Positions 1 through 64,000 of a DNA stretch of 64,000 nt are shown piece after piece. A program made the translations under genes and the position numbers. How positions within the stretch are numbered: position 1 is the stretch's first letter; every line of letters begins with the position of its first letter. Origin of the DNA: a virus. A model generated the notes under the pieces. The model was not told the DNA's origin and made no database searches. It saw only the letters and a program-made list of their open reading frames with translations. The stretch lies in IMG/VR virus record IMGVR_UViG_3300009509_000031, positions 29,822 to 93,821 of that record. The stretch is one strand, 5' to 3'.

Positions 1-278
1 TCGTGGTGTTCAAGTGTAACCTTGCTAGTTTGCACACCACGTCTAACACCCGGATCCGTTGCTTCAGCTTTTGGAACAGCAACACGATTTGCAACGTTGA
101 TCTTTTCAATCAATCGTTGGGCAGCTCTAAACCGAATCAGCCTAGCACGATCCATCATACTAGACTCATCCATAACATAATCAACGAATCGGTTAGACTG
201 TTCCGGTTCCAACAGACCAGCATTGGCCATATTGGCGGTAGTGATTGCGGCTTTTGCCAAAAGTTCTTGGTTGGTCAT
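1..278 (-). CDS. major capsid protein, N-terminal fragment
   Basis: The first 92 residues are visible and the gene runs off the left edge. The start MTNQELLAKA is preceded by AAGGAG about ten bases upstream. The text contains LLEPEQSNRFVDYVMDES followed by an Arg-rich helix, a pattern typical of the N-terminus of phage major capsid proteins of the HK97 fold. It is the last gene of the head module in transcription order, directly after the scaffold-like protein and the protease, which is the usual place for the capsid gene. The capsid assignment rests on position and this N-terminal pattern only, since the fold core lies outside the window. Confidence 0.7.
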   Translation of the reverse strand, partial: MTNQELLAKAAITTANMANAGLLEPEQSNRFVDYVMDESSMMDRARLIRFRAAQRLIEKINVANRVAVPKAEATDPGVRRGVQTSKVTLEHH

Positions 279-327
279 TTTAATATCTCCTTATTTATGG
301 TCTTTAATAGTGGCGGCCAGAAATGAC

Positions 328-1764
328 CTATCCAAGAAAACGACCGCCCCAAAATGATTTTTTCGTTTCTTCAACCTCTTCAGGATCCCCATCAGCACTA
401 CTGCCCGGGTTTTCAACGTCAAGATCATCAACACGCTTTGTCAACGTAGCAACTTCTTCTTTAACAGCCTTAACCATCTCTTCCATCTTCGATCCAAACT
501 CTGCAAGTTTGGTAGTGATCAATTCAGACATTTGCTTTGACACATCTTCCAGACTATCAGAAATGGACTTCGCATCTGAATCCTGTGCTTGATCCTCAGT
601 CTTAGTCACATCATCTGCCTTAGTCTTATCAATGCTGTCTTCTTTTTGATCCGTTTTGTTGCCCATCTCATTAATCTCCTGTTTTTTAACATCCTTATTG
701 TTAAGGGCTGCTTCACCTTTAATTTCTTCAAGCAAAGCAACAAGTGTCTTTACAGCTGTTTCAAAACTAGAAAGCCTAGATCGTTTCATCTTTGCACCAG
801 CTTTCTGAATAAGAATTTCAGGATCCTTATCCCCACTGGCAACAAAGATTTTTACATCCCCGTCAAACAAATCGATCGTTTCATCTGTTTCAGCATCACC
901 ACCCTTATCAACAGTAACCGGTGCCATCTCTTTACCGATATCAACAAATTCTTTATCGTGATCAATATCAAGCGTTTTAACAAACATCACTTGACCGGCT
1001 GCTTTTGCAATCCGTTCATACGCATCAATAGGTGATAGCTGTTTTACGATAGCCGTATCAACTTTTTTAGCCGTTAGACTTTCTGCAATACTGCAAAACT
1101 CATTACAAGCTTCATCGGAAATGGTTTCTGCTGTTTCAACTTTAACGACTGTTGCAAGTGCCATCAGTCGATCCATAAGGGCCGTTTCATCCATCTTTTT
1201 AGTCTCCTTACTATTCCTTAACTGATCCTTAATTTGTTTCGACAACAGTTTATCAAGCGGATCATTCTCATCAAAAGAGGGTTTGATTTTATGCCGCAAC
1301 TCAGCTCTTACAATCCTCTCGTGAACAACAGCCTTACTTTTTTGTTGTGTATACGTATTCGCGAATTGCTTAAACCTAACCCGTGCATTTCGCGATCTTT
1401 CTGGAGTATCAAAAAAGAACTTTAGGTTTACCGGATCTCCATACTGATTAAGGTCCGTTGGCCCATCACTAGGAAACGACAACCGTTCACCCTTGTTTTC
1501 CAAGGCTTCAATACCGAACCTGCTAGCTCTCTCTTTTTGTGCTTTTCGCTTTTCATCAATAGATGCTGAAGCAGCCGGTACAGCCTGTTTACTGATAGCA
1601 TCCTGTTCTGCTTCAAAGTCTCTAACAACAGACAACCCGCCATCTTCATTTTTAACAATCAAAAATGTTCTGCGAATGGCCGGCTTATCAACAACGGATA
1701 CTTCCCTAACATCAACATCTTCAAGTTCTGTCGTTGCTCGCCTTTGTTTTGCATTACGTGCCAT
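328..1764 (-). CDS. head assembly scaffold-like protein
   Basis: A 478-residue protein starting after AAGGTG. Residues 15-40 carry the segment EVSVVDKPAIRRTFLIVK, a pattern seen at the N-terminus of phage prohead-protease-associated proteins. The rest is charged and largely helical, ending in an acidic Glu/Asp-rich stretch with a coiled-coil look (about 380-465) and the C-terminal peptide KKSFWGGRFLG. It sits between the XkdF-like protease and the capsid gene, where scaffold or assembly proteins are usually found. Role as scaffold is inferred from position, composition and length. The C-terminal FWGG(R/K)F motif recurs in the small protein at 3890-4276. Confidence 0.6.
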   Translation of the reverse strand: MARNAKQRRATTELEDVDVREVSVVDKPAIRRTFLIVKNEDGGLSVVRDFEAEQDAISKQAVPAASASIDEKRKAQKERASRFGIEALENKGERLSFPSDGPTDLNQYGDPVNLKFFFDTPERSRNARVRFKQFANTYTQQKSKAVVHERIVRAELRHKIKPSFDENDPLDKLLSKQIKDQLRNSKETKKMDETALMDRLMALATVVKVETAETISDEACNEFCSIAESLTAKKVDTAIVKQLSPIDAYERIAKAAGQVMFVKTLDIDHDKEFVDIGKEMAPVTVDKGGDAETDETIDLFDGDVKIFVASGDKDPEILIQKAGAKMKRSRLSSFETAVKTLVALLEEIKGEAALNNKDVKKQEINEMGNKTDQKEDSIDKTKADDVTKTEDQAQDSDAKSISDSLEDVSKQMSELITTKLAEFGSKMEEMVKAVKEEVATLTKRVDDLDVENPGSSADGDPEEVEETKKSFWGGRFLG

Positions 1765-1795
1765 AACACACCTTACAAGTCAATTCTAATTATAA

Positions 1796-2800
1796 TCAAA
1801 CCTTCCTACGTCTTGCAAAGCCGCCTATAGAAAAACCGGTATACTTACCCGCTTTGATGTCTTTCCATAGTTGATCATCAAGAATGTGATACATAAGCAA
1901 CCACGATCCCTGTTTCACCTTTTGCCCGTTTAGTGTCCAATTAACAGGCGATATATAGCTCTCATAAATTTCCATTTTTGAGTTAGCTATTTGCTTATGC
2001 TGCACACCACGATCTTGAAACCTTGCCAACCATCTATGTGCGGCATTGGCAATAGTCGGTTTTTTACGAATTGTATCACCCTGTGCGTCAACTTCATTTG
2101 GCTCAAGAGCAATACCAAATACAATTCGTTGTTCCGTATCCGCTTTTTCTACCGGCAACAACTTAACGATAATATCATCAAGCTCTTTATCACTGGACTC
2201 AGCAATAGCTCTGCACACTGCACAGTTGCTACAGGTATCAGGCGAACACACCTTTTTTGTTTTACTAGACACCTTCAATACGCCAACAACAGCCTTTACA
2301 CCCTCAGTACCCTCAAAAGTAATCGTTCTAAACGAACCAGGTTTAAACGTTTCTGGATCCCGTTGACGAAATCTAAAACTCGTTTCTGTTTCATCCGGCT
2401 CTTTACCTTCAAACGTAACTTTAAAGCCGTGCTCTTTAATCCACTGTTTTGCAGCTGCTAGCGTTTTAAATTTCTCTTTATCTAGGATCAACGTTTGTAG
2501 GGTTGTTGTTGTCTGTTTAGTGAGCTGTATCTCATCAAGCTCTTCAATAGACAGCTGCAGCGTATCAACAGCAAAAATGGCGGAAATATCGTCAAGATAG
2601 TCTTTTACAACGTGATTAATGTCGCGGTTAGTCATCTCTTGAACAATTAAAAGATGGGCTGCAATAACCGCATCTTTTAATTGTTCAACAGAACTATGCA
2701 ACCGGTTGTGTTTATCCACCAGTTCAGAATCTGAAGCGTTAACTAGCCAATCAGACTCAATAGTCGTTTCAACAGCGGTAACACTCATTTGTGCTTCCAT
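1796..2800 (-). CDS. XkdF-like prohead protease
   Basis: A 334-residue protein. The C-terminal third (about 230-334) resembles XkdF-type phage peptidases of the S78 group: FGIALEPNEVDAQGDT, then a His in VQHKQ (near residue 266), YESYISPVNWTLNGQ, and a Ser in YTGFSIGG (near residue 325). These give the His and Ser expected for HK97-type maturation proteases. The middle (about 105-180) is the small domain often fused to this family (LDKEKFKTLAAAKQWI, RFRQRDPETFKPGSFRTI). Residues 188-202 hold a cluster of four Cys. It would process scaffold and capsid during prohead maturation. It lies directly between the MuF-like and scaffold-like genes. Confidence 0.85.
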   Translation of the reverse strand: MEAQMSVTAVETTIESDWLVNASDSELVDKHNRLHSSVEQLKDAVIAAHLLIVQEMTNRDINHVVKDYLDDISAIFAVDTLQLSIEELDEIQLTKQTTTTLQTLILDKEKFKTLAAAKQWIKEHGFKVTFEGKEPDETETSFRFRQRDPETFKPGSFRTITFEGTEGVKAVVGVLKVSSKTKKVCSPDTCSNCAVCRAIAESSDKELDDIIVKLLPVEKADTEQRIVFGIALEPNEVDAQGDTIRKKPTIANAAHRWLARFQDRGVQHKQIANSKMEIYESYISPVNWTLNGQKVKQGSWLLMYHILDDQLWKDIKAGKYTGFSIGGFARRRKV

Positions 2801-2858
2801 ATGTAACTGTTATAACGAAATAGACTACCAAATACTGTGAACCTATATCAACATACTG

Positions 2859-3881
2859 CTAGTCTACAACAACCATCTCTGTCCTACATTCCCCATGAAA
2901 AGGCGGTATCAACGTTGCATCACCCCTACTAGCTGCTTCTTCAAGTCTAGCAGTTGCTAACCTGCTTCCTGTTTTTGCACCACCTATGATCGTTTCAGCT
3001 GCCTTACCGCTTAACCATGGTGCGATAGACTTTACATCTTTTGGGGTTTTAGCTGCTAGAATCCTGTTCATTTGAGAAACACCGGCAGCAACCGTTATAA
3101 CTTGTCCTGACATCTGCTGGCAAATCTTACCTGTTCTATCATCCATAGGATTTGTTAGCCTGAATCTAACAACCTCACCTTGCTGATAAGCCGTTAACCG
3201 GCCAAAAGTTCTTGCTTGGTGTGATGCAGTTGAAGCAACTTGTTTTAGATACAACTGACTGTTACCCGCGTACCTAGCAGGCACTTTAGGTGCAAACTTT
3301 GTTTTACCGCCGGTAACAAGTCCAAACTCTCTTTTCAACGCATCATTAAGCACAGTGGCCGCTTCATCATGCCCTAATCCCTGCTGCAGCAACACATCGT
3401 TACTTACAGCTCGAATCCTTGTACTTAACTTATCAGAATAAAAATCCCCGATCCAAAATACCTGTTGTTGATTAATCGCCTTCACAGCTCTTCTATCTAC
3501 AAGATCAAACACCGGTTTAAACTTAGCCTCTTTTGCCCCGATCTTTTTTGCGATCTTGTAAATTTCATTTACTTGTTTTTCAACAAACGCAATCTGTTCT
3601 TTTGTAAGCGGATCCCTAAGCTTCAAACCAAACTTTGCAAGAAAGGTATTTATCCGTTTTTGGGTATACGGACCTTTTTTCAGGGATTGTAACGACGCTG
3701 TAAGCGTCGTTTGTGCAGCTGTTTGCCAAGCAAGCGTGATAGCCTTTCTCATCCTCTCTTCCACTTTTGCGCTTTCTTTAACGGTACTGATCTTTGCTAT
3801 AGCAAACAATACACCGTCAATGGCACCAGCAAGCTCAAAAAGCTCTGTTGTGGTTATAGATGAAATAGGCTCTTTTAACAT
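2859..3881 (-). CDS. MuF-like head morphogenesis protein
   Basis: A 340-residue protein resembling the Mu gpF / SPP1 gp7 family of minor head proteins. The family signature is in the C-terminal half: RLTNPMDDRTGKICQQMSGQ followed near the end by PPFHGECRTEMV, corresponding to the D-R-T...C...H..C pattern of MuF domains. The N-terminal half is helical. Position next to the portal fits, since MuF proteins associate with the portal and are packaged in the head. No C-terminal toxin or enzyme domain is attached. Confidence 0.85.
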   Translation of the reverse strand: MLKEPISSITTTELFELAGAIDGVLFAIAKISTVKESAKVEERMRKAITLAWQTAAQTTLTASLQSLKKGPYTQKRINTFLAKFGLKLRDPLTKEQIAFVEKQVNEIYKIAKKIGAKEAKFKPVFDLVDRRAVKAINQQQVFWIGDFYSDKLSTRIRAVSNDVLLQQGLGHDEAATVLNDALKREFGLVTGGKTKFAPKVPARYAGNSQLYLKQVASTASHQARTFGRLTAYQQGEVVRFRLTNPMDDRTGKICQQMSGQVITVAAGVSQMNRILAAKTPKDVKSIAPWLSGKAAETIIGGAKTGSRLATARLEEAASRGDATLIPPFHGECRTEMVVVD

Positions 3882-3889
3882 ATTACAGC

Positions 3890-4276
3890 TTACTTCAAAG
3901 AAAACTTACCGCCCCAAAAGTCTGCTTTTTCAATTTCCAAATCAACCAAATACTCTGGTTCACAATCCTCAGATCCGCCTTCATCCTTTTTCAGATTTTT
4001 AATAGGGACAAATACAGCCTTAACTTCTTCCGGTTCACCAAGCTGAATATTCCCGTTTTCATCCCTTGACAGAGAAAGCCTAAATTTCTTTCGCGTTTCA
4101 CAATCAAGAGTAATAACATGATCCTTATAAATATGAGTAAGGATCAAACTCCTACTGAGTTTAGTCTTGAACCTGCCCAATGCTTGGATAATCTTACCTG
4201 GCAACTCGCCAAGCTCTTCACCATCCTTCAAGTCTATCTTGTACACTTCAACGATCTGTTGTTGCTTAACACGCAT
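3890..4276 (-). CDS. small head-module protein with FWGG C-terminus
   Basis: A 128-residue protein of unknown fold between portal and MuF genes. The N-terminal 85 residues are a mixed beta-rich stretch with basic residues, then an acidic linker. It ends in KADFWGGKFSLK, closely similar to the C-terminus of the scaffold-like protein (KKSFWGGRFLG). A shared terminal peptide on two head proteins suggests a common binding partner or localisation into the prohead, but this is inference. Conservation of position in the head operon supports a virion or assembly role. Confidence 0.7.
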   Translation of the reverse strand: MRVKQQQIVEVYKIDLKDGEELGELPGKIIQALGRFKTKLSRSLILTHIYKDHVITLDCETRKKFRLSLSRDENGNIQLGEPEEVKAVFVPIKNLKKDEGGSEDCEPEYLVDLEIEKADFWGGKFSLK

Positions 4277-4286
4277 AACACACCCC

Positions 4287-5972
4287 TTACTCGTCTAGGT
4301 TTAATACACGGCTTTCAAGTTCATCTTCGATCCGCTTTCTCAAACTCAACAACCCAGATATTAATTTACCAGTTTGTTGATCAGCTGGAAGCGTTGGTGA
4401 CTGTGATCCACTTCGTGAACTACCCTGCATCCCCTGTTGTGCTTGTGCAAAAGAGATAGAAAACGGGATATCAAGATCAATACCTTTTGGCAACGGCCCG
4501 ATATCATCACCGTATACATCCCTAACAATACGATCAGCCCGTCTAGGTGTCATACCGCCGGCACGTTCAGCAAAAGCCAGCAATCTGATCAACTCAATGT
4601 CATCAGTAATATTTGGCGTGTTTGATCTAAACGTATGAAAACGAGCGTTCCACCTAGAAAGTATAAACCTGTTAATCAAAAAATCATCACGAGATCGTTC
4701 CGGTGCAAACACCTGTTCATCCGCGATATCTCGTGAAGTATCAGCAGTGGCCCTAGTATAGTCATCACTCCTACCAACAAATATAGGCGGTAGCCTAAAC
4801 GCTTGTCTTAGTTTATCCCGATTATTAGCATCATATTTTTGAAACAACTGATCGTCTTTTTGCATCTGTGCAAGCGGGATCACCTTAATTTTAAAATTAG
4901 GCGGTGCCGGTGCACCCTCATCAAGTGTCTCACCTTCAAGGATTAGAAACTTTGATCGGTTTAAACTTGCTGCAACTTGCTGTTCAGTCCATTCCCTCAA
5001 ACGTGTAATAGACGCTTGTGTCAACATTCCGTTTTCAACAATAACAAACATTGACGGAATCATGTTATTCGTCAAGCTAGTGTAATTAAGCTCTTCAGAT
5101 TTACGCGATCCATAAATAGAAAAAAGATTACCTATCCAGTCTGGAATACCATACGCTGTAAGCGTGCTATGAACTTTAAAATGAACAAGGCTAGTCGCTC
5201 TAATACTTGGTGGCGTATTTTCATCATACTCACCAGTTTGTTTATTTAATGATCTTGGATCCCCTGCTTCTTTAAACCAAATTGGCTTACCGTGTCTGAG
5301 CAACACAAACTTTCTAAACCGGTGACTCATCGGTTTTAATTCATATGTAAAGTTTCTTGCAGGATTTACCCATGGAACAAAAACCTTTGTTGGTTTTTTA
5401 TCCTGTTCAGTAAGCCTTACTTCATATGACCTAATATAGTTGACACCAACAAGTTCACCGTTTCTCGGATTATCAATCAGCTCAAGATACCCATTACCGT
5501 TTGAATGCTGATCATCTTTTGCACTTTCACGAAGCATTGTTAACGACTGTGTTGGATGCACAGTTTCTAACATAGCCGTTAGTCGCAATCGCTCTATCTC
5601 AATTTCCTCTTTAAACTTATCTCTAACACCGTCGGGCATTCTTCTTTCCCGAAGCTGATAACCAAACCCAACAGTGTTTGTAATCATCGATCTAATACAC
5701 TGTGTTAACTCTGTGCTCTGCTCTTTAAGGGCTGTTAACTGCCCTAACGGATAACGCGGTGTAAGTATTTTATGCTTACCAAATCGTTTATCAGAAAACG
5801 GATCTGGTTCATCCGCGTTAGATGATGGTGGTAGGTTTGAATCGGGGGAATCAATGAAAGTGGCTTTTAGGATCGCTGTTCGTTTATTTCCTTCGGAATC
5901 CCTGCCATGCAACTTGATAATAGACTGGTTCGGATTAGCTGACGATGTTACAGCTTTCCTTGTTCTTGCCAT
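4287..5972 (-). CDS. portal protein
   Basis: A 561-residue protein matching the HK97/PBSX-type portal family in length and layout. Visible landmarks are PRYPLGQLTALKEQSTELTQ near the N-terminus (the stem entry helix region), a central segment with GNGYLELIDNPRNGELVG, and KFLILEGETLDEGAP followed by QLFQKYDANNRDKLRQAFRLPPIFVGR, which corresponds to the conserved late helix of the family. The last 50 residues are Ser/Gln-rich and probably disordered. The portal dodecamer forms the DNA entry vertex and binds terminase. It is encoded upstream of the MuF-like gene, as is usual. Confidence 0.9.
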   Translation of the reverse strand: MARTRKAVTSSANPNQSIIKLHGRDSEGNKRTAILKATFIDSPDSNLPPSSNADEPDPFSDKRFGKHKILTPRYPLGQLTALKEQSTELTQCIRSMITNTVGFGYQLRERRMPDGVRDKFKEEIEIERLRLTAMLETVHPTQSLTMLRESAKDDQHSNGNGYLELIDNPRNGELVGVNYIRSYEVRLTEQDKKPTKVFVPWVNPARNFTYELKPMSHRFRKFVLLRHGKPIWFKEAGDPRSLNKQTGEYDENTPPSIRATSLVHFKVHSTLTAYGIPDWIGNLFSIYGSRKSEELNYTSLTNNMIPSMFVIVENGMLTQASITRLREWTEQQVAASLNRSKFLILEGETLDEGAPAPPNFKIKVIPLAQMQKDDQLFQKYDANNRDKLRQAFRLPPIFVGRSDDYTRATADTSRDIADEQVFAPERSRDDFLINRFILSRWNARFHTFRSNTPNITDDIELIRLLAFAERAGGMTPRRADRIVRDVYGDDIGPLPKGIDLDIPFSISFAQAQQGMQGSSRSGSQSPTLPADQQTGKLISGLLSLRKRIEDELESRVLNLDE

Positions 5973-6043
5973 GATGATCCATTACAGTAATTGAAACCGG
6001 GCTGATAGGTAATAACAAACCGTATCAGCCCGGTTAACAGTGG

Positions 6044-6550
6044 TTAGCTTACTGCGGATGTTTTTACGTACTGAAACGATTCAAGGTGAAACACAAACGT
6101 CACATTTGTAACGTCATCAGTTTCAATCTTGATGTTTCCTTCATCATCCGTGATCAGTACAACACCCTTGATATAATCAGAACCGATCGCGCCAGTCATT
6201 GCAAAGGTTCTTACAGTATCATCGTTATCAGGGGTATCACCATGGGCATACTTGACGTTATTAACCGCTGCTTCAGCGTTAACTAGTTCAAGAGTACCCA
6301 TCAACTTAACAGCTTCACCAGTACGGATCGGATTAGTCAAAACAGCATTCAAAGCAGTGATGATATCGTAATCTTCCCAAGTATCGTTTACTGCAGCCGT
6401 AAATGCTGCCGTTTCAACATTACTAGGTACCCTATGTTCCTGTAGCATCGCCATTAGTGCGGCAAGATGCACATTACCAGCCTTCACCACACCCTTACCA
6501 ATATTTGCTTGCCCATCAAAATACTCAGTGGGAATAGCACCAACCTTCAT
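6044..6550 (-). CDS. putative virion protein of unknown function
   Basis: A 168-residue protein. The start MKVGAIPTEYFDGQ at 6550 was chosen because AGGAG lies eight bases upstream; a longer upstream reading has no ribosome site. The protein is acidic, with alternating beta-like segments, and lies in the head module between the portal and TerL genes. This is compatible with a decoration or head-surface protein. I recognise no family signature. Confidence 0.7.
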   Translation of the reverse strand: MKVGAIPTEYFDGQANIGKGVVKAGNVHLAALMAMLQEHRVPSNVETAAFTAAVNDTWEDYDIITALNAVLTNPIRTGEAVKLMGTLELVNAEAAVNNVKYAHGDTPDNDDTVRTFAMTGAIGSDYIKGVVLITDDEGNIKIETDDVTNVTFVFHLESFQYVKTSAVS

Positions 6551-6631
6551 AATTAAACTCCTATGTTCGATTAAGCCAAATAACAAAATGGTGGGGCGTT
6601 ACACCCCACCATTTAATAACACTGTAACTGA

Positions 6632-6961
6632 CTACTCCCAAACCTGCCAAGAAAGCTCTTCACCATCTGCATCATTGATATCAGCCAAACCAGCTGGAAT
6701 CCGGAACCCCGGGTTGCCGTTGCTATCCGGATCAAGCGGTGCAATACCACCACTAGCAACAACCGATCGGGTTCCGTCCGACGCGGTTTTGACCATACGG
6801 CCACTTGCCAAGCTATCGTTCCATTCAACTTGAATGTTGTTCGTCAGGTTGTTAACCACAACCCTACGGGGCTTAAACTGCAGGATCCTAACATCCAAGT
6901 TCTCAGAAAGATCAGATGTCAAGGTTCCAGCTTCATACCGCGATCCAACAGTGCTAGACAT
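6632..6961 (-). CDS. small putative head protein
   Basis: A 109-residue protein with AAGGAG before its start. It contains VVVNNLTNNIQVEWNDSL and GRMVKTASDGTRSVVASGG, a beta-rich text of the kind found in small phage head or fibre proteins encoded next to the terminase and portal genes. It is acidic at the C-terminus. The function is unknown. It precedes the 6044-6550 gene by 82 bases and both probably share a transcript. Confidence 0.7.
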   Translation of the reverse strand: MSSTVGSRYEAGTLTSDLSENLDVRILQFKPRRVVVNNLTNNIQVEWNDSLASGRMVKTASDGTRSVVASGGIAPLDPDSNGNPGFRIPAGLADINDADGEELSWQVWE

Positions 6962-7047
6962 TTTCTAATTCTCCTTACGTTGAAGTTATAGGGCTTATGT
7001 TGTAATCCCTTTTATCATAGAAATGTAGTCTATCAATAAATAAGAAG

Positions 7048-8517
7048 TCAAATCAAGCCAACCTCTGATTTTCTCTTCTTTTTAACACCCCTTAATCCCA
7101 TAGTTACCGCCAAATCAAACGCATCAAACAAATCTTTTGGTCCGTTCGGAAACGCACACATTCGCCTGATAAACCTGCCGTGTTGCCTTAACACATATAT
7201 TGGCTTATCAGGCCCAAAAATTGTTGTCAGTTGGTTTGCTCTAACAACCTTATCCTTATTTGTCCAAACCCCAACTGTTGGAATGTGCGGCGATAAATAC
7301 TGCATCATCTGCACCATCACTTGTTGATAGGCGTTGCTTTCAATACCTACTCTAACAGTATCAGGATGGGAATCAAACCGCTCATTAATTAGATTTATCT
7401 GTTTTGGAAACGTTATCCGCGTTTCCCTATACGCGATTAAAAAACAATCCTTACTTGATTTAGTTACGCATAATGTTACGTGTGCAAAAAATGCGTTTAT
7501 ATCTTTCTGACTTGCTGCAAGATCAACACCCTGCCATTTGATCACATCTTGGGGCAACTGATCATAATACTTGAAATGTTCTTGTGTGAATATACCGCCA
7601 AGAGAAACACCAGCCCGACACATCCACTGAAGCTCAAAAGCTGCTAAATTGCCCCGTCTGATCCTGTGCATTCGTTCGGTAGGAAACTGCTCTTCCCAAA
7701 CAGATTGATCCGTTTCTTCATCAAGAACACCAAACACAAAAGAACTTTCAACGTAATCACCTCCCCTTTTCGTATCAGATAACCAGCCATACAAATCTTC
7801 TTCGTGCCACCTTGTGCCGATTAGCCACAACCTACCACCCGGCTCTAAACACGGTAACAACGTTTTATAGAACCAGTCTTTAAGTTTATTCCTTTGCCCT
7901 TCAGTTGTCGTATTATCTGCCGTACACAAATCATCACCAAGAATTAAATCATAGTGTCTAGATGGTAGAGCTGTTTCTGTTCCAATTGCGTGAACAGTTG
8001 GTTCTTTTAATCCAATAGCCGTTCTTTTACCAACGATGATTTCATCATCTGCCCATTTTTCAGCACCGGCAACAAAATTACCAAATATGGCGATCAGTTC
8101 TTCATTCTTTTCAAGATGAGACTTAACACCGCGAAGTAAGGTCTTTGACTGGCCGGCAGCATCAGAAGCTAGCAAGATCCGAATATTCGGGTTTCTAACA
8201 ATCTCAAACAGAATTCTTACTTCTGTACAGTAATGACTTTTTCTCGCACCTCTAAACGATAAAATTAAACCCTCAGAATACTGTTCTTGATGTTCCATCA
8301 TTTCATGGTGGAACCACATAGGAGAATCACCACCAGGTGGGTTTTCGTGGCAACGATCAACAACAAACTCGGCAAAGATATCTATCCTGCCATACTTCAA
8401 CACAAGCTCTCTAATCTTTGCTCGCCTTGCTGCTTTTGCATTGTCGTATTGTTTGCTGTATACATGCCTTTCTTTTAAGCGTTGTTTATCCCGTTTAGTA
8501 TAAATCGGCGTTCCCAT
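7048..8517 (-). CDS. terL: terminase large subunit
   Basis: A 489-residue packaging motor. The ATPase half has the P-loop SFRGARKS (residues 87-94, a variant of GxxxxGKS in which RKS replaces GKS), Walker B YDLILGDDL (about 189-197) and the coupling motif WLIGTRWHEEDLYG. The C-terminal nuclease half shows GVDLAASQKD, IESNAYQQ and FDAFDLAVTMGL with the expected acidic residues. It translocates DNA into the prohead through the portal and cuts concatemers. Its start shares one base with the stop of the preceding small gene (TAATG), so translation is probably coupled. Confidence 0.95.
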   Translation of the reverse strand: MGTPIYTKRDKQRLKERHVYSKQYDNAKAARRAKIRELVLKYGRIDIFAEFVVDRCHENPPGGDSPMWFHHEMMEHQEQYSEGLILSFRGARKSHYCTEVRILFEIVRNPNIRILLASDAAGQSKTLLRGVKSHLEKNEELIAIFGNFVAGAEKWADDEIIVGKRTAIGLKEPTVHAIGTETALPSRHYDLILGDDLCTADNTTTEGQRNKLKDWFYKTLLPCLEPGGRLWLIGTRWHEEDLYGWLSDTKRGGDYVESSFVFGVLDEETDQSVWEEQFPTERMHRIRRGNLAAFELQWMCRAGVSLGGIFTQEHFKYYDQLPQDVIKWQGVDLAASQKDINAFFAHVTLCVTKSSKDCFLIAYRETRITFPKQINLINERFDSHPDTVRVGIESNAYQQVMVQMMQYLSPHIPTVGVWTNKDKVVRANQLTTIFGPDKPIYVLRQHGRFIRRMCAFPNGPKDLFDAFDLAVTMGLRGVKKKRKSEVGLI

Positions 8518-8846
8518 TATTTAAGCCGTTTTTGTTTTTCTTTCTCAATATAAATAGACAGCCGATCAGTATGTGACTTACTTGTCAAATCAGCAATCAC
8601 ACCAGCAAGCACAGATGTTAAAATATCGGATTGAACACCGGCAGCAATAAGCCTAGCAATTAACTTCCTAACTCTAATACCAACTTCCTTTACTCTATTT
8701 ACGTGTGAAGCTGGTAATGCTTCATCAAGCTCTTGCTGCACAAGTTGCCACGCAAACTCTCTAATCTTTATCGGATCAAGCCCGTTTGCGGCTAATACAT
8801 CGTTCACTTCCCTAATAGACAGGTATTCTTCTTCGTTATCACTCAT
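8517..8846 (-). CDS. small protein coupled to TerL
   Basis: A 109-residue protein, start MSDNEEEYLSIREVND at 8846. This start is chosen because it forms an ATGA overlap with the stop of the upstream gene and has AAGGG in front; a longer reading to 8957 would overlap that gene by 115 bases. The stop overlaps the TerL start. The N-terminal part (IREVNDVLAANGLDPIKIREF) looks like a small helix-turn-helix, and the rest is helical. Position and coupling would suit a small terminase subunit, but the protein at 18192-19217 is a better TerS candidate. Confidence 0.65.
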   Translation of the reverse strand: MSDNEEEYLSIREVNDVLAANGLDPIKIREFAWQLVQQELDEALPASHVNRVKEVGIRVRKLIARLIAAGVQSDILTSVLAGVIADLTSKSHTDRLSIYIEKEKQKRLK

Positions 8847-9529
8847 TCCGGCCCTTGCTGCAGCTTTGATAATTCTAGGGCAAACCATCCCCTTACTATT
8901 TTTTTGAAAGGCCAGCACCAACCGTAATTCGGACCAGTGAATTGACTGACTAACCACGATAAAGCCTCATCACTTTCAGCCCATGTTCGATCTGTTTCAA
9001 ACCAGCCACGCAATGTTTGAATATAGCCGGCTCTTTCAAATCTAGCCCTAAAGTACGCAAACACTATCGGAAACGGAAACAACAAATACAGTACAAACAT
9101 CCCAAACACGGAATACCGCAAGAACTGCCTTAAATGCTCTCTTTCATGCTTCAAACAAACATAAACACGATTTTCCCAATTCTGTGATCTGTTTTTTATA
9201 CGTTCAGAATGCTGCCCACTAAACCCGATCATCCTGCCTAATGTTGTTGTGAACCCTGGTAAAAATCGCCTATTACCGCCGAACGTAAAGATTACAATAA
9301 TCCAATGTAGTAACTTCCAATACCAATGATCTTCTTTATACTGCAATACGAGCAACGGAAACTCATTCCGCAATTCCATACATAACCGGTCTAGCAGTCC
9401 GTTTCGGCTTACTGTAAGGCTTACTTCTCCGAACCGGTGTGTTACAAACACTGGCTGTTCGTTTATTCCGTTTTGTTGGTTTAACGATTTGTTTTCTGTT
9501 CGGCTGTTGTTGTTTGTCAAATCTGTCAA
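8843..9529 (-). CDS. putative membrane zinc metallopeptidase (HExxH)
   Basis: A 228-residue protein. It contains VCLKHEREHLRQ (H128-E129-x-x-H132), an exact HExxH zinc-protease motif. A hydrophobic segment follows (about 142-160, GMFVLYLLFPFPIVFAY), then RARFERAGY, whose Glu165 could be the third zinc ligand of a gluzincin. An earlier hydrophobic stretch lies at 70-83. The TTG start at 9529 has AAAGGTGA upstream; it overlaps the gene before it by 167 bases. Membrane proteins of this layout with HExxH occur in other phage genomes but I cannot name a characterised one. Substrate and role are unknown. Confidence 0.65.
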   Translation of the reverse strand: MTDLTNNNSRTENKSLNQQNGINEQPVFVTHRFGEVSLTVSRNGLLDRLCMELRNEFPLLVLQYKEDHWYWKLLHWIIVIFTFGGNRRFLPGFTTTLGRMIGFSGQHSERIKNRSQNWENRVYVCLKHEREHLRQFLRYSVFGMFVLYLLFPFPIVFAYFRARFERAGYIQTLRGWFETDRTWAESDEALSWLVSQFTGPNYGWCWPFKKIVRGWFALELSKLQQGPE

Positions 9530-9722
9530 GTGTCACCTTTGCGTGGTGCTCTATAGCACCGTTACTAGATACCGGTTGGCAAATAGTTGTGTTCTGTTCT
9601 GCAGTAACAGCAACCATAAATCGTAAAGATCCAGGTGCTTCTTTTTTTAGCTTAACCAGCATACTGCAAAACCCAATAACATCAGCTAGCGTGTTCAACA
9701 CAAGTATCTTTGTTGTTTTCAT
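9363..9722 (-). CDS. hypothetical protein, basic C-terminus
   Basis: A 119-residue reading frame. The N-terminal 45 residues (KTTKILVLNTLADVIGFCSM) look like a real folded segment, whereas the C-terminal 50 residues are very basic and overlap the metallopeptidase-like gene in another frame. No clear Shine-Dalgarno sequence precedes the ATG. Either the two genes truly overlap by 167 bases or the C-terminus is longer here than in related phages. Function is not recognised. Confidence 0.45.
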   Translation of the reverse strand: MKTTKILVLNTLADVIGFCSMLVKLKKEAPGSLRFMVAVTAEQNTTICQPVSSNGAIEHHAKVTLDRFDKQQQPNRKQIVKPTKRNKRTASVCNTPVRRSKPYSKPKRTARPVMYGIAE

Positions 9723-9776
9723 GTTGATTGATTATCACAATAAAAACAACAAAGCAAAGAAAAAGTGCATTCTAAA

Positions 9777-9805
9777 TTGACTGCATAACATCAATATGTT
9801 ATTGG
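9777..9805 (+). promoter_or_regulatory. putative plus-strand promoter with internal operator
   Basis: TTGACT at 9777-9782 and TATTGG at 9800-9805 are separated by 17 bases, a plausible sigma70-type promoter pointing at the plus-strand ribbon-helix-helix gene. The spacer contains the perfect inverted repeat ATAACAT-CAAT-ATGTTAT (9785-9802), whose right arm runs into the -10 box. A repressor bound there would block the promoter, consistent with autoregulation by the gene product just downstream. Confidence 0.5.
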
Positions 9806-9833
9806 CTAGTTAGAAAGCTTATTGGATAAACGT

Positions 9834-10151
9834 ATGGCTATACCTAAGATACCTATCCAGGTACGAATCGGATCAGCACTATTAGAAAAATTTGATGATG
9901 CGGTGCTATCAAGCAAGTTTGAATCCCGCAATCAGTGGATGGTTGCGGCCATTACTTACATGCTTGAAACAGAAGAATCGTTACCGTGTCCAGTCACCAT
10001 TATTGATGTACTGCACAGAAAGGTAACTATAATGATCCGCGTTGAAGAGCTACTTTTAGAACTTGTTGATGAACAATGCGATCAATACAGGATGGAACGG
10101 GCTTTGTGGGTACTCAATGCCGCGATAAGTTACTATGCTGTTACACACTAA
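9834..10151 (+). CDS. tandem ribbon-helix-helix DNA-binding protein
   Basis: A 105-residue protein starting MAIPKIPIQVRIGS; it is the only convincing plus-strand gene in the window. Residues 6-46 fit a ribbon-helix-helix unit: a basic beta strand (IPIQVRIG), helix 1 (SALLEKFDDAVLSSKF) and helix 2 (SRNQWMVAAITYMLE). Residues 63-103 repeat the pattern (KVTIMIRVEELLLELVDEQC...RALWVLNAAISYYA). Two units in one chain would make an intramolecular dimer able to bind a palindrome. Its upstream region carries a promoter with an internal inverted repeat. Its last 11 bases overlap the convergent gene at 10141. Likely a phage transcriptional repressor; the target is inferred. Confidence 0.75.
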   Translation: MAIPKIPIQVRIGSALLEKFDDAVLSSKFESRNQWMVAAITYMLETEESLPCPVTIIDVLHRKVTIMIRVEELLLELVDEQCDQYRMERALWVLNAAISYYAVTH

Positions 10152-10326
10152 CAAACAATGTGATCGTTAAACAGTGAAACTCCCGATCACTGCTCTGTGT
10201 AACTGTCCTGTCAATAATCTTTGCTGTTGGGTGCTTTCTTAGCCATTCTGTAATACGTTCTCCCATTTCAGCCCGTTCCCTGTGCTTCGTTGCAGAAAAC
10301 ACTTTTACAACATTAACACTTTCCAT
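10141..10326 (-). CDS. small conserved-type phage protein
   Basis: A 61-residue protein. The core KVFSATKHRERAEMGERITEWL followed by an alternating strand and SSDREFHCLTITLF looks like a small alpha/beta protein of a kind common in phage accessory regions. It is convergent with the plus-strand ribbon-helix-helix gene and overlaps its end by 11 bases. The start is two bases from the stop of the next upstream gene. Function unknown. Confidence 0.7.
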   Translation of the reverse strand: MESVNVVKVFSATKHRERAEMGERITEWLRKHPTAKIIDRTVTQSSDREFHCLTITLFVSV

Positions 10327-10328
10327 CG

Positions 10329-10988
10329 TTATCCCCCAATCTCTGGATCCAACGTATCAAGCAACGGCCCGATCTCTTCCATCAACGCCGCCAACTTATT
10401 CTTGTACTTATCAACTTTGTTTGAAGCTTCCCTAGCCTTTCTTCTAAGCCTATGCCTAACCGCATTAAGGTTCTTTTCTGCAGCCTTCAGATCGGCATGT
10501 GCACCATTACTATTACTCGCGTTTAAAATTTTTACTGCGGTAGCTTCAAACCCTCTTGCGTTATGCCGCATATCTGCAGCAAGCCTAATCTGTTCCCTAG
10601 CTTCTTTCTGCAGTCTTTCAGCTTCTAGACAGTACTTTTCAGCTGCAACCTCTGCAGCATCAGCACAGTTAGACAAGTGTGTTGCCATCTTCCTAGAAAC
10701 ACCGGCTTGCATTTCCACCCAATCAGCGGCATCTTTTGCTTCATCAAACAAATCAACCGCACCATGTATTTCAAGCTCATTCTCAGCATCAAGCACCTGT
10801 TGCTTATAAACTTCAATCTGCTCTAGCAGTCGTTTAGCCCTGGTGATACGCACGTCTGTTTTCTTCAACACTGGCTTAACTGGCTCTTTAACAGTAACCT
10901 GCGGATTGTGCCGGTGTGTTATCAGATACCTAGAGACTGTCTTTTGCTGCTTTTCAACTTTAGCTTGCGATACTTCTTTTTTGTCCAT
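10329..10988 (-). CDS. coiled-coil protein of unknown function
   Basis: A 219-residue, mostly helical protein. Residues 45-210 are dominated by Ala, Glu, Lys and Arg in heptad-like order (for example AAEKYCLEAERLQKEAREQI), predicting long coiled coils. The N-terminal 40 residues are basic and Pro/Thr-containing. No signal peptide or membrane segment is visible. No catalytic motif is seen. Confidence 0.7.
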   Translation of the reverse strand: MDKKEVSQAKVEKQQKTVSRYLITHRHNPQVTVKEPVKPVLKKTDVRITRAKRLLEQIEVYKQQVLDAENELEIHGAVDLFDEAKDAADWVEMQAGVSRKMATHLSNCADAAEVAAEKYCLEAERLQKEAREQIRLAADMRHNARGFEATAVKILNASNSNGAHADLKAAEKNLNAVRHRLRRKAREASNKVDKYKNKLAALMEEIGPLLDTLDPEIGG

Positions 10989-11006
10989 ATCTATCTATCC
11001 TTTCAA

Positions 11007-11231
11007 TTACCGCCACCAGAGAAACGATCGTAAAATTCGCTTAACCCTTAGTTTAGCTAACCGTGTATAACACAAAATCCGTTCAGCCGTTTTTGCACCT
11101 AATACAAACTGACATCCGTATCGCTCAATACATACTGGACACAAAAACTGATCCATCACAGTTTTTGCTGTAATGCTCCCACACATTGAACATCTACCAA
11201 TCTTTGTTGTTCCCCAATAAGAATGGCGCAT
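11007..11231 (-). CDS. small zinc-ribbon protein
   Basis: A 74-residue protein read from MRHSYWGTTKIG at 11231; MIS at 11240 is an alternative start. It has CSMCGS and, after about 14 residues, CPVC, giving four Cys for a zinc ribbon, then a basic helical tail ending in SFLWWR. The start lies at the stop of the upstream gene, so the two are probably coupled. Function unknown; small zinc ribbons are unusually frequent in this window. Confidence 0.6.
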   Translation of the reverse strand: MRHSYWGTTKIGRCSMCGSITAKTVMDQFLCPVCIERYGCQFVLGAKTAERILCYTRLAKLRVKRILRSFLWWR

Positions 11232-11232
11232 A

Positions 11233-11487
11233 CTAATCATCCATAGGAAGGGATGAAAGCATATCCAGCACATCTTTAGCAAATTGTCTAATTGCGGGAT
11301 CAGCATGTGTAGAATACCGAATTGCAGCCCGTGCACACCTTTCACCGAGTTTAATACCTTCCATGTATGCAATAGCTGCTTTACCAGTTACAGCAACATC
11401 TGTTTTCTCTTCCCGTTTAACCTCATCCAAATTATCAATGATACGGTTACTGATCGCTACCGAAATTGGACTAATTTTCTTTTTCAT
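11233..11487 (-). CDS. hypothetical helical protein
   Basis: An 84-residue protein whose ATG overlaps the upstream stop in an ATGA arrangement. Mostly helical and charged, with no recognised motif. It ends two bases from the next downstream start. Confidence 0.65.
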   Translation of the reverse strand: MKKKISPISVAISNRIIDNLDEVKREEKTDVAVTGKAAIAYMEGIKLGERCARAAIRYSTHADPAIRQFAKDVLDMLSSLPMDD

Positions 11488-11663
11488 AATTCCCTTCCTA
11501 CCCGTTTCAAGTATCGAGCCCTAAGCCTATCAGCCTCTTTTTGCCTTTGACACGAATCCGCATCACACACTGTGTTTGTTTTACGTTTAGACCTAAACGT
11601 CAAACCGCAATATCTGCAAACGGATTCGTTATTAGCCTTATACTGCTTTTGCCGTTCCGTCAT
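11484..11663 (-). CDS. 59-residue zinc-finger protein
   Basis: Reads MTERQKQYKANNESVCRYCG and ends RARYLKRVGREL. It contains C-x2-C (CRYC) and C-x4-C (CDADSC) separated by about 14 residues, a compact zinc-binding layout, followed by a basic helix suited to nucleic acid contact. The stop overlaps the next start (ATGA at 11484-11487), and the start lies 26 bases inside the previous gene. Coupling on both sides supports it as a real gene. Function unknown. Confidence 0.7.
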   Translation of the reverse strand: MTERQKQYKANNESVCRYCGLTFRSKRKTNTVCDADSCQRQKEADRLRARYLKRVGREL

Positions 11664-12159
11664 TGTTCAAAAACCTGCCTTTATAAAAACATTTCAATAA
11701 GGCGTTAGCTTGCAACAACTTGGATCTAAGCTTAGTTAGAATTACCGCCCTATCTTCAAGCCGCGTACTACAGTTAATATTTTCTGGTTCAAGTTTGTTT
11801 TCTTGCTCAATCACGGCTAGAAATTCTGCTTCAACAGTATCAATAAGTACGCTCAACGGTTCGTGTAACTTATCCAACGCAAGCAACCCAAAAACGTATT
11901 CAAGATTATCACCAGTAACTTCTAAGATCTCAAACAGCGTTGATTCACCTTTAGAATTAAGATGAAAACTATCAGCAGAACATAATGCGTAATCTATTAC
12001 GTTATTCAACTTAGAATAGAATTCCTCACCCGGCTTATCAAACGGCTTGTTACTACAAATACGGATCTTCAACATTCGATCAACAACCCGTTCATACTGT
12101 GCTTCAAATGATTTAATCTTTTTACCGCGTACCTCAGTTTTCTTTACTTTAGCTGTCAT
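11638..12159 (-). CDS. hypothetical protein
   Basis: A 173-residue protein with a basic first 20 residues and a helical, moderately acidic remainder. I see no known motif, signal peptide or membrane segment. It overlaps both neighbours by short stretches, typical of this operon. Confidence 0.65.
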   Translation of the reverse strand: MTAKVKKTEVRGKKIKSFEAQYERVVDRMLKIRICSNKPFDKPGEEFYSKLNNVIDYALCSADSFHLNSKGESTLFEILEVTGDNLEYVFGLLALDKLHEPLSVLIDTVEAEFLAVIEQENKLEPENINCSTRLEDRAVILTKLRSKLLQANALLKCFYKGRFLNNDGTAKAV

Positions 12160-12631
12160 GGTTCACCACAACTGTTTGAAGATTCGCTATTGCCGCTTCA
12201 GCCCTTGTTAATCTCTCACGCATTTCACCAAACCCACGAATAAGTGCAAATTCTGTATTACTGATTTGACCGTCAAGTCTAAGAACCTTTTTTGTTAAAT
12301 CACGGATCACACCATCCAACACATCAGAAACTAGAACACGCAAGGTTTCATGAATCACAGAAACTAGCTTAGTAAATGCAACACCTGCAGGACCCTCCAG
12401 AACAACATCTGTTGATTTAAGCAACGCCTTACACCTGTGTTCGTACAAAGCCCACAAATCCCCTGCAAACAACGGCCGATCTGAAATAGTAAGAACACGA
12501 GTATCGATCCATTCAATCAATACGTGCAACAACCGTCTTGTGTGCTGTTCTGGAAGAATCAGCAAATCATCCGGCCATTTTTCATCTAACATACCCTCTA
12601 ATCGTGCTTTCAAGCTTCCTGGAACTGTCAC
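12149..12631 (-). CDS. hypothetical protein
   Basis: A 160-residue protein whose start overlaps the upstream stop as ATGA. Helical, with an amphipathic C-terminal region (RLTRAEAAIANLQTVVVN) that could form a coiled coil. No family recognised. Confidence 0.65.
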   Translation of the reverse strand: MTVPGSLKARLEGMLDEKWPDDLLILPEQHTRRLLHVLIEWIDTRVLTISDRPLFAGDLWALYEHRCKALLKSTDVVLEGPAGVAFTKLVSVIHETLRVLVSDVLDGVIRDLTKKVLRLDGQISNTEFALIRGFGEMRERLTRAEAAIANLQTVVVNHDS

Positions 12632-13137
12632 ACCGATCCCCCTTTCTGCTGTTTCTTCACCATGTCAGCTTTCCAATACAGCTTTGAACACGCAAGGCAT
12701 ACGTTAGCGTATTCCCCTTTTTCGTTGTTTAAGATCGCATCAACTTGTTTCCTTGAAAAGACCTTATCCCCTTTTGCGATACCGCAAAACGATTCACCCT
12801 TACCGCGATCAATATGAATAGTTCCAACAAAGCTAACTTCCTGTTCATCATCTTCTTCTGTATCCGCTTGATTACTTACGGGATGGCTGATCACCCACTG
12901 TTCAAGATTAGCGATCCGCTCTTCCAGTTCCCCCAACCTAATCTGTTTGCCGTTCTGCAATGCTTCTAACCGTCGCACCAATTCAGCTTTCAACATGAAC
13001 GGGCCACACACCAAACCATCCCCTATCACACAATCCTGTTTAGTCCTAAGTGTTGTTTCAAACACATCAACCAACACATCCCCCGGCACTGCTTCCAGCG
13101 TTTCAAACCGGCTCAACAACCGTATTCTCTTAGCCAT
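12628..13137 (-). CDS. hypothetical protein with C-terminal Cys pair
   Basis: A 169-residue protein. Residues 70-90 look like a short coiled coil (RLGELEERIANLEQWV), then an acidic linker and a C-terminal small domain (about 108-160) with Cys in ESFCG and VCLAC. The latter could bind a metal ion. No known family is recognised. Confidence 0.6.
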   Translation of the reverse strand: MAKRIRLLSRFETLEAVPGDVLVDVFETTLRTKQDCVIGDGLVCGPFMLKAELVRRLEALQNGKQIRLGELEERIANLEQWVISHPVSNQADTEEDDEQEVSFVGTIHIDRGKGESFCGIAKGDKVFSRKQVDAILNNEKGEYANVCLACSKLYWKADMVKKQQKGGSV

Positions 13138-13447
13138 TACTTACAACCTCCAACATCAGATCAACAGTATCCAATACCCGATCCTCATCTTCACTGCAGG
13201 TACACGCATACCCCGGATTACCACAATCACAGATCGGATCAGACATATCCCCTAAACAATCACAATGACCAATACCGCCACAATCCATACATACCCAATC
13301 ACCCTCATCTATATCCCAAATAATCCGCATAGCCCAATTCTCCGATTGTTGTGGAAAGAGGGTTTGGGTGATAGGTGCCCCAAATCCGTTATAAGAACCA
13401 TACCCGTACATACCTACCATAACATTGTGTTCACTATCCTGCACCAT
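13130..13447 (-). CDS. cysteine-rich acidic protein
   Basis: A 105-residue protein starting at the ATG at 13447, which overlaps the stop of a tiny upstream frame (TGATG). Residues 50-85 hold nine Cys in the pattern CMDCGGIGHCDC...CDCGNPGYACTC, suggesting one or two small zinc or disulfide modules. The first 40 residues are Gly/Tyr-rich (GMYGYGSYNGFG). Function unknown. Confidence 0.6.
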   Translation of the reverse strand: MVQDSEHNVMVGMYGYGSYNGFGAPITQTLFPQQSENWAMRIIWDIDEGDWVCMDCGGIGHCDCLGDMSDPICDCGNPGYACTCSEDEDRVLDTVDLMLEVVSNG

Positions 13448-13530
13448 CAATCAATCAAATCTTGTGGTTCACACTCAAAAAAAGTTTGGCTAACAATCCA
13501 CATAGCGTTTTCCATTTGCCTATCCACCAT
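13447..13530 (-). CDS. possible 27-residue ORF
   Basis: Starts MVDRQMENAMWIV with AAGGGA seven bases upstream and ends in a TGATG overlap with the next start. An in-frame ATG also lies at 13545 without a ribosome site. It may be a real microprotein or simply a coupling leader for the cysteine-rich gene. Confidence 0.35.
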   Translation of the reverse strand: MVDRQMENAMWIVSQTFFECEPQDLID

Positions 13531-13552
13531 AGCTATCCCTTTCATGTGAATA

Positions 13553-14146
13553 CTACTTGTTTCCAAGTTTCAACGTAATTGCCCCTGTTACCGGATCATC
13601 ACTCCGAAGTAAGTAACACGCTTCATTTGTCATCATATCCCTAACCTCATTTCTTTCAACAGACACAACAGGGATATTATGCTTTTTCATGATTAACCTG
13701 ATCATGATCATAGCGCCTTCAAGTTCACATTGAAGGCTATTAGATCTTGAATAATCCGTTAACGATACCCTTCGTTGCTCAATATCTTTAACACGGTTCT
13801 GCAACTGTAAAACCTTATCCGTGATCAACTCTTGAAAGGCTATCAGCTCATCAATCCGACTATCCTGCTTCATCTGTGCAGCAATCAAACCCCGTTCATA
13901 CCCTTCGTCATATGCCCTAGAAATCATCCGATTGACAGCAACATGATCCGTTTCTTCTTTAGCAGTAATCTTTGAAAGTAGATTTTCAAGAGCCAGCACC
14001 AATTCATGACAAGTACCGTGATCTGGATCCCTGCAAGCTGCATCCCCATACGTTGCCAGATAATCAGCAATCAGTTCTTGTGCTTCTTCTAGCGGATCCG
14101 GGTGTTTCCTATCCAGCTGAGTCTGATCAATTTGATCTTGTTCCAT
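13553..14146 (-). CDS. hypothetical coiled-coil protein
   Basis: A 197-residue protein, acidic at the N-terminus, with a helical central segment (about 85-145) of heptad-like character (LIAFQELITDKVLQLQNRVK) and a mixed C-terminal part ending in PVTGAITLKLGNK. No known family is recognised. Confidence 0.65.
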   Translation of the reverse strand: MEQDQIDQTQLDRKHPDPLEEAQELIADYLATYGDAACRDPDHGTCHELVLALENLLSKITAKEETDHVAVNRMISRAYDEGYERGLIAAQMKQDSRIDELIAFQELITDKVLQLQNRVKDIEQRRVSLTDYSRSNSLQCELEGAMIMIRLIMKKHNIPVVSVERNEVRDMMTNEACYLLRSDDPVTGAITLKLGNK

Positions 14147-14537
14147 CCGTTCCCCCTTTCGTATGTCGAATCCTGCCTAGTTCTTGCTGGTGCCTATGCA
14201 GGGCAATTCGCCTAGACAAAACAGCCCTAACACGATCTGCCTGTTCATATGTCAACCGGTACCGCTTACCGTTACCATTACCTATAGATCTACGTTCAGA
14301 CCAAAGCAACGCTTCAGCAACCTTACCGGCAGTAACAGCAGAACACCCACATTCTTTTGCAATCTGATTAAGCCCAATAAACCCACCACGCCAAGTGATC
14401 CCAAGATACTTAGCTTTAGACTTTACCGCAAAAAGGGTTCTTCCGAGTTTTTTAGCAGCAACAGGTTGCTGATACCGTTCTGCATACCGCAACAATAGGT
14501 GAACTTCTTTTGCAGACCATAGTTTACCGCCAGCCAT
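14127..14537 (-). CDS. Myb/SANT-like DNA-binding protein
   Basis: A 136-residue basic protein, start MAGGKLWSAKEVHLLLRYAE preceded by AGGATC. Residues 6-50 fit a Myb-like helix-turn-helix: Trp near the start of helix 1, AERYQQPVAAKKLGRTLFAVKSKAKYLGI for helices 2 and 3. A second small domain (about 55-100) resembles a winged or excisionase-type helix-turn-helix (LNQIAKECGCSAVTAGKVAE). Probably binds DNA; target unknown. Confidence 0.65.
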   Translation of the reverse strand: MAGGKLWSAKEVHLLLRYAERYQQPVAAKKLGRTLFAVKSKAKYLGITWRGGFIGLNQIAKECGCSAVTAGKVAEALLWSERRSIGNGNGKRYRLTYEQADRVRAVLSRRIALHRHQQELGRIRHTKGGTDGTRSN

Positions 14538-14542
14538 TGATC

Positions 14543-14806
14543 CTAATCCTTTGTCCAACCTTCCAGTGAACCGAATACGTGCCATCCGCACCATGGGCAC
14601 CCGATAGACGGGGATACCCGTCCTGTAGATTCGATTACATGATTCTTATCTAGTGAAACAAGCCCACCACAATCAAAACATCTGATTACAGGAATCCAAT
14701 CTTCAGATCCGTGTTTGTTTGCTTTATGCCAACTGCCAGGTACCAACGCCGTTTCACTATACTTAAAAACAAAGTTCTTTGACGATATAGGTTTATACAC
14801 AACCAT
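14543..14806 (-). CDS. zinc-ribbon protein
   Basis: An 87-residue protein with CFDCGG (about residue 43) and CPWCGW (about residue 70), a four-Cys zinc ribbon. The N-terminal part is beta-like. It stops five bases before the Myb-like gene start. Function unknown. Confidence 0.65.
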   Translation of the reverse strand: MVVYKPISSKNFVFKYSETALVPGSWHKANKHGSEDWIPVIRCFDCGGLVSLDKNHVIESTGRVSPSIGCPWCGWHVFGSLEGWTKD

Positions 14807-14871
14807 GATTACCCCTTAAATTTTTTGAAACTACTTGACGACCTAATAGCTTTCAAAAGTTTGGTAAGCTA

Positions 14872-15150
14872 TCAATCACGTTTCTTCCACTTGGGTGTAT
14901 ACCCTAACCGCTTGCATACTTTGATCACGTATTTCATTTCCCGTTTTGATACAAAGTACCGGCATGGATTAAACTTCACAACAGTGTTTCCAGGTTCCCA
15001 TAACACCATCATTTGAATGATTCGATCTAGTGGCGGCATATGACTAACGGGCTTAGGACACCTGCCAAACCTGTGATCCTTCACAGCTGCAATAAACGTC
15101 CTAGCCCTTAATTGTGTGCTTTCTTCTGTTGTCATTGGCAACGATCGCAT
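14872..15150 (-). CDS. hypothetical basic protein
   Basis: A 92-residue protein whose ATG shares a base with the upstream stop (TAATG). Basic, with alpha/beta character at the C-terminus (SKREMKYVIKVCKRLGYTP). No recognised family. Confidence 0.6.
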   Translation of the reverse strand: MRSLPMTTEESTQLRARTFIAAVKDHRFGRCPKPVSHMPPLDRIIQMMVLWEPGNTVVKFNPCRYFVSKREMKYVIKVCKRLGYTPKWKKRD

Positions 15151-15497
15151 TACAACAACCCTTTTTTCTTAGCCCGTCTGAACACCTTTGTTAGCGCCAG
15201 TTCAACAACAGCCGTCTTACTCTGCTTCGTTGCATCAGCATACAATGCCAGGGTATCAATCACCGATGGTGGAAGCTTAAAGCTAACCAGCTTACGTGGA
15301 ATGATCACCTTTCTGATTTTAAAGCCTGCCGTACCATCAGCCTTTTTGACTAGAACCAACTTATGCTCATCAAAGCCACGTTTCTCAGCTGTCTTCTTTA
15401 TCCTCGCTTTCAAATTTGGTTTGATAGCCAAATCATGTTTTTTAGCTCGTTTCAGTAACCGCCTAATCTCTTCATTCAACTTTTTCAACTTAACCAT
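15150..15497 (-). CDS. ribbon-helix-helix protein with Lys-rich N-terminus
   Basis: A 115-residue very basic protein, start MVKLKKLNEEIRRLLK at 15497 with AGGTG seven bases upstream. Residues 68-105 fit a ribbon-helix-helix fold: strand RKLVSFKLP, helix PSVIDTLALYADATKQ and helix SKTAVVELALTKVF. The N-terminal 45 residues are Lys/Arg-rich. Its ribosome site and first codons are a near copy of those of the next upstream gene. Likely DNA-binding; target unknown. Confidence 0.65.
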   Translation of the reverse strand: MVKLKKLNEEIRRLLKRAKKHDLAIKPNLKARIKKTAEKRGFDEHKLVLVKKADGTAGFKIRKVIIPRKLVSFKLPPSVIDTLALYADATKQSKTAVVELALTKVFRRAKKKGLL

Positions 15498-15509
15498 AAT
15501 GCACCTTTT
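15475..15509 (-). repeat. duplicated translation-initiation region, copy 1
   Basis: This 35-base stretch holds the ribosome site and first seven codons (MVKLKKL) of the ribbon-helix-helix gene. It matches 15811-15845 except at a few bases between AAAAGGTG and the ATG. Confidence 0.7.
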
Positions 15510-15533
15510 CAAAAGAAGACATAATCCTCCAGA

Positions 15534-15833
15534 CTATCGAACCAACAACATCATTTTTCGGTAACAGATCCTGCCATACACTTCAAACAAATAATGTTTG
15601 ACAAGAACAGCTCTTGTGTACTTAGAGTGTGTTTTGTGTGTTGTTGTCAGCTTGTCAATATACGATCGCATAGATGTTGAATGGCCAGCAACATCTGCAA
15701 CCAAATGTAACAGAACTTCACACTGAATACCGTCTAAATACGCTGCAGCACAACTTAGGATCGCGCTGTCAATTTCTTGTCTACTCCAACGGGTTCGTTT
15801 TTTCCTTTTCTTCAACTTTTTCAACTTAACCAT
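15534..15833 (-). CDS. hypothetical protein with MVKLKKL start
   Basis: A 99-residue basic protein starting MVKLKKLKKRKKRTRWS. The remainder is helical (EIDSAILSCAAAYLDGIQCE) with no known motif. Its first seven residues and ribosome site are shared with the next downstream gene although the proteins otherwise differ. Confidence 0.6.
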   Translation of the reverse strand: MVKLKKLKKRKKRTRWSRQEIDSAILSCAAAYLDGIQCEVLLHLVADVAGHSTSMRSYIDKLTTTHKTHSKYTRAVLVKHYLFEVYGRICYRKMMLLVR

Positions 15834-15845
15834 GAATCACCTTTT
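15811..15845 (-). repeat. duplicated translation-initiation region, copy 2
   Basis: Second copy of the ribosome-site plus MVKLKKL coding stretch. The identity stops after the seventh codon, where the two proteins diverge. Confidence 0.7.
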
Positions 15846-15847
15846 AA

Positions 15848-16138
15848 CTAATACGGTTCAATACGAATTCCAAACCCACAACACCCACCCGTTCTAACAT
15901 GCTGCAACTGAACGTAAGCAAACACGGCAAGAAACCGTTTAACAATATTCCACGCCAAAGCAGGGCTAACTGTTGTACAGGCTGCTAATTCTGTTGCTAG
16001 CTGCATCCCTGCAACAATCGCCTTTTTACTCAAGTGGGTCGTTTCTAGTAGCTCAACTATCTCTTGTTCCCGTTTCTTTTGTGCACGAAACAAGGCGGTA
16101 AACATACACCTAAACGGATCCCCTATCATCAGTTTCAC
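15848..16138 (-). CDS. hypothetical protein
   Basis: A 96-residue helical protein (KREQEIVELLETTHLSKKAI) with a C-terminal Gly/Cys segment (TGGCCGFGIRIEPY). No family recognised. Confidence 0.6.
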   Translation of the reverse strand: MKLMIGDPFRCMFTALFRAQKKREQEIVELLETTHLSKKAIVAGMQLATELAACTTVSPALAWNIVKRFLAVFAYVQLQHVRTGGCCGFGIRIEPY

Positions 16139-16149
16139 CTTTCATCAAT

Positions 16150-16554
16150 TCAACCTATCCGGCAACGGTCTTTTTTAAGCACACCCATCCCATACAACAA
16201 TACAGCAAACACGATCAATACCTTCACCTTTCGTGTGAAGTATTTGAATTGCGCTACGGTGGGTTTGTTCCTATGAGGTATTGCAGCATTACTACAGTTG
16301 CACAACGTTAAATCCTTACTTGTTTTAGTTCTAGATCTGTACGCGGAATAATTTAACAACGCACCCTTATACGTGGATTCATCTGGTAACACCACTTCAG
16401 GTAACCCTACATCCCAATACCGTTCTTGTGTAATAGACTGCTTAAACCACGTTGCAACGGTATGTAACACGAACCCCTGTGATCGTTTATACCGGCTATT
16501 GCTACGGATGATTTTATCCTCTATACGCTTAACCGTGACATCACACGTTTTCAA
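16150..16554 (-). CDS. hypothetical protein with C-terminal membrane segment
   Basis: A 134-residue basic protein. Residues 109-125 (VKVLIVFAVLLYGMGVL) form a likely transmembrane or membrane-anchoring helix near the C-terminus. The N-terminal part has no recognised motif. Confidence 0.55.
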   Translation of the reverse strand: MKTCDVTVKRIEDKIIRSNSRYKRSQGFVLHTVATWFKQSITQERYWDVGLPEVVLPDESTYKGALLNYSAYRSRTKTSKDLTLCNCSNAAIPHRNKPTVAQFKYFTRKVKVLIVFAVLLYGMGVLKKDRCRIG

Positions 16555-16564
16555 TACCCTCTCT

Positions 16565-16960
16565 TCAACACGGCTTATCTTCCGGATGTTCGTGAAATGG
16601 GAACGCGAACCCCTTACTACCTAACCAGATATAAACAACATCAAATAGCCGGCCATACGCTTTTTCAACCCAACAGTTAATGCACAGATCAAAAAACGTT
16701 AACACCAATTCATCAACGGACATTGGTGATCGACCTTTTGGCCACATTTTATACCACTGTTCCAACGCATCGTTACAAGCAGCTAATGACCACAACCCAT
16801 CTAGTGTTACAAAGCATGAAAGCTCATCCACCATCCCTGCAAACAACTTCTTTCTGTGCTCTGTTTGCAGATGTGCCCACCACGTTAATTCTTTAGCAAA
16901 CCCCTTTTCAATATATGCTTGCTGTGCTTTTTCTGCAGCTGTCCTGTATAGAGATGACAT
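16565..16960 (-). CDS. hypothetical protein
   Basis: A 131-residue Trp-rich helical protein (for example KGFAKELTWWAHLQTEHRKK). Its start lies two bases after the stop of the 56-residue zinc-ribbon gene. No known family. Confidence 0.6.
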   Translation of the reverse strand: MSSLYRTAAEKAQQAYIEKGFAKELTWWAHLQTEHRKKLFAGMVDELSCFVTLDGLWSLAACNDALEQWYKMWPKGRSPMSVDELVLTFFDLCINCWVEKAYGRLFDVVYIWLGSKGFAFPFHEHPEDKPC

Positions 16961-16962
16961 AA

Positions 16963-17133
16963 TTACCCGCTTTCTTTCTCATCTTCTTTTTTCAATGTCG
17001 GTATTACTGCATGGCATTTCAAACACACCGTTACACCTAACGGAACAAAGATCTGTGTTGCCGTATCGTATCCATGGGTAACGATGTGTTCTGATCCGCA
17101 TACATCACAGGTTGGCCGCTTTGGTTTCGTCAT
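16963..17133 (-). CDS. 56-residue zinc-ribbon protein
   Basis: Reads MTKPKRPTCDVCGSEHIVTH and contains CDVC and CLKC 28 residues apart, a compact four-Cys zinc ribbon with a Lys/Glu tail. It lies in a gap that otherwise has no gene, immediately before the next start. Function unknown. Confidence 0.65.
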   Translation of the reverse strand: MTKPKRPTCDVCGSEHIVTHGYDTATQIFVPLGVTVCLKCHAVIPTLKKEDEKESG

Positions 17134-17147
17134 CAGTCTGAATAATC

Positions 17148-17192
17148 CTATTCTTCAAGATACGGAACACATTCACATAAAACACGATCCAT
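17148..17192 (-). CDS. possible 14-residue leader ORF
   Basis: MDRVLCECVPYLEE with AAGGGG seven to eight bases upstream, ending just before the ribosome site of the zinc-ribbon gene. Could be a leader peptide; too short for firm support. Confidence 0.25.
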   Translation of the reverse strand: MDRVLCECVPYLEE

Positions 17193-17395
17193 CTGTCTAT
17201 CCCCTTTCTTGTTGAAGTACATACCTCTATCTCTGACGGTACTGTACCACTTAGTATATACTATGTCACGAATTACTACCCGTGTCATATTCAGTACATA
17301 CGCAGTATATACGATTGTATTAAGAAGTGAGGTTACTTTTTGTGGTGTGGTTCTGATAGGTGATTCTGTAGAACCCCTAGAATCCCTATGACCCG

Positions 17396-17653
17396 TTATT
17401 CTGATTCGTGTAATTCTAACCGGGCTAATCGTTGCCGTGCATTAATCTGTTCTCTGTTGACTTGTCTATACGTTTTTCTTTGTTTCAAAATATGCTGTCT
17501 ATGCTTTCTGTAGTATTGACTCATCTTCTTACAGTTTGCGTATGTACGGCACCTATCACAATACTTTTGAACGTTGCTTGTTCTCTCAACCATTTCTTCA
17601 CAGACTTCACACACCAGATACCTTTTACGCTTATGTGCTGGTTCCTTTGTCAT
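17396..17653 (-). CDS. basic zinc-finger protein
   Basis: An 85-residue protein with AAGGAT before its ATG. Residues 15-42 hold CEVC, then YCDRC and a further Cys (YANC), a zinc knuckle, followed by a long very basic helix (KMSQYYRKHRQHILKQRKTY). Probably binds nucleic acid. It is the first gene after a 540-base non-coding gap, so a promoter should lie upstream, though none is clear. Confidence 0.65.
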   Translation of the reverse strand: MTKEPAHKRKRYLVCEVCEEMVERTSNVQKYCDRCRTYANCKKMSQYYRKHRQHILKQRKTYRQVNREQINARQRLARLELHESE

Positions 17654-18191
17654 TATCTTTTATCCTTATCTATAAACGTACATACTTTGGATTATGGTTT
17701 TTGTATGCGCTATCCGTGTTGGGGTACCCACTACCGCTGTTGACACAAGGTGTCGGTTTTTCACTTCCCCCCACCCCTATTGTCCTACATAACAGGGTAG
17801 ATGTGTTCTTTCTACAGTACGTAAGAATTATTCTGTAGTGCTTAGTCGCTTCATTCATTATTTAATCCTGGATTCCTCTACATCGCTTAATGGTTACTTA
17901 ACTGTTTAAGGGATACGGGTTAATTAGTTGTTAAAGATTAATTAACTATTTAATCACTGTTTAAGGAATGCGAGTTAATAGTTAATTAAATGGTTAAGTG
18001 GGATGAGTTAACTAGATACCACTTGTTTAACTATGGCGTACATACCGTAGGTTATTTGTTGTATTAAAACAAAACCATTCTCTTCTTTCTTTGATTCTCT
18101 TCTATGGTGGGTAGGGTGTAGGGGTTTTGGTTTTAGAAATTACAGGGAACCATTCAAGGGGATAGGGCGGGATGTGCACCAAAAGGGTAAT
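17654..18191 (-). other. non-coding region with iteron-like repeats
   Basis: No convincing gene on either strand in 538 bases. The part nearest 17.9-18.0 kb is AT-rich and carries three degenerate direct repeats. CTACAG...CTGTAG (about 17811-17838) is a weak inverted repeat. The stretch near 18.1 kb is G-rich on the plus strand. No strong terminator with a T-run is visible behind the TerS candidate. An origin or control region is possible. Confidence 0.45.
17901..18014. repeat. three degenerate direct repeats (iteron-like)
   Basis: Copies begin at 17901 (ACTGTTTAAGGGATACGGGT, then TAATTAG), 17956 (ACTGTTTAAGGAATGCGAGT, then TAATAG) and 17989 (AATGGTTAAGTGGGATGAGT, then TAACTAG). The first two are near identical over about 27 bases with a 55-base period; the third is more diverged. 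The setting is AT-rich and gene-free, as expected for replication-initiator or regulator binding sites. Confidence 0.5.
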
Positions 18192-19217
18192 TTAAGATTT
18201 GGGTGATGATGGTTTAACTAACCAAGATCCTGTAGATGGGGATTTAGATGATGTATCCGATGCAACAGGTTCTAACGTATCTTTTGGGGGTAGTGGTGGC
18301 GTTACTTTATCGACCACAAAAGAATCACCATCCGTTGTTTCAATAAGAGCTTTATTCTGTTCTGCAAGCAATGCTTTGTGTAATGCTTTATCCGGATCAT
18401 AGTCAGGTAACATTCCATATTCATGGGGTGCTAAATGAGTTTTTTGAGATTCAGCGTATACACCATCATCACGTTTTCTATAAATAGTATGTCGATACTT
18501 CCAATCGGGTACAGCTCTAACAATACCGAATTCATTTCTCAACGGCTTTTTTATGATGCGGGTATACGTGATGTTGGAATGAATAGCAGATCGGGATCCG
18601 AGTAAGGCGTGTCCTTGTGTTGCATCATCGATTGTTTCAACCAATTTCTGCAATTGAATGATCTCAGTAACCAGTTCACCCCGAATATCTTCCGCCTTAC
18701 CATCAATGGATTTACGATCGGCTTTCTTTTGTTCAATCACACCAAAGGTATGCCCCTTGTCCATAATCTTATCGTATATATCCGACATACCACGCAAGGC
18801 TTGAATAGCTGCATTGTACTGCTTCACATCGGGATCATTGATGTAACGTTCATACGTTTTCTGTAGCTTCTTTACAATACCCATCTGAAAGGCAGCATAT
18901 CGAATAAAGGTTTGTTGGGGTGTGGATTGGGCATAATGCCGAATCATATGATCGATAGCGGAATTGAGATTACGAGTTACCGCGTTTTGTGGAATCTGCA
19001 AATCTTCAGCAATCGCTGCAATCGTTTTACCCTCTGAATACATGGATAGGATTGCGTGTTGCCGCTTTCTAACGTAGGTTCGTTTTAACTGCTTATCTTC
19101 TTTAGATACGTTTTGAGTATTCCGAGTATTCTGTTTATGGACTTTGGCCGGCTTACGGGTTGAGACAACCTCTTTGACTTTTCGATTGGCTTTGAATCGG
19201 GGTTTCTTTTTAGCCAT
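18192..19217 (-). CDS. candidate terminase small subunit, helix-turn-helix
   Basis: A 341-residue protein. After a basic N-terminus, residues 52-92 form a helix-turn-helix of the recombinase/sigma type: HAILSMYSEGKTIAAIAEDL, QIPQNAVTRNLNSAIDHMI. Next comes a helical segment (about 104-165) with RYAAFQMGIVKKLQKTYE, YNAAIQALRGMSDIYDKIM and HTFGVI, the order seen in many phage TerS proteins (DNA-binding head, then oligomerisation helices ending near a 'leucine-Gly-hydrophobic' motif). The last 70 residues are Pro/Ser/Thr-rich and probably disordered. It lies 9.7 kb upstream of terL. TerS is the best reading; a transcriptional regulator is the alternative. Confidence 0.55.
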   Translation of the reverse strand: MAKKKPRFKANRKVKEVVSTRKPAKVHKQNTRNTQNVSKEDKQLKRTYVRKRQHAILSMYSEGKTIAAIAEDLQIPQNAVTRNLNSAIDHMIRHYAQSTPQQTFIRYAAFQMGIVKKLQKTYERYINDPDVKQYNAAIQALRGMSDIYDKIMDKGHTFGVIEQKKADRKSIDGKAEDIRGELVTEIIQLQKLVETIDDATQGHALLGSRSAIHSNITYTRIIKKPLRNEFGIVRAVPDWKYRHTIYRKRDDGVYAESQKTHLAPHEYGMLPDYDPDKALHKALLAEQNKALIETTDGDSFVVDKVTPPLPPKDTLEPVASDTSSKSPSTGSWLVKPSSPKS

Positions 19218-19228
19218 GGATACACACG

Positions 19229-19654
19229 TTATACCGTTTTTATCTTAGACAAATCGTTTAAGTCAGGAGTGTTGTTGTTGGTAGTATCCAGATATTTTTG
19301 ATCAGGATCCAGCACTGGATCCAATGTAACAGTATTTGCCCTATCCCGTAACTCGATCGTGTATCGGTGCTGTTGCCCCTTATAACGATCCTCTTGTTTA
19401 TCCTTCGGTAGAGGAATAGCCGTTACAACAACCAACTTTTCACCAAAATATTTGGAGTCATTGAGCCGGCACCATATCCCAATCTTTTCAAAGTCTCTTA
19501 CATCATCTGGAGCAAGATGCTTTCCTAGTGCGTTTTCAGCCTGTAACAGTTCCCCTTTCAATACCCTTAAACGACGTTCCTTGTCTTCATACTCTGCTTG
19601 AAGGTTATACCAGATCTTTACAAGCTCATCTGTTGCTCTATTCGCGGTTGTCAT
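19229..19654 (-). CDS. hypothetical coiled-coil protein
   Basis: A 141-residue protein. Residues 8-45 form a coiled coil (YEDKERRLRVLKGELLQAEN), followed by a beta-rich part. Its start overlaps the upstream stop (ATGA). It directly precedes the TerS candidate, 11 bases away. Confidence 0.65.
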   Translation of the reverse strand: MTTANRATDELVKIWYNLQAEYEDKERRLRVLKGELLQAENALGKHLAPDDVRDFEKIGIWCRLNDSKYFGEKLVVVTAIPLPKDKQEDRYKGQQHRYTIELRDRANTVTLDPVLDPDQKYLDTTNNNTPDLNDLSKIKTV

Positions 19655-19860
19655 AGGTTACCCTTTTCACTGTTTAGCGGTACAGAATGTAAATGGTGTT
19701 GCTTTTCTGCATACACAACGATCGTTGTCTCTCCTACAACCTTTACTGGCCGCTTACACTTATCACACGTTACAACGTGTTCCGTAAAGTCACCTTCATT
19801 AAAAAGCTGTTCCATATACGCATCACACCAGGGGCAATCCGGTAAAGCGATCGTAATCAT
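19651..19860 (-). CDS. 69-residue zinc-ribbon protein
   Basis: Contains CPWC near the N-terminus and CDKC 22 residues later, with His residues between and after. Small zinc-binding protein, coupled by ATGA overlaps on both sides. Function unknown. Confidence 0.65.
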   Translation of the reverse strand: MITIALPDCPWCDAYMEQLFNEGDFTEHVVTCDKCKRPVKVVGETTIVVYAEKQHHLHSVPLNSEKGNL

Positions 19861-20219
19861 GGCTTGCTTGTATTCTTATAGGTGTCTTTTTCTTTTAAGT
19901 AGCGTGCTTTGATAGCCCGGAACATATCAAAGTTACGTGCAATCGTTTGTCCAATGCGGTCTTTTATACCATCAGACTTTGTTACCAACGTTTCATCGAT
20001 GATCGTTTCTGGAACATCTAGGATCACTGAAAACTCATATATCTGATACGCTAGTTCAACAGATCGGGTATACAGATTATATGCTGTTTTTGGTTTTGAG
20101 ATCTCAACATGAATCCCATAAAAAGACAACAGCTCGGATAGGGCTTGTGTTGTTATCCATTCAACCCGGCTAACTAGCTTCTTAGAGTCAAAAACCGTGT
20201 CAAAAACTGCATCCGCCAT
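19857..20219 (-). CDS. hypothetical protein
   Basis: A 120-residue helical protein read from MADAVFDTVFDSKKLV; a start four codons upstream (20231) is equally possible. No recognised motif. It follows the 20.24-20.37 kb non-coding element. Confidence 0.6.
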   Translation of the reverse strand: MADAVFDTVFDSKKLVSRVEWITTQALSELLSFYGIHVEISKPKTAYNLYTRSVELAYQIYEFSVILDVPETIIDETLVTKSDGIKDRIGQTIARNFDMFRAIKARYLKEKDTYKNTSKP

Positions 20220-20240
20220 ACCTACACACATCCAATCTGG

Positions 20241-20336
20241 CCTATCTCAGCCGGTGAATTTCGGGGTTTTACCCCTTGGATCGTGCCTGGAACAGTCTAG
20301 GGACCAAAAAACGCCTTAAAAAGCCTCTCAGAAGCT
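20241..20336 (-). repeat. two-box inverted element, left copy
   Basis: On the minus strand this gene-free stretch reads AGCTTCTGAGAGGCTTTTTA (then AGGC) and, about 70 bases later, GGCTGAGATAGGCCA. The same two boxes at almost the same spacing occur on the plus strand at 49082-49174. The sequence between the boxes is not conserved. Here it lies just upstream of the gene starting at 20219 and includes a GGGG-TAAAA-CCCC hairpin. Confidence 0.6.
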
Positions 20337-20374
20337 CACAAGAAACCCGCATTATTACACACCGGGTATGTACG

Positions 20375-20563
20375 CTAGTCCCTATCATACGGAATAAATG
20401 AATCAAGGAGTAAAACAGATAACACAATCATCAGCACCATCACACCAAAACCGGGTGATGAGTACAAGAAAAAGCGTAGATCGTAGTAATACGCAACAGT
20501 GCCAATAATGCCGGCCAACATCAACCAGAACACGAGTAACAACAATCGATAGTAACGCATCAT
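20375..20563 (-). CDS. small two-helix membrane protein
   Basis: A 62-residue protein with two hydrophobic helices (about 6-25 and 37-55) separated by a short YYDLRFFLYS loop. Could be a holin-like or superinfection-type membrane peptide, but there is no lysis gene next to it. Function unknown. Confidence 0.6.
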   Translation of the reverse strand: MMRYYRLLLLVFWLMLAGIIGTVAYYYDLRFFLYSSPGFGVMVLMIVLSVLLLDSFIPYDRD

Positions 20564-20872
20564 TTAATCCTCACCGTACACAAGCGGCTTAAGTTTATCT
20601 TCCTGGATACTATGCTCAACGATAACTAACCCAACCTCGATCAAGGCGATCAGATCAAGTGCCATATCGGATTCAAGAGGTTTATCTTCATTTTCTTGTT
20701 CAGAGTATCTACAACACCAGGCTTTTAGCTCTTCAAACGTATGTGCTTTATGGGTACTTGTGGCGTGATTGATATACGTTTTGCACCCCTGCCATACTTC
20801 AGACCAATCTGGATAATGCAGTTTACGGGCTGTTTTAACCCGTGGGTTCCTTCTAAACTTAAATCGCACCAT
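20564..20872 (-). CDS. hypothetical protein
   Basis: A 102-residue protein with a basic N-terminus (MVRFKFRRNPRVKTARK) and an acidic helical remainder. No family recognised. It abuts the downstream membrane-protein gene. Confidence 0.6.
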   Translation of the reverse strand: MVRFKFRRNPRVKTARKLHYPDWSEVWQGCKTYINHATSTHKAHTFEELKAWCCRYSEQENEDKPLESDMALDLIALIEVGLVIVEHSIQEDKLKPLVYGED

Positions 20873-20875
20873 CGA

Positions 20876-21127
20876 TCAACACTCCCATTTATTAGAATCA
20901 CGAATCACAGTAATCGGAACAGTGCTTTCAATACTGGTCACAACATACACCCCGTTATCCCGCTTGTAGGCTGTTACCTTTCTGTAAACGTGATATAGAA
21001 GATGGTTCAGTATACGCGGCTTTGTGATCCATGTAACAATGGCGGCTAGTAACCGTTCATACCATGGGCCACCTTCCGTAATAACGATCCAGTTACCCGC
21101 ATCACCCTTTGAAAACCGTGTTGTCAT
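20876..21127 (-). CDS. hypothetical protein
   Basis: An 83-residue basic alpha/beta protein, start coupled to the upstream stop (ATGA). No motif recognised. Confidence 0.6.
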   Translation of the reverse strand: MTTRFSKGDAGNWIVITEGGPWYERLLAAIVTWITKPRILNHLLYHVYRKVTAYKRDNGVYVVTSIESTVPITVIRDSNKWEC

Positions 21128-21648
21128 TTACTGTTCACTTTCTCTTGATTACGAATCACGGATAACCGATCCATCTCTGCTAATACTTCACTTAGTGACC
21201 ACCAACTAGGGTGTCCTGATACAAACTGCAACCGTTTATTTTCAATGAAGGAATGAATAGCTTCCCAATGTTTATTAATCTGTTTAATAGACGGTGATAC
21301 TGTCTTGATCTGTTCAGGATGAGCCAACTGATCGATCAGTGTTTGTAACTGCAAGGATAGTTCCTGCATCCGTGCAACTAAACTTGCTTCCACGCTTGTC
21401 AATGGCCGCTTTAGTTCTGCTGTTTGATTGTCGGCTTTATACCACGTATCGCAATCGTGATAACCTGCTTCATACGCGGCTTTAAGTTCTTCGATCAGCC
21501 GTACTTTGAAATTAATAGCAGCGGGAGATCCAGCGGGATGAACCCGTGTTGTTAATGTTCTTGTTACTGCATAATCATGTAAGACGGATTCAACGGTTGT
21601 TATCCATCTTTTTATACCTGGTGGGATTGGGACTTTCTTTGGGTGCAT
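21124..21648 (-). CDS. hypothetical protein
   Basis: A 174-residue helical protein with a possible coiled coil at about 85-115 (VARMQELSLQLQTLIDQL). Overlaps the end of the upstream gene by 59 bases. Function unknown. Confidence 0.6.
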   Translation of the reverse strand: MHPKKVPIPPGIKRWITTVESVLHDYAVTRTLTTRVHPAGSPAAINFKVRLIEELKAAYEAGYHDCDTWYKADNQTAELKRPLTSVEASLVARMQELSLQLQTLIDQLAHPEQIKTVSPSIKQINKHWEAIHSFIENKRLQFVSGHPSWWSLSEVLAEMDRLSVIRNQEKVNSK

Positions 21649-21904
21649 AATCGCTTTCCTCTCGTTTCAGTTCCGCTTTAAGAAGTTCCGCATAAATCCA
21701 ATCAACAGTATCCGGTTCACTCAAGATCTTTTCTGCTTCACTTTTTAATACAGAAATTGAACCATCCGTGTTTGTTATAATACGCTGTTTTGGTTCATCA
21801 TGGGTGCTTGATGGCCTAGCTAACCACGCCTTTACGAATTCATATACCTTGATTCGTGATAGGGACAACAGATCGCCTGTTGTTGGTCGTTTTCTTCTAA
21901 TCAT
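21590..21904 (-). CDS. hypothetical protein
   Basis: A 104-residue charged helical protein (RRKRPTTGDLLSLSRIKVYE). No motif recognised. Overlaps its neighbours at both ends. Confidence 0.55.
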   Translation of the reverse strand: MIRRKRPTTGDLLSLSRIKVYEFVKAWLARPSSTHDEPKQRIITNTDGSISVLKSEAEKILSEPDTVDWIYAELLKAELKREESDYAPKESPNPTRYKKMDNNR

Positions 21905-22097
21905 GATTAGTGCTGTTTATAGTTTTAACTTCTTCCGTATCCATCCAAGCTGTTATGTAGACTGGGCCGTTAGTGTGCGCCCAAACTGATCGGATGTGCC
22001 AACCTCGTGATCGAATACACTTGATCGTATCATCAACATCCTTGCAAGTGTTCCCTAGTAGACTTGACCTAACACGAAATGTTTTGTATTCAATCAT
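21897..22097 (-). CDS. small hypothetical protein
   Basis: A 66-residue alpha/beta protein (strand MIEYKTFRVRSS, helix KDVDDTIKCIRSRGW, strand HIRSVWA). The compact order suggests a small domain with one helix packed on a sheet. Function unknown. Confidence 0.6.
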   Translation of the reverse strand: MIEYKTFRVRSSLLGNTCKDVDDTIKCIRSRGWHIRSVWAHTNGPVYITAWMDTEEVKTINSTNHD

Positions 22098-22338
22098 CGA
22101 TAATCTCTACACCTGCAGAACTAAGAGCAACCGCGACACAAGACAGAATATCTTCAACCCTGGTAAACGAATGATAGCCGTGATCCTTTGCCACAATAAG
22201 CTGATCCGGTATACTTTTCAGTGTGCTTGCTTTGATCCGTTGCTTCATCCGTTCCTGTGCTAGCTGTTTCCTTAGTCGCTCGTTATCAACCTTTACTTCC
22301 ATCAGCTCTTGTAACTGATCCATGGTTAGCCCTACCAT
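22090..22338 (-). CDS. hypothetical coiled-coil protein
   Basis: An 82-residue protein with a coiled-coil N-terminal half (QLQELMEVKVDNERLRKQLA) and a mixed C-terminal half. The internal Met at position 6 is an alternative start. Function unknown. Confidence 0.55.
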   Translation of the reverse strand: MVGLTMDQLQELMEVKVDNERLRKQLAQERMKQRIKASTLKSIPDQLIVAKDHGYHSFTRVEDILSCVAVALSSAGVEIIDD

Positions 22339-22345
22339 GCTTGCC

Positions 22346-22648
22346 TCAAAATGTGGGTGTGTTCTTTTTATGTTTCTTGATCACTGCAAGTAACCGATCT
22401 GCACACTGCCTATCAGACTGTTTTTCATTTTCTGATAGCTCTGAATAAGCTGTGTTCATTTGTCTCAACCAACGATTAGTGAGGGTTCTAGGTATTGCAG
22501 TTATATACCGGGTTATTGGTTCAAACGTTTCGTTATCCTGTATCACGATCGTTTCTTGCCGGCATTGGCTTAATAGGTACCTCATCCAATCCGCCCATAT
22601 GTCATGGCTGGCTTGTGCAAGCTGTTCCCTTAGTTCAATCACTTTCAT
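22346..22648 (-). CDS. hypothetical protein
   Basis: A 100-residue helical protein with several Trp/Arg residues and a basic C-terminus (KKHKKNTPTF). No family recognised. Confidence 0.55.
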   Translation of the reverse strand: MKVIELREQLAQASHDIWADWMRYLLSQCRQETIVIQDNETFEPITRYITAIPRTLTNRWLRQMNTAYSELSENEKQSDRQCADRLLAVIKKHKKNTPTF

Positions 22649-22666
22649 TGATCATCCGTTTCATTT

Positions 22667-22912
22667 TCATGATCGGCGCAATGCGTGATTACGTGATAGT
22701 AAATTTTCAACGTAATCAATACGAATCTCTAACGCTTTAATACGATCCGTCAATTCTCTAATTTTCACATCCCGTTTTTCAATTTCATCAATCAACACAG
22801 AAACAGTTGCTGCTACATCCGTTTTAAACCCTAATGCCAATTCCCGCTTATACGTTTTAGCTTCAATTGAATCAAGGATCCGCCTTGTAATGGTATCCAT
22901 TTTTGCACCCAT
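22667..22912 (-). CDS. coiled-coil protein
   Basis: An 81-residue protein; residues 40-73 form a clear coiled coil (IEKRDVKIRELTDRIKALEI). Start MDTITRRIL at 22900 is an alternative. It overlaps the small upstream frame in another frame. Confidence 0.55.
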   Translation of the reverse strand: MGAKMDTITRRILDSIEAKTYKRELALGFKTDVAATVSVLIDEIEKRDVKIRELTDRIKALEIRIDYVENLLSRNHALRRS

Positions 22913-23013
22913 GTTCGTATTGGTCCAGTACAGCCGGATTCAAATTCAGAACACCAGACATTGCCGGCTGTATCTTCCTGTGAAAACACATACGTTGTTT
23001 TCTTTGCCGGCAT
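22831..23013 (-). CDS. possible 60-residue protein
   Basis: Starts MPAKKTTYVFSQEDTAGNV in a TAATG overlap with the upstream stop, which supports translation. Its last 27 codons overlap the coiled-coil gene in another frame and look less protein-like. The N-terminal half is the better supported part. Confidence 0.4.
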   Translation of the reverse strand: MPAKKTTYVFSQEDTAGNVWCSEFESGCTGPIRTWVQKWIPLQGGSLIQLKLKRISGNWH

Positions 23014-23549
23014 TAAAAACCTTTTACCCCTTTAAATGGGTGCTTTGGCAACGGCATTACTTTTTGTTGTTGCTGCCTTTGTGGAGCCGGAACGGGTAAA
23101 GGTGCCATAGGGGGTATAAATTGGGATGGTTGTTGCTGTTGAGTGTTGATCTGTGCTGAAGAACTGGTTACTTGCGGGGATCGTCTTCTAACAGGTGTTC
23201 TAGGTCTGCTCTGATAGCTAGCTTGCAACATTTCAAGTTTTGTTGTCACAACAATCAAACGATCAGACAGATCAGAAATTCGCTTCATTTGAGTGTTAAT
23301 CACAGTTGCTTGTTCATCTACCTTATTCTTTAACGTATCCCATACCGCAATCGTGCTTTGTTTCGCCGTTTCAGCCTTCACAGCAACGTTGTTTGTTTTT
23401 TCTTCCTGATTAACACCCATAACAGCATTTACAATACCTAGAATCAATAGAGCGGATGCACCAAGCCCAGTCCCAACATTTTTAACCGTTTCACCAAATG
23501 TTGCCCCCGATTTGCCTTTCTCATCCGGTGTTTCTTTATCATCAGACAT
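23013..23549 (-). CDS. single-pass membrane protein with coiled coil
   Basis: A 178-residue protein, start MSDDKETPDEKGKSG with GGAG eight bases upstream. A hydrophobic helix at about 30-46 (GASALLILGIVNAVMGV) is followed by a coiled coil (about 75-112) and a Pro/Gln-rich tail with a run of Gln (QQQQPSQF). The layout (N-in, coiled coil, Pro-rich tail) resembles inner-membrane spanins but could equally be a virion or membrane scaffold. Function unproven. Confidence 0.6.
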   Translation of the reverse strand: MSDDKETPDEKGKSGATFGETVKNVGTGLGASALLILGIVNAVMGVNQEEKTNNVAVKAETAKQSTIAVWDTLKNKVDEQATVINTQMKRISDLSDRLIVVTTKLEMLQASYQSRPRTPVRRRSPQVTSSSAQINTQQQQPSQFIPPMAPLPVPAPQRQQQQKVMPLPKHPFKGVKGF

Positions 23550-23563
23550 GATCACTCCATAAG

Positions 23564-23743
23564 CTAGTTAATATGAGGTTTGGGTGTTCCCTTAATTGCA
23601 ATATGAATAGGAAAACAAGGAATAAAACAAACCCAGATATGAAGATCATCAGCTGTCTTACAACCTGCAACTAATACCCGCCTAACTTTCCAATACACGC
23701 CGATCCACAAATCTTGTGGTTTAAACTCAACAGCAATTCGCAT
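23564..23743 (-). CDS. 59-residue conserved-type phage protein
   Basis: Reads MRIAVEFKPQDLWIGVYWK and ends FPIHIAIKGTPKPHIN. The text (EFKPQDLWIGVYW, then LHIWVCFIPCFPIHI) looks like a beta-sandwich-type small protein of a kind widely found in phage genomes with no assigned role. The stop lies 15 bases before the membrane-protein start. Strong coding look, small size. Confidence 0.65.
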   Translation of the reverse strand: MRIAVEFKPQDLWIGVYWKVRRVLVAGCKTADDLHIWVCFIPCFPIHIAIKGTPKPHIN

Positions 23744-23748
23744 GATCC

Positions 23749-23943
23749 CTACATACCCCTTTTTTTCGGATCAGATATCGGTTTAACTTCATCTTGTGTC
23801 CACTGAACCCATTGCATGTTAACAGTAACGGGCTTTCCAGCAATCCACGATCGCCATTGCGGAAAGGATACCCAACAATTACGTTTGATGATCTTAAACC
23901 GCTCTGTTTGTGTCACAACGGATATATAAGCTGTTACACCCAT
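23749..23943 (-). CDS. small hypothetical protein
   Basis: A 64-residue Trp-rich protein (CWVSFPQWRSWIAGKPVTVN). No motif recognised; it lies five bases before the 59-residue gene. Confidence 0.5.
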   Translation of the reverse strand: MGVTAYISVVTQTERFKIIKRNCWVSFPQWRSWIAGKPVTVNMQWVQWTQDEVKPISDPKKRGM

Positions 23944-23949
23944 AACAAA

Positions 23950-24228
23950 TTACGATCGCTTAAACAGCCGGCTAAACGTACACTGAATCCGATGTAACAA
24001 CCTGTGAAACCATGTATAACGAATCCAGGCACCGCAAACATTACAAGTGATCCCTGTAATCCTGCAACAAGCCGGATCAGGTTTCTTTGTAAAGGCTAGC
24101 GAATAGTGTAACGACTGATTGCGGTTTGCTAGCTGAAGTTGTTGTGACTGTTCTAAGTTCCGCTGTTTTCGTTGTGAACACGCATCTTCAAACATAGGGT
24201 TGTAACGCGGTTGTGTATCTTCAGACAT
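23950..24228 (-). CDS. hypothetical Cys-containing protein
   Basis: A 92-residue protein with Cys in ACCRITGITCNVCGAW (about 53-68), a possible zinc site, preceded by a Gln-rich helix and followed by a basic tail. Function unknown. Confidence 0.55.
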   Translation of the reverse strand: MSEDTQPRYNPMFEDACSQRKQRNLEQSQQLQLANRNQSLHYSLAFTKKPDPACCRITGITCNVCGAWIRYTWFHRLLHRIQCTFSRLFKRS

Positions 24229-24604
24229 CAGTAACCCCGATCAGAATCACAGAATTGTTGTTCAGCTCTAACTGCAGTTCACTTGACAGATCCGAATCCA
24301 GACAATCAACCTTTTTCAACACGGTATGCAGTAACCTGGAATAGCTGCTAGCAATCGCTTCTGTCTTTGCCCAAACTCTTACTTCACAACCGGCCGTTTG
24401 CATTGCGTGGCACATTGCACGAATCAGCTCTTTTCTGATATCCCCATCAACACACTTATCAAAAATATCACCCTGTGAAGCAAGCACAGAATCCAGGTGT
24501 TGGTTGTACTGTGCAATTCGTGCATCTCTAGCCGCAGTAACCGCTTTCAAAAAATCAATACCAGACCGCATCAAATGGAACGGCAAGGCTTTATCTTGAT
24601 CCAT
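24221..24604 (-). CDS. hypothetical protein
   Basis: A 127-residue helical protein, start MDQDKALPFHLMRSG inside the end of the upstream gene. No motif recognised. Confidence 0.55.
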   Translation of the reverse strand: MDQDKALPFHLMRSGIDFLKAVTAARDARIAQYNQHLDSVLASQGDIFDKCVDGDIRKELIRAMCHAMQTAGCEVRVWAKTEAIASSYSRLLHTVLKKVDCLDSDLSSELQLELNNNSVILIGVTDV

Positions 24605-24926
24605 CATCACTATCACCCCAATTTTTTACGTTAACTATCCTAGCAAACGATCCGTTTGCACCACGTAATTCAATCGTTCCTTTTGGAAGTGTCGGATCGG
24701 GTTCAATCTTAAAATCCATTACTGGATTAGTAGCAAACAGTGCTGTTCTTGGAAACGGATCGGATCGGTTAGGCGGCTTTATTTTAGTGTCAAGCGTATC
24801 CCTGAACGGAGAAAGATACATTGATTTAATCAGCCAACTAACGCTAACGTGCAGATCTTTTGATTCCATTATCCGCTTTAATGCTTCTTCAGCCTTTACC
24901 ACTAACAGCGGTTTCTTCGGGTTCAT
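24591..24926 (-). CDS. hypothetical protein
   Basis: A 111-residue protein coupled to the upstream gene by ATGA. N-terminal helix, then a beta-rich half (KGTIELRGANGSFARIVNV). No family recognised. Confidence 0.55.
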   Translation of the reverse strand: MNPKKPLLVVKAEEALKRIMESKDLHVSVSWLIKSMYLSPFRDTLDTKIKPPNRSDPFPRTALFATNPVMDFKIEPDPTLPKGTIELRGANGSFARIVNVKNWGDSDDGSR

Positions 24927-25108
24927 CTGTTCACCTGTTTATATTGTGACCAGTCAAGATGAAGCTGAATCGGGATCCCGTTCTCTCTACTCTGTAACCC
25001 TTCCTCGATATACCGCTGTAACTCTTTACTGCGATCTGAAAACTTCGGTAACCTCTCATTCAACTTAGCTGCAACACGTTTTGATATGGGAATCATAACA
25101 ACAGGCAT
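24923..25108 (-). CDS. small ribbon-helix-helix-like protein
   Basis: A 61-residue protein. MIPISKRVAAKLNERLPKFS followed by DRSKELQRYIEEGLQS has the strand-helix-helix order of small ribbon-helix-helix proteins, but the strand is short. Possible DNA binder; moderate support. Confidence 0.5.
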   Translation of the reverse strand: MPVVMIPISKRVAAKLNERLPKFSDRSKELQRYIEEGLQSRENGIPIQLHLDWSQYKQVNR

Positions 25109-25114
25109 AACGTG

Positions 25115-25219
25115 TTATCTCCGATCTAATGTACGTTTCACAGACACAATTACACATAACGCACCACTAACAAACCCAAATATAAAACAAAAAAACAAAG
25201 CCGCTATCAGCACAATCAT
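25115..25219 (-). CDS. 34-residue membrane peptide
   Basis: Reads MIVLIAALFFCFIFGFVSGA and ends VSVKRTLDRR: one transmembrane helix with a positively charged cytoplasmic tail. The ATG overlaps the upstream stop (ATGA) and the stop lies seven bases before the next start. Small phage membrane peptides of this form often interfere with host membrane enzymes, but no role can be assigned here. Confidence 0.6.
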   Translation of the reverse strand: MIVLIAALFFCFIFGFVSGALCVIVSVKRTLDRR

Positions 25220-25518
25220 AGTCCTGTAACAACCCTCTTTTTAAGTTTAAAAGCTTTTGAATTAGATCGAATACCGGCTGTTGCTTCTAACAGCCCTAAT
25301 GATTCAAGCTCATATAGTTCCAACAACCGTGCTTTAATTTGTTTACTAGTAAACCAACCGACTGGGAACTGTTGTTTAATCGTTTTCAGCAACAAAAGTT
25401 GTTTCTTAGTTAGCATCGGAGTAACTAACTCTGGCCGCACACCTTCACCACCACATAACGGGCAATCAATACGACAACTGCCGGTTAATGATATACAAGA
25501 ACACTCTCTGTATTGCAC
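25216..25518 (-). CDS. zinc-finger plus winged-helix-like protein
   Basis: A 100-residue protein with Cys in ECSC, SCRIDCPLCGG (residues 5-24) and a helical C-terminal part (TKKQLLLLKTIKQQFPVGWF, then KARLLELYELESLGLLEATA) that resembles a small winged helix. Possible transcription regulator. Confidence 0.55.
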   Translation of the reverse strand: MQYRECSCISLTGSCRIDCPLCGGEGVRPELVTPMLTKKQLLLLKTIKQQFPVGWFTSKQIKARLLELYELESLGLLEATAGIRSNSKAFKLKKRVVTGL

Positions 25519-25530
25519 AACATCCCTCTC

Positions 25531-25830
25531 TTACAATTGCGATCTGTTAGCGTAACTCCCATTAATAACGGCTACCATATTTGCAACAACAGCTTTACCC
25601 TGTTCAGTCAATGAATACACAGATCGGCTTGTTGTTTGAAACCTATTTACACGAATTCGTTTATTTGCGCTTTGAACTAAACCACAAGTTCTCAACTCGA
25701 TAAGTGAAAGCCTTACTTGCTTATCTGATAACGGTGTTCGCTTTAAAATCTCAAATACAACACACGGGGATTCTACGTAATGAATAGCAAGTAACACAGC
25801 TTTATGATCATCACTCAACTTCATCTTCAA
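25531..25830 (-). CDS. winged-helix DNA-binding protein
   Basis: A 99-residue protein fitting a MarR/PadR-like winged helix: LSDDHKAVLLAIHYVE, a second helix with FEILKRTPLSDKQVRLSLIE, LRTCGLVQ, and a wing with SRSVYSLTEQGKAVVANMV. Likely a phage-encoded transcription regulator. Target unknown. Confidence 0.65.
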   Translation of the reverse strand: MKMKLSDDHKAVLLAIHYVESPCVVFEILKRTPLSDKQVRLSLIELRTCGLVQSANKRIRVNRFQTTSRSVYSLTEQGKAVVANMVAVINGSYANRSQL

Positions 25831-26317
25831 TATTCGTTTCCCGTTTCTTAATCATCTCTTCCCTGAAACGTTTCAAGGCTTCTGTTGCTGCTTTTTCTTC
25901 TTCTTCACGCAATTTTGTAGCATCAATTCCCTTTTCAGCCGGGATATCTTCTTCAAATAACGTACCTGCAGCCATTTCTTTATGGGCTGCTTCAACTTCT
26001 TCCCGCAACTTGTCTAGTGCGGCTTTTCTTGCTGCAGCGTCATCAAGCTTATTAATCACTTGTTCTGTCTTAATTCGTTCCTTAATTGTTGTTGCCCAAA
26101 TCAGTTTTACAAGTCTGCTAGGAAGAATGAATTGATATGATCCATCTCTGTTGATAATAGCTTGTGAATTCCGATTTATTATCGTACATAGTTCCGCTTT
26201 CCATTCCCGGAATTCTCGCATCATCTTTTTTTGTTGCTTTTTCAAATACTGTTTCGCTTCTTCACCCTGTAATATACGCATCACTTGCGGTTTAATAGAG
26301 CTTTGATCATTACTCAT
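25811..26317 (-). CDS. charged coiled-coil protein
   Basis: A 168-residue, highly charged helical protein (KQQKKMMREFREWKAELC; later REEEEKAATEALKRFREEMI). No catalytic motif. It overlaps the winged-helix gene start by 20 bases. Function unknown. Confidence 0.6.
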   Translation of the reverse strand: MSNDQSSIKPQVMRILQGEEAKQYLKKQQKKMMREFREWKAELCTIINRNSQAIINRDGSYQFILPSRLVKLIWATTIKERIKTEQVINKLDDAAARKAALDKLREEVEAAHKEMAAGTLFEEDIPAEKGIDATKLREEEEKAATEALKRFREEMIKKRETNIEDEVE

Positions 26318-26621
26318 CTAAAACACTCCTAATCACTTTAACTGCAGATAACGCTGAAGCTGTATTACTGTAAATAGCACAAGCCCTGCAACTAAAATTA
26401 ATCCAGTACCCGATACAAGCTACAAGCAAACAATCCGCGTATCTTGGACACTGCATATAACGATAAGACTCAGCTACATCTTCTGTTAGAAATACGGCAT
26501 CTAATTCAACTGGATTTGGCCGGATACCACAAACACACTCTAACCGTTGTTTTCTACGTTCAGCCTTAATACCTGCAGCATAGTATCTACGTTTAACCGT
26601 TCTATAGTAGCGTGAATCCAT
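26310..26621 (-). CDS. cysteine-containing hypothetical protein
   Basis: A 103-residue protein with basic N-terminus and Cys at CVCG, QCPRYADCLLVAC and SCRAC. This spread of Cys suggests metal binding. It overlaps the RlpA-like gene end by 82 bases in another frame. Confidence 0.55.
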   Translation of the reverse strand: MDSRYYRTVKRRYYAAGIKAERRKQRLECVCGIRPNPVELDAVFLTEDVAESYRYMQCPRYADCLLVACIGYWINFSCRACAIYSNTASALSAVKVIRSVLDE

Positions 26622-27082
26622 CCCCTGGATCCCATCATCTTGTGAACGGTGGTTGTTGCATCCAATATGCCACGATAAAACCCATTCCTGTTATTGCGCC
26701 GAGTAACAACACGGTATCGATAACCCAAAGGGCATTGTTTGGATACCTGTTTTTCTGTCTTAGCATTCTCGCAAAAACCGTAAGGCCCGCGATCAAGTAC
26801 AACACAAATGCCGAGATCATACTTATTTGACCTAATCCTAACGACGGTACCAAAGGGCAATGTTCTATGAGCACATACGAGATCAAAAACTGTTGGTTTT
26901 GTTCGCCACTTACCAGCATATCTAGCATAAGGAACCGTCTTTGATCGCTTCCATGGCCGGTACCCCGATACAATCCCGGTTTCAATACGTGATCCTTCAA
27001 CAGTTTTCCAATCAAACGATAAGTGGGATATCGGAATCACCGGTGTTAGAAATAGTAAGCTTAGTTTTAGGATAAACGTCAT
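26540..27082 (-). CDS. RlpA-like double-psi beta-barrel protein
   Basis: A 180-residue protein read from MTFILKLSLLFLTPVIPISH at 27082, a likely signal peptide. Residues 70-150 match the RlpA/expansin double-psi barrel: CAHRTLPFGTVVRIRS, then GICVVLDRGPYG with the Asp expected in RlpA catalysis, and later GILDATTTVHKMMGSRGW. RlpA proteins bind or cleave denuded peptidoglycan glycan strands. It sits beside the endolysin, so an exported role in cell-wall degradation is likely. No clear Shine-Dalgarno precedes the ATG, and the start overlaps the upstream gene by 71 bases. Confidence 0.7.
   Translation of the reverse strand: MTFILKLSLLFLTPVIPISHLSFDWKTVEGSRIETGIVSGYRPWKRSKTVPYARYAGKWRTKPTVFDLVCAHRTLPFGTVVRIRSNKYDLGICVVLDRGPYGFCENAKTEKQVSKQCPLGYRYRVVTRRNNRNGFYRGILDATTTVHKMMGSRGWIHATIERLNVDTMLQVLRLNVENNG
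26635..27015 (-). CDS. possible overprinted two-helix membrane protein
   Basis: A 126-residue frame lying wholly inside the RlpA-like gene in another frame. Its ATG forms an ATGA overlap with the decarboxylase-like stop, as real genes in this operon do. It contains two hydrophobic segments (ISAFVLYLIAGLTVFARML and WVIDTVLLLGAITGMGFI). It may be a real overlapping gene, as with Rz/Rz1-type lysis genes, or a by-product of hydrophobic codon content. Evidence is limited to start coupling and hydrophobicity. Confidence 0.3.
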   Translation of the reverse strand: MIGKLLKDHVLKPGLYRGTGHGSDQRRFLMLDMLVSGEQNQQFLISYVLIEHCPLVPSLGLGQISMISAFVLYLIAGLTVFARMLRQKNRYPNNALWVIDTVLLLGAITGMGFIVAYWMQQPPFTR

Positions 27083-27452
27083 AATGAACAACCGTTTCAA
27101 CACACAAATCTGCAATTGTATGTATGTAAAGACTTGCCGTAGAAAACGGCTTACAAGAAACAACATCCAACATAAATCGACGCCTATTAGGCCAGCCATG
27201 CAAGGCAATATGGCTTGTTGAAATTAGTGCTAATACACTAATACCGCCTTCATCTTCAAACGCTGTTCTGTTCAACTTTGACAGATCCTCTTTTACGTTA
27301 CTAACAATCAAATTAAGGATAGTCATACCTGATAGGCTAGCAATCCGATCCACGATAGAACTAAGGCGGCTAGAACTAGCCAAAACCCCCTTTTCTTCTC
27401 TTTTTACAATTCCATCAAGTTCAAAACGATAACGGATCGGATCGTTGTTCAT
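27012..27452 (-). CDS. S-adenosylmethionine decarboxylase-like pyruvoyl enzyme
   Basis: A 146-residue protein. The segment ISTSHIALHGWPNRRRF, then DVVSC, aligns with the conserved site of prokaryotic class 1B AdoMet decarboxylases (SpeD/SpeH), whose pattern is ESH-x3-HTWPE...C. The self-cleavage Ser (Ser80), the processing His (His85) and the catalytic Cys (Cys100) keep the exact +5 and +20 spacing known for Ser63/His68/Cys83 of the Thermotoga enzyme. The usual Glu before the Ser is Thr. The family supplies aminopropyl groups for spermidine; some homologues are reported to act on basic amino acids. No partner spermidine synthase is in the window. It lies between the endolysin and RlpA-like genes. 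Confidence 0.7.
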   Translation of the reverse strand: MNNDPIRYRFELDGIVKREEKGVLASSSRLSSIVDRIASLSGMTILNLIVSNVKEDLSKLNRTAFEDEGGISVLALISTSHIALHGWPNRRRFMLDVVSCKPFSTASLYIHTIADLCVETVVHYDVYPKTKLTISNTGDSDIPLIV

Positions 27453-27474
27453 AATTTAACCTCTTTTCGCTAAG

Positions 27475-28404
27475 CTAAGTTGGAACCAAAGTATCCCCTG
27501 TTGTGTTGCTTTCTGGCATAGGATAATCCCGCAACAGTACCAATTCCGTAAACGGATCCGTAATGCCGGTAACATACAACTTCTTTTCTTGTTGAAACTT
27601 AATTAACGCTCGTTTGCTTTCGTAACCAAATACACCATCTGCACCATACTTAGGCAGACAGTCAGGCTTCCACCTAAGCAAAGCCTGTTGCCAATCAAGA
27701 TCTGTTTTCAAATCTTGTTTAGCTGATTCCCGCCAAGAATCAATCCGAGTCATTAAAACATATCCGGGGCAACCTGCTTTACCAAAATGAGCATGATAAA
27801 AGTTACCCTCTGCACCGTAGTTAAACAACTCTGCTAACCACTGGCAGACCTTTGTGTGACCTTCAAGCTGTTTTACAGTTGGTCCTGTAGCGTAACCTTT
27901 ATAACCAGGTGCACTAAAGCCGCCCATTACTAACACGGCTACTAGGTGCAAGTTTTCATCACCGTCTGCTAAACCACCATAGGCTTGTGCGTATGTTCGA
28001 TCCAGAATGTTACCTGTAAGCAAAACAATCCCGTCTTTTGGAATACAGATCGGATATACCATTGTTGGCAACGGTTTACCTGGTGTGATGTGATTATTCA
28101 CACCTGTATGATAATTTGCGGTTGCAACCGGATCGTTATCGTTGCGTGATGCGTTATGATGCGTGCACTGGCCTAGAACTTCTGAAATTAGTCGTTTAGG
28201 CCATCTAAACCTATCCACCTTATATCTACTGTTAGCGGTAGGTATATCAGACCTAACATCCTTCATCCATCCTTCACTAACAGCGATCGTTATCGCGTTT
28301 TCAACAATATTCAAATCCTTGGTATACTGTTTTGCCCTATCTAACATTGCTTGATCCACCAGTCTTTCAAAATCCTTCCATGCAGTATTTACATACCTAG
28401 CCAT
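27475..28404 (-). CDS. endolysin: N-acetylmuramoyl-L-alanine amidase
   Basis: A 309-residue lysin. Residues about 75-225 form an amidase_2-like domain: CTHHNASRND with the first zinc His, HLVAVLVMGGFS in the core, and FYHAHFGKAGCPG, where His and Cys eight residues apart match the zinc ligands of T7-type amidases. Residues about 235-300 are a peptidoglycan-binding domain (DWQQALLRWKPDCLPKYGAD, then ESKRALIKFQQEKKL). It cuts the amide bond between glycan and peptide. There is no signal peptide, so it needs a holin; the holin-like gene lies 26 kb away at 54843. Confidence 0.85.
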   Translation of the reverse strand: MARYVNTAWKDFERLVDQAMLDRAKQYTKDLNIVENAITIAVSEGWMKDVRSDIPTANSRYKVDRFRWPKRLISEVLGQCTHHNASRNDNDPVATANYHTGVNNHITPGKPLPTMVYPICIPKDGIVLLTGNILDRTYAQAYGGLADGDENLHLVAVLVMGGFSAPGYKGYATGPTVKQLEGHTKVCQWLAELFNYGAEGNFYHAHFGKAGCPGYVLMTRIDSWRESAKQDLKTDLDWQQALLRWKPDCLPKYGADGVFGYESKRALIKFQQEKKLYVTGITDPFTELVLLRDYPMPESNTTGDTLVPT

Positions 28405-28416
28405 TAAGCACCAATG

Positions 28417-28749
28417 TTAGTCATCTGCAACAGTTTGCCCGTTCCTTGTTCGCTTAAACCGTCTGTTACCGTTATCTGTTTCACCTTTTGTTGAATCAGC
28501 AATTTCTAGCATCACTCGTGTTTTGTATTTTGCGCTCATAGCTTCCAGCAATACACGCAAGGCTTTTGCGATCCTGCCAGCCTTACCGATTACCTTTCCA
28601 GCATCACCGGTACCTGTTTTAACGGTTAAAATTACAGTACCACCGCCTTCACTTACTGTTTGCGATACAGAAACAGCATCCGGAGTATCAACCAATTCCA
28701 TCACAACATCTTTCAACAGCTCTCTCAACTTAAAGTCTTTAGACAACAT
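28417..28749 (-). CDS. KhpA-like KH-domain RNA-binding protein
   Basis: A 110-residue protein, start MLSKDFKLRELLKDVVMELV with GGAG nine bases upstream. It matches bacterial KhpA (YlqC): an N-terminal helix, VDTPDAVSV, and the type II KH core DAGKVIGKAGRIAKALRVLL with the GxxG loop GKAG at residues 55-58. KhpA family proteins are small RNA chaperones. The C-terminal 25 residues are basic and disordered. Such a gene is uncommon in phages. It heads the lysis-like operon directly behind a putative extended -10 promoter. Confidence 0.75.
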   Translation of the reverse strand: MLSKDFKLRELLKDVVMELVDTPDAVSVSQTVSEGGGTVILTVKTGTGDAGKVIGKAGRIAKALRVLLEAMSAKYKTRVMLEIADSTKGETDNGNRRFKRTRNGQTVADD

Positions 28750-28795
28750 GATAATTAACTCCAATAGCTGATAACAGTATGTAATAAAGCAGCTG

Positions 28796-28804
28796 ATTAT
28801 ACCA
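28796..28804 (-). promoter_or_regulatory. putative extended -10 promoter
   Basis: The minus strand reads TGGTATAAT, a perfect -10 box with the upstream TG of an extended -10. No good -35 is present. It lies 47 bases upstream of the KhpA-like start, in the only spacer in front of the KH/endolysin/decarboxylase/RlpA operon. Confidence 0.5.
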
Positions 28805-28825
28805 TTTTAGAGCAAAAAACTAAAA

Positions 28826-29671
28826 TCAACGCGAATTAAAAAACGAATCTGTTAAAACAAAATCAACAAACCGCTTTGACAAATGAGGTAACCATACCGG
28901 TCTACTTGCTTCACCAAAAAACAGATCAACCGTTACTTCTTTTGTACAAGCAAACGGTCTGCTTATTGGTGCCAAAGGTTCATTGTTAGTTGTCCGTAAC
29001 AGTACCGATCGTAAATCCGGATTTAGCTGATCCAATTTAACAACACCATCCCTAACAGCCATTTCTGAATACAAGAGAGAGGCAAGTAACAACGCATCAG
29101 CAAGGTTACCACCAGGATCATTTTCAGCACTAAGCTTGATCCCGTACTTACTAAAGCACGCTTGCTGCATATCCACCTTTTCTGCCTTACCGTAACCAGT
29201 AACAGCAAGCTTTACAGACAACGGATCGTAAATCCTAAACGGGATCTCTTTATCCCAAAGCCCTTGTTTAATTGCTTCAACCAATCCGTGTATTTCATGC
29301 AAGCCCCTACTTCGTTTAGAAAAAGCGTATCCCTCAATTGCAACCGCAATCCTACATCCTGGAACCTTAAATGCGTAATCACAGATCACACTTAGTGTCC
29401 AATCGATCAACACCTTCATTCTGTATTGACTGTTAGACTCTGATCTGCCTGATGGTACTTTCATATAACTAAGCCACTGTGATTGACGCTTCTGAAGCTG
29501 CTTCTTATTTGTCCACCCATGTAAAAAATCAGGGTAGCCATCACGCAATACAGCGATTGCATGGCCGTTCAGTGATGGATCAATACCAACACAGATCTTA
29601 TTTGCTGCTTTAGTAACAGATATGGCCGGCTCAACAACAACAGATCTCAACCGCTTTGCATACTGCATCAA
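28826..29671 (-). CDS. RuvC-like Holliday junction resolvase
   Basis: A 281-residue protein with an RNase H-fold resolvase layout. It has KICVGIDPSLNGHAIAVL (first Asp), VAIEGYAFSKRSRG (Glu), and GGNLADALLLASL (Asp) in the order and spacing of the RuvC family. It would resolve branched DNA before packaging. It lies at the promoter-proximal end of the recombination block. The C-terminal 60 residues have no recognised motif. Confidence 0.75.
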   Translation of the reverse strand: MMQYAKRLRSVVVEPAISVTKAANKICVGIDPSLNGHAIAVLRDGYPDFLHGWTNKKQLQKRQSQWLSYMKVPSGRSESNSQYRMKVLIDWTLSVICDYAFKVPGCRIAVAIEGYAFSKRSRGLHEIHGLVEAIKQGLWDKEIPFRIYDPLSVKLAVTGYGKAEKVDMQQACFSKYGIKLSAENDPGGNLADALLLASLLYSEMAVRDGVVKLDQLNPDLRSVLLRTTNNEPLAPISRPFACTKEVTVDLFFGEASRPVWLPHLSKRFVDFVLTDSFFNSR

Positions 29672-29676
29672 GACAC

Positions 29677-31056
29677 CTATAGGGCTTTCAATCGCAAGCT
29701 TGCTTTTTTCACAAACTTCTTTGACTGTTCAATGCCAATGCTTCGCCTACCTAGCCGCTTACAAGCAACCTGTGTTGTTCCAACACCCATAAACGGATCA
29801 ACCACTAGATCCTTTTTCTGGCTATGTCGCTTCAACAACCTTTCAACCAACCACAACGGTTTCTGTGTTGGGTGATCCAGACGTTCGTTACCTTGACAGA
29901 TCGGACCTTCAAAGCAGTTATGAACGTATCTAGCACCCTTATTCTTAAACGGCTTAAAATACGGTTTACCCTTCGTTGCAAACACGATAGCTTCACAACT
30001 TGGAAGGTAAACACCATCCCTATTCACAACACCCGGATTCGTTTTATGCCAAATCATAAAACCCTTATAGGTTAGCTTTGCTGCTTCAATCATTGCTTCA
30101 TACACGCCGATCGCTTCACCAGGGCAGAATATTTGCAAAGAACTGTTTTTAGCCATCAATGGTGCCCAATCCAAAACCCACGAAGCATCAAGGTTATCCC
30201 AGTCAAACTCCCCACTATTAACATCTTGCCTTTCGCCGGCGTACCTAATCGTTGAATGTTCCCTATCATAAGGTGGGTCTGTAAACAGTAGATCAATCTT
30301 CCCAGTACAGTGCTCTTTAATCATATTAAAGTGCTCTTGCCACGTACCGTGAAGGATGCTGATTGTCTTTTGAAGTGCCTTCCCTGCTTTCTTTGCATCC
30401 GCTTTACGCTGTTCGTGTTTTTCTTTAGCCTCTTGCTTTAGTTTTTCTTCTTTCTCTTTCCTGCGGATCTCAGATAGCGCCTTCCTTGCTGCAACATTAC
30501 GTTCCCTAGTTGTGGCCGCTTCCTGTTCAATCTTACGTTTCTTATTTTCTGGTAGTTCTGCTATCTTCAACAAGTCCCTAACACTTTGTTCGCTGACACT
30601 AAGCACCTTTGCCGCTTCAGCTGTGAACCTTTCAACACTAGCATCAGCTTTTGGCCTACCCCTACCCGCACCACCAACTTTTGTTTCAGGATGGGCAGCT
30701 TCATACTTTTCCCGGTAACGTTTCAACCCATCAGCAACTTCAAGCTTATCAAACCCCTTTCGTTTAATGTTCTCTGCAAGTTGCATTGTTAGGTTATGCA
30801 ACTCATCCTTTGGTTTGATAACAACTGCCTTGACTGGAATACCAAGTTGCTTACAAGCCTTTGTTCTTCTAAGGCCAGCAATAATCACATAAGCACCTTT
30901 TTGCTTTTTACTTGGCTTAACAACAATCGGCTGTAGCTGCCCAATTGTTTTAATACTATCTGCGAGTTCTGCAATATCACCGTAATCTTGGCGTGCACGC
31001 CAGCCTTTTTTGATATCTTTCGGGTTCAGGTTCAATACGATCGTCTTTTCACTCAT
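29677..31056 (-). CDS. ParB-domain / DNA methyltransferase fusion
   Basis: A 459-residue protein; the start MSEKTIVLNLNPKDIKKG at 31056 has GAGGGTG in front. Residues about 15-110 are a ParB/Srx nuclease-type domain (QLQPIVVKPSKKQKGAYVII, AGLRRTKACKQLG, LAENIKRKGFDKLEVA). A helix-turn-helix-like segment follows (EAAKVLSVSEQSVRDLLKI) and a Lys/Glu coiled-coil linker (190-235). The C-terminal half is a DNA amino-methyltransferase with TDPPYD and DPFMGVGTTQVA. It probably methylates phage DNA at adenine or cytosine amino groups, which would protect it from restriction. ParB-methyltransferase fusions are known in mobile elements. Confidence 0.8.
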   Translation of the reverse strand: MSEKTIVLNLNPKDIKKGWRARQDYGDIAELADSIKTIGQLQPIVVKPSKKQKGAYVIIAGLRRTKACKQLGIPVKAVVIKPKDELHNLTMQLAENIKRKGFDKLEVADGLKRYREKYEAAHPETKVGGAGRGRPKADASVERFTAEAAKVLSVSEQSVRDLLKIAELPENKKRKIEQEAATTRERNVAARKALSEIRRKEKEEKLKQEAKEKHEQRKADAKKAGKALQKTISILHGTWQEHFNMIKEHCTGKIDLLFTDPPYDREHSTIRYAGERQDVNSGEFDWDNLDASWVLDWAPLMAKNSSLQIFCPGEAIGVYEAMIEAAKLTYKGFMIWHKTNPGVVNRDGVYLPSCEAIVFATKGKPYFKPFKNKGARYVHNCFEGPICQGNERLDHPTQKPLWLVERLLKRHSQKKDLVVDPFMGVGTTQVACKRLGRRSIGIEQSKKFVKKASLRLKAL

Positions 31057-31070
31057 AACACCCTCTCTTG

Positions 31071-32876
31071 TTACATCCATCTTACAGTTGAACAACCGTT
31101 TACTTTCTCAACTAACAACATCTCATCAACAGCCATTAAAACATCTTCGTGGTGTGACACTACCAACTGTTGCTTTAAGCCAAACTCAGATCCTAGTTTA
31201 TCGATAACAAGTCCAATAAGTTTTTGCCGGTTATTAGCATCAAGCATCGCAAACACTTCATCTAGCATAATGCTCTGAATACTGATCCCCAACATTGACG
31301 CCACAAAAAACGCACCGGCTAACCTAACAGCAAAGCTCTGCAACACTTGGCCGCCACCAGATTCCAAAGCAAACGGCCGTTCCTGTGTTCCATCGTATAC
31401 AGTAACCATCGGTTCATTTTTCTGCTTTCGTGGTCTAGCAGATCCACAGGAAGAACACAGATCCGTTGACGTAGCTTTTAACCATATTTCAGAACCACAT
31501 ACCGGACATACTTTTTCAAAGCTTGCAAGTTCTCTATATGCCGCAAACCTGATCCGTTTTGGATAGTCAAGCCGGCTCAATATCCAGTTACACCGCGTTT
31601 CAACCTTTTCAAGTTCTGATTCCAAAATCTGCGAAGGAATACCTTTGTTGCTACACATCCAATACAGAAACCGCGTTTTCTTCATTCGGCTTTCAAGCTG
31701 CTTTATTTTTTTATTACAGGTTCGGACGGCTTCCTTTGCTTTAGAGATTTGATCAAGCTCTGTTTCAGCTCTTGTTACAATCGCTCTAAGATGTTGCTCT
31801 TCACCTGCAAGCTGAGAAATTGATCGCCGCACACCAGCAATCTTTTCTTTCAATGTGTTTCGCTTGTCAGTATTTGCCGGCTGCTTCTTTGTTTGCTTGG
31901 CTGCCTTTCTTAGCTCTTGTTGCTTCTTAACGTTAGCCTTTATCTCTTCCTTCAACCCGGTTACTGTAACAACAAACGCTTTCCGTTTCTTTTCATACGA
32001 TGCAGCTAACTGTTTACAGGATACAGACAACAAAGGACACATCCCCTTTTTGATCTGTTCCAGTTCTTGCAAAGCTTTTAACAACTTTTTGTTAAGCCGA
32101 TCATGTTCATCCTTTAGATCATCAATCCGATCGTTAACATCCTCAGTATGCTTTTCACCTGCTTTTATAACCTGCAACTGGCCGGATAATTCAAGCTCTG
32201 CTTCCCTCGCTTGCTCCAACTGATCAGATACAGCCATAAGTTTCTTTTTTGCTGCTAACAGTCGTTTTGAAATAACCGGCTTGTCTTTCAACATTTCCGC
32301 TTGCACGGCTTTTGTAGCCTGTACTGTTTCACGTTGTGATAATAGTTTTGACGTATCAGCTCGAAACTGATCCGCAAGTGCTTGCCACATAGCCAATGGT
32401 TGAGTCCATCGCCTGAAATACGCTGATTTATCCCCTAACATGAATTGACTGATATCACCCTGCACAAAGTAAGACAGCGCAATAAAATCATCATACGTCA
32501 ATCGGATTGCTTCATTGATCAGTGCTTGGCCATCAGCAAGCTTAACCGGCTTTCCATCAAGAGAAATAAAGCCGGTGTTGTCTACTGTCCTACCGCGTTG
32601 AATTGTAATCTGGCCGGCACCTGGTACAGTCAACCCAACCTCCACAACCATATCTTTATCGGCACCATCCGTGATCAGCTGCACATCACGAACCTTGTGC
32701 ACGTCTTGCTTTAGTGGAACCTTTCCGTATAAGGCATAACAAATTGCCCTTAACAGTGTGCTCTTACCTGATTCGTTAGCGCCAACAATCCCGACAACTT
32801 TTTTTCCTGATAGGTCAAGTGATACCTCTTTTTTGTAGGCACCAAAATTTCTAAGCATCAAACTATCAACGATCAT
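31071..32876 (-). CDS. SbcC/Rad50-like recombination ATPase
   Basis: A 601-residue SMC-like protein resembling T4 gp46. It has the P-loop GIVGANESGKSTLL near residue 35 and, after coiled-coil arms, a zinc-binding segment (CPVCGSEIWL and LCSSCGS). The signature ESGGGQVLQSFAVRLAGAF and the Walker B/D-loop MLDEVFAMLDANNRQ lie near the C-terminus. Its partner nuclease gene is directly upstream and overlaps by 11 bases. Together they process DNA ends for recombination-dependent replication. Confidence 0.85.
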   Translation of the reverse strand: MIVDSLMLRNFGAYKKEVSLDLSGKKVVGIVGANESGKSTLLRAICYALYGKVPLKQDVHKVRDVQLITDGADKDMVVEVGLTVPGAGQITIQRGRTVDNTGFISLDGKPVKLADGQALINEAIRLTYDDFIALSYFVQGDISQFMLGDKSAYFRRWTQPLAMWQALADQFRADTSKLLSQRETVQATKAVQAEMLKDKPVISKRLLAAKKKLMAVSDQLEQAREAELELSGQLQVIKAGEKHTEDVNDRIDDLKDEHDRLNKKLLKALQELEQIKKGMCPLLSVSCKQLAASYEKKRKAFVVTVTGLKEEIKANVKKQQELRKAAKQTKKQPANTDKRNTLKEKIAGVRRSISQLAGEEQHLRAIVTRAETELDQISKAKEAVRTCNKKIKQLESRMKKTRFLYWMCSNKGIPSQILESELEKVETRCNWILSRLDYPKRIRFAAYRELASFEKVCPVCGSEIWLKATSTDLCSSCGSARPRKQKNEPMVTVYDGTQERPFALESGGGQVLQSFAVRLAGAFFVASMLGISIQSIMLDEVFAMLDANNRQKLIGLVIDKLGSEFGLKQQLVVSHHEDVLMAVDEMLLVEKVNGCSTVRWM

Positions 32877-34035
32877 TGTCTAGCTGCCTTAGTGCTTTTC
32901 CAAACAAGTTGAACAGCGCAACACGTTCTGACTTGGATGAAACTTTTGATCGCAGAAACATCAAAGCGGCTTGTTCTGGATCCGTTGCAGATATCACTTT
33001 TCTCTTTCGTCGCATTCTAACTTTCTTTTCATGTTCAACCAGAATAGGTGGCGCAATCTGCACAAACCGTGCACCATCAGAGTACAACCAATTTCTTACT
33101 TCCGACCAATCAACAACAGAATATCGATCAACGTAAGAAACAACCTTCACAACAGACCATTGAAAGCAACACCGGCTTTCATGATTAGCAAGCTCTTCAA
33201 TCACTTCATCCGTTGTTTTTGCTCGATTCAAACGGTTACTACCAGAAGCATCAACAACCAGTTCCAGCAAGTTCAGTGCCGTTGTTCTCACATACCGAGT
33301 AACATGAACAGCACCTTTAGTTGTCGTTACCAGCCCAAAATATCGTGGTTGTCCTGCTTCATCAAAACGCAACCGATCAGCTGCACCAATAACCTCTATT
33401 CGATTACCGATTGTTTGCGGTGTGTGGATATGGCCGGCAATTGTTGTGCAGGTAATACAATCAGGCAACACATAATCTGCACCACGATACACAAATTCTT
33501 GGTTGCCTAGTGATGCACCTGTCACGTTCAAATGAGAGAAACACACACTGGTGTAACTACCATCTAGCCGCCTTAATGCGTGTTCAACATCTTCGTTATA
33601 CTCTGTTGCAGAATCGTAAATCCCGGATGATGGAAACGGCAACAGGATTAGATTGACATCTAACTTACAATCATCTGCAGGTTGAAACACTAACGGCCGA
33701 TCAACAATCCAGGGATTGGATTTCTGTGATCCTGCTTTTAGATACTGCAAAGCAAACGGTGTTGATTCCCTAGCCATAGCTTCATGATTCCCGCCCAAAA
33801 TAAACAACGGGATCTTTGCCCGATCAAACTCATTACACCACTGTGCAACCAGTTTTCTATCTGCTTCAGTTGGTATTGGCCTGTCAAACACATCCCCTAA
33901 CTGAATAGCCGTATCAACAGAATACCGTTTACAAAACGAAACAAACTCCCACATACTGTTTCGTATAGAGTCCGATAGGCTGTAACCGTATAGTGATCGG
34001 CCTAAATGCAGATCGCCTATTACACCAATGTTCAT
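32866..34035 (-). CDS. SbcD/Mre11-like nuclease
   Basis: A 389-residue metallophosphoesterase. The start MNIGVIGDLHLGRS at 34035 forms a TAATG overlap with the upstream stop. Phosphoesterase motifs are IGDLHLG, QLGDVFDRP, GGNHEAMARES and a later TIAGHIHTP with the metal-binding His pair. It corresponds to T4 gp47 and acts with the SbcC-like ATPase encoded next. Confidence 0.85.
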   Translation of the reverse strand: MNIGVIGDLHLGRSLYGYSLSDSIRNSMWEFVSFCKRYSVDTAIQLGDVFDRPIPTEADRKLVAQWCNEFDRAKIPLFILGGNHEAMARESTPFALQYLKAGSQKSNPWIVDRPLVFQPADDCKLDVNLILLPFPSSGIYDSATEYNEDVEHALRRLDGSYTSVCFSHLNVTGASLGNQEFVYRGADYVLPDCITCTTIAGHIHTPQTIGNRIEVIGAADRLRFDEAGQPRYFGLVTTTKGAVHVTRYVRTTALNLLELVVDASGSNRLNRAKTTDEVIEELANHESRCCFQWSVVKVVSYVDRYSVVDWSEVRNWLYSDGARFVQIAPPILVEHEKKVRMRRKRKVISATDPEQAALMFLRSKVSSKSERVALFNLFGKALRQLDNDR

Positions 34036-34262
34036 TACCCTAACTCGTTTTCTGCGAACCAATCGAACACAACAAGCGTTCCTGATGTACCAATCTCATA
34101 AACTTCACTGTCATCATGAATAGCGCGTTTTGGGATCCAGAACTGGCCGGTGTCTTTTAGGTGTGGTTGTTTCTCATTACCAACCAGTTCAGGGATGATC
34201 ACCAAACACGCAAGCCCGGTATCATGAACACATTCACAATCATCAAACCGCGTAACAGGCAT
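34035..34262 (-). CDS. small FWIP-domain protein
   Basis: A 75-residue protein. The segment QFWIPKRAIHDDSEVYEIGT and TLVVFDWFAENEL is a small beta-rich module seen in phage DNA-replication regions. The larger neighbour at 34262 has a similar SFWIPQDQVNVTDRYDFVV. It sits between SbcD and RecA genes, with stop and start shared on both sides. Function unknown, possibly single-stranded DNA or protein binding. Confidence 0.6.
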   Translation of the reverse strand: MPVTRFDDCECVHDTGLACLVIIPELVGNEKQPHLKDTGQFWIPKRAIHDDSEVYEIGTSGTLVVFDWFAENELG

Positions 34263-34852
34263 TACCCACCATTTTTTTCAAAGTCTGCACGTTCCTTTAA
34301 TACAACCCGCCCAAACTCATCATCACGAGGTAATTCGGCCGGATCAACTTCAACGAGTTTTGCAGTTCCCCATTTACCCTTACCAGTCAATTCCAACATA
34401 CCGCCATAAGGATCCTTACCATCAAGAATCAACCCCTTTTCTGCATCAACAAGCGGTTTAACTTCTTCTGGTGAAAGCTTCCTGATGTTTTTTGTTGCAT
34501 GTCTAGCACCGTTAGGACTAATAACAACAAAGTCATATCGATCAGTAACATTCACTTGATCTTGTGGTATCCAAAAACTAACGGATCCTTGCTTTTCATA
34601 AATCAGCAAAATACGGCCGTACCGTTCACAACCCGTGCTCTTTACGATCTTCACAACAAAGTCTTTAGACGCCATAAGCTTCTTTGCAATATCTGCATCA
34701 TCAAACCGTTGTGAACTACCCGGAACCCACCTTAAATGCTTCGTTGAATACGATCGAGATGTACCAAGATATATCGCTTCAAACACAACACCGGTTTGTT
34801 CTACGGGTTTCCAGTCCAAAATCTCAACCGGATCGCCAATAAGCAGTTTCAT
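34262..34852 (-). CDS. FWIP-domain protein, recombination block
   Basis: A 196-residue protein starting MKLLIGDPVEILDWKP at 34852, five bases after the recA-like stop. Residues about 65-130 contain ILLIYEKQGSVSFWIPQDQV, related to the small neighbour downstream. A Gly/Lys-rich C-terminal part follows. Location suggests a role in DNA metabolism; no catalytic residue pattern is visible. Confidence 0.6.
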   Translation of the reverse strand: MKLLIGDPVEILDWKPVEQTGVVFEAIYLGTSRSYSTKHLRWVPGSSQRFDDADIAKKLMASKDFVVKIVKSTGCERYGRILLIYEKQGSVSFWIPQDQVNVTDRYDFVVISPNGARHATKNIRKLSPEEVKPLVDAEKGLILDGKDPYGGMLELTGKGKWGTAKLVEVDPAELPRDDEFGRVVLKERADFEKNGG

Positions 34853-34853
34853 G

Positions 34854-35756
34854 TTACCTAATACCTTTCTTCTTCTTAGGCATTGGCAACAATCCCTTAT
34901 CATAATCAAGCAAAACGTATGCTTGTTGATACGGTCTAGCAAGCCGGTTCTTTTCTGCAGTTATACATAGTTTAATACCGGCAACGTACTTTTTCCCATT
35001 TCGCACCCTGGTATACTTGCCAAGCATTTCTAACTTTAGCCTAACTGACGCGTGAAACCGTAAAGCAAACCCACCTGGTGGTTTATGTGCCGTACCGAAT
35101 TGGCTATCCGCTGTTCTAATTTGATTAACACAAAACAGGATAGTGTTTGTTCGAGGAATACGGCCAGCAACCTTTCTGATGGCACTGCTAAGCATCAACG
35201 CTCTAATCTGTGCTGAACGATCCCGTTTTATCTCGCCTGTTTCAGCAAGCTCTTCAAGTTCTGCTTTAGTGTTCATTCCGGCAATAGAGTCAATCATCCC
35301 AACCATCAACCCAGTACGGCCAATTGCAGTAATAGATTTTGAAAAAGATCCAAAAACACCTTCAACGGTTTCATCATCCCCTAATATAAGACGGGATAGA
35401 TCAACACCATATTTACTAGCCAACCATTCATCATACTCACCTTCACACGGCCACAATACACCATCCCCGCCAAGCTTTTGAGCTTGTGCAATTAAGCTAT
35501 ACCCAAGTGCAGTCTTACACGTTGCCTCAGCACCAAACACTTCAACAATCCTACCAACAGGCCAGCCCCTACCTTTTCTATCAAGTACTAAATCAAGTTC
35601 TGGAACACCTGACGGTATAAACATCCGTGGAACACCGCGATCACTTGTATTCGCCATATGCACTGCTTCTGTACCAAGTACAGAAGCAATAGCATCAGCA
35701 ACCTTGCCAATACGTGAAACTAGTTCAACCTCCCTAATAATCTTTTTCTTACTCAT
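34854..35756 (-). CDS. RecA-like recombinase
   Basis: A 300-residue protein, start MSKKKIIREVELVSRIGK at 35756. The RecA core is clear: IPSGVPELDLVLDRKGRGWP, VGRIVEVFGAEATCKTALGY, MVGMIDSIAGM (Walker B region), NTILFCVNQIRTADS and the L2-region PPGGFALRFHASVRLKL. The P-loop is GAEATCKT (residues 75-82): the Gly before Lys of the usual GPESSGKT is Cys. Like UvsX it should promote strand exchange. Neighbours include SbcCD, UvsY-like and SSB genes. Confidence 0.85.
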   Translation of the reverse strand: MSKKKIIREVELVSRIGKVADAIASVLGTEAVHMANTSDRGVPRMFIPSGVPELDLVLDRKGRGWPVGRIVEVFGAEATCKTALGYSLIAQAQKLGGDGVLWPCEGEYDEWLASKYGVDLSRLILGDDETVEGVFGSFSKSITAIGRTGLMVGMIDSIAGMNTKAELEELAETGEIKRDRSAQIRALMLSSAIRKVAGRIPRTNTILFCVNQIRTADSQFGTAHKPPGGFALRFHASVRLKLEMLGKYTRVRNGKKYVAGIKLCITAEKNRLARPYQQAYVLLDYDKGLLPMPKKKKGIR

Positions 35757-35778
35757 TAGATTCACAACCCCTAGTAAC

Positions 35779-37233
35779 CTAATCAAGCCACACTGGCGGC
35801 TCATCACAGTATTCGTTGTAGATACTTTCTAGCTTTTTAAGTTGTGATTTTGAAATTAGGGTTGTTTCTTCTTTCTCAACAGCCTCAATTAACTTTGACA
35901 CAAACTTTAAACAGTTTGTTGGTTGTTCCTTTAACCATTGCCATCCGTCTTTTGCTGATAGTACGGACAAAATGAACAGGGCATGTGCTTTTCTTGCTGT
36001 TCTTGATTCCCGTACATTATCGTATGTAGCCGTTCCCTTATCAGCAAACTCAATTCTGCAATTCCGGCGGCCCACTGTTCCCTTCGTGGCCCTTGGTTTA
36101 TCTGTTCGTACAACTGTTTTAGAGTGTCTGGATCGGCTAGCCGCAGTAACGCCATTAGCTTCAACCTTTCGTATACGGCTAGCGTAGATCCGTTTGACGC
36201 TGTTGGAAGTTCTTTCTGTTCGTTTTTGAGTTCTGCAACAACCTCTTTTCTTGTTTCTCTCACCTTCATCACCGGCTGTAACCACAACCCGCAATCGTTT
36301 TGTCCAAGAACCCTTTTTATCTTTTTTGACCATTGAATTTTTCGCAACCTTTTTGTGTACACCCGTACCTCTACACAGTGTTCTAAAGGATCCACAAAAC
36401 CCGGAAAATTTCCTAATCAGTGAACTCAACCCGAATTCAACACATCGATCATGCAGTGCTTGTTTATCAAGCACCGTCTTTAACCGGCCAAACTTGTACT
36501 GATTCAACAGATCGCGCTTTTCTTCTTCTGTAATATGCGGCTTTTTCAGATCCCATAATGAAGTGTTGCGTGTAATCACACTAACAACATCTTTATGGGA
36601 TACGGATCCCAGCCCACCTTGCTTTTTAGAATGTTGCAGTATCCGATCTAGTGTCTTAAACCTATCAAGTAACTTCCTAGCCGTTTTATCCCCAACCATA
36701 TGAACACCAGGAACATTATCCTTATTACCTACTAGTAATCGGTAGGCCAAGAACTGTTCAGGCTGCATTTCTAATTTAACTTTTGCATGTGACTTGGGAT
36801 CAATGATGTAGTGGTTTTTAGGTACACAAAGCTGGAAGAGATCAGAATCGCTAGTCACGATACCAACCTCTTCCAGCTTTAGAAATACGGTTAATACGGC
36901 TATAACGTCATCTGCTTCAACACCATTTTCATAGCATTGAATAACCGGCAATGTGTCAAAGAATCGTTTAAGAATTGCAAGTTGCCTAATTAAGTCTTCA
37001 ATAAACTCCGGATCCTTATTTCTGTTTGCTTTGTAATCCGGAAAAATCGCCTTCCTTTTATTACTACCACCATCCCAACAGATAATAAGTTCATCCGGAT
37101 CCAAATCTGCAGCAAGGCTAGCCAAGCTTTTTAACACACCGTACACAATATTAGTATTCTGGCCCTTATAAGACAGACTCAGTTTATATGCTGCCCTATA
37201 CGCCAGATTAGATAAATCAACAAGTAGTCTCAC
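35779..37233 (-). CDS. 5'-3' exonuclease (FEN), ORF with anomalous C-terminal half
   Basis: A 484-codon frame. Residues 1-275 are a flap-endonuclease/Pol I-type 5' nuclease: LLVDLSNLAYRA, ICWDGGSNKRKAIFPDYKAN, GVEADDVIAV, IVTSDSDLFQL and the helix-three-turn-helix LVGNKDNVPGVHMVGDKTAR. Length then exceeds the family by about 200 residues. From about 280 to 430 the frame is an Arg/Lys/Ser/Thr-rich text that does not look folded, while another frame over the same DNA looks protein-like. The last 60 residues look natural again (DGWQWLKEQPTNCLKFVSKL). See the overlapping entry and the finding on this locus. Confidence 0.75.
   Translation of the reverse strand: MRLLVDLSNLAYRAAYKLSLSYKGQNTNIVYGVLKSLASLAADLDPDELIICWDGGSNKRKAIFPDYKANRNKDPEFIEDLIRQLAILKRFFDTLPVIQCYENGVEADDVIAVLTVFLKLEEVGIVTSDSDLFQLCVPKNHYIIDPKSHAKVKLEMQPEQFLAYRLLVGNKDNVPGVHMVGDKTARKLLDRFKTLDRILQHSKKQGGLGSVSHKDVVSVITRNTSLWDLKKPHITEEEKRDLLNQYKFGRLKTVLDKQALHDRCVEFGLSSLIRKFSGFCGSFRTLCRGTGVHKKVAKNSMVKKDKKGSWTKRLRVVVTAGDEGERNKKRGCCRTQKRTERTSNSVKRIYASRIRKVEANGVTAASRSRHSKTVVRTDKPRATKGTVGRRNCRIEFADKGTATYDNVRESRTARKAHALFILSVLSAKDGWQWLKEQPTNCLKFVSKLIEAVEKEETTLISKSQLKKLESIYNEYCDEPPVWLD
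35931..36269 (-). CDS. overlapping frame inside the FEN ORF
   Basis: This frame reads MKVRETRKEVVAELKNEQKE and continues with ADPDTLKQLYEQINQGPRRE and AGIAELSLLIRERLHTIM, a normal helical protein text, and ends MPCSFCPYYQQKTDGNG. It can be extended upstream without a stop to 36416. It is offset from the FEN frame by one base. It may be a separate gene, or the true continuation of a longer protein reached by two opposite one-base shifts. No clear ribosome site precedes the internal ATG. Confidence 0.45.
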   Translation of the reverse strand: MKVRETRKEVVAELKNEQKELPTASNGSTLAVYERLKLMALLRLADPDTLKQLYEQINQGPRREQWAAGIAELSLLIRERLHTIMYGNQEQQEKHMPCSFCPYYQQKTDGNG

Positions 37234-37517
37234 ATTACCCTCTTTTTTGCTGACGGTGTGTTACCTTGCTTCCAAGGATTTGCCCCGTATTCTCTACACC
37301 AAGCAAAATGACATTTCCAACCACAAAACCCGCGTCTAACTTTGTTATCTGTTCTTGCGTATACAACATTAGTTAGACGTTCCCCACATTCAGAACAATA
37401 AACCAGGTATTCACCGGCGTTTTCTTTTTCCCTTGGAAGAGCCTTTCTTAGCCTTTTTGCGATCACTACTTTTGGCTTTTCGCTTCTTTTTTGGTTTTTC
37501 TTCTTCATCGTCATCAT
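37230..37517 (-). CDS. zinc-finger protein downstream of SSB
   Basis: The certain part is the C-terminal 60 residues: YCSECGERLTNVVYA, then GFCGWKCHFAWCREYGANPW, a multi-Cys zinc module. The upstream part overlaps the SSB tail in another frame, and the true start is unclear (ATG at 37508 or a later GTG). The stop overlaps the FEN start as ATGA. Function unknown. Confidence 0.55.
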   Translation of the reverse strand: MMTMKKKNQKRSEKPKVVIAKRLRKALPREKENAGEYLVYCSECGERLTNVVYARTDNKVRRGFCGWKCHFAWCREYGANPWKQGNTPSAKKRVM

Positions 37518-38469
37518 CAGCTAGATCATCGTCTTCATCAGTATCATCTTCATCATCCGATGAATCCCCGTCATCATCGTCATCATCAGAATCATCTTCA
37601 TCATCGGTACTATCATCGTCATCATCATCTAGATCATCACTATCTTCATCATCCTCATCAGACGTATCAGGATCATCAAACAACTCATCTTCATCAGAAT
37701 CGTTTTCAAAACCATCACCCTCATCATCAAACCCATCATCACCAGACAGATCCTCATCATCATCAAAATCATCTTCATCCGCATCACCTTTGATGAACTT
37801 TCGGATCGCGGTTCTTTGGGCTTTTTCACTGGCCGGCTGCACTGCTTTAATCGTATCTAGATCATTCAACGCTTCATACACATCATCAGTGATGTATTTA
37901 GCGATATTAATTGGATCTGAAAATTTAACAGACGGGTATCTAGTGGCCTTACCCTTGCCTTTTCTTTTGATTGCTACAATAACGGCAGCTTCTGGATCGC
38001 TAATATCGATCTTCTCATCAGTAACGTGATCAACAATCTGTTCAAAAACGTTACTACTAACCCCCAACAACTTTACAGGACCGCGAGACTTAATATCTTC
38101 TTTTCTGATTGCGTTCATAAAACCACGGCTTGACAACCTAAAGTTATCCGCGAAGTCTGAATCCCCCTTTTTCAGTGCTTTCTTCCGTTCCTTACAAATC
38201 AAACACGGTTTATCGTATCCAGAATTAGGTGGGCATACCAACCCCAATCCGTGTTGTTGAACTTCACGCCACAATACCCTGATCTCATCTGCCCATGGTG
38301 GACATATATAAAAATAATTCCAGCCAACTTTCAATTCATGGAACTCACCACCAGATCGATCCGCAAGTTCCTTTTGTTTCTTTGCTGCTTCATCAAAGTC
38401 AATACCGCGTCGTTTTCTCTTACTGCTACCCTTACTTTTTGATCCTGACTTATCCTTTTTCTTTGCCAT
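37411..38469 (-). CDS. single-stranded DNA-binding protein with acidic and basic tails
   Basis: A 352-residue gp32-like phage SSB. The core (about 35-200) includes KVGWNYFYICPPW, GLVCPPNSGYDKPCLICKE with the zinc-binding Cys residues, and LLGVSSNVFEQIVDHV. Residues about 228-325 are almost entirely Asp, Glu and Ser, longer than usual SSB acidic tails, and the last 28 residues are Lys/Arg-rich (KKKRKAKSSDRKKAKK). Acidic SSB tails normally recruit replication proteins; the added basic end is unusual. It is encoded between the UvsY-like and FEN genes. Confidence 0.8.
   Translation of the reverse strand: MAKKKDKSGSKSKGSSKRKRRGIDFDEAAKKQKELADRSGGEFHELKVGWNYFYICPPWADEIRVLWREVQQHGLGLVCPPNSGYDKPCLICKERKKALKKGDSDFADNFRLSSRGFMNAIRKEDIKSRGPVKLLGVSSNVFEQIVDHVTDEKIDISDPEAAVIVAIKRKGKGKATRYPSVKFSDPINIAKYITDDVYEALNDLDTIKAVQPASEKAQRTAIRKFIKGDADEDDFDDDEDLSGDDGFDDEGDGFENDSDEDELFDDPDTSDEDDEDSDDLDDDDDDSTDDEDDSDDDDDDGDSSDDEDDTDEDDDLADDDDEEEKPKKKRKAKSSDRKKAKKGSSKGKRKRR
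37501..37790 (-). repeat. GAT/GAC/GAA triplet-repeat tract in SSB gene
   Basis: About 290 bases of near-uninterrupted Asp/Glu/Ser codons with strong triplet periodicity, coding for the acidic tail. A similar tract occurs at 51451-51770. Such tracts expand and contract by slippage. Confidence 0.75.
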
Positions 38470-38471
38470 AA

Positions 38472-38993
38472 CTACCGATCCTTTCGTTTTCTTTTTACAG
38501 ATCTCTTTACAACCCGCTGTTCCAAAACCCTGTTAGCTCGTTTTATTTTCTTTCTTAGTGATAAATCAGTTGAATCCTTTTCTGTTCTGTTATCTGCACC
38601 AAGTTGAATCAGCATATCCTTACGTTGTTTAAATGCTTCAACAGCAACTTTTAGAATATCCCTGTTAAACTTTGCTTTGTGCCACGCTTCAACAGCTTCC
38701 CTATGCCGACTATGTTTTGTTATGTGTTCTTTGATCTCAGCTTCTTTACTGTTTCGTTTTTCAGATCTGTATTTCAATCCCAGCTTAGCCCCAATTACAT
38801 CCTTTGCTTCTTCCGATCGCCTTGCTTCATCTTCCGCCCTAGCGTGTAAAAATCCCCAATGTGCGAAGTAACTAGCTTGTCTTGAAAATTCTTGTTTCAG
38901 ATCTGCCCCAATACCAAGCTCTTCAAGGATACCCAACATCGTTTTTTCTGGATCAATAAGATCATCGTTTTCATCTTCACGCCGCTTTGGCAT
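38472..38993 (-). CDS. UvsY-like recombination mediator
   Basis: A 173-residue helical protein, start MPKRREDENDDLIDPEKTML at 38993 with GGAGG and AAGGGG upstream, overlapping the polymerase end by 17 bases. The C-terminal region contains ILKVAVEAFKQRKDMLIQLG followed by a basic tail, the pattern of UvsY-type mediators that load the recombinase on SSB-coated DNA. Its neighbours (SSB, RecA, polymerase) agree. The assignment is by motif and context. Confidence 0.65.
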   Translation of the reverse strand: MPKRREDENDDLIDPEKTMLGILEELGIGADLKQEFSRQASYFAHWGFLHARAEDEARRSEEAKDVIGAKLGLKYRSEKRNSKEAEIKEHITKHSRHREAVEAWHKAKFNRDILKVAVEAFKQRKDMLIQLGADNRTEKDSTDLSLRKKIKRANRVLEQRVVKRSVKRKRKDR

Positions 38994-41700
38994 ACCCCTT
39001 AACCTCCAAATAGCTTTGATATTCTTCTTTCTCTTCCTTACTCTGGTATTCTTCACCAAAACATTGTTGCTTCAAACATTCCACCTTCAACGGCATTTCA
39101 TACTTATGCCGGCTATCTTTTGGTAATGTATCGGCCATCCATACCACGATCTTTTCACTTGCGTCATCTGCACAACATTTGTGACAACTAAACACCAACT
39201 GATCGTGAAGTGTAAGAATGATTCTCAATCCTGGAAAGTTTGATCGTCTAATACCGTCATACACCCGTTTGGTTGCTCTTGTCATCACATCACCGGCAAT
39301 AGCTTGCACTTCAAAGTTGTAAGCTTCCCTATGCAAATGTGATAAATCAAAATCCCGCTTATCGGTTCTCAATCCGTATTTAGACAAGAACCACTGAATA
39401 CCCGGCAACCGGCGTTTTCTACCGTATACAGCACTAGTAAGCCGCCCATTCTTTTCAACAAGTGCAACCTGTTTACGTCTAAAGGCTGCTATCCTCTGAT
39501 ACTTTTCAAAATACGCATCAATGACACGTTGAACTTTTAATTGCCGTTCCTTCATCGGCATGTTCAACGGAAAACTATCAGGATTAGCTTCAGCAATTGC
39601 ATAGGCACCTCTACCGTATGGAATACCGAAGTTTGCACCCTTGGCAACAGATCGTTCATCCTTGGTAATCAGCGGTGCAATCTGTTTCCATTCTTCATCG
39701 GTGGGTTCTCGCATCAACCTAGCAACAACTGCCATTCTCGTATGCAGATCAACACCAGTTAGAAGCTCTTTAATCATGATCCTTTCATTAGCAAGCCACG
39801 CTAATACGCATAGTTCAACTTTTTCATAATCAGCAGAAAGGATCACATGATCTGGAGTATCGGGAACAAGGATTGAACGAATACAGCCGGTTCTTGGAAG
39901 TGTCTGAACCGGCGGATCATCAGCTGAAAGCCGGCCAGTTCTCGCGATGTGTATATTAAAATTTGGGTGGAATCGGTTCTTAGATTCAAGATAACGCAAA
40001 AACGCACCATCCGAATCCGTACCATCCAAATTTTTTGTTATGTAACCTTCAAACTTTCTTAATTCAATGATCGCCCTAGCGATCCTACCTGCTTTTGTCT
40101 TCTGAATAGACAGAGCTTCTAAAACAAACTTATCTGTTGATCGGTTACCGCCCCTTGTTCGTTTACGTAAATCAGCACCGGCTGCTTCTAGTAAGTTGGC
40201 AAGCTGAATAGGTGAATTAGGATTAAAGATAACAATATTACCTTTTGTATCACGAACAGTCCCAAGCAACTTGTTTGCCTGGTTCTTTATCCGTGTAAGT
40301 ATTCTTTCAGACTTCTTACGGTAATGTTTACTCAGATACAGTAACCGTTCCTTATCACACTGCAGCCCACGATATTCTGCATCAGCAAGCGGGTTGATTA
40401 GTCCCATATGCCCCTTAAACGGGCCAACCGTTTTTTCTTGCTTTAATAACTTAACTAACTTCTTTTTTATTAGCCACGTTGCATTACAGTCATAACCGCA
40501 ATAAGACCATAACAGCCGGTTTGGAACTTCCCACGTTTTGAAGATCGTTTTTTTACCGGCCGTAACCTTATACTCATCCATAACCGCATCATATTTTTTC
40601 CAACGCAAGTACCATTGACTTTGAAAGGTAAGATTATGCGGTTTGTTTTCGTCAATATTTGCATGTGCAATCAACGTATCAAACACAACGTTGAAATCAA
40701 CAATACCTGTCAATTTCCTAATATGCTTGATATCAAATTTTAAATTTTGCCCGATCAGTTTTGCTTTTAAAAAAACTTGAGTTAACCTATCAACTAAAAT
40801 CCTTCGTTGCTGTGGTGTCCAAAAATACGTCTTACCCTGTACCATCCACGGCAAGATATGACTTTCATCATCCTCAAAACAAAACCCCACACACATAATT
40901 TCTGAAGTGTGTGGGGATAGCCCCGTCGTTTCTAAATCAAACACAAAACCCGTATCAATCCGTTCTAACCGGCTCAACAGGGCTAGTGCTTTTTCAAACG
41001 TATCAGCAACCGTTATTTTTGTTGTAGGACTTTTTAACGGTTCCTTACCAGCTGCAAGCCGTTTTGCAACTAGTAGATCAAACACCACCAAATCATCGAA
41101 TTCCCAATTATGCAAACACGCATTAGGGTTATGTGTAGGAACAACCCAAAACGTGTGGGAATACGTCTTACCCTTTTTAGTTACCCATTCAATCGTATGT
41201 TTACTATAAAAACCGCGCCAACTTTTTACAGTTCTAGTGTTCTTCTTAACTGTCTGATGGCCGTTTTTCTGCGTAACAATCTCACCAAGAATCGTTTGAT
41301 ACGCAACAGAACCTAAGCATACAACCACCTTCGGTTTGTTTTTAAGTATCGATCTTAGGAGATAGCCGTAACAAGATGAGATATGATTTACGGAAGGTTT
41401 TTTTGTTCCCGGTACCCTACACCTAACAGCCGTTTCAATGCGTAGGGCTTTCCTATCAAGTCCAGATCGTTTTAAACAGTAATTTAACTTCCAACCGGAA
41501 TCACCAACAAACGGTCTAGATCTTTCTTCGTCTATCGGCCCTAGCGATTCCCCCAACAACATAATATCCGCTGTTGACGGTCCTGATCCATCGCAACAAA
41601 CGGTTTTTGATGTTTTGCAAAGATCGCATCGATTACAGGTAACACTTTGACGAAGTAATTTGATCCGGTTGATCTGTTTCGCTGTTGCTTTCGCTGGCAA
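38977..41700 (-). CDS. uracil-DNA glycosylase / DNA polymerase I fusion
   Basis: A 907-residue protein with TTG start. Residues 1-190 are a family 4-type uracil-DNA glycosylase: CNRCDLC, MLLGESLGPIDEERSRPFVG, RCRVPG and SSCYGYLL, with four Cys placed as for a 4Fe-4S cluster. A 3'-5' exonuclease follows (FVFDLETTGLS, then IGQNLKFDIKHI). The C-terminal half is a family A polymerase with motif A ILSADYEKVELCVLAWL, motif B RSVAKGANFGIPYG and motif C LTLHDQLVF. In motif C the usual HDE is HDQ. This is the replicative polymerase. UDG-PolA fusions are known in some phages. Confidence 0.85.
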   Translation of the reverse strand: MPAKATAKQINRIKLLRQSVTCNRCDLCKTSKTVCCDGSGPSTADIMLLGESLGPIDEERSRPFVGDSGWKLNYCLKRSGLDRKALRIETAVRCRVPGTKKPSVNHISSCYGYLLRSILKNKPKVVVCLGSVAYQTILGEIVTQKNGHQTVKKNTRTVKSWRGFYSKHTIEWVTKKGKTYSHTFWVVPTHNPNACLHNWEFDDLVVFDLLVAKRLAAGKEPLKSPTTKITVADTFEKALALLSRLERIDTGFVFDLETTGLSPHTSEIMCVGFCFEDDESHILPWMVQGKTYFWTPQQRRILVDRLTQVFLKAKLIGQNLKFDIKHIRKLTGIVDFNVVFDTLIAHANIDENKPHNLTFQSQWYLRWKKYDAVMDEYKVTAGKKTIFKTWEVPNRLLWSYCGYDCNATWLIKKKLVKLLKQEKTVGPFKGHMGLINPLADAEYRGLQCDKERLLYLSKHYRKKSERILTRIKNQANKLLGTVRDTKGNIVIFNPNSPIQLANLLEAAGADLRKRTRGGNRSTDKFVLEALSIQKTKAGRIARAIIELRKFEGYITKNLDGTDSDGAFLRYLESKNRFHPNFNIHIARTGRLSADDPPVQTLPRTGCIRSILVPDTPDHVILSADYEKVELCVLAWLANERIMIKELLTGVDLHTRMAVVARLMREPTDEEWKQIAPLITKDERSVAKGANFGIPYGRGAYAIAEANPDSFPLNMPMKERQLKVQRVIDAYFEKYQRIAAFRRKQVALVEKNGRLTSAVYGRKRRLPGIQWFLSKYGLRTDKRDFDLSHLHREAYNFEVQAIAGDVMTRATKRVYDGIRRSNFPGLRIILTLHDQLVFSCHKCCADDASEKIVVWMADTLPKDSRHKYEMPLKVECLKQQCFGEEYQSKEEKEEYQSYLEVKGYAKAA

Positions 41701-41732
41701 TGTAACAACCCGTCAAGTTTTCGCTAGAAAAA

Positions 41733-41754
41733 TTGACACCAGATCGCCCGATTG
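41733..41754 (+). repeat. 22-base site, copy 1 (plus orientation)
   Basis: TTGACACCAGATCGCCCGAT followed by TG. Inverted match at 41848-41869 with two mismatches. Possible operator. Confidence 0.55.
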
Positions 41755-41847
41755 GTGTTGGTTGCTTGCCAAATAGGAAAAGGGGGGAAAGGTGGATTGT
41801 CTCAAGCATGTGTAACGCTGTTGTTCTGGCCAATGGCCGATCATTTA

Positions 41848-41869
41848 CAATCGGGCGATCCAGTGTCAA
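41848..41869 (-). repeat. 22-base site, copy 2 (minus orientation)
   Basis: On the minus strand TTGACACTGGATCGCCCGAT followed by TG, inverted relative to copy 1. TTGACA could serve as a -35 box, but the expected -10 position is poor. Confidence 0.55.
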
Positions 41870-41955
41870 TTCAAATTTTGTAACGAATACTGCAACAACC
41901 AACGGCAACAGTCTTACCACGAACAACAACACGGATGCAAGAATTTTTTACAGGC

Positions 41956-41990
41956 AAAAAAAAAGCCCGGTATCGCAAGGATACCGGGCT
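41956..41990 (-). terminator. rho-independent terminator
   Basis: On the minus strand an 11-base-pair perfect stem (AGCCCGGTATC with GATACCGGGCT, five-base loop) is followed by nine T. It lies 22 bases after the stop of the 42012-42470 gene and separates the cassette transcript from the polymerase operon. Confidence 0.9.
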
Positions 41991-42011
41991 TGTTGGTGCA
42001 CAGAAGCAACA

Positions 42012-42470
42012 TCAATTAGGCTTATCCTCGCTTGCTTCCAAATCATCAGTACAACCGCTAAACGCACGATCTCGGAACAAGCTAACAGCGTTCAAAACAT
42101 CCTGCAACTCTTTACTATCCGTTTCAATCGCCTTCAAATGATCAAAGTATGCAGCAACCAACGGGGTTAGCATTTGAATTATCACAGGTGCTGTTGCCCA
42201 ACCTTTTACAATCACCTGGTGAATAGCTGCCCCTTCATAATCATTGGCTGGATCATCAGCTAACACCTGTGCTTTTAATTCCCACACCACTTGACTATCA
42301 ACACGAATACCTGGATTACTCGCAAGCTCTTTACAAAAGTTTACCAACTTCATCGCGGTATCCGCACACAAGATCACCCGATCCAGCAACTTACAAGTTT
42401 CGATTAACTTCCCAGCAAACTTTTTGACCCATCCCATATCCATTGCATCAACTCGCATTTCTTTTTTCAC
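42012..42470 (-). CDS. hypothetical protein ending the cassette
   Basis: A 152-residue helical protein with GTG start (AAAGAAATGCG follows). Hydrophobic patches such as APVIIQMLTPLVAAYF are too short for certain membrane helices. Acidic C-terminus. It is the last gene before a strong terminator. Function not recognised. Confidence 0.6.
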   Translation of the reverse strand: MKKEMRVDAMDMGWVKKFAGKLIETCKLLDRVILCADTAMKLVNFCKELASNPGIRVDSQVVWELKAQVLADDPANDYEGAAIHQVIVKGWATAPVIIQMLTPLVAAYFDHLKAIETDSKELQDVLNAVSLFRDRAFSGCTDDLEASEDKPN

Positions 42471-42496
42471 TTACCACCATCCTTTACTTTTTGTGT

Positions 42497-42525
42497 CTTA
42501 CCACTTACCACTTACCACTTACCAC
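42497..42525. repeat. four tandem CTTACCA repeats
   Basis: Heptamer CTTACCA four times without interruption, 27 bases upstream of the 42470 start. On the transcribed strand it reads TGGTAAG repeats. Confidence 0.7.
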
Positions 42526-42712
42526 TAGATCTTGTACTTATAAGGTCTGTTACACCTTTCAAATAAGAGATAATAAGAAGATCTACTTATACTATTATAG
42601 ATATATCCAGGATCCTGTTGCTATATGCAAGTTACACGTCTTACTTCCTACTTACATAATGTACTGTATATATAGCAACACCGGTAGGTTCACAATCTTT
42701 AGAAAGCTAAAT

Positions 42713-42757
42713 GGTGGCCCACTATTAGTTGACAACTAAACGTAATAGTGGGCCACC
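42713..42757 (-). promoter_or_regulatory. 15-base-pair perfect hairpin
   Basis: GGTGGCCCACTATTA and its exact complement enclose 15 bases that contain the smaller palindrome AGTTGACAACT. No T-run follows on either strand, so simple termination is unlikely. Confidence 0.6.
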
Positions 42758-42760
42758 AGA

Positions 42761-42790
42761 AGTATTAGGAAAGGCGAGAAACCTAATACT
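42761..42790 (-). promoter_or_regulatory. hairpin with anti-ribosome-site loop
   Basis: AGTATTAGG and CCTAATACT form a nine-base-pair stem with a 12-base loop. In the minus-strand RNA the loop is UUUCUCGCCUUU, exactly complementary to the AAAGGCGAGAA ribosome site of the 47956 start and partly to the other GAAAGGCG sites of the cassette. Its CCTAATACT arm can also pair with the outer stem of junction hairpin A, so the two structures compete. Confidence 0.5.
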
Positions 42791-42863
42791 CCATTGAGCA
42801 CACTTGACAGAAAACAGATTGACCACGTTATTTAAAACCCGTCAAGTGTGCTCTAGCAGTGCT
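42782..42863 (-). repeat. junction hairpin A
   Basis: Inner stem GAGCACACTTGAC / GTCAAGTGTGCTC (13 perfect pairs, 32-base loop). It is bordered by the conserved boxes CCATTGA (42791-42797) and CTCTAGCAG (42851-42859), with an outer imperfect stem (ACCTAATACT / AGTGCTAGGT). It lies just behind the stop of the 42869 gene. See hairpins B, C and D. Confidence 0.65.
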
Positions 42864-42868
42864 AGGTG

Positions 42869-43138
42869 TTAAAAAAAAGCTGACGGCAGTATATACCCAC
42901 AACTAGGGCACCAATCCTCAATTCTGGAAGCCACGTCTAACCATGTATCAAAACTTGCCGCTTGTAATTGTGGCCTAGACTTTCCAGCTACTTTTCCGTT
43001 GATGGGGTTGAACACAAAGATTGTTTCCATATCCTGATCACAGTTTGGGCACGTAATACTTGCATCTGTGATGATTGTCCAGACTGTAATACTATATGGG
43101 GTAACAACGTTAATAAATGTGTTTTTCCAATTAGCCAT
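42869..43138 (-). CDS. zinc-ribbon protein
   Basis: An 89-residue protein with CPNCDQ (about residue 30) and CPSCGY (about residue 77), a split four-Cys zinc ribbon. Start MANWKNTF with GGAGTTTCC upstream, overlapping the previous gene by eight bases. Function unknown. Confidence 0.65.
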   Translation of the reverse strand: MANWKNTFINVVTPYSITVWTIITDASITCPNCDQDMETIFVFNPINGKVAGKSRPQLQAASFDTWLDVASRIEDWCPSCGYILPSAFF

Positions 43139-43361
43139 TAATCGGAAACTCCTTAAACAGCACGGTTTCCAGCTGTTCTTTTAGCCGGGTAATATCTGCC
43201 AAGAAAGCAGCCGTTTCAGCTGGATCGTGGGGATTAACTTGCGTTGTTCTTTGTTGTCTTCTTTTGAAGTTCCGCCTTTCTTTCTTGTAGTATTCATCCA
43301 AGCCAAGAATGATATAGGCCAGTTGTCGCTTTGTCACGTCAATTTTTCGTGTCTTATTCAC
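43131..43361 (-). CDS. hypothetical protein
   Basis: A 76-residue protein read from a GTG at 43361 behind AGAGGTAAA; a TTG four codons upstream is possible. Basic N-terminal helix (KRQLAYIILGLDEYYKKERR) and a second helix at the C-terminus. Function unknown. Confidence 0.5.
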   Translation of the reverse strand: MNKTRKIDVTKRQLAYIILGLDEYYKKERRNFKRRQQRTTQVNPHDPAETAAFLADITRLKEQLETVLFKEFPING

Positions 43362-43373
43362 TTTACCTCTCAA

Positions 43374-43514
43374 TCAAACAACAATACCGCTTGATACAGT
43401 CTAGCAGTGTTGGAGCTAAGGAACATCCCCACGATCCAGATATGTACCATAAGCCGTGCGGACGTTCCCATGGTGGACTGATCGTGATTAACTCGTGACT
43501 CCCCCTTACCGTGT
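43374..43514 (-). other. structured spacer
   Basis: A 141-base gene-free spacer. It contains nested inverted repeats (GGAACATCC with GGACGTTCC, ACGATC with GATCGT) that could fold into one arm, and the half-box TCTAGCAG at 43401-43408 without its partner. Possibly a decayed or variant junction element. Confidence 0.4.
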
Positions 43515-43739
43515 TCATGTTAGAGCCGTTCCGCATTTAGTGCAGAGGTAGAAACCATCCCCCCTGTTAGTTATATACACCCATTTTGGGGCAGCAAAAA
43601 AATTGAAATCACACCATGACATTTCCCATTGTGGTGATCGGTTGTCACCATAGAAATCATGGGCTAGAAACGTGTTGTACTTGGCATAACACACCGGACA
43701 CGTTTTTCTATACCGCTTTTTCGTTCGTTTCTTCTTCAT
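43515..43739 (-). CDS. zinc-ribbon protein with shared ribosome site
   Basis: A 74-residue protein, start MKKKRTKKRYRKTCPVC at 43739 with GGAAAGGCGGGA upstream, the cassette-type ribosome box. It has CPVC near the N-terminus and CTKC near the C-terminus. Function unknown. Confidence 0.65.
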   Translation of the reverse strand: MKKKRTKKRYRKTCPVCYAKYNTFLAHDFYGDNRSPQWEMSWCDFNFFAAPKWVYITNRGDGFYLCTKCGTALT

Positions 43740-43763
43740 CGTATCCCGCCTTTCCTGTTGTGG

Positions 43764-43822
43764 TTGATTGCTCCATTGAACCAACCTGGTAACCTCACCA
43801 GGTTGGCTCTAGCAGCTATCAA
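43764..43822 (-). repeat. junction hairpin B
   Basis: Inner stem CCAACCTGGT / ACCAGGTTGG (10 perfect pairs, six-base loop), boxes CCATTGAA and CTCTAGCAG, outer stem TTGAT / ATCAA. The outer arm overlaps the stop codon of the vWA gene. Same architecture as A, C and D. Confidence 0.7.
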
Positions 43823-45249
43823 ACACCGTAAATCTTATCCTGCACCGTTCCTTGCATCAGTTGCCCAATTTCCCAAACTTGATCAGACCACTTGTTGATC
43901 GTGCTCTTGTAGCTTGAATTCGTAAGTACAGTATAAACCGTAAATCCCAGCTCTGTTTTAGCCGCCTTAAATGCTTCATCCCAGCTTGGATCCGTGTTGC
44001 AGTAACCGTCCGTTACAAGCACAACATCAGCTTGCTTAAACTCACCATCCCGCTTGATGATAGCAACCGCATCATCCAAAGCCGCTTGAAAATTTGTCCC
44101 GCCTGCAGTCCAGTGATCCAGCATATCCATTACCCGGTTAGTATCAACCTCTTTACCAGCCGGCAAATAATCAACCCGACTAACAGTGCTGTCAAAGAAC
44201 ACAACGCCAAAGCTACGCTTCTGAATTCTGGCAACTTCCAGCATTGCAAGCACCGTAGCTTTAGTCATAATCTCGTAAGGGTTCTGTGAACCGCTTGTGT
44301 CAACACAAAACACAATTGGCCCTTGCTGCTTTTCTTCTTTACCACTAAGTTTCAACTGCAGACAGTTCTTATCCGCGTATCTCTGATAGAACATCAGTTG
44401 TTCATCTTCGTTATCACTAACCAACAACATCAGTTCCGAACCCAATAGCCGGCTAATTTCATTCCCCGTTTCAATCGAGTCAACCTCAACCCGTGCATCT
44501 TCAGACTTGTCTTTTTGCTTCTGACAAGCCAAAGCCCGTTGCCTACCGGCTTCTTTAGCAATTTGCTGAAGCTTCTTATTCTGCTTCAACCGATTAGCGT
44601 GATCCCGGTATCCAAGTTGCTTCTGAACCGGTTCACCAGGTTCTGATCCCCATGATACGGATCGGATAGCTTCGCGTTCATTTTCGATCTGTTCCATGGA
44701 TTCCTTGGCCGCATTTCTAACAGCTACCCGGATCCCAACAGGATCGATCCCGGCTGCAAGCTCTTCCTGTTCTTTCAATGCAGCCTGAAAGCTTTCCCTT
44801 GCTTCGTTCAGCTCTTTTTCAACCGGTACACCTTGTTCTTTCAGCTCTTCCAGTGTTTCAACTTCTTCTTTCAGCTTATCAACATCACGATTACTTTCCC
44901 TATGAACCAACTTATCAGCAATAGCGTTTGACAAAGCGGTTACTGCGTTACCAGCTGCAACCTCATCACCTTCAGTGTACTGTTGCAGGGATTTAAATTC
45001 CTGCAGTGCTGTCATTTCATTCAAAGCGGTTTGTTCAACTTCATATCCGGGCTTAGGTGGTTCTTCAAGCTTTTTTGTTTGTGGATCCAGCAAGCAAGAA
45101 AAGCCTTCCTGCATCACCTTAGACCAACGGGTTGACTTATTAAAGCCCTTGTTTTCTGCCTTACGAATTCCAGCATTCTGCTTTTTTTCCAGCTTATACA
45201 TCAAAGCCGGCCACCTTTTAACGTCATAAAGAATGTTTTCATCTGCCAT
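43819..45249 (-). CDS. von Willebrand factor A (MIDAS) protein of the MoxR cassette
   Basis: A 476-residue protein. The C-terminal 170 residues form a vWA domain with a complete metal site: VFCVDTSGSQN (Asp317, Ser319, Ser321), TAGGTNF (Thr385) and LVTDGY (Asp414). The N-terminal 260 residues are helical and charged. This is the layout of ViaA/CoxE-type partners of MoxR ATPases, which remodel protein complexes. The MoxR partner is encoded two genes upstream. Start has GAAAGGCGAAACC, the cassette ribosome box, and junction hairpins flank the gene on both sides. Confidence 0.8.
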   Translation of the reverse strand: MADENILYDVKRWPALMYKLEKKQNAGIRKAENKGFNKSTRWSKVMQEGFSCLLDPQTKKLEEPPKPGYEVEQTALNEMTALQEFKSLQQYTEGDEVAAGNAVTALSNAIADKLVHRESNRDVDKLKEEVETLEELKEQGVPVEKELNEARESFQAALKEQEELAAGIDPVGIRVAVRNAAKESMEQIENEREAIRSVSWGSEPGEPVQKQLGYRDHANRLKQNKKLQQIAKEAGRQRALACQKQKDKSEDARVEVDSIETGNEISRLLGSELMLLVSDNEDEQLMFYQRYADKNCLQLKLSGKEEKQQGPIVFCVDTSGSQNPYEIMTKATVLAMLEVARIQKRSFGVVFFDSTVSRVDYLPAGKEVDTNRVMDMLDHWTAGGTNFQAALDDAVAIIKRDGEFKQADVVLVTDGYCNTDPSWDEAFKAAKTELGFTVYTVLTNSSYKSTINKWSDQVWEIGQLMQGTVQDKIYGV

Positions 45250-45276
45250 GGTTTCGCCTTTCGTTTTTGTTTATAG

Positions 45277-45330
45277 GTAATTGCTCTATTGAACCAACCT
45301 ATTGTGGTAGGTTGGCTCTAACAGCAATTA
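45277..45330 (-). repeat. junction hairpin C
   Basis: Inner stem CCAACCTA / TAGGTTGG (six-base loop), boxes CTATTGAA and CTCTAACAG (one change in each), outer stem TAATTGCT / AGCAATTA, reaching the stop codon of the 45328 gene. Confidence 0.7.
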
Positions 45331-46440
45331 CTTTCGTTTCTTACTGCTTTTCTTTTTACTGCTAGCATTTCGAGCAATTTGAACAATAGTTGACTGTGGC
45401 TTAACAGGTTCTTCAACTTCAACAACAACCTTTTCAACTTCAACATCTTCAACAGTAGCCGGTTCTTCAACTTCAACAACAACCTTTTCTTTAGCTGCTT
45501 TTTGTTCTTCTGAACCCTTGTAATACCCTTCCGTAATCATCGCAGTAACAGCCTTTTTACACGTTTCCAGCCCTTTCAAGATCTGATCTGCGTTGAACCC
45601 CAACATTTCGGCGTACATCTTGCCACGTTCCTGCAGATCCTTGAATTCTTCAATCCGATTTTCCAACCGATCCTTACGTGGTGCTTTGGTTTTGAATTCT
45701 TCAATCTCTGCTTTCAGTGCTGCTAGTTCGCCCTGTAGTGCTGATTTACAATCTTTAGCCAGATCCGGTTGCTCCCCCCAAACATCCGGCAAACTCAAGT
45801 GGCTATCACCAGGGATTGCATCAAGAACCGCTTGCAGCTTGTTCAAAATGGTTCTGTACTGTTCCGGCACAAAGTACACTGCACCGGTTGGCCGGATATT
45901 CACAGCTTTCATACGCTTTAGATTACGGGTTAAGAGCCGGCTAAAATCTTGCACTGTTAGGTGGCAGTACATTGTATCAAACAAATCCCTAACCTTAGCG
46001 GCTACCTGGTACCCGTCTGTACCGTTATCTTTGCTACATACAACTGAACACGTTTCTTTGTCCAGTCTAACCTTTGCTTCACATTGGTGGGCCAGATCCT
46101 CTTGTACCTTCAACCGATCTTCACGAACAACCCCATACACCAAGTGATGATCCGTTTCATTGATTGGTCGAATTAGATAGCCGGTGTTTTCGCCTTTTTT
46201 GTTCAAGTTGCGGGATACTTCTTTAATTGTCTTACGAAAAGCAACCGTTGATCGCTGTTCTGGTGGCCCCCAATTTTCCCAGCTAAGATCCTGTTGCGCG
46301 AACAGCTCTTTAAGATCATCCCTGTGAATCATTGCACCAGTAAGCCACCAATAAGCTAAGCATCCTTTCCGTGTCCAACCCAACTTTGCCAGTTTCTTGT
46401 GTTCTGCGTTCAAGTCCCGAACAAACTTTGTTTCCGCCAT
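45328..46440 (-). CDS. third component of the MoxR/vWA cassette
   Basis: A 370-residue protein with cassette ribosome box GAAAGGCGGAAACA. The N-terminal half is alpha/beta with Trp-rich segments (LAYWWLTGAMIHRDDL) and a strand pair containing TGAVYFVPEQYR (about residue 203). A coiled coil follows (about 245-290, LAALKAEIEEFKTKAPRKDR) and a Val/Glu/Pro repeat tail (VVVEVEEP occurs twice) before a basic end. I cannot name the family. Its position between MoxR and vWA genes argues for a substrate adaptor or effector of that pair. Confidence 0.6.
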   Translation of the reverse strand: MAETKFVRDLNAEHKKLAKLGWTRKGCLAYWWLTGAMIHRDDLKELFAQQDLSWENWGPPEQRSTVAFRKTIKEVSRNLNKKGENTGYLIRPINETDHHLVYGVVREDRLKVQEDLAHQCEAKVRLDKETCSVVCSKDNGTDGYQVAAKVRDLFDTMYCHLTVQDFSRLLTRNLKRMKAVNIRPTGAVYFVPEQYRTILNKLQAVLDAIPGDSHLSLPDVWGEQPDLAKDCKSALQGELAALKAEIEEFKTKAPRKDRLENRIEEFKDLQERGKMYAEMLGFNADQILKGLETCKKAVTAMITEGYYKGSEEQKAAKEKVVVEVEEPATVEDVEVEKVVVEVEEPVKPQSTIVQIARNASSKKKSSKKRK

Positions 46441-46469
46441 TGTTTCCGCCTTTCTTTTGTGGTTAGTAG

Positions 46470-46529
46470 CTGTTCTGTCAAGCCAACTGATTACAGCTAG
46501 CTTGACAGAACAGCCCGGTTAACGGGCTG
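46470..46529 (-). promoter_or_regulatory. double hairpin between MoxR and third gene
   Basis: A 13-pair stem CTGTTCTGTCAAG / CTTGACAGAACAG (46470-46513) next to CAGCCCG / CGGGCTG (46511-46529). The two overlap by three bases, so they cannot both form fully. The conserved boxes of hairpins A-D are absent, but the position right after a stop codon is the same. Confidence 0.6.
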
Positions 46530-46538
46530 TTCATACTG

Positions 46539-47741
46539 TTAACCAATAATCTTGTTCATCAAATTGGCTACATCCATCCGAAGATGGTTGATCTTTTCGA
46601 TCGTGTCTTTGGCTACATGATTAGGCTTACCGTTTGCCAAAGTCTCAATTTTAGAAGTAGCTTTTCTCAACCGTGTCATCACTTCTTTAATCTGAACCAG
46701 TACCTTAGCACCGTCTGCATCAACAACATTCTGGTTCAAGGGAAGTGCCCTAACTGCTTCCACGCAAGCATCAAGTGATTCTTGGCAAAGTGCTGCAAGC
46801 GGGTTTGCAATTTCTCCGACAACCTTTGAAATAGCTGCAAGCTGTTCTGGCTTGTTCCAAAGGCAATGCGGAAGAAACAACAAATCGTCTTCAGTAACTT
46901 CATTCCGCCCATGTACAAAAGCGTGTGCTTGAAGAATGTACAGAATTTTTTCCCACTTACGATCCGATACTTCAAGCCGCAGATTAGGATCGTTATACAG
47001 AGCTTTCTTGATACTAATTAAAACATCAATAATTTCTTCCGGAACATCAACAGAATCCGCGTTAGCCTGCAATGTATGCAACTCATCAAGCGTTATCGTA
47101 CAACCGGCGGTTTTGATTTTGCTAAAGCCGGCTCTTTCTGACATCAGAAACCGCTTAAAATTGTCATCAGATTTGATGTATCCAGACCATTTACGAATTG
47201 GAAAGCGATCATAAAAGGCAGCTAATGCCTTTTCATCTTCAGGAAGCTCATTAGAACACCCAACAACAAGCTCTGTTGGGGTATCAACCATCCCATCCGT
47301 TCCGTTTTGAAACTGATGTTCATTAATCAACGTTAGCATTGCGTTATTGATTGAGCTGTTACCCTTAAAAATCTCGTCCAAAAACAAGATGTGTGCTTCT
47401 GGTGCCATTCCTTTAGTGATTCGTACAAATTCACCATCACGAAATTTTGCCGGATTAACCGGGCCGAAAATTTCATTAGGCTCCGTTGTTTTCGATAGCA
47501 GGTAGTAAAACCAATCTGCATCAGTAACAGCCTTACAAAACAACTTGCTAAGCATTGTTTTTGCTGCACCCGGCTTGCCAAGAATTAGTAGGTTTTCCCG
47601 TGCAATCAGTGCAACAGCCAAACACAGAACCTCTTGTTCCTTTTCAACAGCAATGGTAGACAGCAGATCCAACAGTCTGTTAAACCTAGATCGTGCAGAT
47701 TCGTTTGTACCGGGCTGCTTCACCTTTTTCTTGTTTGCCAT
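46539..47741 (-). CDS. MoxR-family AAA+ ATPase (RavA-like)
   Basis: A 400-residue protein, start MANKKKVKQPGTNESARSRF at 47741 with GAAAGGCGAACCA upstream. AAA+ motifs: Walker A GKPGAAKT (55-62), Walker B ILFLDE (118-123), sensor 1 VVGCSNELPEDEK and the PIRKW/Arg region near 195. It matches the MoxR/RavA branch (TTEPNEIFGPVNPAKFRDGE). MoxR ATPases work with vWA proteins to activate or remodel targets, and some MoxR/vWA systems occur in defence-related loci. Here all three genes are in one phage operon. Confidence 0.85.
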   Translation of the reverse strand: MANKKKVKQPGTNESARSRFNRLLDLLSTIAVEKEQEVLCLAVALIARENLLILGKPGAAKTMLSKLFCKAVTDADWFYYLLSKTTEPNEIFGPVNPAKFRDGEFVRITKGMAPEAHILFLDEIFKGNSSINNAMLTLINEHQFQNGTDGMVDTPTELVVGCSNELPEDEKALAAFYDRFPIRKWSGYIKSDDNFKRFLMSERAGFSKIKTAGCTITLDELHTLQANADSVDVPEEIIDVLISIKKALYNDPNLRLEVSDRKWEKILYILQAHAFVHGRNEVTEDDLLFLPHCLWNKPEQLAAISKVVGEIANPLAALCQESLDACVEAVRALPLNQNVVDADGAKVLVQIKEVMTRLRKATSKIETLANGKPNHVAKDTIEKINHLRMDVANLMNKIIG

Positions 47742-47764
47742 TGGTTCGCCTTTCTTGTATTTAA

Positions 47765-47956
47765 TTAGAGAATTCCAGCACACTCCAAAACGCCCCGAAT
47801 CAGCTCTTTTGCATTACGCTTTGTAAGTTCAATCCTAGCTTCTGTCCCTTGGTTACTGCACACATGCAACATAAAAAAGCTACTACCATCACCCAACCAA
47901 GTTTGTGTGATCCAAGCCTTGCCCCTTTTCTTCTTATCCTTGTGCAGCTTTCGCAT
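47765..47956 (-). CDS. small basic protein with duplicated start region
   Basis: A 63-residue protein read from MRKLHKDKKKRGKAWITQTW at 47956; a second ATG with an identical ribosome box lies six codons upstream (47974). GGCGAGAACATGC occurs twice in tandem, giving two in-frame starts. Function unknown. Confidence 0.6.
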   Translation of the reverse strand: MRKLHKDKKKRGKAWITQTWLGDGSSFFMLHVCSNQGTEARIELTKRNAKELIRGVLECAGIL

Positions 47957-47994
47957 GTTCTCGCCTTTTAGCATGTTCTCGCCTTTCGTTGTGG

Positions 47995-48252
47995 TTAGTC
48001 GTTAACAATGATTCCCTTGATCTCAAGTGCAGTTTTCAGCTCATAAAGCAATGCAGACCAAGTATCTGCTAATTGGCATTGCATATCGTTCGGATCTTCA
48101 TGCCGTGCAATCCATGCCCCAAAAGCTTCACTTAGATATTCGGTTAAACCGTCAATGTCACAATGACCGTTAACAACGTATCTACGAATAAACGCTGACA
48201 CATGCCGCTTACTTGCCGCGTTTGGTCTGTTACTACGTTTACCAAGTGCCAT
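47995..48252 (-). CDS. hypothetical protein
   Basis: An 85-residue protein, start MALGKRSNRPNAASKRH at 48252 with the cassette ribosome box GAAAGGCGGAAACA. Helical, with a central LTEYLSEAFGAWIAR. Function unknown. Confidence 0.6.
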   Translation of the reverse strand: MALGKRSNRPNAASKRHVSAFIRRYVVNGHCDIDGLTEYLSEAFGAWIARHEDPNDMQCQLADTWSALLYELKTALEIKGIIVND

Positions 48253-48273
48253 TGTTTCCGCCTTTCGTGTTTG

Positions 48274-48333
48274 GTTTGAATGCTCCATTGAACCAACCCG
48301 GCATTGCCGGGTTAGCTCTAGCAGGATTCAAAC
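48274..48333 (-). repeat. junction hairpin D
   Basis: Inner stem AACCCGG / CCGGGTT (five-base loop), boxes CCATTGAA and CTCTAGCAG, outer stem GTTTGAAT / ATTCAAAC (eight perfect pairs), the latter overlapping the stop of the 48328 gene. Same architecture as A, B and C. Confidence 0.7.
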
Positions 48334-48510
48334 TCGTTTACAGCCGGCTTTCTTGAAAGCCTTTTTAGCTGCAGCAAGAAACGCTTCAGCGTTTGAACAC
48401 GGTTGAATGTGCCGATCGTGGCACTGTGCAACACACTGTTCAACAATCACACCGTTAATGATTCTCTTCTTAGGTGCTTCAACCGGGTTACCACAGATGA
48501 AACAATTCAT
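48328..48510 (-). CDS. first gene of the cassette, zinc-binding
   Basis: A 60-residue protein, start MNCFICGNPVEAPKKR at 48510 with AAAGGTG upstream. It has CFIC, then CVAQCHDRHIQPC, a compact Cys/His zinc module, and a basic helical C-terminus. It follows the long structured leader and the promoter at 48.8 kb. Confidence 0.6.
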   Translation of the reverse strand: MNCFICGNPVEAPKKRIINGVIVEQCVAQCHDRHIQPCSNAEAFLAAAKKAFKKAGCKRV

Positions 48511-48536
48511 GGTGTTCACCTTTCTGTTAGTTGTTT

Positions 48537-48587
48537 CTTTCAGCGTTCACAGATTGTAAACACTGAAAGAAGCAACTAAGTTGCTTC
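48537..48587 (-). promoter_or_regulatory. two adjacent leader hairpins
   Basis: In the minus RNA GAAGCAAC-UUA-GUUGCUUC (48569-48587) is followed by a 14-pair stem with two G-U pairs and loop AAUCU (48537-48569). The G-U pairs preserve RNA but not DNA complementarity, arguing for an RNA role. The structure ends 27 bases before the first ATG of the cassette. A transcription attenuator or translation control element is possible. Confidence 0.6.
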
Positions 48588-48813
48588 TGTGTATTGGGGC
48601 CATCTACCGGTTGTTTTGGTTCCAAGTTGGTCTTTGTGTGGTAGCGTTCAGCCGGTGTTACAAGTCTTTGCTAGCCCTTACCAGGTGACAAGGAAAGCAT
48701 TTCAGCTAACCCCTGGGGATGCGTCCAAATCCCTCTCTCAGCCCTACCATCGTACCTGTTGCCCTTGGTTGCCCCGTTAACCGTCTATTCAGTTTTCAAT
48801 GTTCAACATACTC

Positions 48814-48842
48814 AGAATAGTATGTACCACTATACCGGTCAA
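48814..48842 (-). promoter_or_regulatory. sigma70-type promoter of the cassette
   Basis: TTGACC (48837-48842), 17-base spacer, TATTCT (48814-48819) on the minus strand. This is among the best promoters in the window. Transcripts would start near 48807 and read into the structured leader and the MoxR/vWA cassette. Confidence 0.65.
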
Positions 48843-49081
48843 CACTTTATTTTTAGCTCTAAAATACGAGTCATTTTTTACATTTAGAAATCATGTTGAA
48901 AAGTGTAGTAAAGATTACAAATGCAGTCTTTTTCAACTGCATGTTTTATAATCGTTTTTAGCTCTAATTTTTATTACAACTAACAGAAACAGCTTAAAAC
49001 CAGCCTAGCGAAAAGAATATATTTTTGTAACATTCCTTACAAAAATGTCGTTTTTTTAAGGTTCTCAGCTGATCAATCTGT

Positions 49082-49174
49082 AGCTCTGAGAGGCTTTCTA
49101 AGGCAGTTTTGCCGGGTAAGGTAACTCTGGGCTATTTCAGATAGAAAAAGCCCGGATTCCAGGGCTGAGATAGG
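49082..49174 (+). repeat. two-box inverted element, right copy
   Basis: Plus strand AGCTCTGAGAGGCTTTCTAA (then GGC) and GGCTGAGATAGGTCA, 70 bases apart end to end. Inverted relative to the copy at 20241-20336, where the distance is 72 bases. The primase-helicase terminator lies inside this copy. Confidence 0.6.
49145..49166 (-). terminator. terminator behind primase-helicase
   Basis: On the minus strand AGCCC-TGGAATCC-GGGCT followed by TTTTC, 33 bases after the primase-helicase stop. Short stem but typical position and T-run. Confidence 0.6.
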
Positions 49175-49198
49175 TCAAAATGAAAGGAACGGCTACGG

Positions 49199-50947
49199 TT
49201 AGTAGGTCCGATCCATGGGCCGATTAGCCCAATCTAGAAATCTTCCGGTTGCACCATCAAACCACAACAAGCATTCCCCGCCAGATCGAAACCTAGCAGC
49301 GTCAAACCGGATCAAAGTTTTAGGCTCTAACACTTCATTTTCTGCCGTTGAGTCCAGATCACCTTCAAGACTTGCGGGTATTGGCTTACGGTGCAATAAG
49401 GCGATCCAGTCTGCATCAGCTGGAATAGAAGAGCTGTCTTTGATGTCATCATAGGTAATGATTCGGCCACTACCTACTTTTTTTGGTTGAGCTATCAAAC
49501 ACGTTACCATCCCCATTTCTTCAGATAGCATTTTGAACGATCGGGTTACTTGACCGATTTCTGTTGTTACATACTTTAGCGATCGACAAAGAAAATGAAG
49601 ATGATCAAAAAGTAGAAACTTGATCCCGTATCGTCTAACAGCTTCCCGGATCTTATCAAACACACTTTCAACAGATTGTGTTCCAGACCAATCCGGTTCA
49701 ATAAAGTACAAGGGGATACTTCGGATCATGTAACGAGCAACAGCAAAGTCTGCATTTGTCAGATCATCAACCGGTTTGTTACGAAGGATAGAAGTAAGCT
49801 TATCACCTAGCCTCTCAACACTCATTTCAAGGCAATGGATACAACTAGGGATACCATGTTGAGCAAGATATAACGCTTCATTCAAACCTAGCGTTGTTTT
49901 ACCAACCTTAATCTTTGCTGATAGAACCCACAAATCACCCGGTTGAAACCCCTTCCCGATAAGTGCATTTACCCTATCCCATGGTGTTAGTAACCCGTGA
50001 TCACCAACTTCATCCCGTTGCCTACAACGAAGCAACACATCGGCAGCTGTTACAATCCCGCCAACTTCAAATTTCTCAGCATTCGTTTCAAACGCGGTTA
50101 CTAACGTTTCTTCCCCATAAGCAACTAAACATTCGTTTGCATCATGGGCGGGTAACATCACATTGTAACAACGATCAAACCCTAGCCGCCTTGCTGCAGC
50201 TCTTGCACCCTGTTGACCAACAGGATCGGCATCAAGGGCTATTAGGATTTTTTCTTTATCACATAGCAATTCAAACCATTCATCAAGTAACGTATCTGCA
50301 CCACACGTTAAGGCAATGACGTTTTTGATTCCAGCTTGCCAACATGAAATAGCATCAAGTTCTGCTTCAACAATCACAACATCATCAAAATCAGCTAGAG
50401 CATCCGCGTTGAACAAAACGGATGCTGCCCCTTTTATACGTCTAAACGCCTTATCATGTGGCGGTAGCGATCTAAACTTTACGTTATGACAGATATCGTC
50501 ATTAATATGGGGAATTGCTAACCAGGTTATTCCATACTTTTTTTGCAACCCAAGTTTAAAGTGTTTGATTGTGTCAACGGTAAAGCCACGTTTCTTACAA
50601 TACGCTAAACCGCGTTTATTCCCCAACAGCTGCTTATGCCATTTTTCAACGAAGGATAACGAAACAGTCTTTACTTGTTTTACTTCACTATCAAATCCAG
50701 TAGCTGAAGCTGCACTTTTAACATGCTTTAAATCTCCGAGTTCTCGCTTCAGTCTGTATAGGTTACCTCGCGCCTTACAATGCCAACAGTGATACAGGGT
50801 TCGTTTTGCATCAATCCAAAACTTGTATTTGCTTCTTCCACAAAACGGACACGTTTTAACAGCAATATCTTTCGGAGATCCTTGTGCCGGTTTCCATTGC
50901 CATTTTTTTAATGTTAGATACTGCCGAAGTTCAGCTTTAACTTCCAT
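49199..50947 (-). CDS. primase-helicase
   Basis: A 582-residue T7 gp4-like protein. N-terminal zinc ribbon CPFCGRSKYKFWIDAKRTL with YHCWHCKARG; Toprim fold with VVIVEAELDAIS, KILIALDADPVGQQGA and LPAHDANECL. The C-terminal half is a DnaB-like helicase: TPWDRVNALIGKGFQPGD, LWVLSAKIKVGKTTLG (P-loop), KFLLFDHLHFLCR and later RFRSGGECLLWFD. It primes and unwinds at the fork with the UDG-PolA fusion. A terminator follows. Confidence 0.85.
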   Translation of the reverse strand: MEVKAELRQYLTLKKWQWKPAQGSPKDIAVKTCPFCGRSKYKFWIDAKRTLYHCWHCKARGNLYRLKRELGDLKHVKSAASATGFDSEVKQVKTVSLSFVEKWHKQLLGNKRGLAYCKKRGFTVDTIKHFKLGLQKKYGITWLAIPHINDDICHNVKFRSLPPHDKAFRRIKGAASVLFNADALADFDDVVIVEAELDAISCWQAGIKNVIALTCGADTLLDEWFELLCDKEKILIALDADPVGQQGARAAARRLGFDRCYNVMLPAHDANECLVAYGEETLVTAFETNAEKFEVGGIVTAADVLLRCRQRDEVGDHGLLTPWDRVNALIGKGFQPGDLWVLSAKIKVGKTTLGLNEALYLAQHGIPSCIHCLEMSVERLGDKLTSILRNKPVDDLTNADFAVARYMIRSIPLYFIEPDWSGTQSVESVFDKIREAVRRYGIKFLLFDHLHFLCRSLKYVTTEIGQVTRSFKMLSEEMGMVTCLIAQPKKVGSGRIITYDDIKDSSSIPADADWIALLHRKPIPASLEGDLDSTAENEVLEPKTLIRFDAARFRSGGECLLWFDGATGRFLDWANRPMDRTY

Positions 50948-50983
50948 AGTGTGATCCGCTTAACTGGAATCTGGAAATGAAAC

Positions 50984-51026
50984 GGGGATCGGGAATTGTT
51001 GTTACCTGCTACAATTCCCGATCCCC
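50984..51026 (-). terminator. 16-pair hairpin behind helicase gene
   Basis: GGGGATCGGGAATTGT and its perfect complement enclose 11 bases, ten bases after the helicase stop. Only a poor T-stretch follows (GTTTCATTT), so it may be a weak terminator or an RNA-protecting hairpin. Confidence 0.55.
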
Positions 51027-51035
51027 AATTATACG

Positions 51036-53405
51036 TTACTTAGATTTTCTCTTTTTGCTTTTCTCTTTCTTCTTACCCTTGCTTGTAGTCTTTGTTTTCT
51101 TCTTATCAGCTTTATCTTTCGTACCCTTTTTCTTATCTTTCGTTCCAGCTGTACCAAACTTCTTATTCTGCACCTTCGTAATTGCCTTGATCAAATCATC
51201 AGAGGTTCCGATACGAACAGGATCCTTGATACCAAGTACACCGGCGACCATAACCAACACGGTTCTCTTCATCGCCTTCAACTGCTTACCGGTATACGGC
51301 AACTCAGAAGCGATCTGTTTTCGCTTTGCTTCCTTTTCTTCCTCTTTCGAGTTTTTTACATCCTTTGCCTTTTTCTTCCCTGTCTTTGTTTCAGGCTTCT
51401 TCTTACCCTTGCTTGTAGTCTTTGTTTTCTTCTTTGGTTTTTCTTCCTCTACTTCCTCATCATCATCCTCACCATCATCCTCAGCATCATCTTCATCATC
51501 ATCTTCATCATCATCCTCATCATCATCACCATCTAGTTCTTCATCATCATCTTCATCATCCCCATCCCCATCATCATCTTCATCATCTTCATCATCTTCA
51601 TCATCCCCATCATCATCTTCTTCATCTTCATCATCCCCATCCCCATCATCATCCTCATCTTCTTCATCTTCATCACCATCTAGCTCTTCATCATCCCCAT
51701 CCCCATCCTCATCTTCTTCTTCATCCTCAAACTCATCATCATCCCCATCATCATCCTCATCAGTTTCTGCAGCTGCAGCAATGGGCTTGAACTTTGCCGA
51801 ACAATAGGGACAAACCTTTAGCCCATCAATAATATCAGAAAAACAAGCACCACAAGTATAGCTTTCAAACGTCTTATCTTTTGCTAGTTCCCGCTTAATC
51901 AATTTCTTCAGCTTCTTTACAGTTGCCCCTTTTGGGACCTTGATCCCAAGCTGTTTACACCCGGCTTTAAGCGTATCAATCGTAATTGCTACTTGTTCAA
52001 CTGGCATTGTTCCAATCTCCCTGTGTTTATACGGCAACACCATTTCTTTAACAGGATACAGCTGCCGTATGTTGTACTTTTTCGCTTTTAGTTTGTTAAC
52101 TGAATTATCAAACAAGTAATACAGTGTTGCAGATTCTTTTCCATCATATGGCCTAACGATCCTACCTCGCATTTGTTTAAACCGGTACATCTTACGGCCA
52201 GCAGATGCACAAGTCATAATACCAACATCAAGTGGCGGAATATCGATCGCCTTTTCTGCAACAGTTGTTCCGATTCCAATTTCAATTGATCCGTCGTTTA
52301 ACCCTGCTTCAGTACCATCAGCCTCTCTTTTGTATTGTTTTGTCCCTATTAGCAATCCAGCGTTGTACCCGTTTGCTATAAGGGCACGTTTTAGGCGTTT
52401 ACAATGATCAACACGATCACTCCAGATTAATACTCGCTTTCCGTTGTCCACCTCTCTTTTAGCTAGTGTCAAAATGAGCTTATTACGTTGTCTATCTTCA
52501 ACTAGCTCATCAAGTACCCCGTTCCATTCTCGTAACAAAGACTTAATCGATCCTTGACTATATACAAAACCTGTTGGCACTAATACAATAGATACCGGAA
52601 CCTCCAGAGCATTTGTTGCCAACCTCCAACCCCTTGGTCCAAATGTGTCGTAAAGAAGAAACTCCCGCTCATCTCTTCTGCGTTCATCATCACTGGCACC
52701 AAGCCGAACAGCTGCAGGCATGTTATTAACAACTTCTGACAATGTTGGTGCAGCAAATCGATCAACCTCATCACAGATAACGCACCCATAACGATATTTT
52801 AGTTCTGCAAGCCTGTTTCTTACGGAACCAACCATCCCGACAACAATCGGACGATCCAAAACAGGCTTAGTATACGCACCACCAACACCACCGGGCCAAA
52901 AATCAAAATATTTAGCGATCCGTTTGACCCAAGTTTTTTGTTGCCTCTCTTGCCAAACTAATACGAGTGTTGGTTGACTAAAGTGTGCAGCTGTTACTAG
53001 CAGCATTTCAGTTTTACCAGATCCACAAGGTGCACGAATCACCGTTTGCTGCCGGCGAATCATCCTATCAACACCAGGTTTCTGATAGTCTCTTAAAGTA
53101 ATTTGACAGTTCAAATCAATTTTTGGTAGCCACAACCGTTGATCAACAATTTCATAATCAAGATTCAACAACCGAAATAGACGAACAACCGGACCTAGTG
53201 AACCGCGCCAAAGAATTAAATGGCTGTCCGTTTCTTGCCACGTTCTAATCTTTGGGGTTAACCCGTCTGTTGGTAGGCATTGCCGTTTTAGTTGACGATA
53301 CTTCGGATCGGCATAAGTACACGTTGCCTTGATCCTATCTATTACAGGATCAGGTAAATCCGCCTTACAGATCCTAAGCTTACTTTCAACGTGTATTCGG
53401 ATCAT
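51036..53405 (-). CDS. UvsW-like superfamily 2 helicase with charged tails
   Basis: A 789-residue protein. SF2 motifs: RDYQKPGVDRM (Q-type), RAPCGSGKTEML (P-loop), VICDEVDRF (DExD), KRVLIWSDRVDHCKRL, and KQMRGRIVRPYDGK (Arg finger). A zinc knuckle follows (CGACFSDIIDGLKVCPYC). Residues about 545-660 are nearly all Asp/Glu, then a Lys-rich segment with two copies of KKTKTTSKGKKK flanks a small folded part (QIASELPYTGKQLKAMKRTV). UvsW-type helicases remodel recombination intermediates. The tail organisation parallels that of the SSB. Confidence 0.8.
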   Translation of the reverse strand: MIRIHVESKLRICKADLPDPVIDRIKATCTYADPKYRQLKRQCLPTDGLTPKIRTWQETDSHLILWRGSLGPVVRLFRLLNLDYEIVDQRLWLPKIDLNCQITLRDYQKPGVDRMIRRQQTVIRAPCGSGKTEMLLVTAAHFSQPTLVLVWQERQQKTWVKRIAKYFDFWPGGVGGAYTKPVLDRPIVVGMVGSVRNRLAELKYRYGCVICDEVDRFAAPTLSEVVNNMPAAVRLGASDDERRRDEREFLLYDTFGPRGWRLATNALEVPVSIVLVPTGFVYSQGSIKSLLREWNGVLDELVEDRQRNKLILTLAKREVDNGKRVLIWSDRVDHCKRLKRALIANGYNAGLLIGTKQYKREADGTEAGLNDGSIEIGIGTTVAEKAIDIPPLDVGIMTCASAGRKMYRFKQMRGRIVRPYDGKESATLYYLFDNSVNKLKAKKYNIRQLYPVKEMVLPYKHREIGTMPVEQVAITIDTLKAGCKQLGIKVPKGATVKKLKKLIKRELAKDKTFESYTCGACFSDIIDGLKVCPYCSAKFKPIAAAAETDEDDDGDDDEFEDEEEDEDGDGDDEELDGDEDEEDEDDDGDGDDEDEEDDDGDDEDDEDDEDDDGDGDDEDDDEELDGDDDEDDDEDDDEDDAEDDGEDDDEEVEEEKPKKKTKTTSKGKKKPETKTGKKKAKDVKNSKEEEKEAKRKQIASELPYTGKQLKAMKRTVLVMVAGVLGIKDPVRIGTSDDLIKAITKVQNKKFGTAGTKDKKKGTKDKADKKKTKTTSKGKKKEKSKKRKSK
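51067..51434 (-). repeat. 38-base direct repeat in helicase C-terminus
   Basis: The same 38 bases occur at 51067-51104 and 51397-51434, coding for KKTKTTSKGKKK. They bracket a small folded segment at the C-terminus. Confidence 0.7.
51451..51770 (-). repeat. GAT/GAA triplet-repeat tract in helicase gene
   Basis: About 320 bases of Asp/Glu codons with GATGAT and GATGAAGAT units, coding for the acidic tract. Similar to 37501-37790. Confidence 0.75.
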
Positions 53406-53532
53406 GGGCTGCAGTCAAAACCAACTGCAGCACCTAACCATAAGCCTAGACTGATTGCAAGGAATTTGTTTTAAGGTAAGAGTTAAAACCAAAAGGTAAG
53501 GTATGGTTTTCAGTATAAGAGATCAAAATAGT
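53406..53532 (-). other. short spacer before helicase gene
   Basis: Contains the inverted repeat CTGCAGT / ACTGCAG near 53408-53429, directly in front of the helicase start, and AAAACC / GGTTTT further upstream. No clear promoter. Confidence 0.35.
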
Positions 53533-54108
53533 TTAATTAGGGTTGTTACGAATAACAGCCCGTCTTGTTTGCTTCACTTCATCCATCAACTTTTTAAACT
53601 CTGATCGCTGTTCTCGCTTTAGCTCTGCGGCCATCTTTTTTACACACTTCTTAATTTCTTCATCCTGTCTAACAGCGATCACCCTATGCGTGTATTCAAC
53701 CTCTCTTTTTACCTCTCTAACCAAATTCTTTCTGTGCTGTTGTGCTTCAGCTTTCGTTTCAAGCCGTGCTCTTTCACCGGACTGTAAATGAATTGTTTGG
53801 TTGTCCATATGCGAAACAACCGAATAATGGTGTTGCCAATAAAAAGCAAGCACTGCAGAGATCCCAACCAAAAGAGTTCCGCTAATTGTCAACGCAAACT
53901 TTAGTAATGTACCTCTGGCTAAAACAACGGGCAAGGGTACAAGGGGGCCGCCACCATCCGATCCGGATCCGCTAGACGATCCACCAGGTGATCCACCACC
54001 CGGATCACCTTTTAAACTATATCCATCAGTAGGGTTCTTTTTTCTAGGTGATAGTTTATTGCCAGTTGCTTCTGTTTGCGGAGACATCAGGATATACCCT
54101 CTCATCAT
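53533..54108 (-). CDS. single-pass membrane protein, lysis cluster
   Basis: A 191-residue protein whose start overlaps the upstream stop (ATGA). The N-terminal 60 residues are Gly/Ser/Pro-rich (GGGSPGGSSSGSGSDGGG). A transmembrane helix (about 68-90, LLKFALTISGTLLVGISAVL) is followed by a long charged coiled coil. An inner-membrane spanin or other envelope-spanning lysis protein is plausible; unproven. Confidence 0.6.
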   Translation of the reverse strand: MMRGYILMSPQTEATGNKLSPRKKNPTDGYSLKGDPGGGSPGGSSSGSGSDGGGPLVPLPVVLARGTLLKFALTISGTLLVGISAVLAFYWQHHYSVVSHMDNQTIHLQSGERARLETKAEAQQHRKNLVREVKREVEYTHRVIAVRQDEEIKKCVKKMAAELKREQRSEFKKLMDEVKQTRRAVIRNNPN

Positions 54109-54578
54109 TGCAAACCCCGGTCTGCAGCAACACAGATCCCCCCTGCAACAACGGCTCCCCCAACGAATGAAATGTAATGCCAGATAGGGTTAGGACATTT
54201 TTTTGATTCAATGGCCTTTGTATAAATTTCCCGTTGCCTCTCTCTATCACGATTACAAGCATCCGCTTTTGATTGTTCTGCCTGAATTCGTGCCGTACAC
54301 ACTGCATCAGCTGCCTTAGACTCAACGGCATTTTTTCGTGTTAGTCTTTCAACCTCTAAGTTAAGTAATTTGATCTCTTTTTCGTGGTCTGTTTTTATTT
54401 TTGCCAACAAACCATCTGTAATCAAAACACCGTTAAACGGTGCTTTATCCCCCTTCACCATCCTGTGGTTTTTCATTTCCGGATTCGTCGGCTGTTGTTG
54501 AGCTATCGCTGCCCTTGAAACCATCAAGCCAAGCGTCAATATTAGCAGGGTTACCAGCCATCGCTGTAAACGCATCAC
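54105..54578 (-). CDS. spanin-like protein with signal peptide
   Basis: A 157-residue protein. Signal peptide MRLQRWLVTLLILTLGLMVS ending near AIAQ. The segment APFNGVLITDGLLAKI followed by a coiled coil (KEIKLLNLEVERLTRK) is a pattern common in phage lysis-associated proteins. A hydrophobic C-terminal segment (HYISFVGGAVVAGGICVAA) could anchor it in a membrane. It probably acts in envelope disruption with the neighbouring coiled-coil membrane proteins. Confidence 0.65.
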   Translation of the reverse strand: MMRLQRWLVTLLILTLGLMVSRAAIAQQQPTNPEMKNHRMVKGDKAPFNGVLITDGLLAKIKTDHEKEIKLLNLEVERLTRKNAVESKAADAVCTARIQAEQSKADACNRDRERQREIYTKAIESKKCPNPIWHYISFVGGAVVAGGICVAADRGLQ

Positions 54579-54840
54579 TTGCCTCTTTCTCGATCCGATT
54601 CACATTATCATTATACCATATACCAAGGGCTTTAAGCTTTGATGCTAATGTGTCTTGTTGTTCTTTTAACGTAGCAGTCAACACTTTTTCTGCAGCTAGT
54701 TCTTCTTCCAATCGTTTTGAAGCTGAAGTGTCTAGTTCTGCGTTATAGGATTTTCCACTGTTCCGCGTTACAAGCCAAAACAAAAACAAGAACAGCCCTT
54801 GACACGCCACAACAATTAGCAGTATCCAATACCACGCCAT
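54445..54840 (-). CDS. i-spanin-like membrane coiled-coil protein
   Basis: A 131-residue protein, start MAWYWILLIVVACQGLFLFL (N-terminal transmembrane helix), then a coiled coil (KRLEEELAAEKVLTATLKEQ) and an acidic C-terminus. N-anchor plus periplasmic coiled coil is the layout of inner-membrane spanins. It overlaps the next gene by 134 bases, an arrangement known for sp-type spanin pairs. Confidence 0.6.
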   Translation of the reverse strand: MAWYWILLIVVACQGLFLFLFWLVTRNSGKSYNAELDTSASKRLEEELAAEKVLTATLKEQQDTLASKLKALGIWYNDNVNRIEKEASDAFTAMAGNPANIDAWLDGFKGSDSSTTADESGNEKPQDGEGG

Positions 54841-54842
54841 TA

Positions 54843-55358
54843 TCAACCCCCATTAACCTTTTCTGAGTATTCCTTACCTAGCAACCCGCGTTTAATAAAG
54901 TCATTAACAAAGGCAGCTGCAGGACCACTAAACAACACAGCAACAGCTGCATTCCACGATAGATCAGCTTGCAACTTACTAAGCACCATAGCCGCAACAG
55001 ACAATACAGGAACGATGATCCAAAGTGCGCGCTTTGGAATCTTTTTCATAAAATCAAGCCGCTTTCTACCAAACTTAATTAGGAACATTACGAACCAAAT
55101 TACACCAGCAGAAAAAGCAAACCACTGTTTTGCTTTTGCTTGTTCAACAAGCTTTTTTCCAGAATCAATCGCTTCACCAACATCTTTAGGAACTTGATCA
55201 GGTACGACCGGTTCATCTGTTGCAGCTGTAGCCGGCTGGCTTGATGGCGCGGTTACAGCTGCATCTTTTTTTAGTCCTGCATCAACAGCCAAAGCAGGGG
55301 TTACATAGGCACATCCGATAACAACAACAGTAATGAACAACGTTCTAAGTTTCAACAT
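54843..55358 (-). CDS. holin-like membrane protein
   Basis: A 171-residue protein with GGAGGTAGC before the ATG. An N-terminal signal/anchor (LRTLFITVVVIGCAYVTPAL) is followed by two or three hydrophobic helices (WFAFSAGVIWFVMFLIKF, LWIIVPVLSVAAMVLS, AAVAVLFSGPAAAFVND). Small basic end with GLLGKEYSEK. Size, helix number and spanin-like neighbours fit a holin releasing the endolysin encoded at 27475. Confidence 0.65.
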   Translation of the reverse strand: MLKLRTLFITVVVIGCAYVTPALAVDAGLKKDAAVTAPSSQPATAATDEPVVPDQVPKDVGEAIDSGKKLVEQAKAKQWFAFSAGVIWFVMFLIKFGRKRLDFMKKIPKRALWIIVPVLSVAAMVLSKLQADLSWNAAVAVLFSGPAAAFVNDFIKRGLLGKEYSEKVNGG

Positions 55359-55402
55359 GCTACCTCCAATTACGTTAGAGTCACAAAGATTAGTAACCTG
55401 TT

Positions 55403-57907
55403 CTAATAAACCTCTCTTCCAAGAGTAACCGCCACAACTTCGTTATCAGAAACTTCCCACAAGTCTAGCCACATTTGAATTGCTGTTGGATCATCCAAAT
55501 TATCTTGATAAGCTTGTGGTCTAAGCAACCCATTAGCGCCGTTAAATGTAATAGTGCTTAGCGTTTTTGTTGCCGGTGCAGACATATCAGATGTGTAATA
55601 CCGGATTGTCTGATGGCCAGTAATAGCAAAGTAAAAGTTAGTATAAAGCGGATTACCGCTTGAAAACTGTGGACCAAAACCGGTATCAACCTTTTCAGTT
55701 GGGTTCGTACCGTCATCAACAACAAGCCAATAGTTTTGGTTACCGTGTACGTTGTTATCAAGTTCAAACTTGATACGGTAGTTACCAGCAACATCATCAA
55801 AACCGATCCAATTTGTGCGATCAGATAGCAATACATTATCAATTGCCATACGTGCCTTAAACACAAGATACAACTTTGATGTATCAAGCCAAAAAATAGA
55901 AGGGCCTTCAAGCTGCACAGATTCCGTTGCAGCCGTGTTAGCAAACCTAGCTGCACCACCATGGGCCATTTGAGCAACACCAACTAATGATCCCTGTTGT
56001 GTTACAGTAGCCGATCCTGTTGCGGTAACCTTGTACTGTTTAGGGCACGTTGTGTTACTAGTCCAACCTGTTGGTGATGATTGGTTATAATGAAAATCAT
56101 CTTTAAAATGATGGGGCGTTGCTCTAATACCATACGGCTCTAGGATTCCAACAATTTGCCCGGTTGGATCATTAATCTCTTCAAGCAAATCACCGGAACC
56201 TGTAAACCAATCAAGTGCAGTTGTCCCATTTATACCGCTAGCAACTAAACCAAGTCCAACAGCACCGCTAGCTTGTACCTGCATATCTCGTGTAGGGGCA
56301 ATAATCAGCTGTTGAAATGTTTTAAGCGCACCCTCTTTATTAATCCATGTTGCCACTTTTGGTGCAGCTTCATAAGACTCATAAAATTTGATGTGATCAG
56401 CTGCATCACCATAAAAGATTGCTGCAGCGTAACTATCATCACCACCATTACCAGATGGTGGGCCTAGTGACTCATTAGGACCATGAAAAGCCGTTCCACC
56501 AGCACCATGAATTATCGCATTAGATGCACTTCCCCAAAATTTTGGATTAGTGATCTGTTGGACTCTTAGAATAGTTACGTTGCCAGTATCCCCGGCACCA
56601 AAAGCAGGAGTTCCGCCATCAAGCTCTCTTAGCTGTAACGTTGTTGCGGCTACTACTAGAATCGTATACAACCCATTAGGCACTGTTGAAAACCCTTGCA
56701 ACCAAGCAAGGTCCATTCTGATATTAACGTTAGATGCAGCCCAATCAACGGATCCAGTTCTTGTTACAATATCCGGTGATGTTGTTGAACACGGGTTATC
56801 GATAATTAGATTACCTGTACTATGGGTTAATGGTACAACATGCAATTGCCCTGCTTCGGAACCATCCCGTTCATCAGATATCGTTAGAACACCAACACCA
56901 CCGTTTTCTGTTCCGCCTTTTCGATCAACCCGGAGTGTTGTAAACATATCATCTCCGGATCCGGTTCTGCTTTTCAGTTCAACCGCGCCACTATCAACAT
57001 TAACGATCCGCCCACTACCGCTGCCCGTTGCCCCGTCATATGCTCGATCAAGCGTATTGATAAACACAGGTACTTGACCGCTTGTATCAAACACAGTTGG
57101 CGTTGCACTTGGACCGTTACCGGTAATCTCACCAATAAACGCATAATCTGAATCAGTGCTTAGATCCTTATTTGCCTTATTACGCCAAGTAACACCTTCA
57201 ACAAACACCCTATATTCAGTTGCGATCTGCGATGGTGGCCCACCACTTGTATCTTGGCCTAGTGGCCCTAACGCACCACTATAAGGAATATCCACATAGT
57301 TATTAGGGGAAGCATACGCGATCGTACCTTCATAGTAAGCAGCTGTTGCAGCCGGACCTTCAATGGGAGAAACAGGATCAACCAACCAAACACGGCAAGT
57401 TCTACCACTATGATCTTCGTTCGCACCTGTTACAGAATTTACCCGAACCCTGATATATGTTGTCTGATCATCAACATCATCGGGATAATCAACTTCCCCA
57501 TACGTTTGTTTCAAACTAGGATATTCTGGATCACCAGTTCTAGGGTTCAGCTCAATCCCATCAGGAACTTCAGCATACTTGATCCCAACACTGTACGTTG
57601 TTCCTGTATTGTTCTCAAATGGGATCGCTGAAGTGATACCGGCACCATTCAACAAACTCATATCAATGATCTGCCCACCACCTACCACTACCCGCCATGC
57701 TTGTGATATATCAAGTTCAAAAGTGTCATTAGCAACAGAGTTAATCAAAATAGGATCCGAATCCAATACGCCACTGATCCCAATAAAGATACCGGCTGTT
57801 ACTTCTTCAATCGTCCTAAGCAAGAAATCAAGAAAGTTATCCTTAATGCCCGTCAAGCTTAGAAGTCTCTTAGGGTAGATATTGATTTTACGATCTGCGG
57901 TAGGCAT
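55403..57907 (-). CDS. large tail/fibre protein
   Basis: An 834-residue protein. The N-terminal 130 residues (MPTADRKINIYPKRLLSLTG) are followed by beta-rich text with many Gly/Thr/Asp residues (for example GSGSGRIVNVDSGAVELKSR), typical of tail fibre or tail-tip proteins. The last 200 residues look like a carbohydrate-binding or lectin-like domain (DNVLLSDRTNWIGFDDVAGN). It is the last gene in the tail operon read before the holin, so it probably contacts the host surface. Confidence 0.65.
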   Translation of the reverse strand: MPTADRKINIYPKRLLSLTGIKDNFLDFLLRTIEEVTAGIFIGISGVLDSDPILINSVANDTFELDISQAWRVVVGGGQIIDMSLLNGAGITSAIPFENNTGTTYSVGIKYAEVPDGIELNPRTGDPEYPSLKQTYGEVDYPDDVDDQTTYIRVRVNSVTGANEDHSGRTCRVWLVDPVSPIEGPAATAAYYEGTIAYASPNNYVDIPYSGALGPLGQDTSGGPPSQIATEYRVFVEGVTWRNKANKDLSTDSDYAFIGEITGNGPSATPTVFDTSGQVPVFINTLDRAYDGATGSGSGRIVNVDSGAVELKSRTGSGDDMFTTLRVDRKGGTENGGVGVLTISDERDGSEAGQLHVVPLTHSTGNLIIDNPCSTTSPDIVTRTGSVDWAASNVNIRMDLAWLQGFSTVPNGLYTILVVAATTLQLRELDGGTPAFGAGDTGNVTILRVQQITNPKFWGSASNAIIHGAGGTAFHGPNESLGPPSGNGGDDSYAAAIFYGDAADHIKFYESYEAAPKVATWINKEGALKTFQQLIIAPTRDMQVQASGAVGLGLVASGINGTTALDWFTGSGDLLEEINDPTGQIVGILEPYGIRATPHHFKDDFHYNQSSPTGWTSNTTCPKQYKVTATGSATVTQQGSLVGVAQMAHGGAARFANTAATESVQLEGPSIFWLDTSKLYLVFKARMAIDNVLLSDRTNWIGFDDVAGNYRIKFELDNNVHGNQNYWLVVDDGTNPTEKVDTGFGPQFSSGNPLYTNFYFAITGHQTIRYYTSDMSAPATKTLSTITFNGANGLLRPQAYQDNLDDPTAIQMWLDLWEVSDNEVVAVTLGREVY

Positions 57908-58116
57908 TACTTATCCCTCCAGATAACTTCCGTTTTACCACCATGGCTGTGAATCGTTTCCATATCTGTAAACGATCCATATACAACAATAGACGGATGA
58001 GCACTAAGCCACCTTAAAACAGTTGTACCATCCGTGAACACAATACCCTCTGCAATGACACCAACACCACTTGTACCTGTTTCATCTTCAATACGGTTTA
58101 GGTTAAAGCGTTTCAT
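57907..58116 (-). CDS. small tail-operon protein
   Basis: A 69-residue protein with GIVFTDGTTVLRWLSAHPSI, then ETIHSHGGKTEVIW. Small proteins with this 'DGT..LRW...HGG' pattern are frequent next to phage tail genes. Stop and start are shared with neighbours (TAATG and ATGA). Function unknown. Confidence 0.65.
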   Translation of the reverse strand: MKRFNLNRIEDETGTSGVGVIAEGIVFTDGTTVLRWLSAHPSIVVYGSFTDMETIHSHGGKTEVIWRDK

Positions 58117-59645
58117 GGGTTCGGCCCAATTCTTTCAATCTCTGTAGGCAATACGTTAACTTCAACAAGTTGAAGATCGCTATCACCTGTTAATGCGTAT
58201 ACACCAACTCTACCGGCAGAAAACGAACCTGCAGAATCTAGCTCATCAAGTTCTGTTTCCCCATTTACCTTAACGCGGATCCGTGTACCGCTACCCTCTG
58301 TAAGTGCATCAACACGGATCACGTCTTGTACACCTTGTTTTAGATAAGACAAACTAACGGTACTGCCGATCTGTGTTGGCGTTCCTGTTACAACTTTCCA
58401 CAGTTCAATTTCTTTTGCATCGTAATCAACCAATACATAATAGTGGTTATTAGCATCAGTTCCCATAAAAGTTAGATGCAACGCACTATCCGCATCAAGC
58501 GGTGTTATCTTCCAGGCAGTAACCTGATCAGCCCAATATATTTGATTTTGGTTGTTACTCTGAATCCTGGCACCCTCTAACAAATTACATGGGCCACCAG
58601 GTTTAGGAACACTAACAAGCGATGCAGTATTTACATCCCACTGATCTAGATCACCAGGTGTTTCAAATCGATCCAAAAAATTGATGTACACAATATCGAT
58701 CCGTTCACCTAGTGGCCGTACAGTGTCGCCGCCCATTAAAAACGAAAGTAGCGATCGATTAAGCACACCTGTTAAACTAATTACGGTTGCCGATCCACTA
58801 CCAGTATCAATCACAGTTTCATTTGGGATAAATCTTCCGTATATTGATCGCAACGTTAACGATCCTGCAGCAACAGAAGTAATCACACCATAGGCACCTG
58901 AAACGGATCCGATTGCTGTTTGCCCTACAGTAAACGAGCTTGTTTCGTTTTTAATAAGCAGGGTACCAACACCTTCATCAACTAATCTTACTTCGGTCAA
59001 GTATTCTTCCATATGACCAAACAAAATATATTCAACGTACCCCGTATGCGGTGCAAGACGCGTTGTTACGTACCCAATTTTTGTTTCAGGAACAACACGA
59101 TCAATTTCAAACAACTTTTCATTTGGTGGCCTAGTTGGATCACTAGTGATCAACAACCAACGAAAATCGTGGGCATTAGCAAAGTCAATCGGCAGATCCG
59201 TTAAACGAAACGAAAACTGATCAATCTCTGTAACCCTTCCAAGCGTTCCAGAGTACTTCTCACTAATAAACCCAATCGCATACGGATCAAGATCTTCAAG
59301 CTCTTCTGTTATACACGTTTGATCTTCCTGCATACGAAAATCAAACCAATTTGCAATCCGGAATCTATTACCGGTTACCATCCGAATTGCGTTATCAATT
59401 GACCCTAGCTCTGTTGGTTTTTCATTCCAATATGGAACAGCAAGCGACAAAATACGCCGAAGTTCTTCTGTTGTTGCATCAAATGACAGATCAGCTGTAA
59501 ACCCTAACAACGGTTTTTGGTACGGCAACCATCTAGCATCAATATTATCAATGTCCATAAGCGTTGGAAGCTCAGAACACCGATCATAGATCAAGTCTTC
59601 CCAAGCATAATCAATTTGCCTGGTGAGTATTTCTAGCTTTCCCAT
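58113..59645 (-). CDS. baseplate/tail protein, P2 gpI-like
   Basis: A 510-residue protein. Residues about 25-115 match the P2 gpI-type tail protein pattern: DARWLPYQKPLLGFTADLSF, ILSLAVPYWNEKPTELGSID, IRMVTGNRFRIANWFDFRM. The C-terminal 180 residues form a LamG-like beta sandwich (FETPGDLDQWDVNTASLV, LHLTFMGTDANNHYYVLVDY). gpI belongs to the baseplate, while the added domain probably binds glycans. This suggests a contractile or baseplate-bearing tail. Confidence 0.75.
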   Translation of the reverse strand: MGKLEILTRQIDYAWEDLIYDRCSELPTLMDIDNIDARWLPYQKPLLGFTADLSFDATTEELRRILSLAVPYWNEKPTELGSIDNAIRMVTGNRFRIANWFDFRMQEDQTCITEELEDLDPYAIGFISEKYSGTLGRVTEIDQFSFRLTDLPIDFANAHDFRWLLITSDPTRPPNEKLFEIDRVVPETKIGYVTTRLAPHTGYVEYILFGHMEEYLTEVRLVDEGVGTLLIKNETSSFTVGQTAIGSVSGAYGVITSVAAGSLTLRSIYGRFIPNETVIDTGSGSATVISLTGVLNRSLLSFLMGGDTVRPLGERIDIVYINFLDRFETPGDLDQWDVNTASLVSVPKPGGPCNLLEGARIQSNNQNQIYWADQVTAWKITPLDADSALHLTFMGTDANNHYYVLVDYDAKEIELWKVVTGTPTQIGSTVSLSYLKQGVQDVIRVDALTEGSGTRIRVKVNGETELDELDSAGSFSAGRVGVYALTGDSDLQLVEVNVLPTEIERIGPNP

Positions 59646-60751
59646 TAGCTCTCTTCATCCTTTTTTCTAATGCTAGCCAGAATCATAGGATAGATCTTAA
59701 ACCCAATATTAGGACTTGATCCAAACGTCCAAACAGCTCTAGCAGACGAAGCACTTATGTTTTCAACGTATGCACTAACAGAAACTTCGTCCCTATAATA
59801 CACGGATCGTGTTAACGGTGTTAGCTCAAACCTATAACCTATTTCGGCACCAGTTAACGCTGATACAGCAACAGCCCAAACTGAAGTAACAGCAGAACTG
59901 TTCTGATACACAATTGATCCGTCTATCCATATAATCGTTGCGGCTAAATTAATGCCACTTAGATCAATAGCCTTGAAAATAATAGGCGAATTTTTCGGAA
60001 TCCCGCTATCATCATCAACAGGATAAATCGGGATAATTTGTGGCGGGGAACTTCCTGTTTCAAATGAATACTCTGTACAGCTAATAAACGTATTTGTGTA
60101 ATCAAACACGGTTACTTCAACTGTAATCAGCGTATCTGCTGGAAGAAGTGCCGGCGGAATTAGCGTGTAATCAAAACCGTAAGCTGCATTTGCAGGTTTA
60201 CTAACAACCCATCCGTTTTGTGCAGAGCCATTTTTATACACAACAACAAAACCGCTACCTGAATCAACCCGTATTACACTGTAGCTATCACGCAACCCTG
60301 TAGTGTCTGCAATACCACTATCATTTGCGATATTCGCTCTAATTTCTGTAAGAGGTTCTCTGTCACAAGCCGGGATAAGGATTGTTGTAGCTTGATCAAC
60401 ACCCGTTTCACTCGGTTGCGGATCAAGCCTAGCAGAATCAAGATAAGGATCCGTATTAACCGGCACTGCAAGTAACGGACTTAAAATGTCCGATTGTGTA
60501 ACTAAAGCATCATCGCGCCAAGAATCATCAATACTAGTCCTGTCTAGTAAATCGTATTCAACGTGATCAACGATATCAGTATATAAAAGCTCTTCACGCC
60601 AAGAATCGTCAATACTGGTTCGATCCATTACCTCAATGCCATCACACGGATTAAAACCAGCATCATACACATTGTTATGCCAGTCATCATCAAGACTGGT
60701 TCGATCAATAGCTTCAGTAGAAACAAACGGCGCTTTTGGTGTCCAAGTCAT
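59645..60751 (-). CDS. tail protein with DRTSIDDSW repeats
   Basis: A 368-residue protein. The N-terminal 90 residues contain three copies of a motif: DRTSLDDDWHNN, DRTSIDDSWREE, DRTSIDDSWRDD. The remainder is beta-sandwich-like, with Ig/fibronectin-type segments (PPQIIPIYPVDDDSGIPKNS). It is coupled to the gpI-like gene by TAATG. Likely a baseplate or fibre accessory. Confidence 0.65.
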   Translation of the reverse strand: MTWTPKAPFVSTEAIDRTSLDDDWHNNVYDAGFNPCDGIEVMDRTSIDDSWREELLYTDIVDHVEYDLLDRTSIDDSWRDDALVTQSDILSPLLAVPVNTDPYLDSARLDPQPSETGVDQATTILIPACDREPLTEIRANIANDSGIADTTGLRDSYSVIRVDSGSGFVVVYKNGSAQNGWVVSKPANAAYGFDYTLIPPALLPADTLITVEVTVFDYTNTFISCTEYSFETGSSPPQIIPIYPVDDDSGIPKNSPIIFKAIDLSGINLAATIIWIDGSIVYQNSSAVTSVWAVAVSALTGAEIGYRFELTPLTRSVYYRDEVSVSAYVENISASSARAVWTFGSSPNIGFKIYPMILASIRKKDEES

Positions 60752-60760
60752 TTTAGATCA

Positions 60761-62707
60761 CTAAAACTGTGGAGTAACACCGGGCCATTCAAACGCGATA
60801 CCGCTAACCATATGAAAGAAATCTTTTGCCCCGTTAGCACTTTCATCAAATGCCGCCCTAAGTGACAAGTTGCTTCTTACGTAATAATGCCCAACAAGCC
60901 TACCAAGTAGCGCATAAAGGTTACTTGTATTTTCTGGATCAGCATATAACCATGTTCCAGCTATTAGATCTTGTCTGGAAAACACTTGGCTCTTTCTTGC
61001 GTTTTGTTCTCTGCTTACCCATGCAGTTAAAGACTCGCTTGCATTTTTATACGAATAATCCGCCATTCTAGTTTCAACTTGACCACCAGACGTTTCACAC
61101 CATACGTATCCCCTGCCAACAACAGTTGCAAGATCAGTTCTCCTAGACATCTCGGATGAACTACAAACAGACGTACCATTACCCATTAAAGCAATTTTTT
61201 CAGTTGTCACCATACTTGAATCGGCGGGTTCAATGTGGCCAACCATCACCCCGTTATCAAGGATTCCAGTGGTGTTACGAAAAGCAAGTGTTACATACTC
61301 ACCAGCATCATCACCAAAAGCGTAATACGTGCCATCTCCCAAGTAATTTGTTCCGATCCTAACTGGTCCAAGTATTTTACCAGAACCGAAAGACCAATCG
61401 GCGTTTACTGATACCCTGATCTCAAAACTCTTATCTCCGGCATATGGGAAATTACAACCGAGGTATTCGCCATTAACCATAAGAACTTCAATTTCCCATC
61501 CGTTTGTATGCGGTGTTCTACATCGAAAAAGACTATCAGATATAACCGCCATTGTTCCGCCAGCCATACCTGTAAACGAAAATCCAACAGATTCAATTGC
61601 CTTATTTCCGTGTTCACCACCTAATGTATTAGAAACATTTACGGTAGGTGTTGAAGAACTGGCATCTAACAAAACCGCTGAATCAACTTGACCAGCGATC
61701 CAAGCGGCCACTTCAGTTGCATCATCGATATCGGGATCAGCTACGTTATCAAATACGCCGTGTGACTGTGTTAGATTTGGTGCTGTAAGATTTGAAGTAC
61801 CTTCTAAACCTAATTCTGTCCAAGCAGTTGAACCTGAATACGTCAACTGCATTTCATTGCGATCCGCAGATGGCGGATCTTGTGGTCTACCCCATACACC
61901 GTAATTTTGTACACGCCAAGTAAGCCGCTTTCCATACGATGAAGCATATCCCCTACCACCAGATTGATAACAACACGTTTCCCCTGCAGCCGTATTAATT
62001 TGAGACACAATAGACGAAATACTAAGCGGGTTTGATCCTGTAAACGTACAAGACTTACTAACACCACCAACAGAAAAATTTAACGTTTTACCGACTAATG
62101 TATTATTTGGATCAACATCAGCAGTTGCTGTAACACCACCACGCCATTGATTAGGGGTATATCCGCCGGGTGATATGGTAGAAAAAATTAAAACCTTTGC
62201 GTCATCGATATGGCTACCGCCATCTACTCTAATCCAATCACCATCGGTGATTGATGTAGCCGCCTTACCTGTAATCGTTCCTGTTGCTGCCGTTGCTGCA
62301 GCATCAATAACCCACCAATCAACACCTGTTGTTTGAACCGGGTACTCTGTAGCGCCGGATCTAAAGTCAACAGTAACCGTCGTTGAGCTGATAAACGCCG
62401 TTATTTTGTATATACCGGCATTAGCACGATTACTATCAGCAATAACGATCCAATCACCTACCATTCCCGAAGTAAACGATCCGGCTACCGTATCACGAAA
62501 ATTCTTATCAGATCCGGAAATATTAAATTCACCGTTTGTACCGGCTACTGTACTTGATAGCGTACCTGCGCCTTCAGTCCCATCAACAAAATTTGTAAAT
62601 CCACAAATCTTTGTTAGAAAAAAAGCAAGGCACTTAAAGTAAAACTCAATACCGGTTCCATATGCTGGAACTGGGTTATTGATCTCTCTTAGCCAACAAG
62701 TAGACAT
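60761..62707 (-). CDS. tail structural protein, paralogue 1
   Basis: A 648-residue protein. N-terminal FYFKCLAFFLTKICGF, then FVDGTEGAGTLS and GSDKNFRDTVAGSF, IVIADSNRANAGIYKI, TGVDWWVID; C-terminal WLYADPENTSNLYALLGRLV and GHYYVRSN. The same segments occur in the next gene at 62707, showing an old duplication with an extra beta-rich insertion here. Probable baseplate or tail-surface protein. Confidence 0.65.
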   Translation of the reverse strand: MSTCWLREINNPVPAYGTGIEFYFKCLAFFLTKICGFTNFVDGTEGAGTLSSTVAGTNGEFNISGSDKNFRDTVAGSFTSGMVGDWIVIADSNRANAGIYKITAFISSTTVTVDFRSGATEYPVQTTGVDWWVIDAAATAATGTITGKAATSITDGDWIRVDGGSHIDDAKVLIFSTISPGGYTPNQWRGGVTATADVDPNNTLVGKTLNFSVGGVSKSCTFTGSNPLSISSIVSQINTAAGETCCYQSGGRGYASSYGKRLTWRVQNYGVWGRPQDPPSADRNEMQLTYSGSTAWTELGLEGTSNLTAPNLTQSHGVFDNVADPDIDDATEVAAWIAGQVDSAVLLDASSSTPTVNVSNTLGGEHGNKAIESVGFSFTGMAGGTMAVISDSLFRCRTPHTNGWEIEVLMVNGEYLGCNFPYAGDKSFEIRVSVNADWSFGSGKILGPVRIGTNYLGDGTYYAFGDDAGEYVTLAFRNTTGILDNGVMVGHIEPADSSMVTTEKIALMGNGTSVCSSSEMSRRTDLATVVGRGYVWCETSGGQVETRMADYSYKNASESLTAWVSREQNARKSQVFSRQDLIAGTWLYADPENTSNLYALLGRLVGHYYVRSNLSLRAAFDESANGAKDFFHMVSGIAFEWPGVTPQF

Positions 62708-63978
62708 TAGTAACCACCGTTTGTGTAACCGTTCCAGTTAATAACGAAACCGTCAGCAACAATCAACGTATCCCGTGTTCCATTAAGATTCAGTGGTGTC
62801 ATGTACCGATAAGGTGGCCCCGAAGCTGATAGTTGCGTTGGATCATTCGGGAATCTAGTCGTTCGATAATGACCTTTTAACCTTCCAAGAAAATGGTACA
62901 GGTTATCATTGTTATGAGGGTCAGCTAAAACATACGTACCATCATATAGCGGCATTTTAGCTATTTCCGGTGTTCCTATCCGTCTATTAAACTCCGGTGT
63001 AGCCTCTGAGTACCACGGTAGATTATCAATAACGTAGCACTGGGCAGATCCAAAATAGGACAATGTTATCATGTAGCCAATCTTTTGTTGCGAGGTATCT
63101 TCGTGCCAGTACCTGCAATATCCAAGATCGTCACTAGCATAACTAGACTGCCACCAACGATAATTGATACCACCTGCAGTATTGCCCCCTGCTAAAACAA
63201 TTTTTTCGTGATCCGTTTTCCCCGCTTCAATAACATTATCCAATCTAGCGATAAGTACACCGCACGGTCTAGCAAGTAAATGTGACGAACCATCTGCTAT
63301 CGTGTGATCGATCAAATGCAACCATTCACCATCATAGTCACCTTCAACTATGATTACACAATCATCACCAAACCCTGTACTTACATCCAAGCCTGGCCCT
63401 TCATCACCAGCACCTGCATCAGTCCCCAAAATCCTACCTGATGTCTCCCACGTACCGTCTACAGACACATTGATTATCAATGAACCAGTGTGCGCGGAAA
63501 GTCCGGTAAGCTCTATAGCCCACTGTGTTGAGTGGCGAGATTTCAGTCTACAGTAGTCTGTAGGATCAGACGGTAGCTGATAGTCCTTACCGACAATCCA
63601 CCAGCTAAGTCCTGTTGATGAAGCCGGGAATTCATCGGGTGCAGTAAAGAAGTCGATCTCAATGCTGGTTGTGCTATTAAACTTCCTTATGTAATATATC
63701 CCTGCATTTGCAGGATTCGTATTATCCTTAACTATTAGATACTTTCCATAATCGCTTTTAGTAAACGGGGCAGACGAATCTGTAAAGTTCCAATCGCTAC
63801 CACTAAAAGCGCCAGTAGATCCGTTTTTCTCAGTAGAAACCCAGCTACCGCCAGTAGCAACATCAGCCTGTACAGTAAAATCCATACATTTTGCTAAAAA
63901 CAACGCCACTATCTTTTTATAACAGTACTGCGTTGTAACGCTTCCCCTATGCAAAAATCTTAACCAACGACTAGCCAT
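62707..63978 (-). CDS. tail structural protein, paralogue 2
   Basis: A 423-residue protein sharing with its neighbour FSGSDWNFTDSSAPFT, LIVKDNTNPANAGIYYIRKF, TGLSWWIVG, EKIVLAGGN and LADPHNNDNLYHFLGRLKGH. Shorter than paralogue 1, lacking about 200 central residues. Stop and start overlap (TAATG) with paralogue 1. Confidence 0.65.
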   Translation of the reverse strand: MASRWLRFLHRGSVTTQYCYKKIVALFLAKCMDFTVQADVATGGSWVSTEKNGSTGAFSGSDWNFTDSSAPFTKSDYGKYLIVKDNTNPANAGIYYIRKFNSTTSIEIDFFTAPDEFPASSTGLSWWIVGKDYQLPSDPTDYCRLKSRHSTQWAIELTGLSAHTGSLIINVSVDGTWETSGRILGTDAGAGDEGPGLDVSTGFGDDCVIIVEGDYDGEWLHLIDHTIADGSSHLLARPCGVLIARLDNVIEAGKTDHEKIVLAGGNTAGGINYRWWQSSYASDDLGYCRYWHEDTSQQKIGYMITLSYFGSAQCYVIDNLPWYSEATPEFNRRIGTPEIAKMPLYDGTYVLADPHNNDNLYHFLGRLKGHYRTTRFPNDPTQLSASGPPYRYMTPLNLNGTRDTLIVADGFVINWNGYTNGGY

Positions 63979-63981
63979 TTG

Positions 63982-64000
63982 TCATACACCGTAAGGAGTT
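63982..64000 (-). CDS. C-terminal end of an upstream gene
   Basis: The last five codons (TPYGV) and TGA of a frame running in from the right edge, immediately before the paralogue 2 start. Too short to identify. Confidence 0.35.

Follow-up and report, generated by a model that had tools for sequence, protein, structure and literature searches.

The window, by which we mean the whole stretch of 64,000 nucleotides analyzed here, comes from the 93.8-kb record of an uncultivated virus (IMG/VR IMGVR_UViG_3300009509_000031, positions 29,822 to 93,821). On its minus strand, a gene for a 5'-3' exonuclease/flap endonuclease (FEN) lies between genes for a single-strand DNA-binding protein (SSB) and a RecA/UvsX-like recombinase, and a second open reading frame (ORF), designated alt, is nested within FEN in the +1 frame. 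The features of the locus are as follows.

37411 to 38469, minus strand: SSB with an acidic tail, upstream neighbor of FEN (phrog_1192, E = 5.8e-19)
35779 to 37233, minus strand: FEN gene, starting at GTG and encoding 484 aa in a single unbroken frame
36393 to 36395, minus strand: first in-frame GTG of alt, the less likely start, as homologs begin at about the equivalent of GTG 36362
35931 to 36395, minus strand: the nested ORF as listed, 154 aa counted from that first GTG
36367 to 36372, minus strand: putative Shine-Dalgarno (SD) sequence AGAGGT preceding GTG 36362, -7.1 kcal/mol with the anti-SD
35931 to 36362, minus strand: putative overlapping +1-frame gene alt inside FEN, 143 aa from GTG 36362
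36012 to 36182, minus strand: most conserved part of alt, residues 61 to 117, with invariant columns and predicted helices
35967 to 35978, minus strand: CxFC motif of alt, with C129, F131, and C132 invariant in 7 of 7 sequences
35931 to 35933, minus strand: TAA stop codon of alt, end of the nested frame
35803 to 36003, minus strand: C-terminal helical domain of FEN, residues 411 to 477, with helices in the model and alignable in 8 of 8 sequences
34854 to 35756, minus strand: RecA/UvsX-like recombinase, downstream neighbor of FEN, used to find relatives

Between SSB and FEN lies a 95-aa ORF with five cysteines (37230 to 37517, minus strand) that overlaps the end of SSB by 107 nt and the start of FEN by 4 nt. 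Elsewhere on the minus strand of the window, a 907-aa DNA polymerase A ORF (38977 to 41700) contains a uracil-DNA-glycosylase superfamily domain at residues 39 to 200, and a 472-aa protein (29677 to 31095) has a ParB N-terminal domain joined to a DNA methylase domain.

The initial annotation had described the 484-aa FEN ORF, the nested ORF, and two homopolymer runs, TTTT at 36396 to 36399 and AAAA at 35989 to 35992; all of these are present at those coordinates. It had also held that a second frame stays open for about 160 codons and that this is improbable by chance. The alt frame is open from stop to stop for 161 codons within the FEN ORF, and the chance of such openness was estimated by shuffling synonymous codons while the protein of one frame was held fixed. 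Across the window alt protein, the FEN frame was open in 0 of 20,000 draws made with the codon usage of the N-terminal part of FEN and in 0.4% of draws made with that of the alt ORF. In the converse test, the alt frame of the window was open in 0.16 to 0.17% of draws. Openness alone is not decisive, because it is much less unusual in the GC-rich relatives, where alt had no stop in as many as 22% of draws (L094 and L098), and because the window has three more ORFs of 120 aa or longer that lie within a longer ORF on the same strand (26635 to 27015, minus strand, 126 aa; 55558 to 55983, minus strand, 141 aa; and 51422 to 51790, plus strand, 122 aa; tallied from a list of ORFs of at least 100 aa). 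For two of these, 26635 to 27015 and 55558 to 55983, a search of three related records gave no match, which is a weak test. Judging from the sequences, the case of FEN and alt is settled by conservation in relatives and not by openness.

Relatives were chosen through RecA searches of IMG/VR, independently of the alt sequence. A single RecA query yielded one relative, an alignment of a RecA pair yielded two more, and an N-terminal RecA alignment yielded 11 loci, including those already found. With identical or refetched contigs counted once (L004, L005, L008, L088, and L093 are the same as L003, and L099 is the same as L007), there were eight distinct FEN-RecA sequences with RecA identity of about 55% or more: the window, L003, L006, L092, L094, L095, L098, and L007. 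The seven of these in which FEN holds alt (see below) span 41 to 67% GC. Two further contigs, L096 and L097, are identical to L095 over the FEN gene, and the three come from different IMG dataset ids, which argues against assembly error there. The fetched stretches of two more distant loci, L100 and L101 (RecA identity of 29%), contained no FEN or alt match. IMG/VR scans use short peptide patterns, so that divergent relatives can be missed; in these scans, neither the FEN core nor alt gave a match as a single-protein query, and alt alignments of two and three rows returned only contigs that were already known. Among the best 80 of at least 415 stretches matched by a FEN pair alignment, 1 was the L003 contig and 79 were distant FENs with 26 to 34% identity. 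No RecA relatives were found in genome_contigs.

The +1 frame within FEN encodes a homolog of the window alt in seven of the eight distinct sequences. In all seven, the offset of alt is +1, alt has its own start and stop, and the FEN frame runs unbroken from the nuclease core to the C-terminal helices. The alt proteins are 122 to 168 aa long (366 to 504 nt), start at FEN residues 288 to 305, end at residues 418 to 473, and share 24 to 41% identity with the window alt in the six relatives. A hidden Markov model built from the alt sequences of the window, L003, and L006 matched the same frame in the four genomes fetched later (E = 1e-21 to 8e-30). Both frames are thus open and conserved, as expected of an overlapping gene pair.

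This pattern bears on the first of the options raised by the initial annotation, that two homopolymer indels, from assembly error or recent mutation, have disrupted a single product consisting of the nuclease core, the alt frame, and the C-terminal helices. Protein-like text does change frame near TTTT 36396 to 36399 and AAAA 35989 to 35992. Six other distinct sequences carry the same two frames, however, with FEN unbroken and alt in +1 throughout. Neither of the two relatives compared by eye, L003 and L006, keeps the runs at the corresponding positions; a TTTT in L006 lies nearby but in a different codon. At the supposed point of return, moreover, conserved motifs of the two frames coincide in six of seven sequences: the CxFC motif of alt and an ALxxL motif of FEN, which opens the C-terminal helical domain, are encoded by identical positions, contrary to a single reframed product. 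The indel explanation is almost certainly wrong. The sequence SKSQLKKLESIYNEY, in which the reframed product had been proposed to end, does belong to the helical C-terminal domain of FEN, but the FEN frame leads to it without any reframing. The initial annotation had also reasoned that a 484-residue frame shared by homologs with conserved sequence would speak against its reading; the homologs do share this frame and its sequence is conserved, but so is that of the second frame.

The FEN product of the window matched PF02739 (E = 2.8e-31), PF01367 (43.6 bits, cutoff of 40), and phrog_107 (E = 2e-38). The Pfam matches cover the first 204 residues, and both expected parts, an N-terminal resolvase-like nuclease domain and a C-terminal SAM-fold domain, are present. 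Residues D6, E106-A-D108-D109, D129, D131, and D172, which we take to be candidate metal-binding residues, are invariant in all eight sequences. In a shallow AlphaFold2 model based on four sequences, residues 257 to 411 had pLDDT values below 50, mostly about 25, and blocks of the helical domain at residues 411 to 477 reached about 50 to 62. The stretch between core and helical domain, which has many K/R or many small and polar residues and net charges between +12 and +27 in the seven alt-bearing genomes, is probably a long, basic, disordered linker. Residues A418, W433, L434, and P480 of the C-terminal domain are invariant, and this domain is in phase with the core in all eight sequences despite the differing length of the stretch between them. 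When the C-terminal domain of the L095 FEN was searched alone, no credible phage relative was found; the one match was to an RNA phage polymerase (E = 0.9).

Constraint on the two frames was assessed in 20 sequence pairs by synonymous shuffles that keep one protein and score the similarity of the other frame. With FEN kept, the similarity of the alt frame was 2681, versus -942 in shuffled sequences (standard deviation of 155.5, z of about 23). With alt kept, the similarity of the FEN frame was 1573, versus -322 (standard deviation of 151.7, z of about 12.5). The summed z for the FEN frame was 10.97 when draws were steered to keep FEN open, and 52 of 2,100 such draws still held a stop. Since the 20 pairs share sequences, the sums were judged against joint shuffles and not as independent tests. 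The pair L095-L098 was excluded from all sums because it is too close and its synonymous sites are unsaturated; its controls were high as well (3.8, 2.0, 5.5, and 4.3). Controls from RecA and the N-terminal part of FEN, for which no overlap is claimed, gave summed z values of 1.96, 0.44, 1.76, and -0.96. Pairwise z values ranged from 4.34 to 10.0 for alt and from 2.04 to 6.35 for FEN. The low end of the FEN range is not decisive alone, because single control pairs ranged from -2.7 to 3.3 (the maximum for RecA in L092-L095), and it is the sum that decides.

Variability by codon position changed in the same region. At FEN positions 1, 2, and 3, it was 0.47, 0.33, and 0.70 in the N-terminal part and 0.61, 0.51, and 0.47 in the overlap, so that the most variable site shifts from FEN position 3 to FEN position 1, which is position 3 of alt. 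The overlap varies across codon positions as DNA coding for alt would. Within it, alt is also the better conserved of the two frames. This better conservation, together with the better fit of alt to genome codon usage in four GC-rich genomes (see below), would agree with a reading in which alt alone is translated in this stretch, the open FEN frame is a by-product, and the C-terminal helices are made in some other way. Against this stand the open FEN frame in seven of seven genomes, its similarity above that of alt-preserving shuffles, also with the openness-steered draws, and the conserved phase of the C-terminal domain described above. We consider translation of alt alone to be extremely unlikely.

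A start codon for alt was found at approximately matching places in all seven genomes, ATG in six and GTG in the window, with some uncertainty as to the exact start in L006, and an associated ribosome-binding signal was predicted. SD pairing was strong for two sequences (the window and L098), moderate for three (L092, L094, and L095), and weak for the other two (L003 and L006). The share of background off-frame ATG/GTG sites with pairing as strong was 0 of 30 sites in the window, 0 of 11 in L098, 0.05 of 19 in L092, 0.12 of 16 in L094, 0.15 of 26 in L003, 0.22 of 18 in L006, and 0.24 of 21 in L095 (P = 5e-4 for all seven combined, zeros being set to a floor of 0.01).

The initial annotation had also suggested frameshifting at the homopolymer runs. 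In a programmed frameshift, some ribosomes would slip +1 near FEN residue 290 and produce a FEN core fused to alt, and this would agree with two frames that are open in seven of seven genomes and with an alt that is always +1 to FEN. A fusion would not call for the ATG or GTG that every alt ORF has at about the same place, mostly behind an SD-like sequence. In L003, an alt-frame stop ends 15 nt before the alt ATG and leaves five codons for slipping. A frameshift cassette would be expected to have a conserved slippery site ahead of the second frame, and by eye the runs are not shared by L003 and L006, the two relatives compared. On the start codons and this comparison of two relatives, frameshifting appears very unlikely.

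An overlapping gene, the third option of the initial annotation, is favored by the +1 alt with its own start and stop and by the conservation of both frames in seven genomes. We infer that both proteins are translated and that alt is initiated independently. That alt is a real same-strand overlapping gene is very probable on the sequence evidence, and it is likewise highly likely that a FEN nuclease and a separately initiated 143-aa alt protein account for the locus as a whole. Under this model, ribosomes from the FEN start would produce the 484-aa nuclease with its core, basic disordered linker, and C-terminal helical domain, and a second initiation on the same mRNA would occur at GTG 36362 behind AGAGGT. 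The +1 frame of the linker-coding DNA would then yield a distinct protein of 143 aa that is basic at its start, is helical in its core, and bears a C-terminal CxFC. With its gene between those of SSB and RecA, alt would be coexpressed with FEN.

The exception to the shared CxFC and ALxxL nucleotides is L098, where an in-frame insertion of about 170 residues directly follows the overlap and the C-terminal domain of FEN resumes in frame behind it. The insertion in the L098 FEN (L098:1929-4160) was recognized by eye as what we take to be an HNH homing endonuclease-like sequence with an AP2-like part. Ahead of the insertion, the FEN frame has AVPLL and the alt frame retains CxFC; behind it, the FEN frame has AALGVL and CxFC is missing from the alt frame. 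Judged from the encoded residues, the flanks appear to be two copies, each of which keeps one of the two sequences. A blastn comparison of the two flanking stretches gave no significant DNA match between them. No Rfam family was found in the L098, L006, and L003 loci, indicating that no described intron family is present there. In L098, an insertion appears to have started to pull the two sequences apart.

Most alt proteins have a KR-rich start, and residues L69, A71, A76, L84, G100, E103, and L104 of the core are invariant. A model based on three sequences had low confidence (mean pLDDT of 52.7) and predicted helices at residues 63 to 75, 78 to 90, and 99 to 117, where blocks of ten residues had pLDDT values of 59 to 76. 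In the overlap, the alt product thus looks helical and the FEN product looks like a basic disordered linker.

Homologs of alt were sought in several libraries, and none of them gave a convincing match. Comparison with PHROGs, Pfam, NCBIfam, and PDB gave matches to single members only (best E = 0.0012, 18.5 bits against a cutoff of 174), and a fold search of the PDB with the low-confidence alt model had a best E value of 1.6. A tblastn search of phage records with three of the seven alt proteins found no stand-alone homolog (best E = 0.4), and a peptide-pattern search of genome_contigs found none. The alt profile detected no further homolog in 92 fetched sequences (best other E = 0.58) and nothing else at E values of 1 or less in 112 fetched loci. 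In eight whole related records and that of the window, alt occurred at one place each in seven of nine, all of them known; the whole records of L007 (103 kb) and L101 contained no homolog.

The alt locus sits among SSB, FEN, and RecA. An embedded spanin resembling Rz1 was considered and rejected, as no lipobox-like signal was visible by eye in the alt N terminus and the gene is not in a lysis cassette. Because of the CxFC motif, the charge, and the gene position between SSB and RecA, we offer the doubtful guess that alt could serve the replication/recombination module of the phage as a metal-binding or redox accessory.

The FEN of L007, 412 residues long, has the C-terminal domain but a short linker, and alt is absent. 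Since its FEN lacks the overlap and no alt homolog occurs in its record, alt is, as far as the sequence tells, dispensable or replaceable in L007. In trees, L007 fell, with modest support, among the alt-bearing sequences, which would suggest loss of alt, but an AU test did not reject the seven alt-bearing sequences as one clade (P = 0.177 for FEN plus RecA, P = 0.079 for FEN). An intein-like insertion, roughly 400 residues long, splits RecA in the same genome (L007:3537-5657, GGEA/CIPED ... VLHN/TCKTG, identified by eye).

As to the origin of the overlap, we tentatively propose a scenario that is possible but somewhat less likely than not: alt may be the older gene, once located downstream of a FEN of about 290 to 320 residues that lost its stop, was read through, and gained the linker and C-terminal domain. 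Read-through of an older downstream gene has been called conceivable for embedded spanins (PMC6139136). The start of alt at FEN residues 288 to 305 is near the place where the FENs of Herelleviridae (312 to 325 aa) nearly end, which was counted in favor of this origin, as were the more constrained alt frame and the better codon fit of alt in the four GC-rich genomes. Codon-usage fit in the overlap, alt versus FEN, was -0.022 versus -0.185 in L092, 0.213 versus -0.146 in L094, 0.087 versus -0.225 in L095, and 0.075 versus -0.337 in L098. Against this origin, the FEN frame had a slightly higher fit in the three AT-richer genomes (FEN versus alt, 0.036 versus 0.021 in the window, 0.025 versus -0.042 in L003, and 0.050 versus -0.007 in L006, where the reference was a single gene), and no free-standing copy of alt was found in the records and libraries searched. 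In Goe26 and LysYB2, the alt profile did not match the genes that directly follow FEN.

Several known systems resemble this arrangement in part. As in lambda Rz/Rz1 (PMC6139136), a complete small +1 gene lies inside a larger same-strand gene of a tailed phage. Unlike in lambda, the outer gene here encodes a replication nuclease, and alt has a KR-rich start with no lipobox seen by eye. Embedded spanins were found in 182 of 677 phages, and gene callers are biased against overlapped genes (PMC6139136). The olg1/olg2 pair of Pseudomonas phage Fc02 (PMC9936078) also consists of two same-strand ORFs in different frames, but these are other genes, located in a lysogeny control region. Here, constraint on both frames is seen across divergent genomes, and the present pair is known from sequence alone. 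In viral overprinting, of which phiX174 is the classic example (PMC8227390), a homolog-less protein in one frame is likewise paired with a disorder-prone stretch in the other. In the present overlap, the orphan frame is the better conserved and, in the four GC-rich members, has the more genome-like codons. The 5'-3' exonucleases of Herelleviridae (Goe26, LysYB2, and EalM132) are homologous to the window FEN in the nuclease core and, at 312 to 325 aa, lack its long linker.

Among the papers listed in full-text searches for overlapping frames with flap endonuclease or exonuclease in phages, and in broader searches, none was seen to report a FEN/alt pair. The arrangement is of a known kind, and the FEN/alt pair and the small protein family appear to be undescribed within the literature and libraries searched. 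Overlaps in the +1 frame in viruses are usually short, with a median of 14 nt and an interquartile range of 8 to 26 nt (PMC8903798), compared to 366 to 504 nt for FEN and alt. The overlap involves a core replication nuclease and what would be a new protein family of a type that gene callers would tend to miss. At least seven genomes make up a natural set for studying how one stretch of DNA would encode a helical protein together with a linker that is probably disordered. If the read-through origin is true, the usual direction of overprinting would be reversed, and the new tail of a replication nuclease would have come from read-through into the neighboring gene, with both genes kept by selection.
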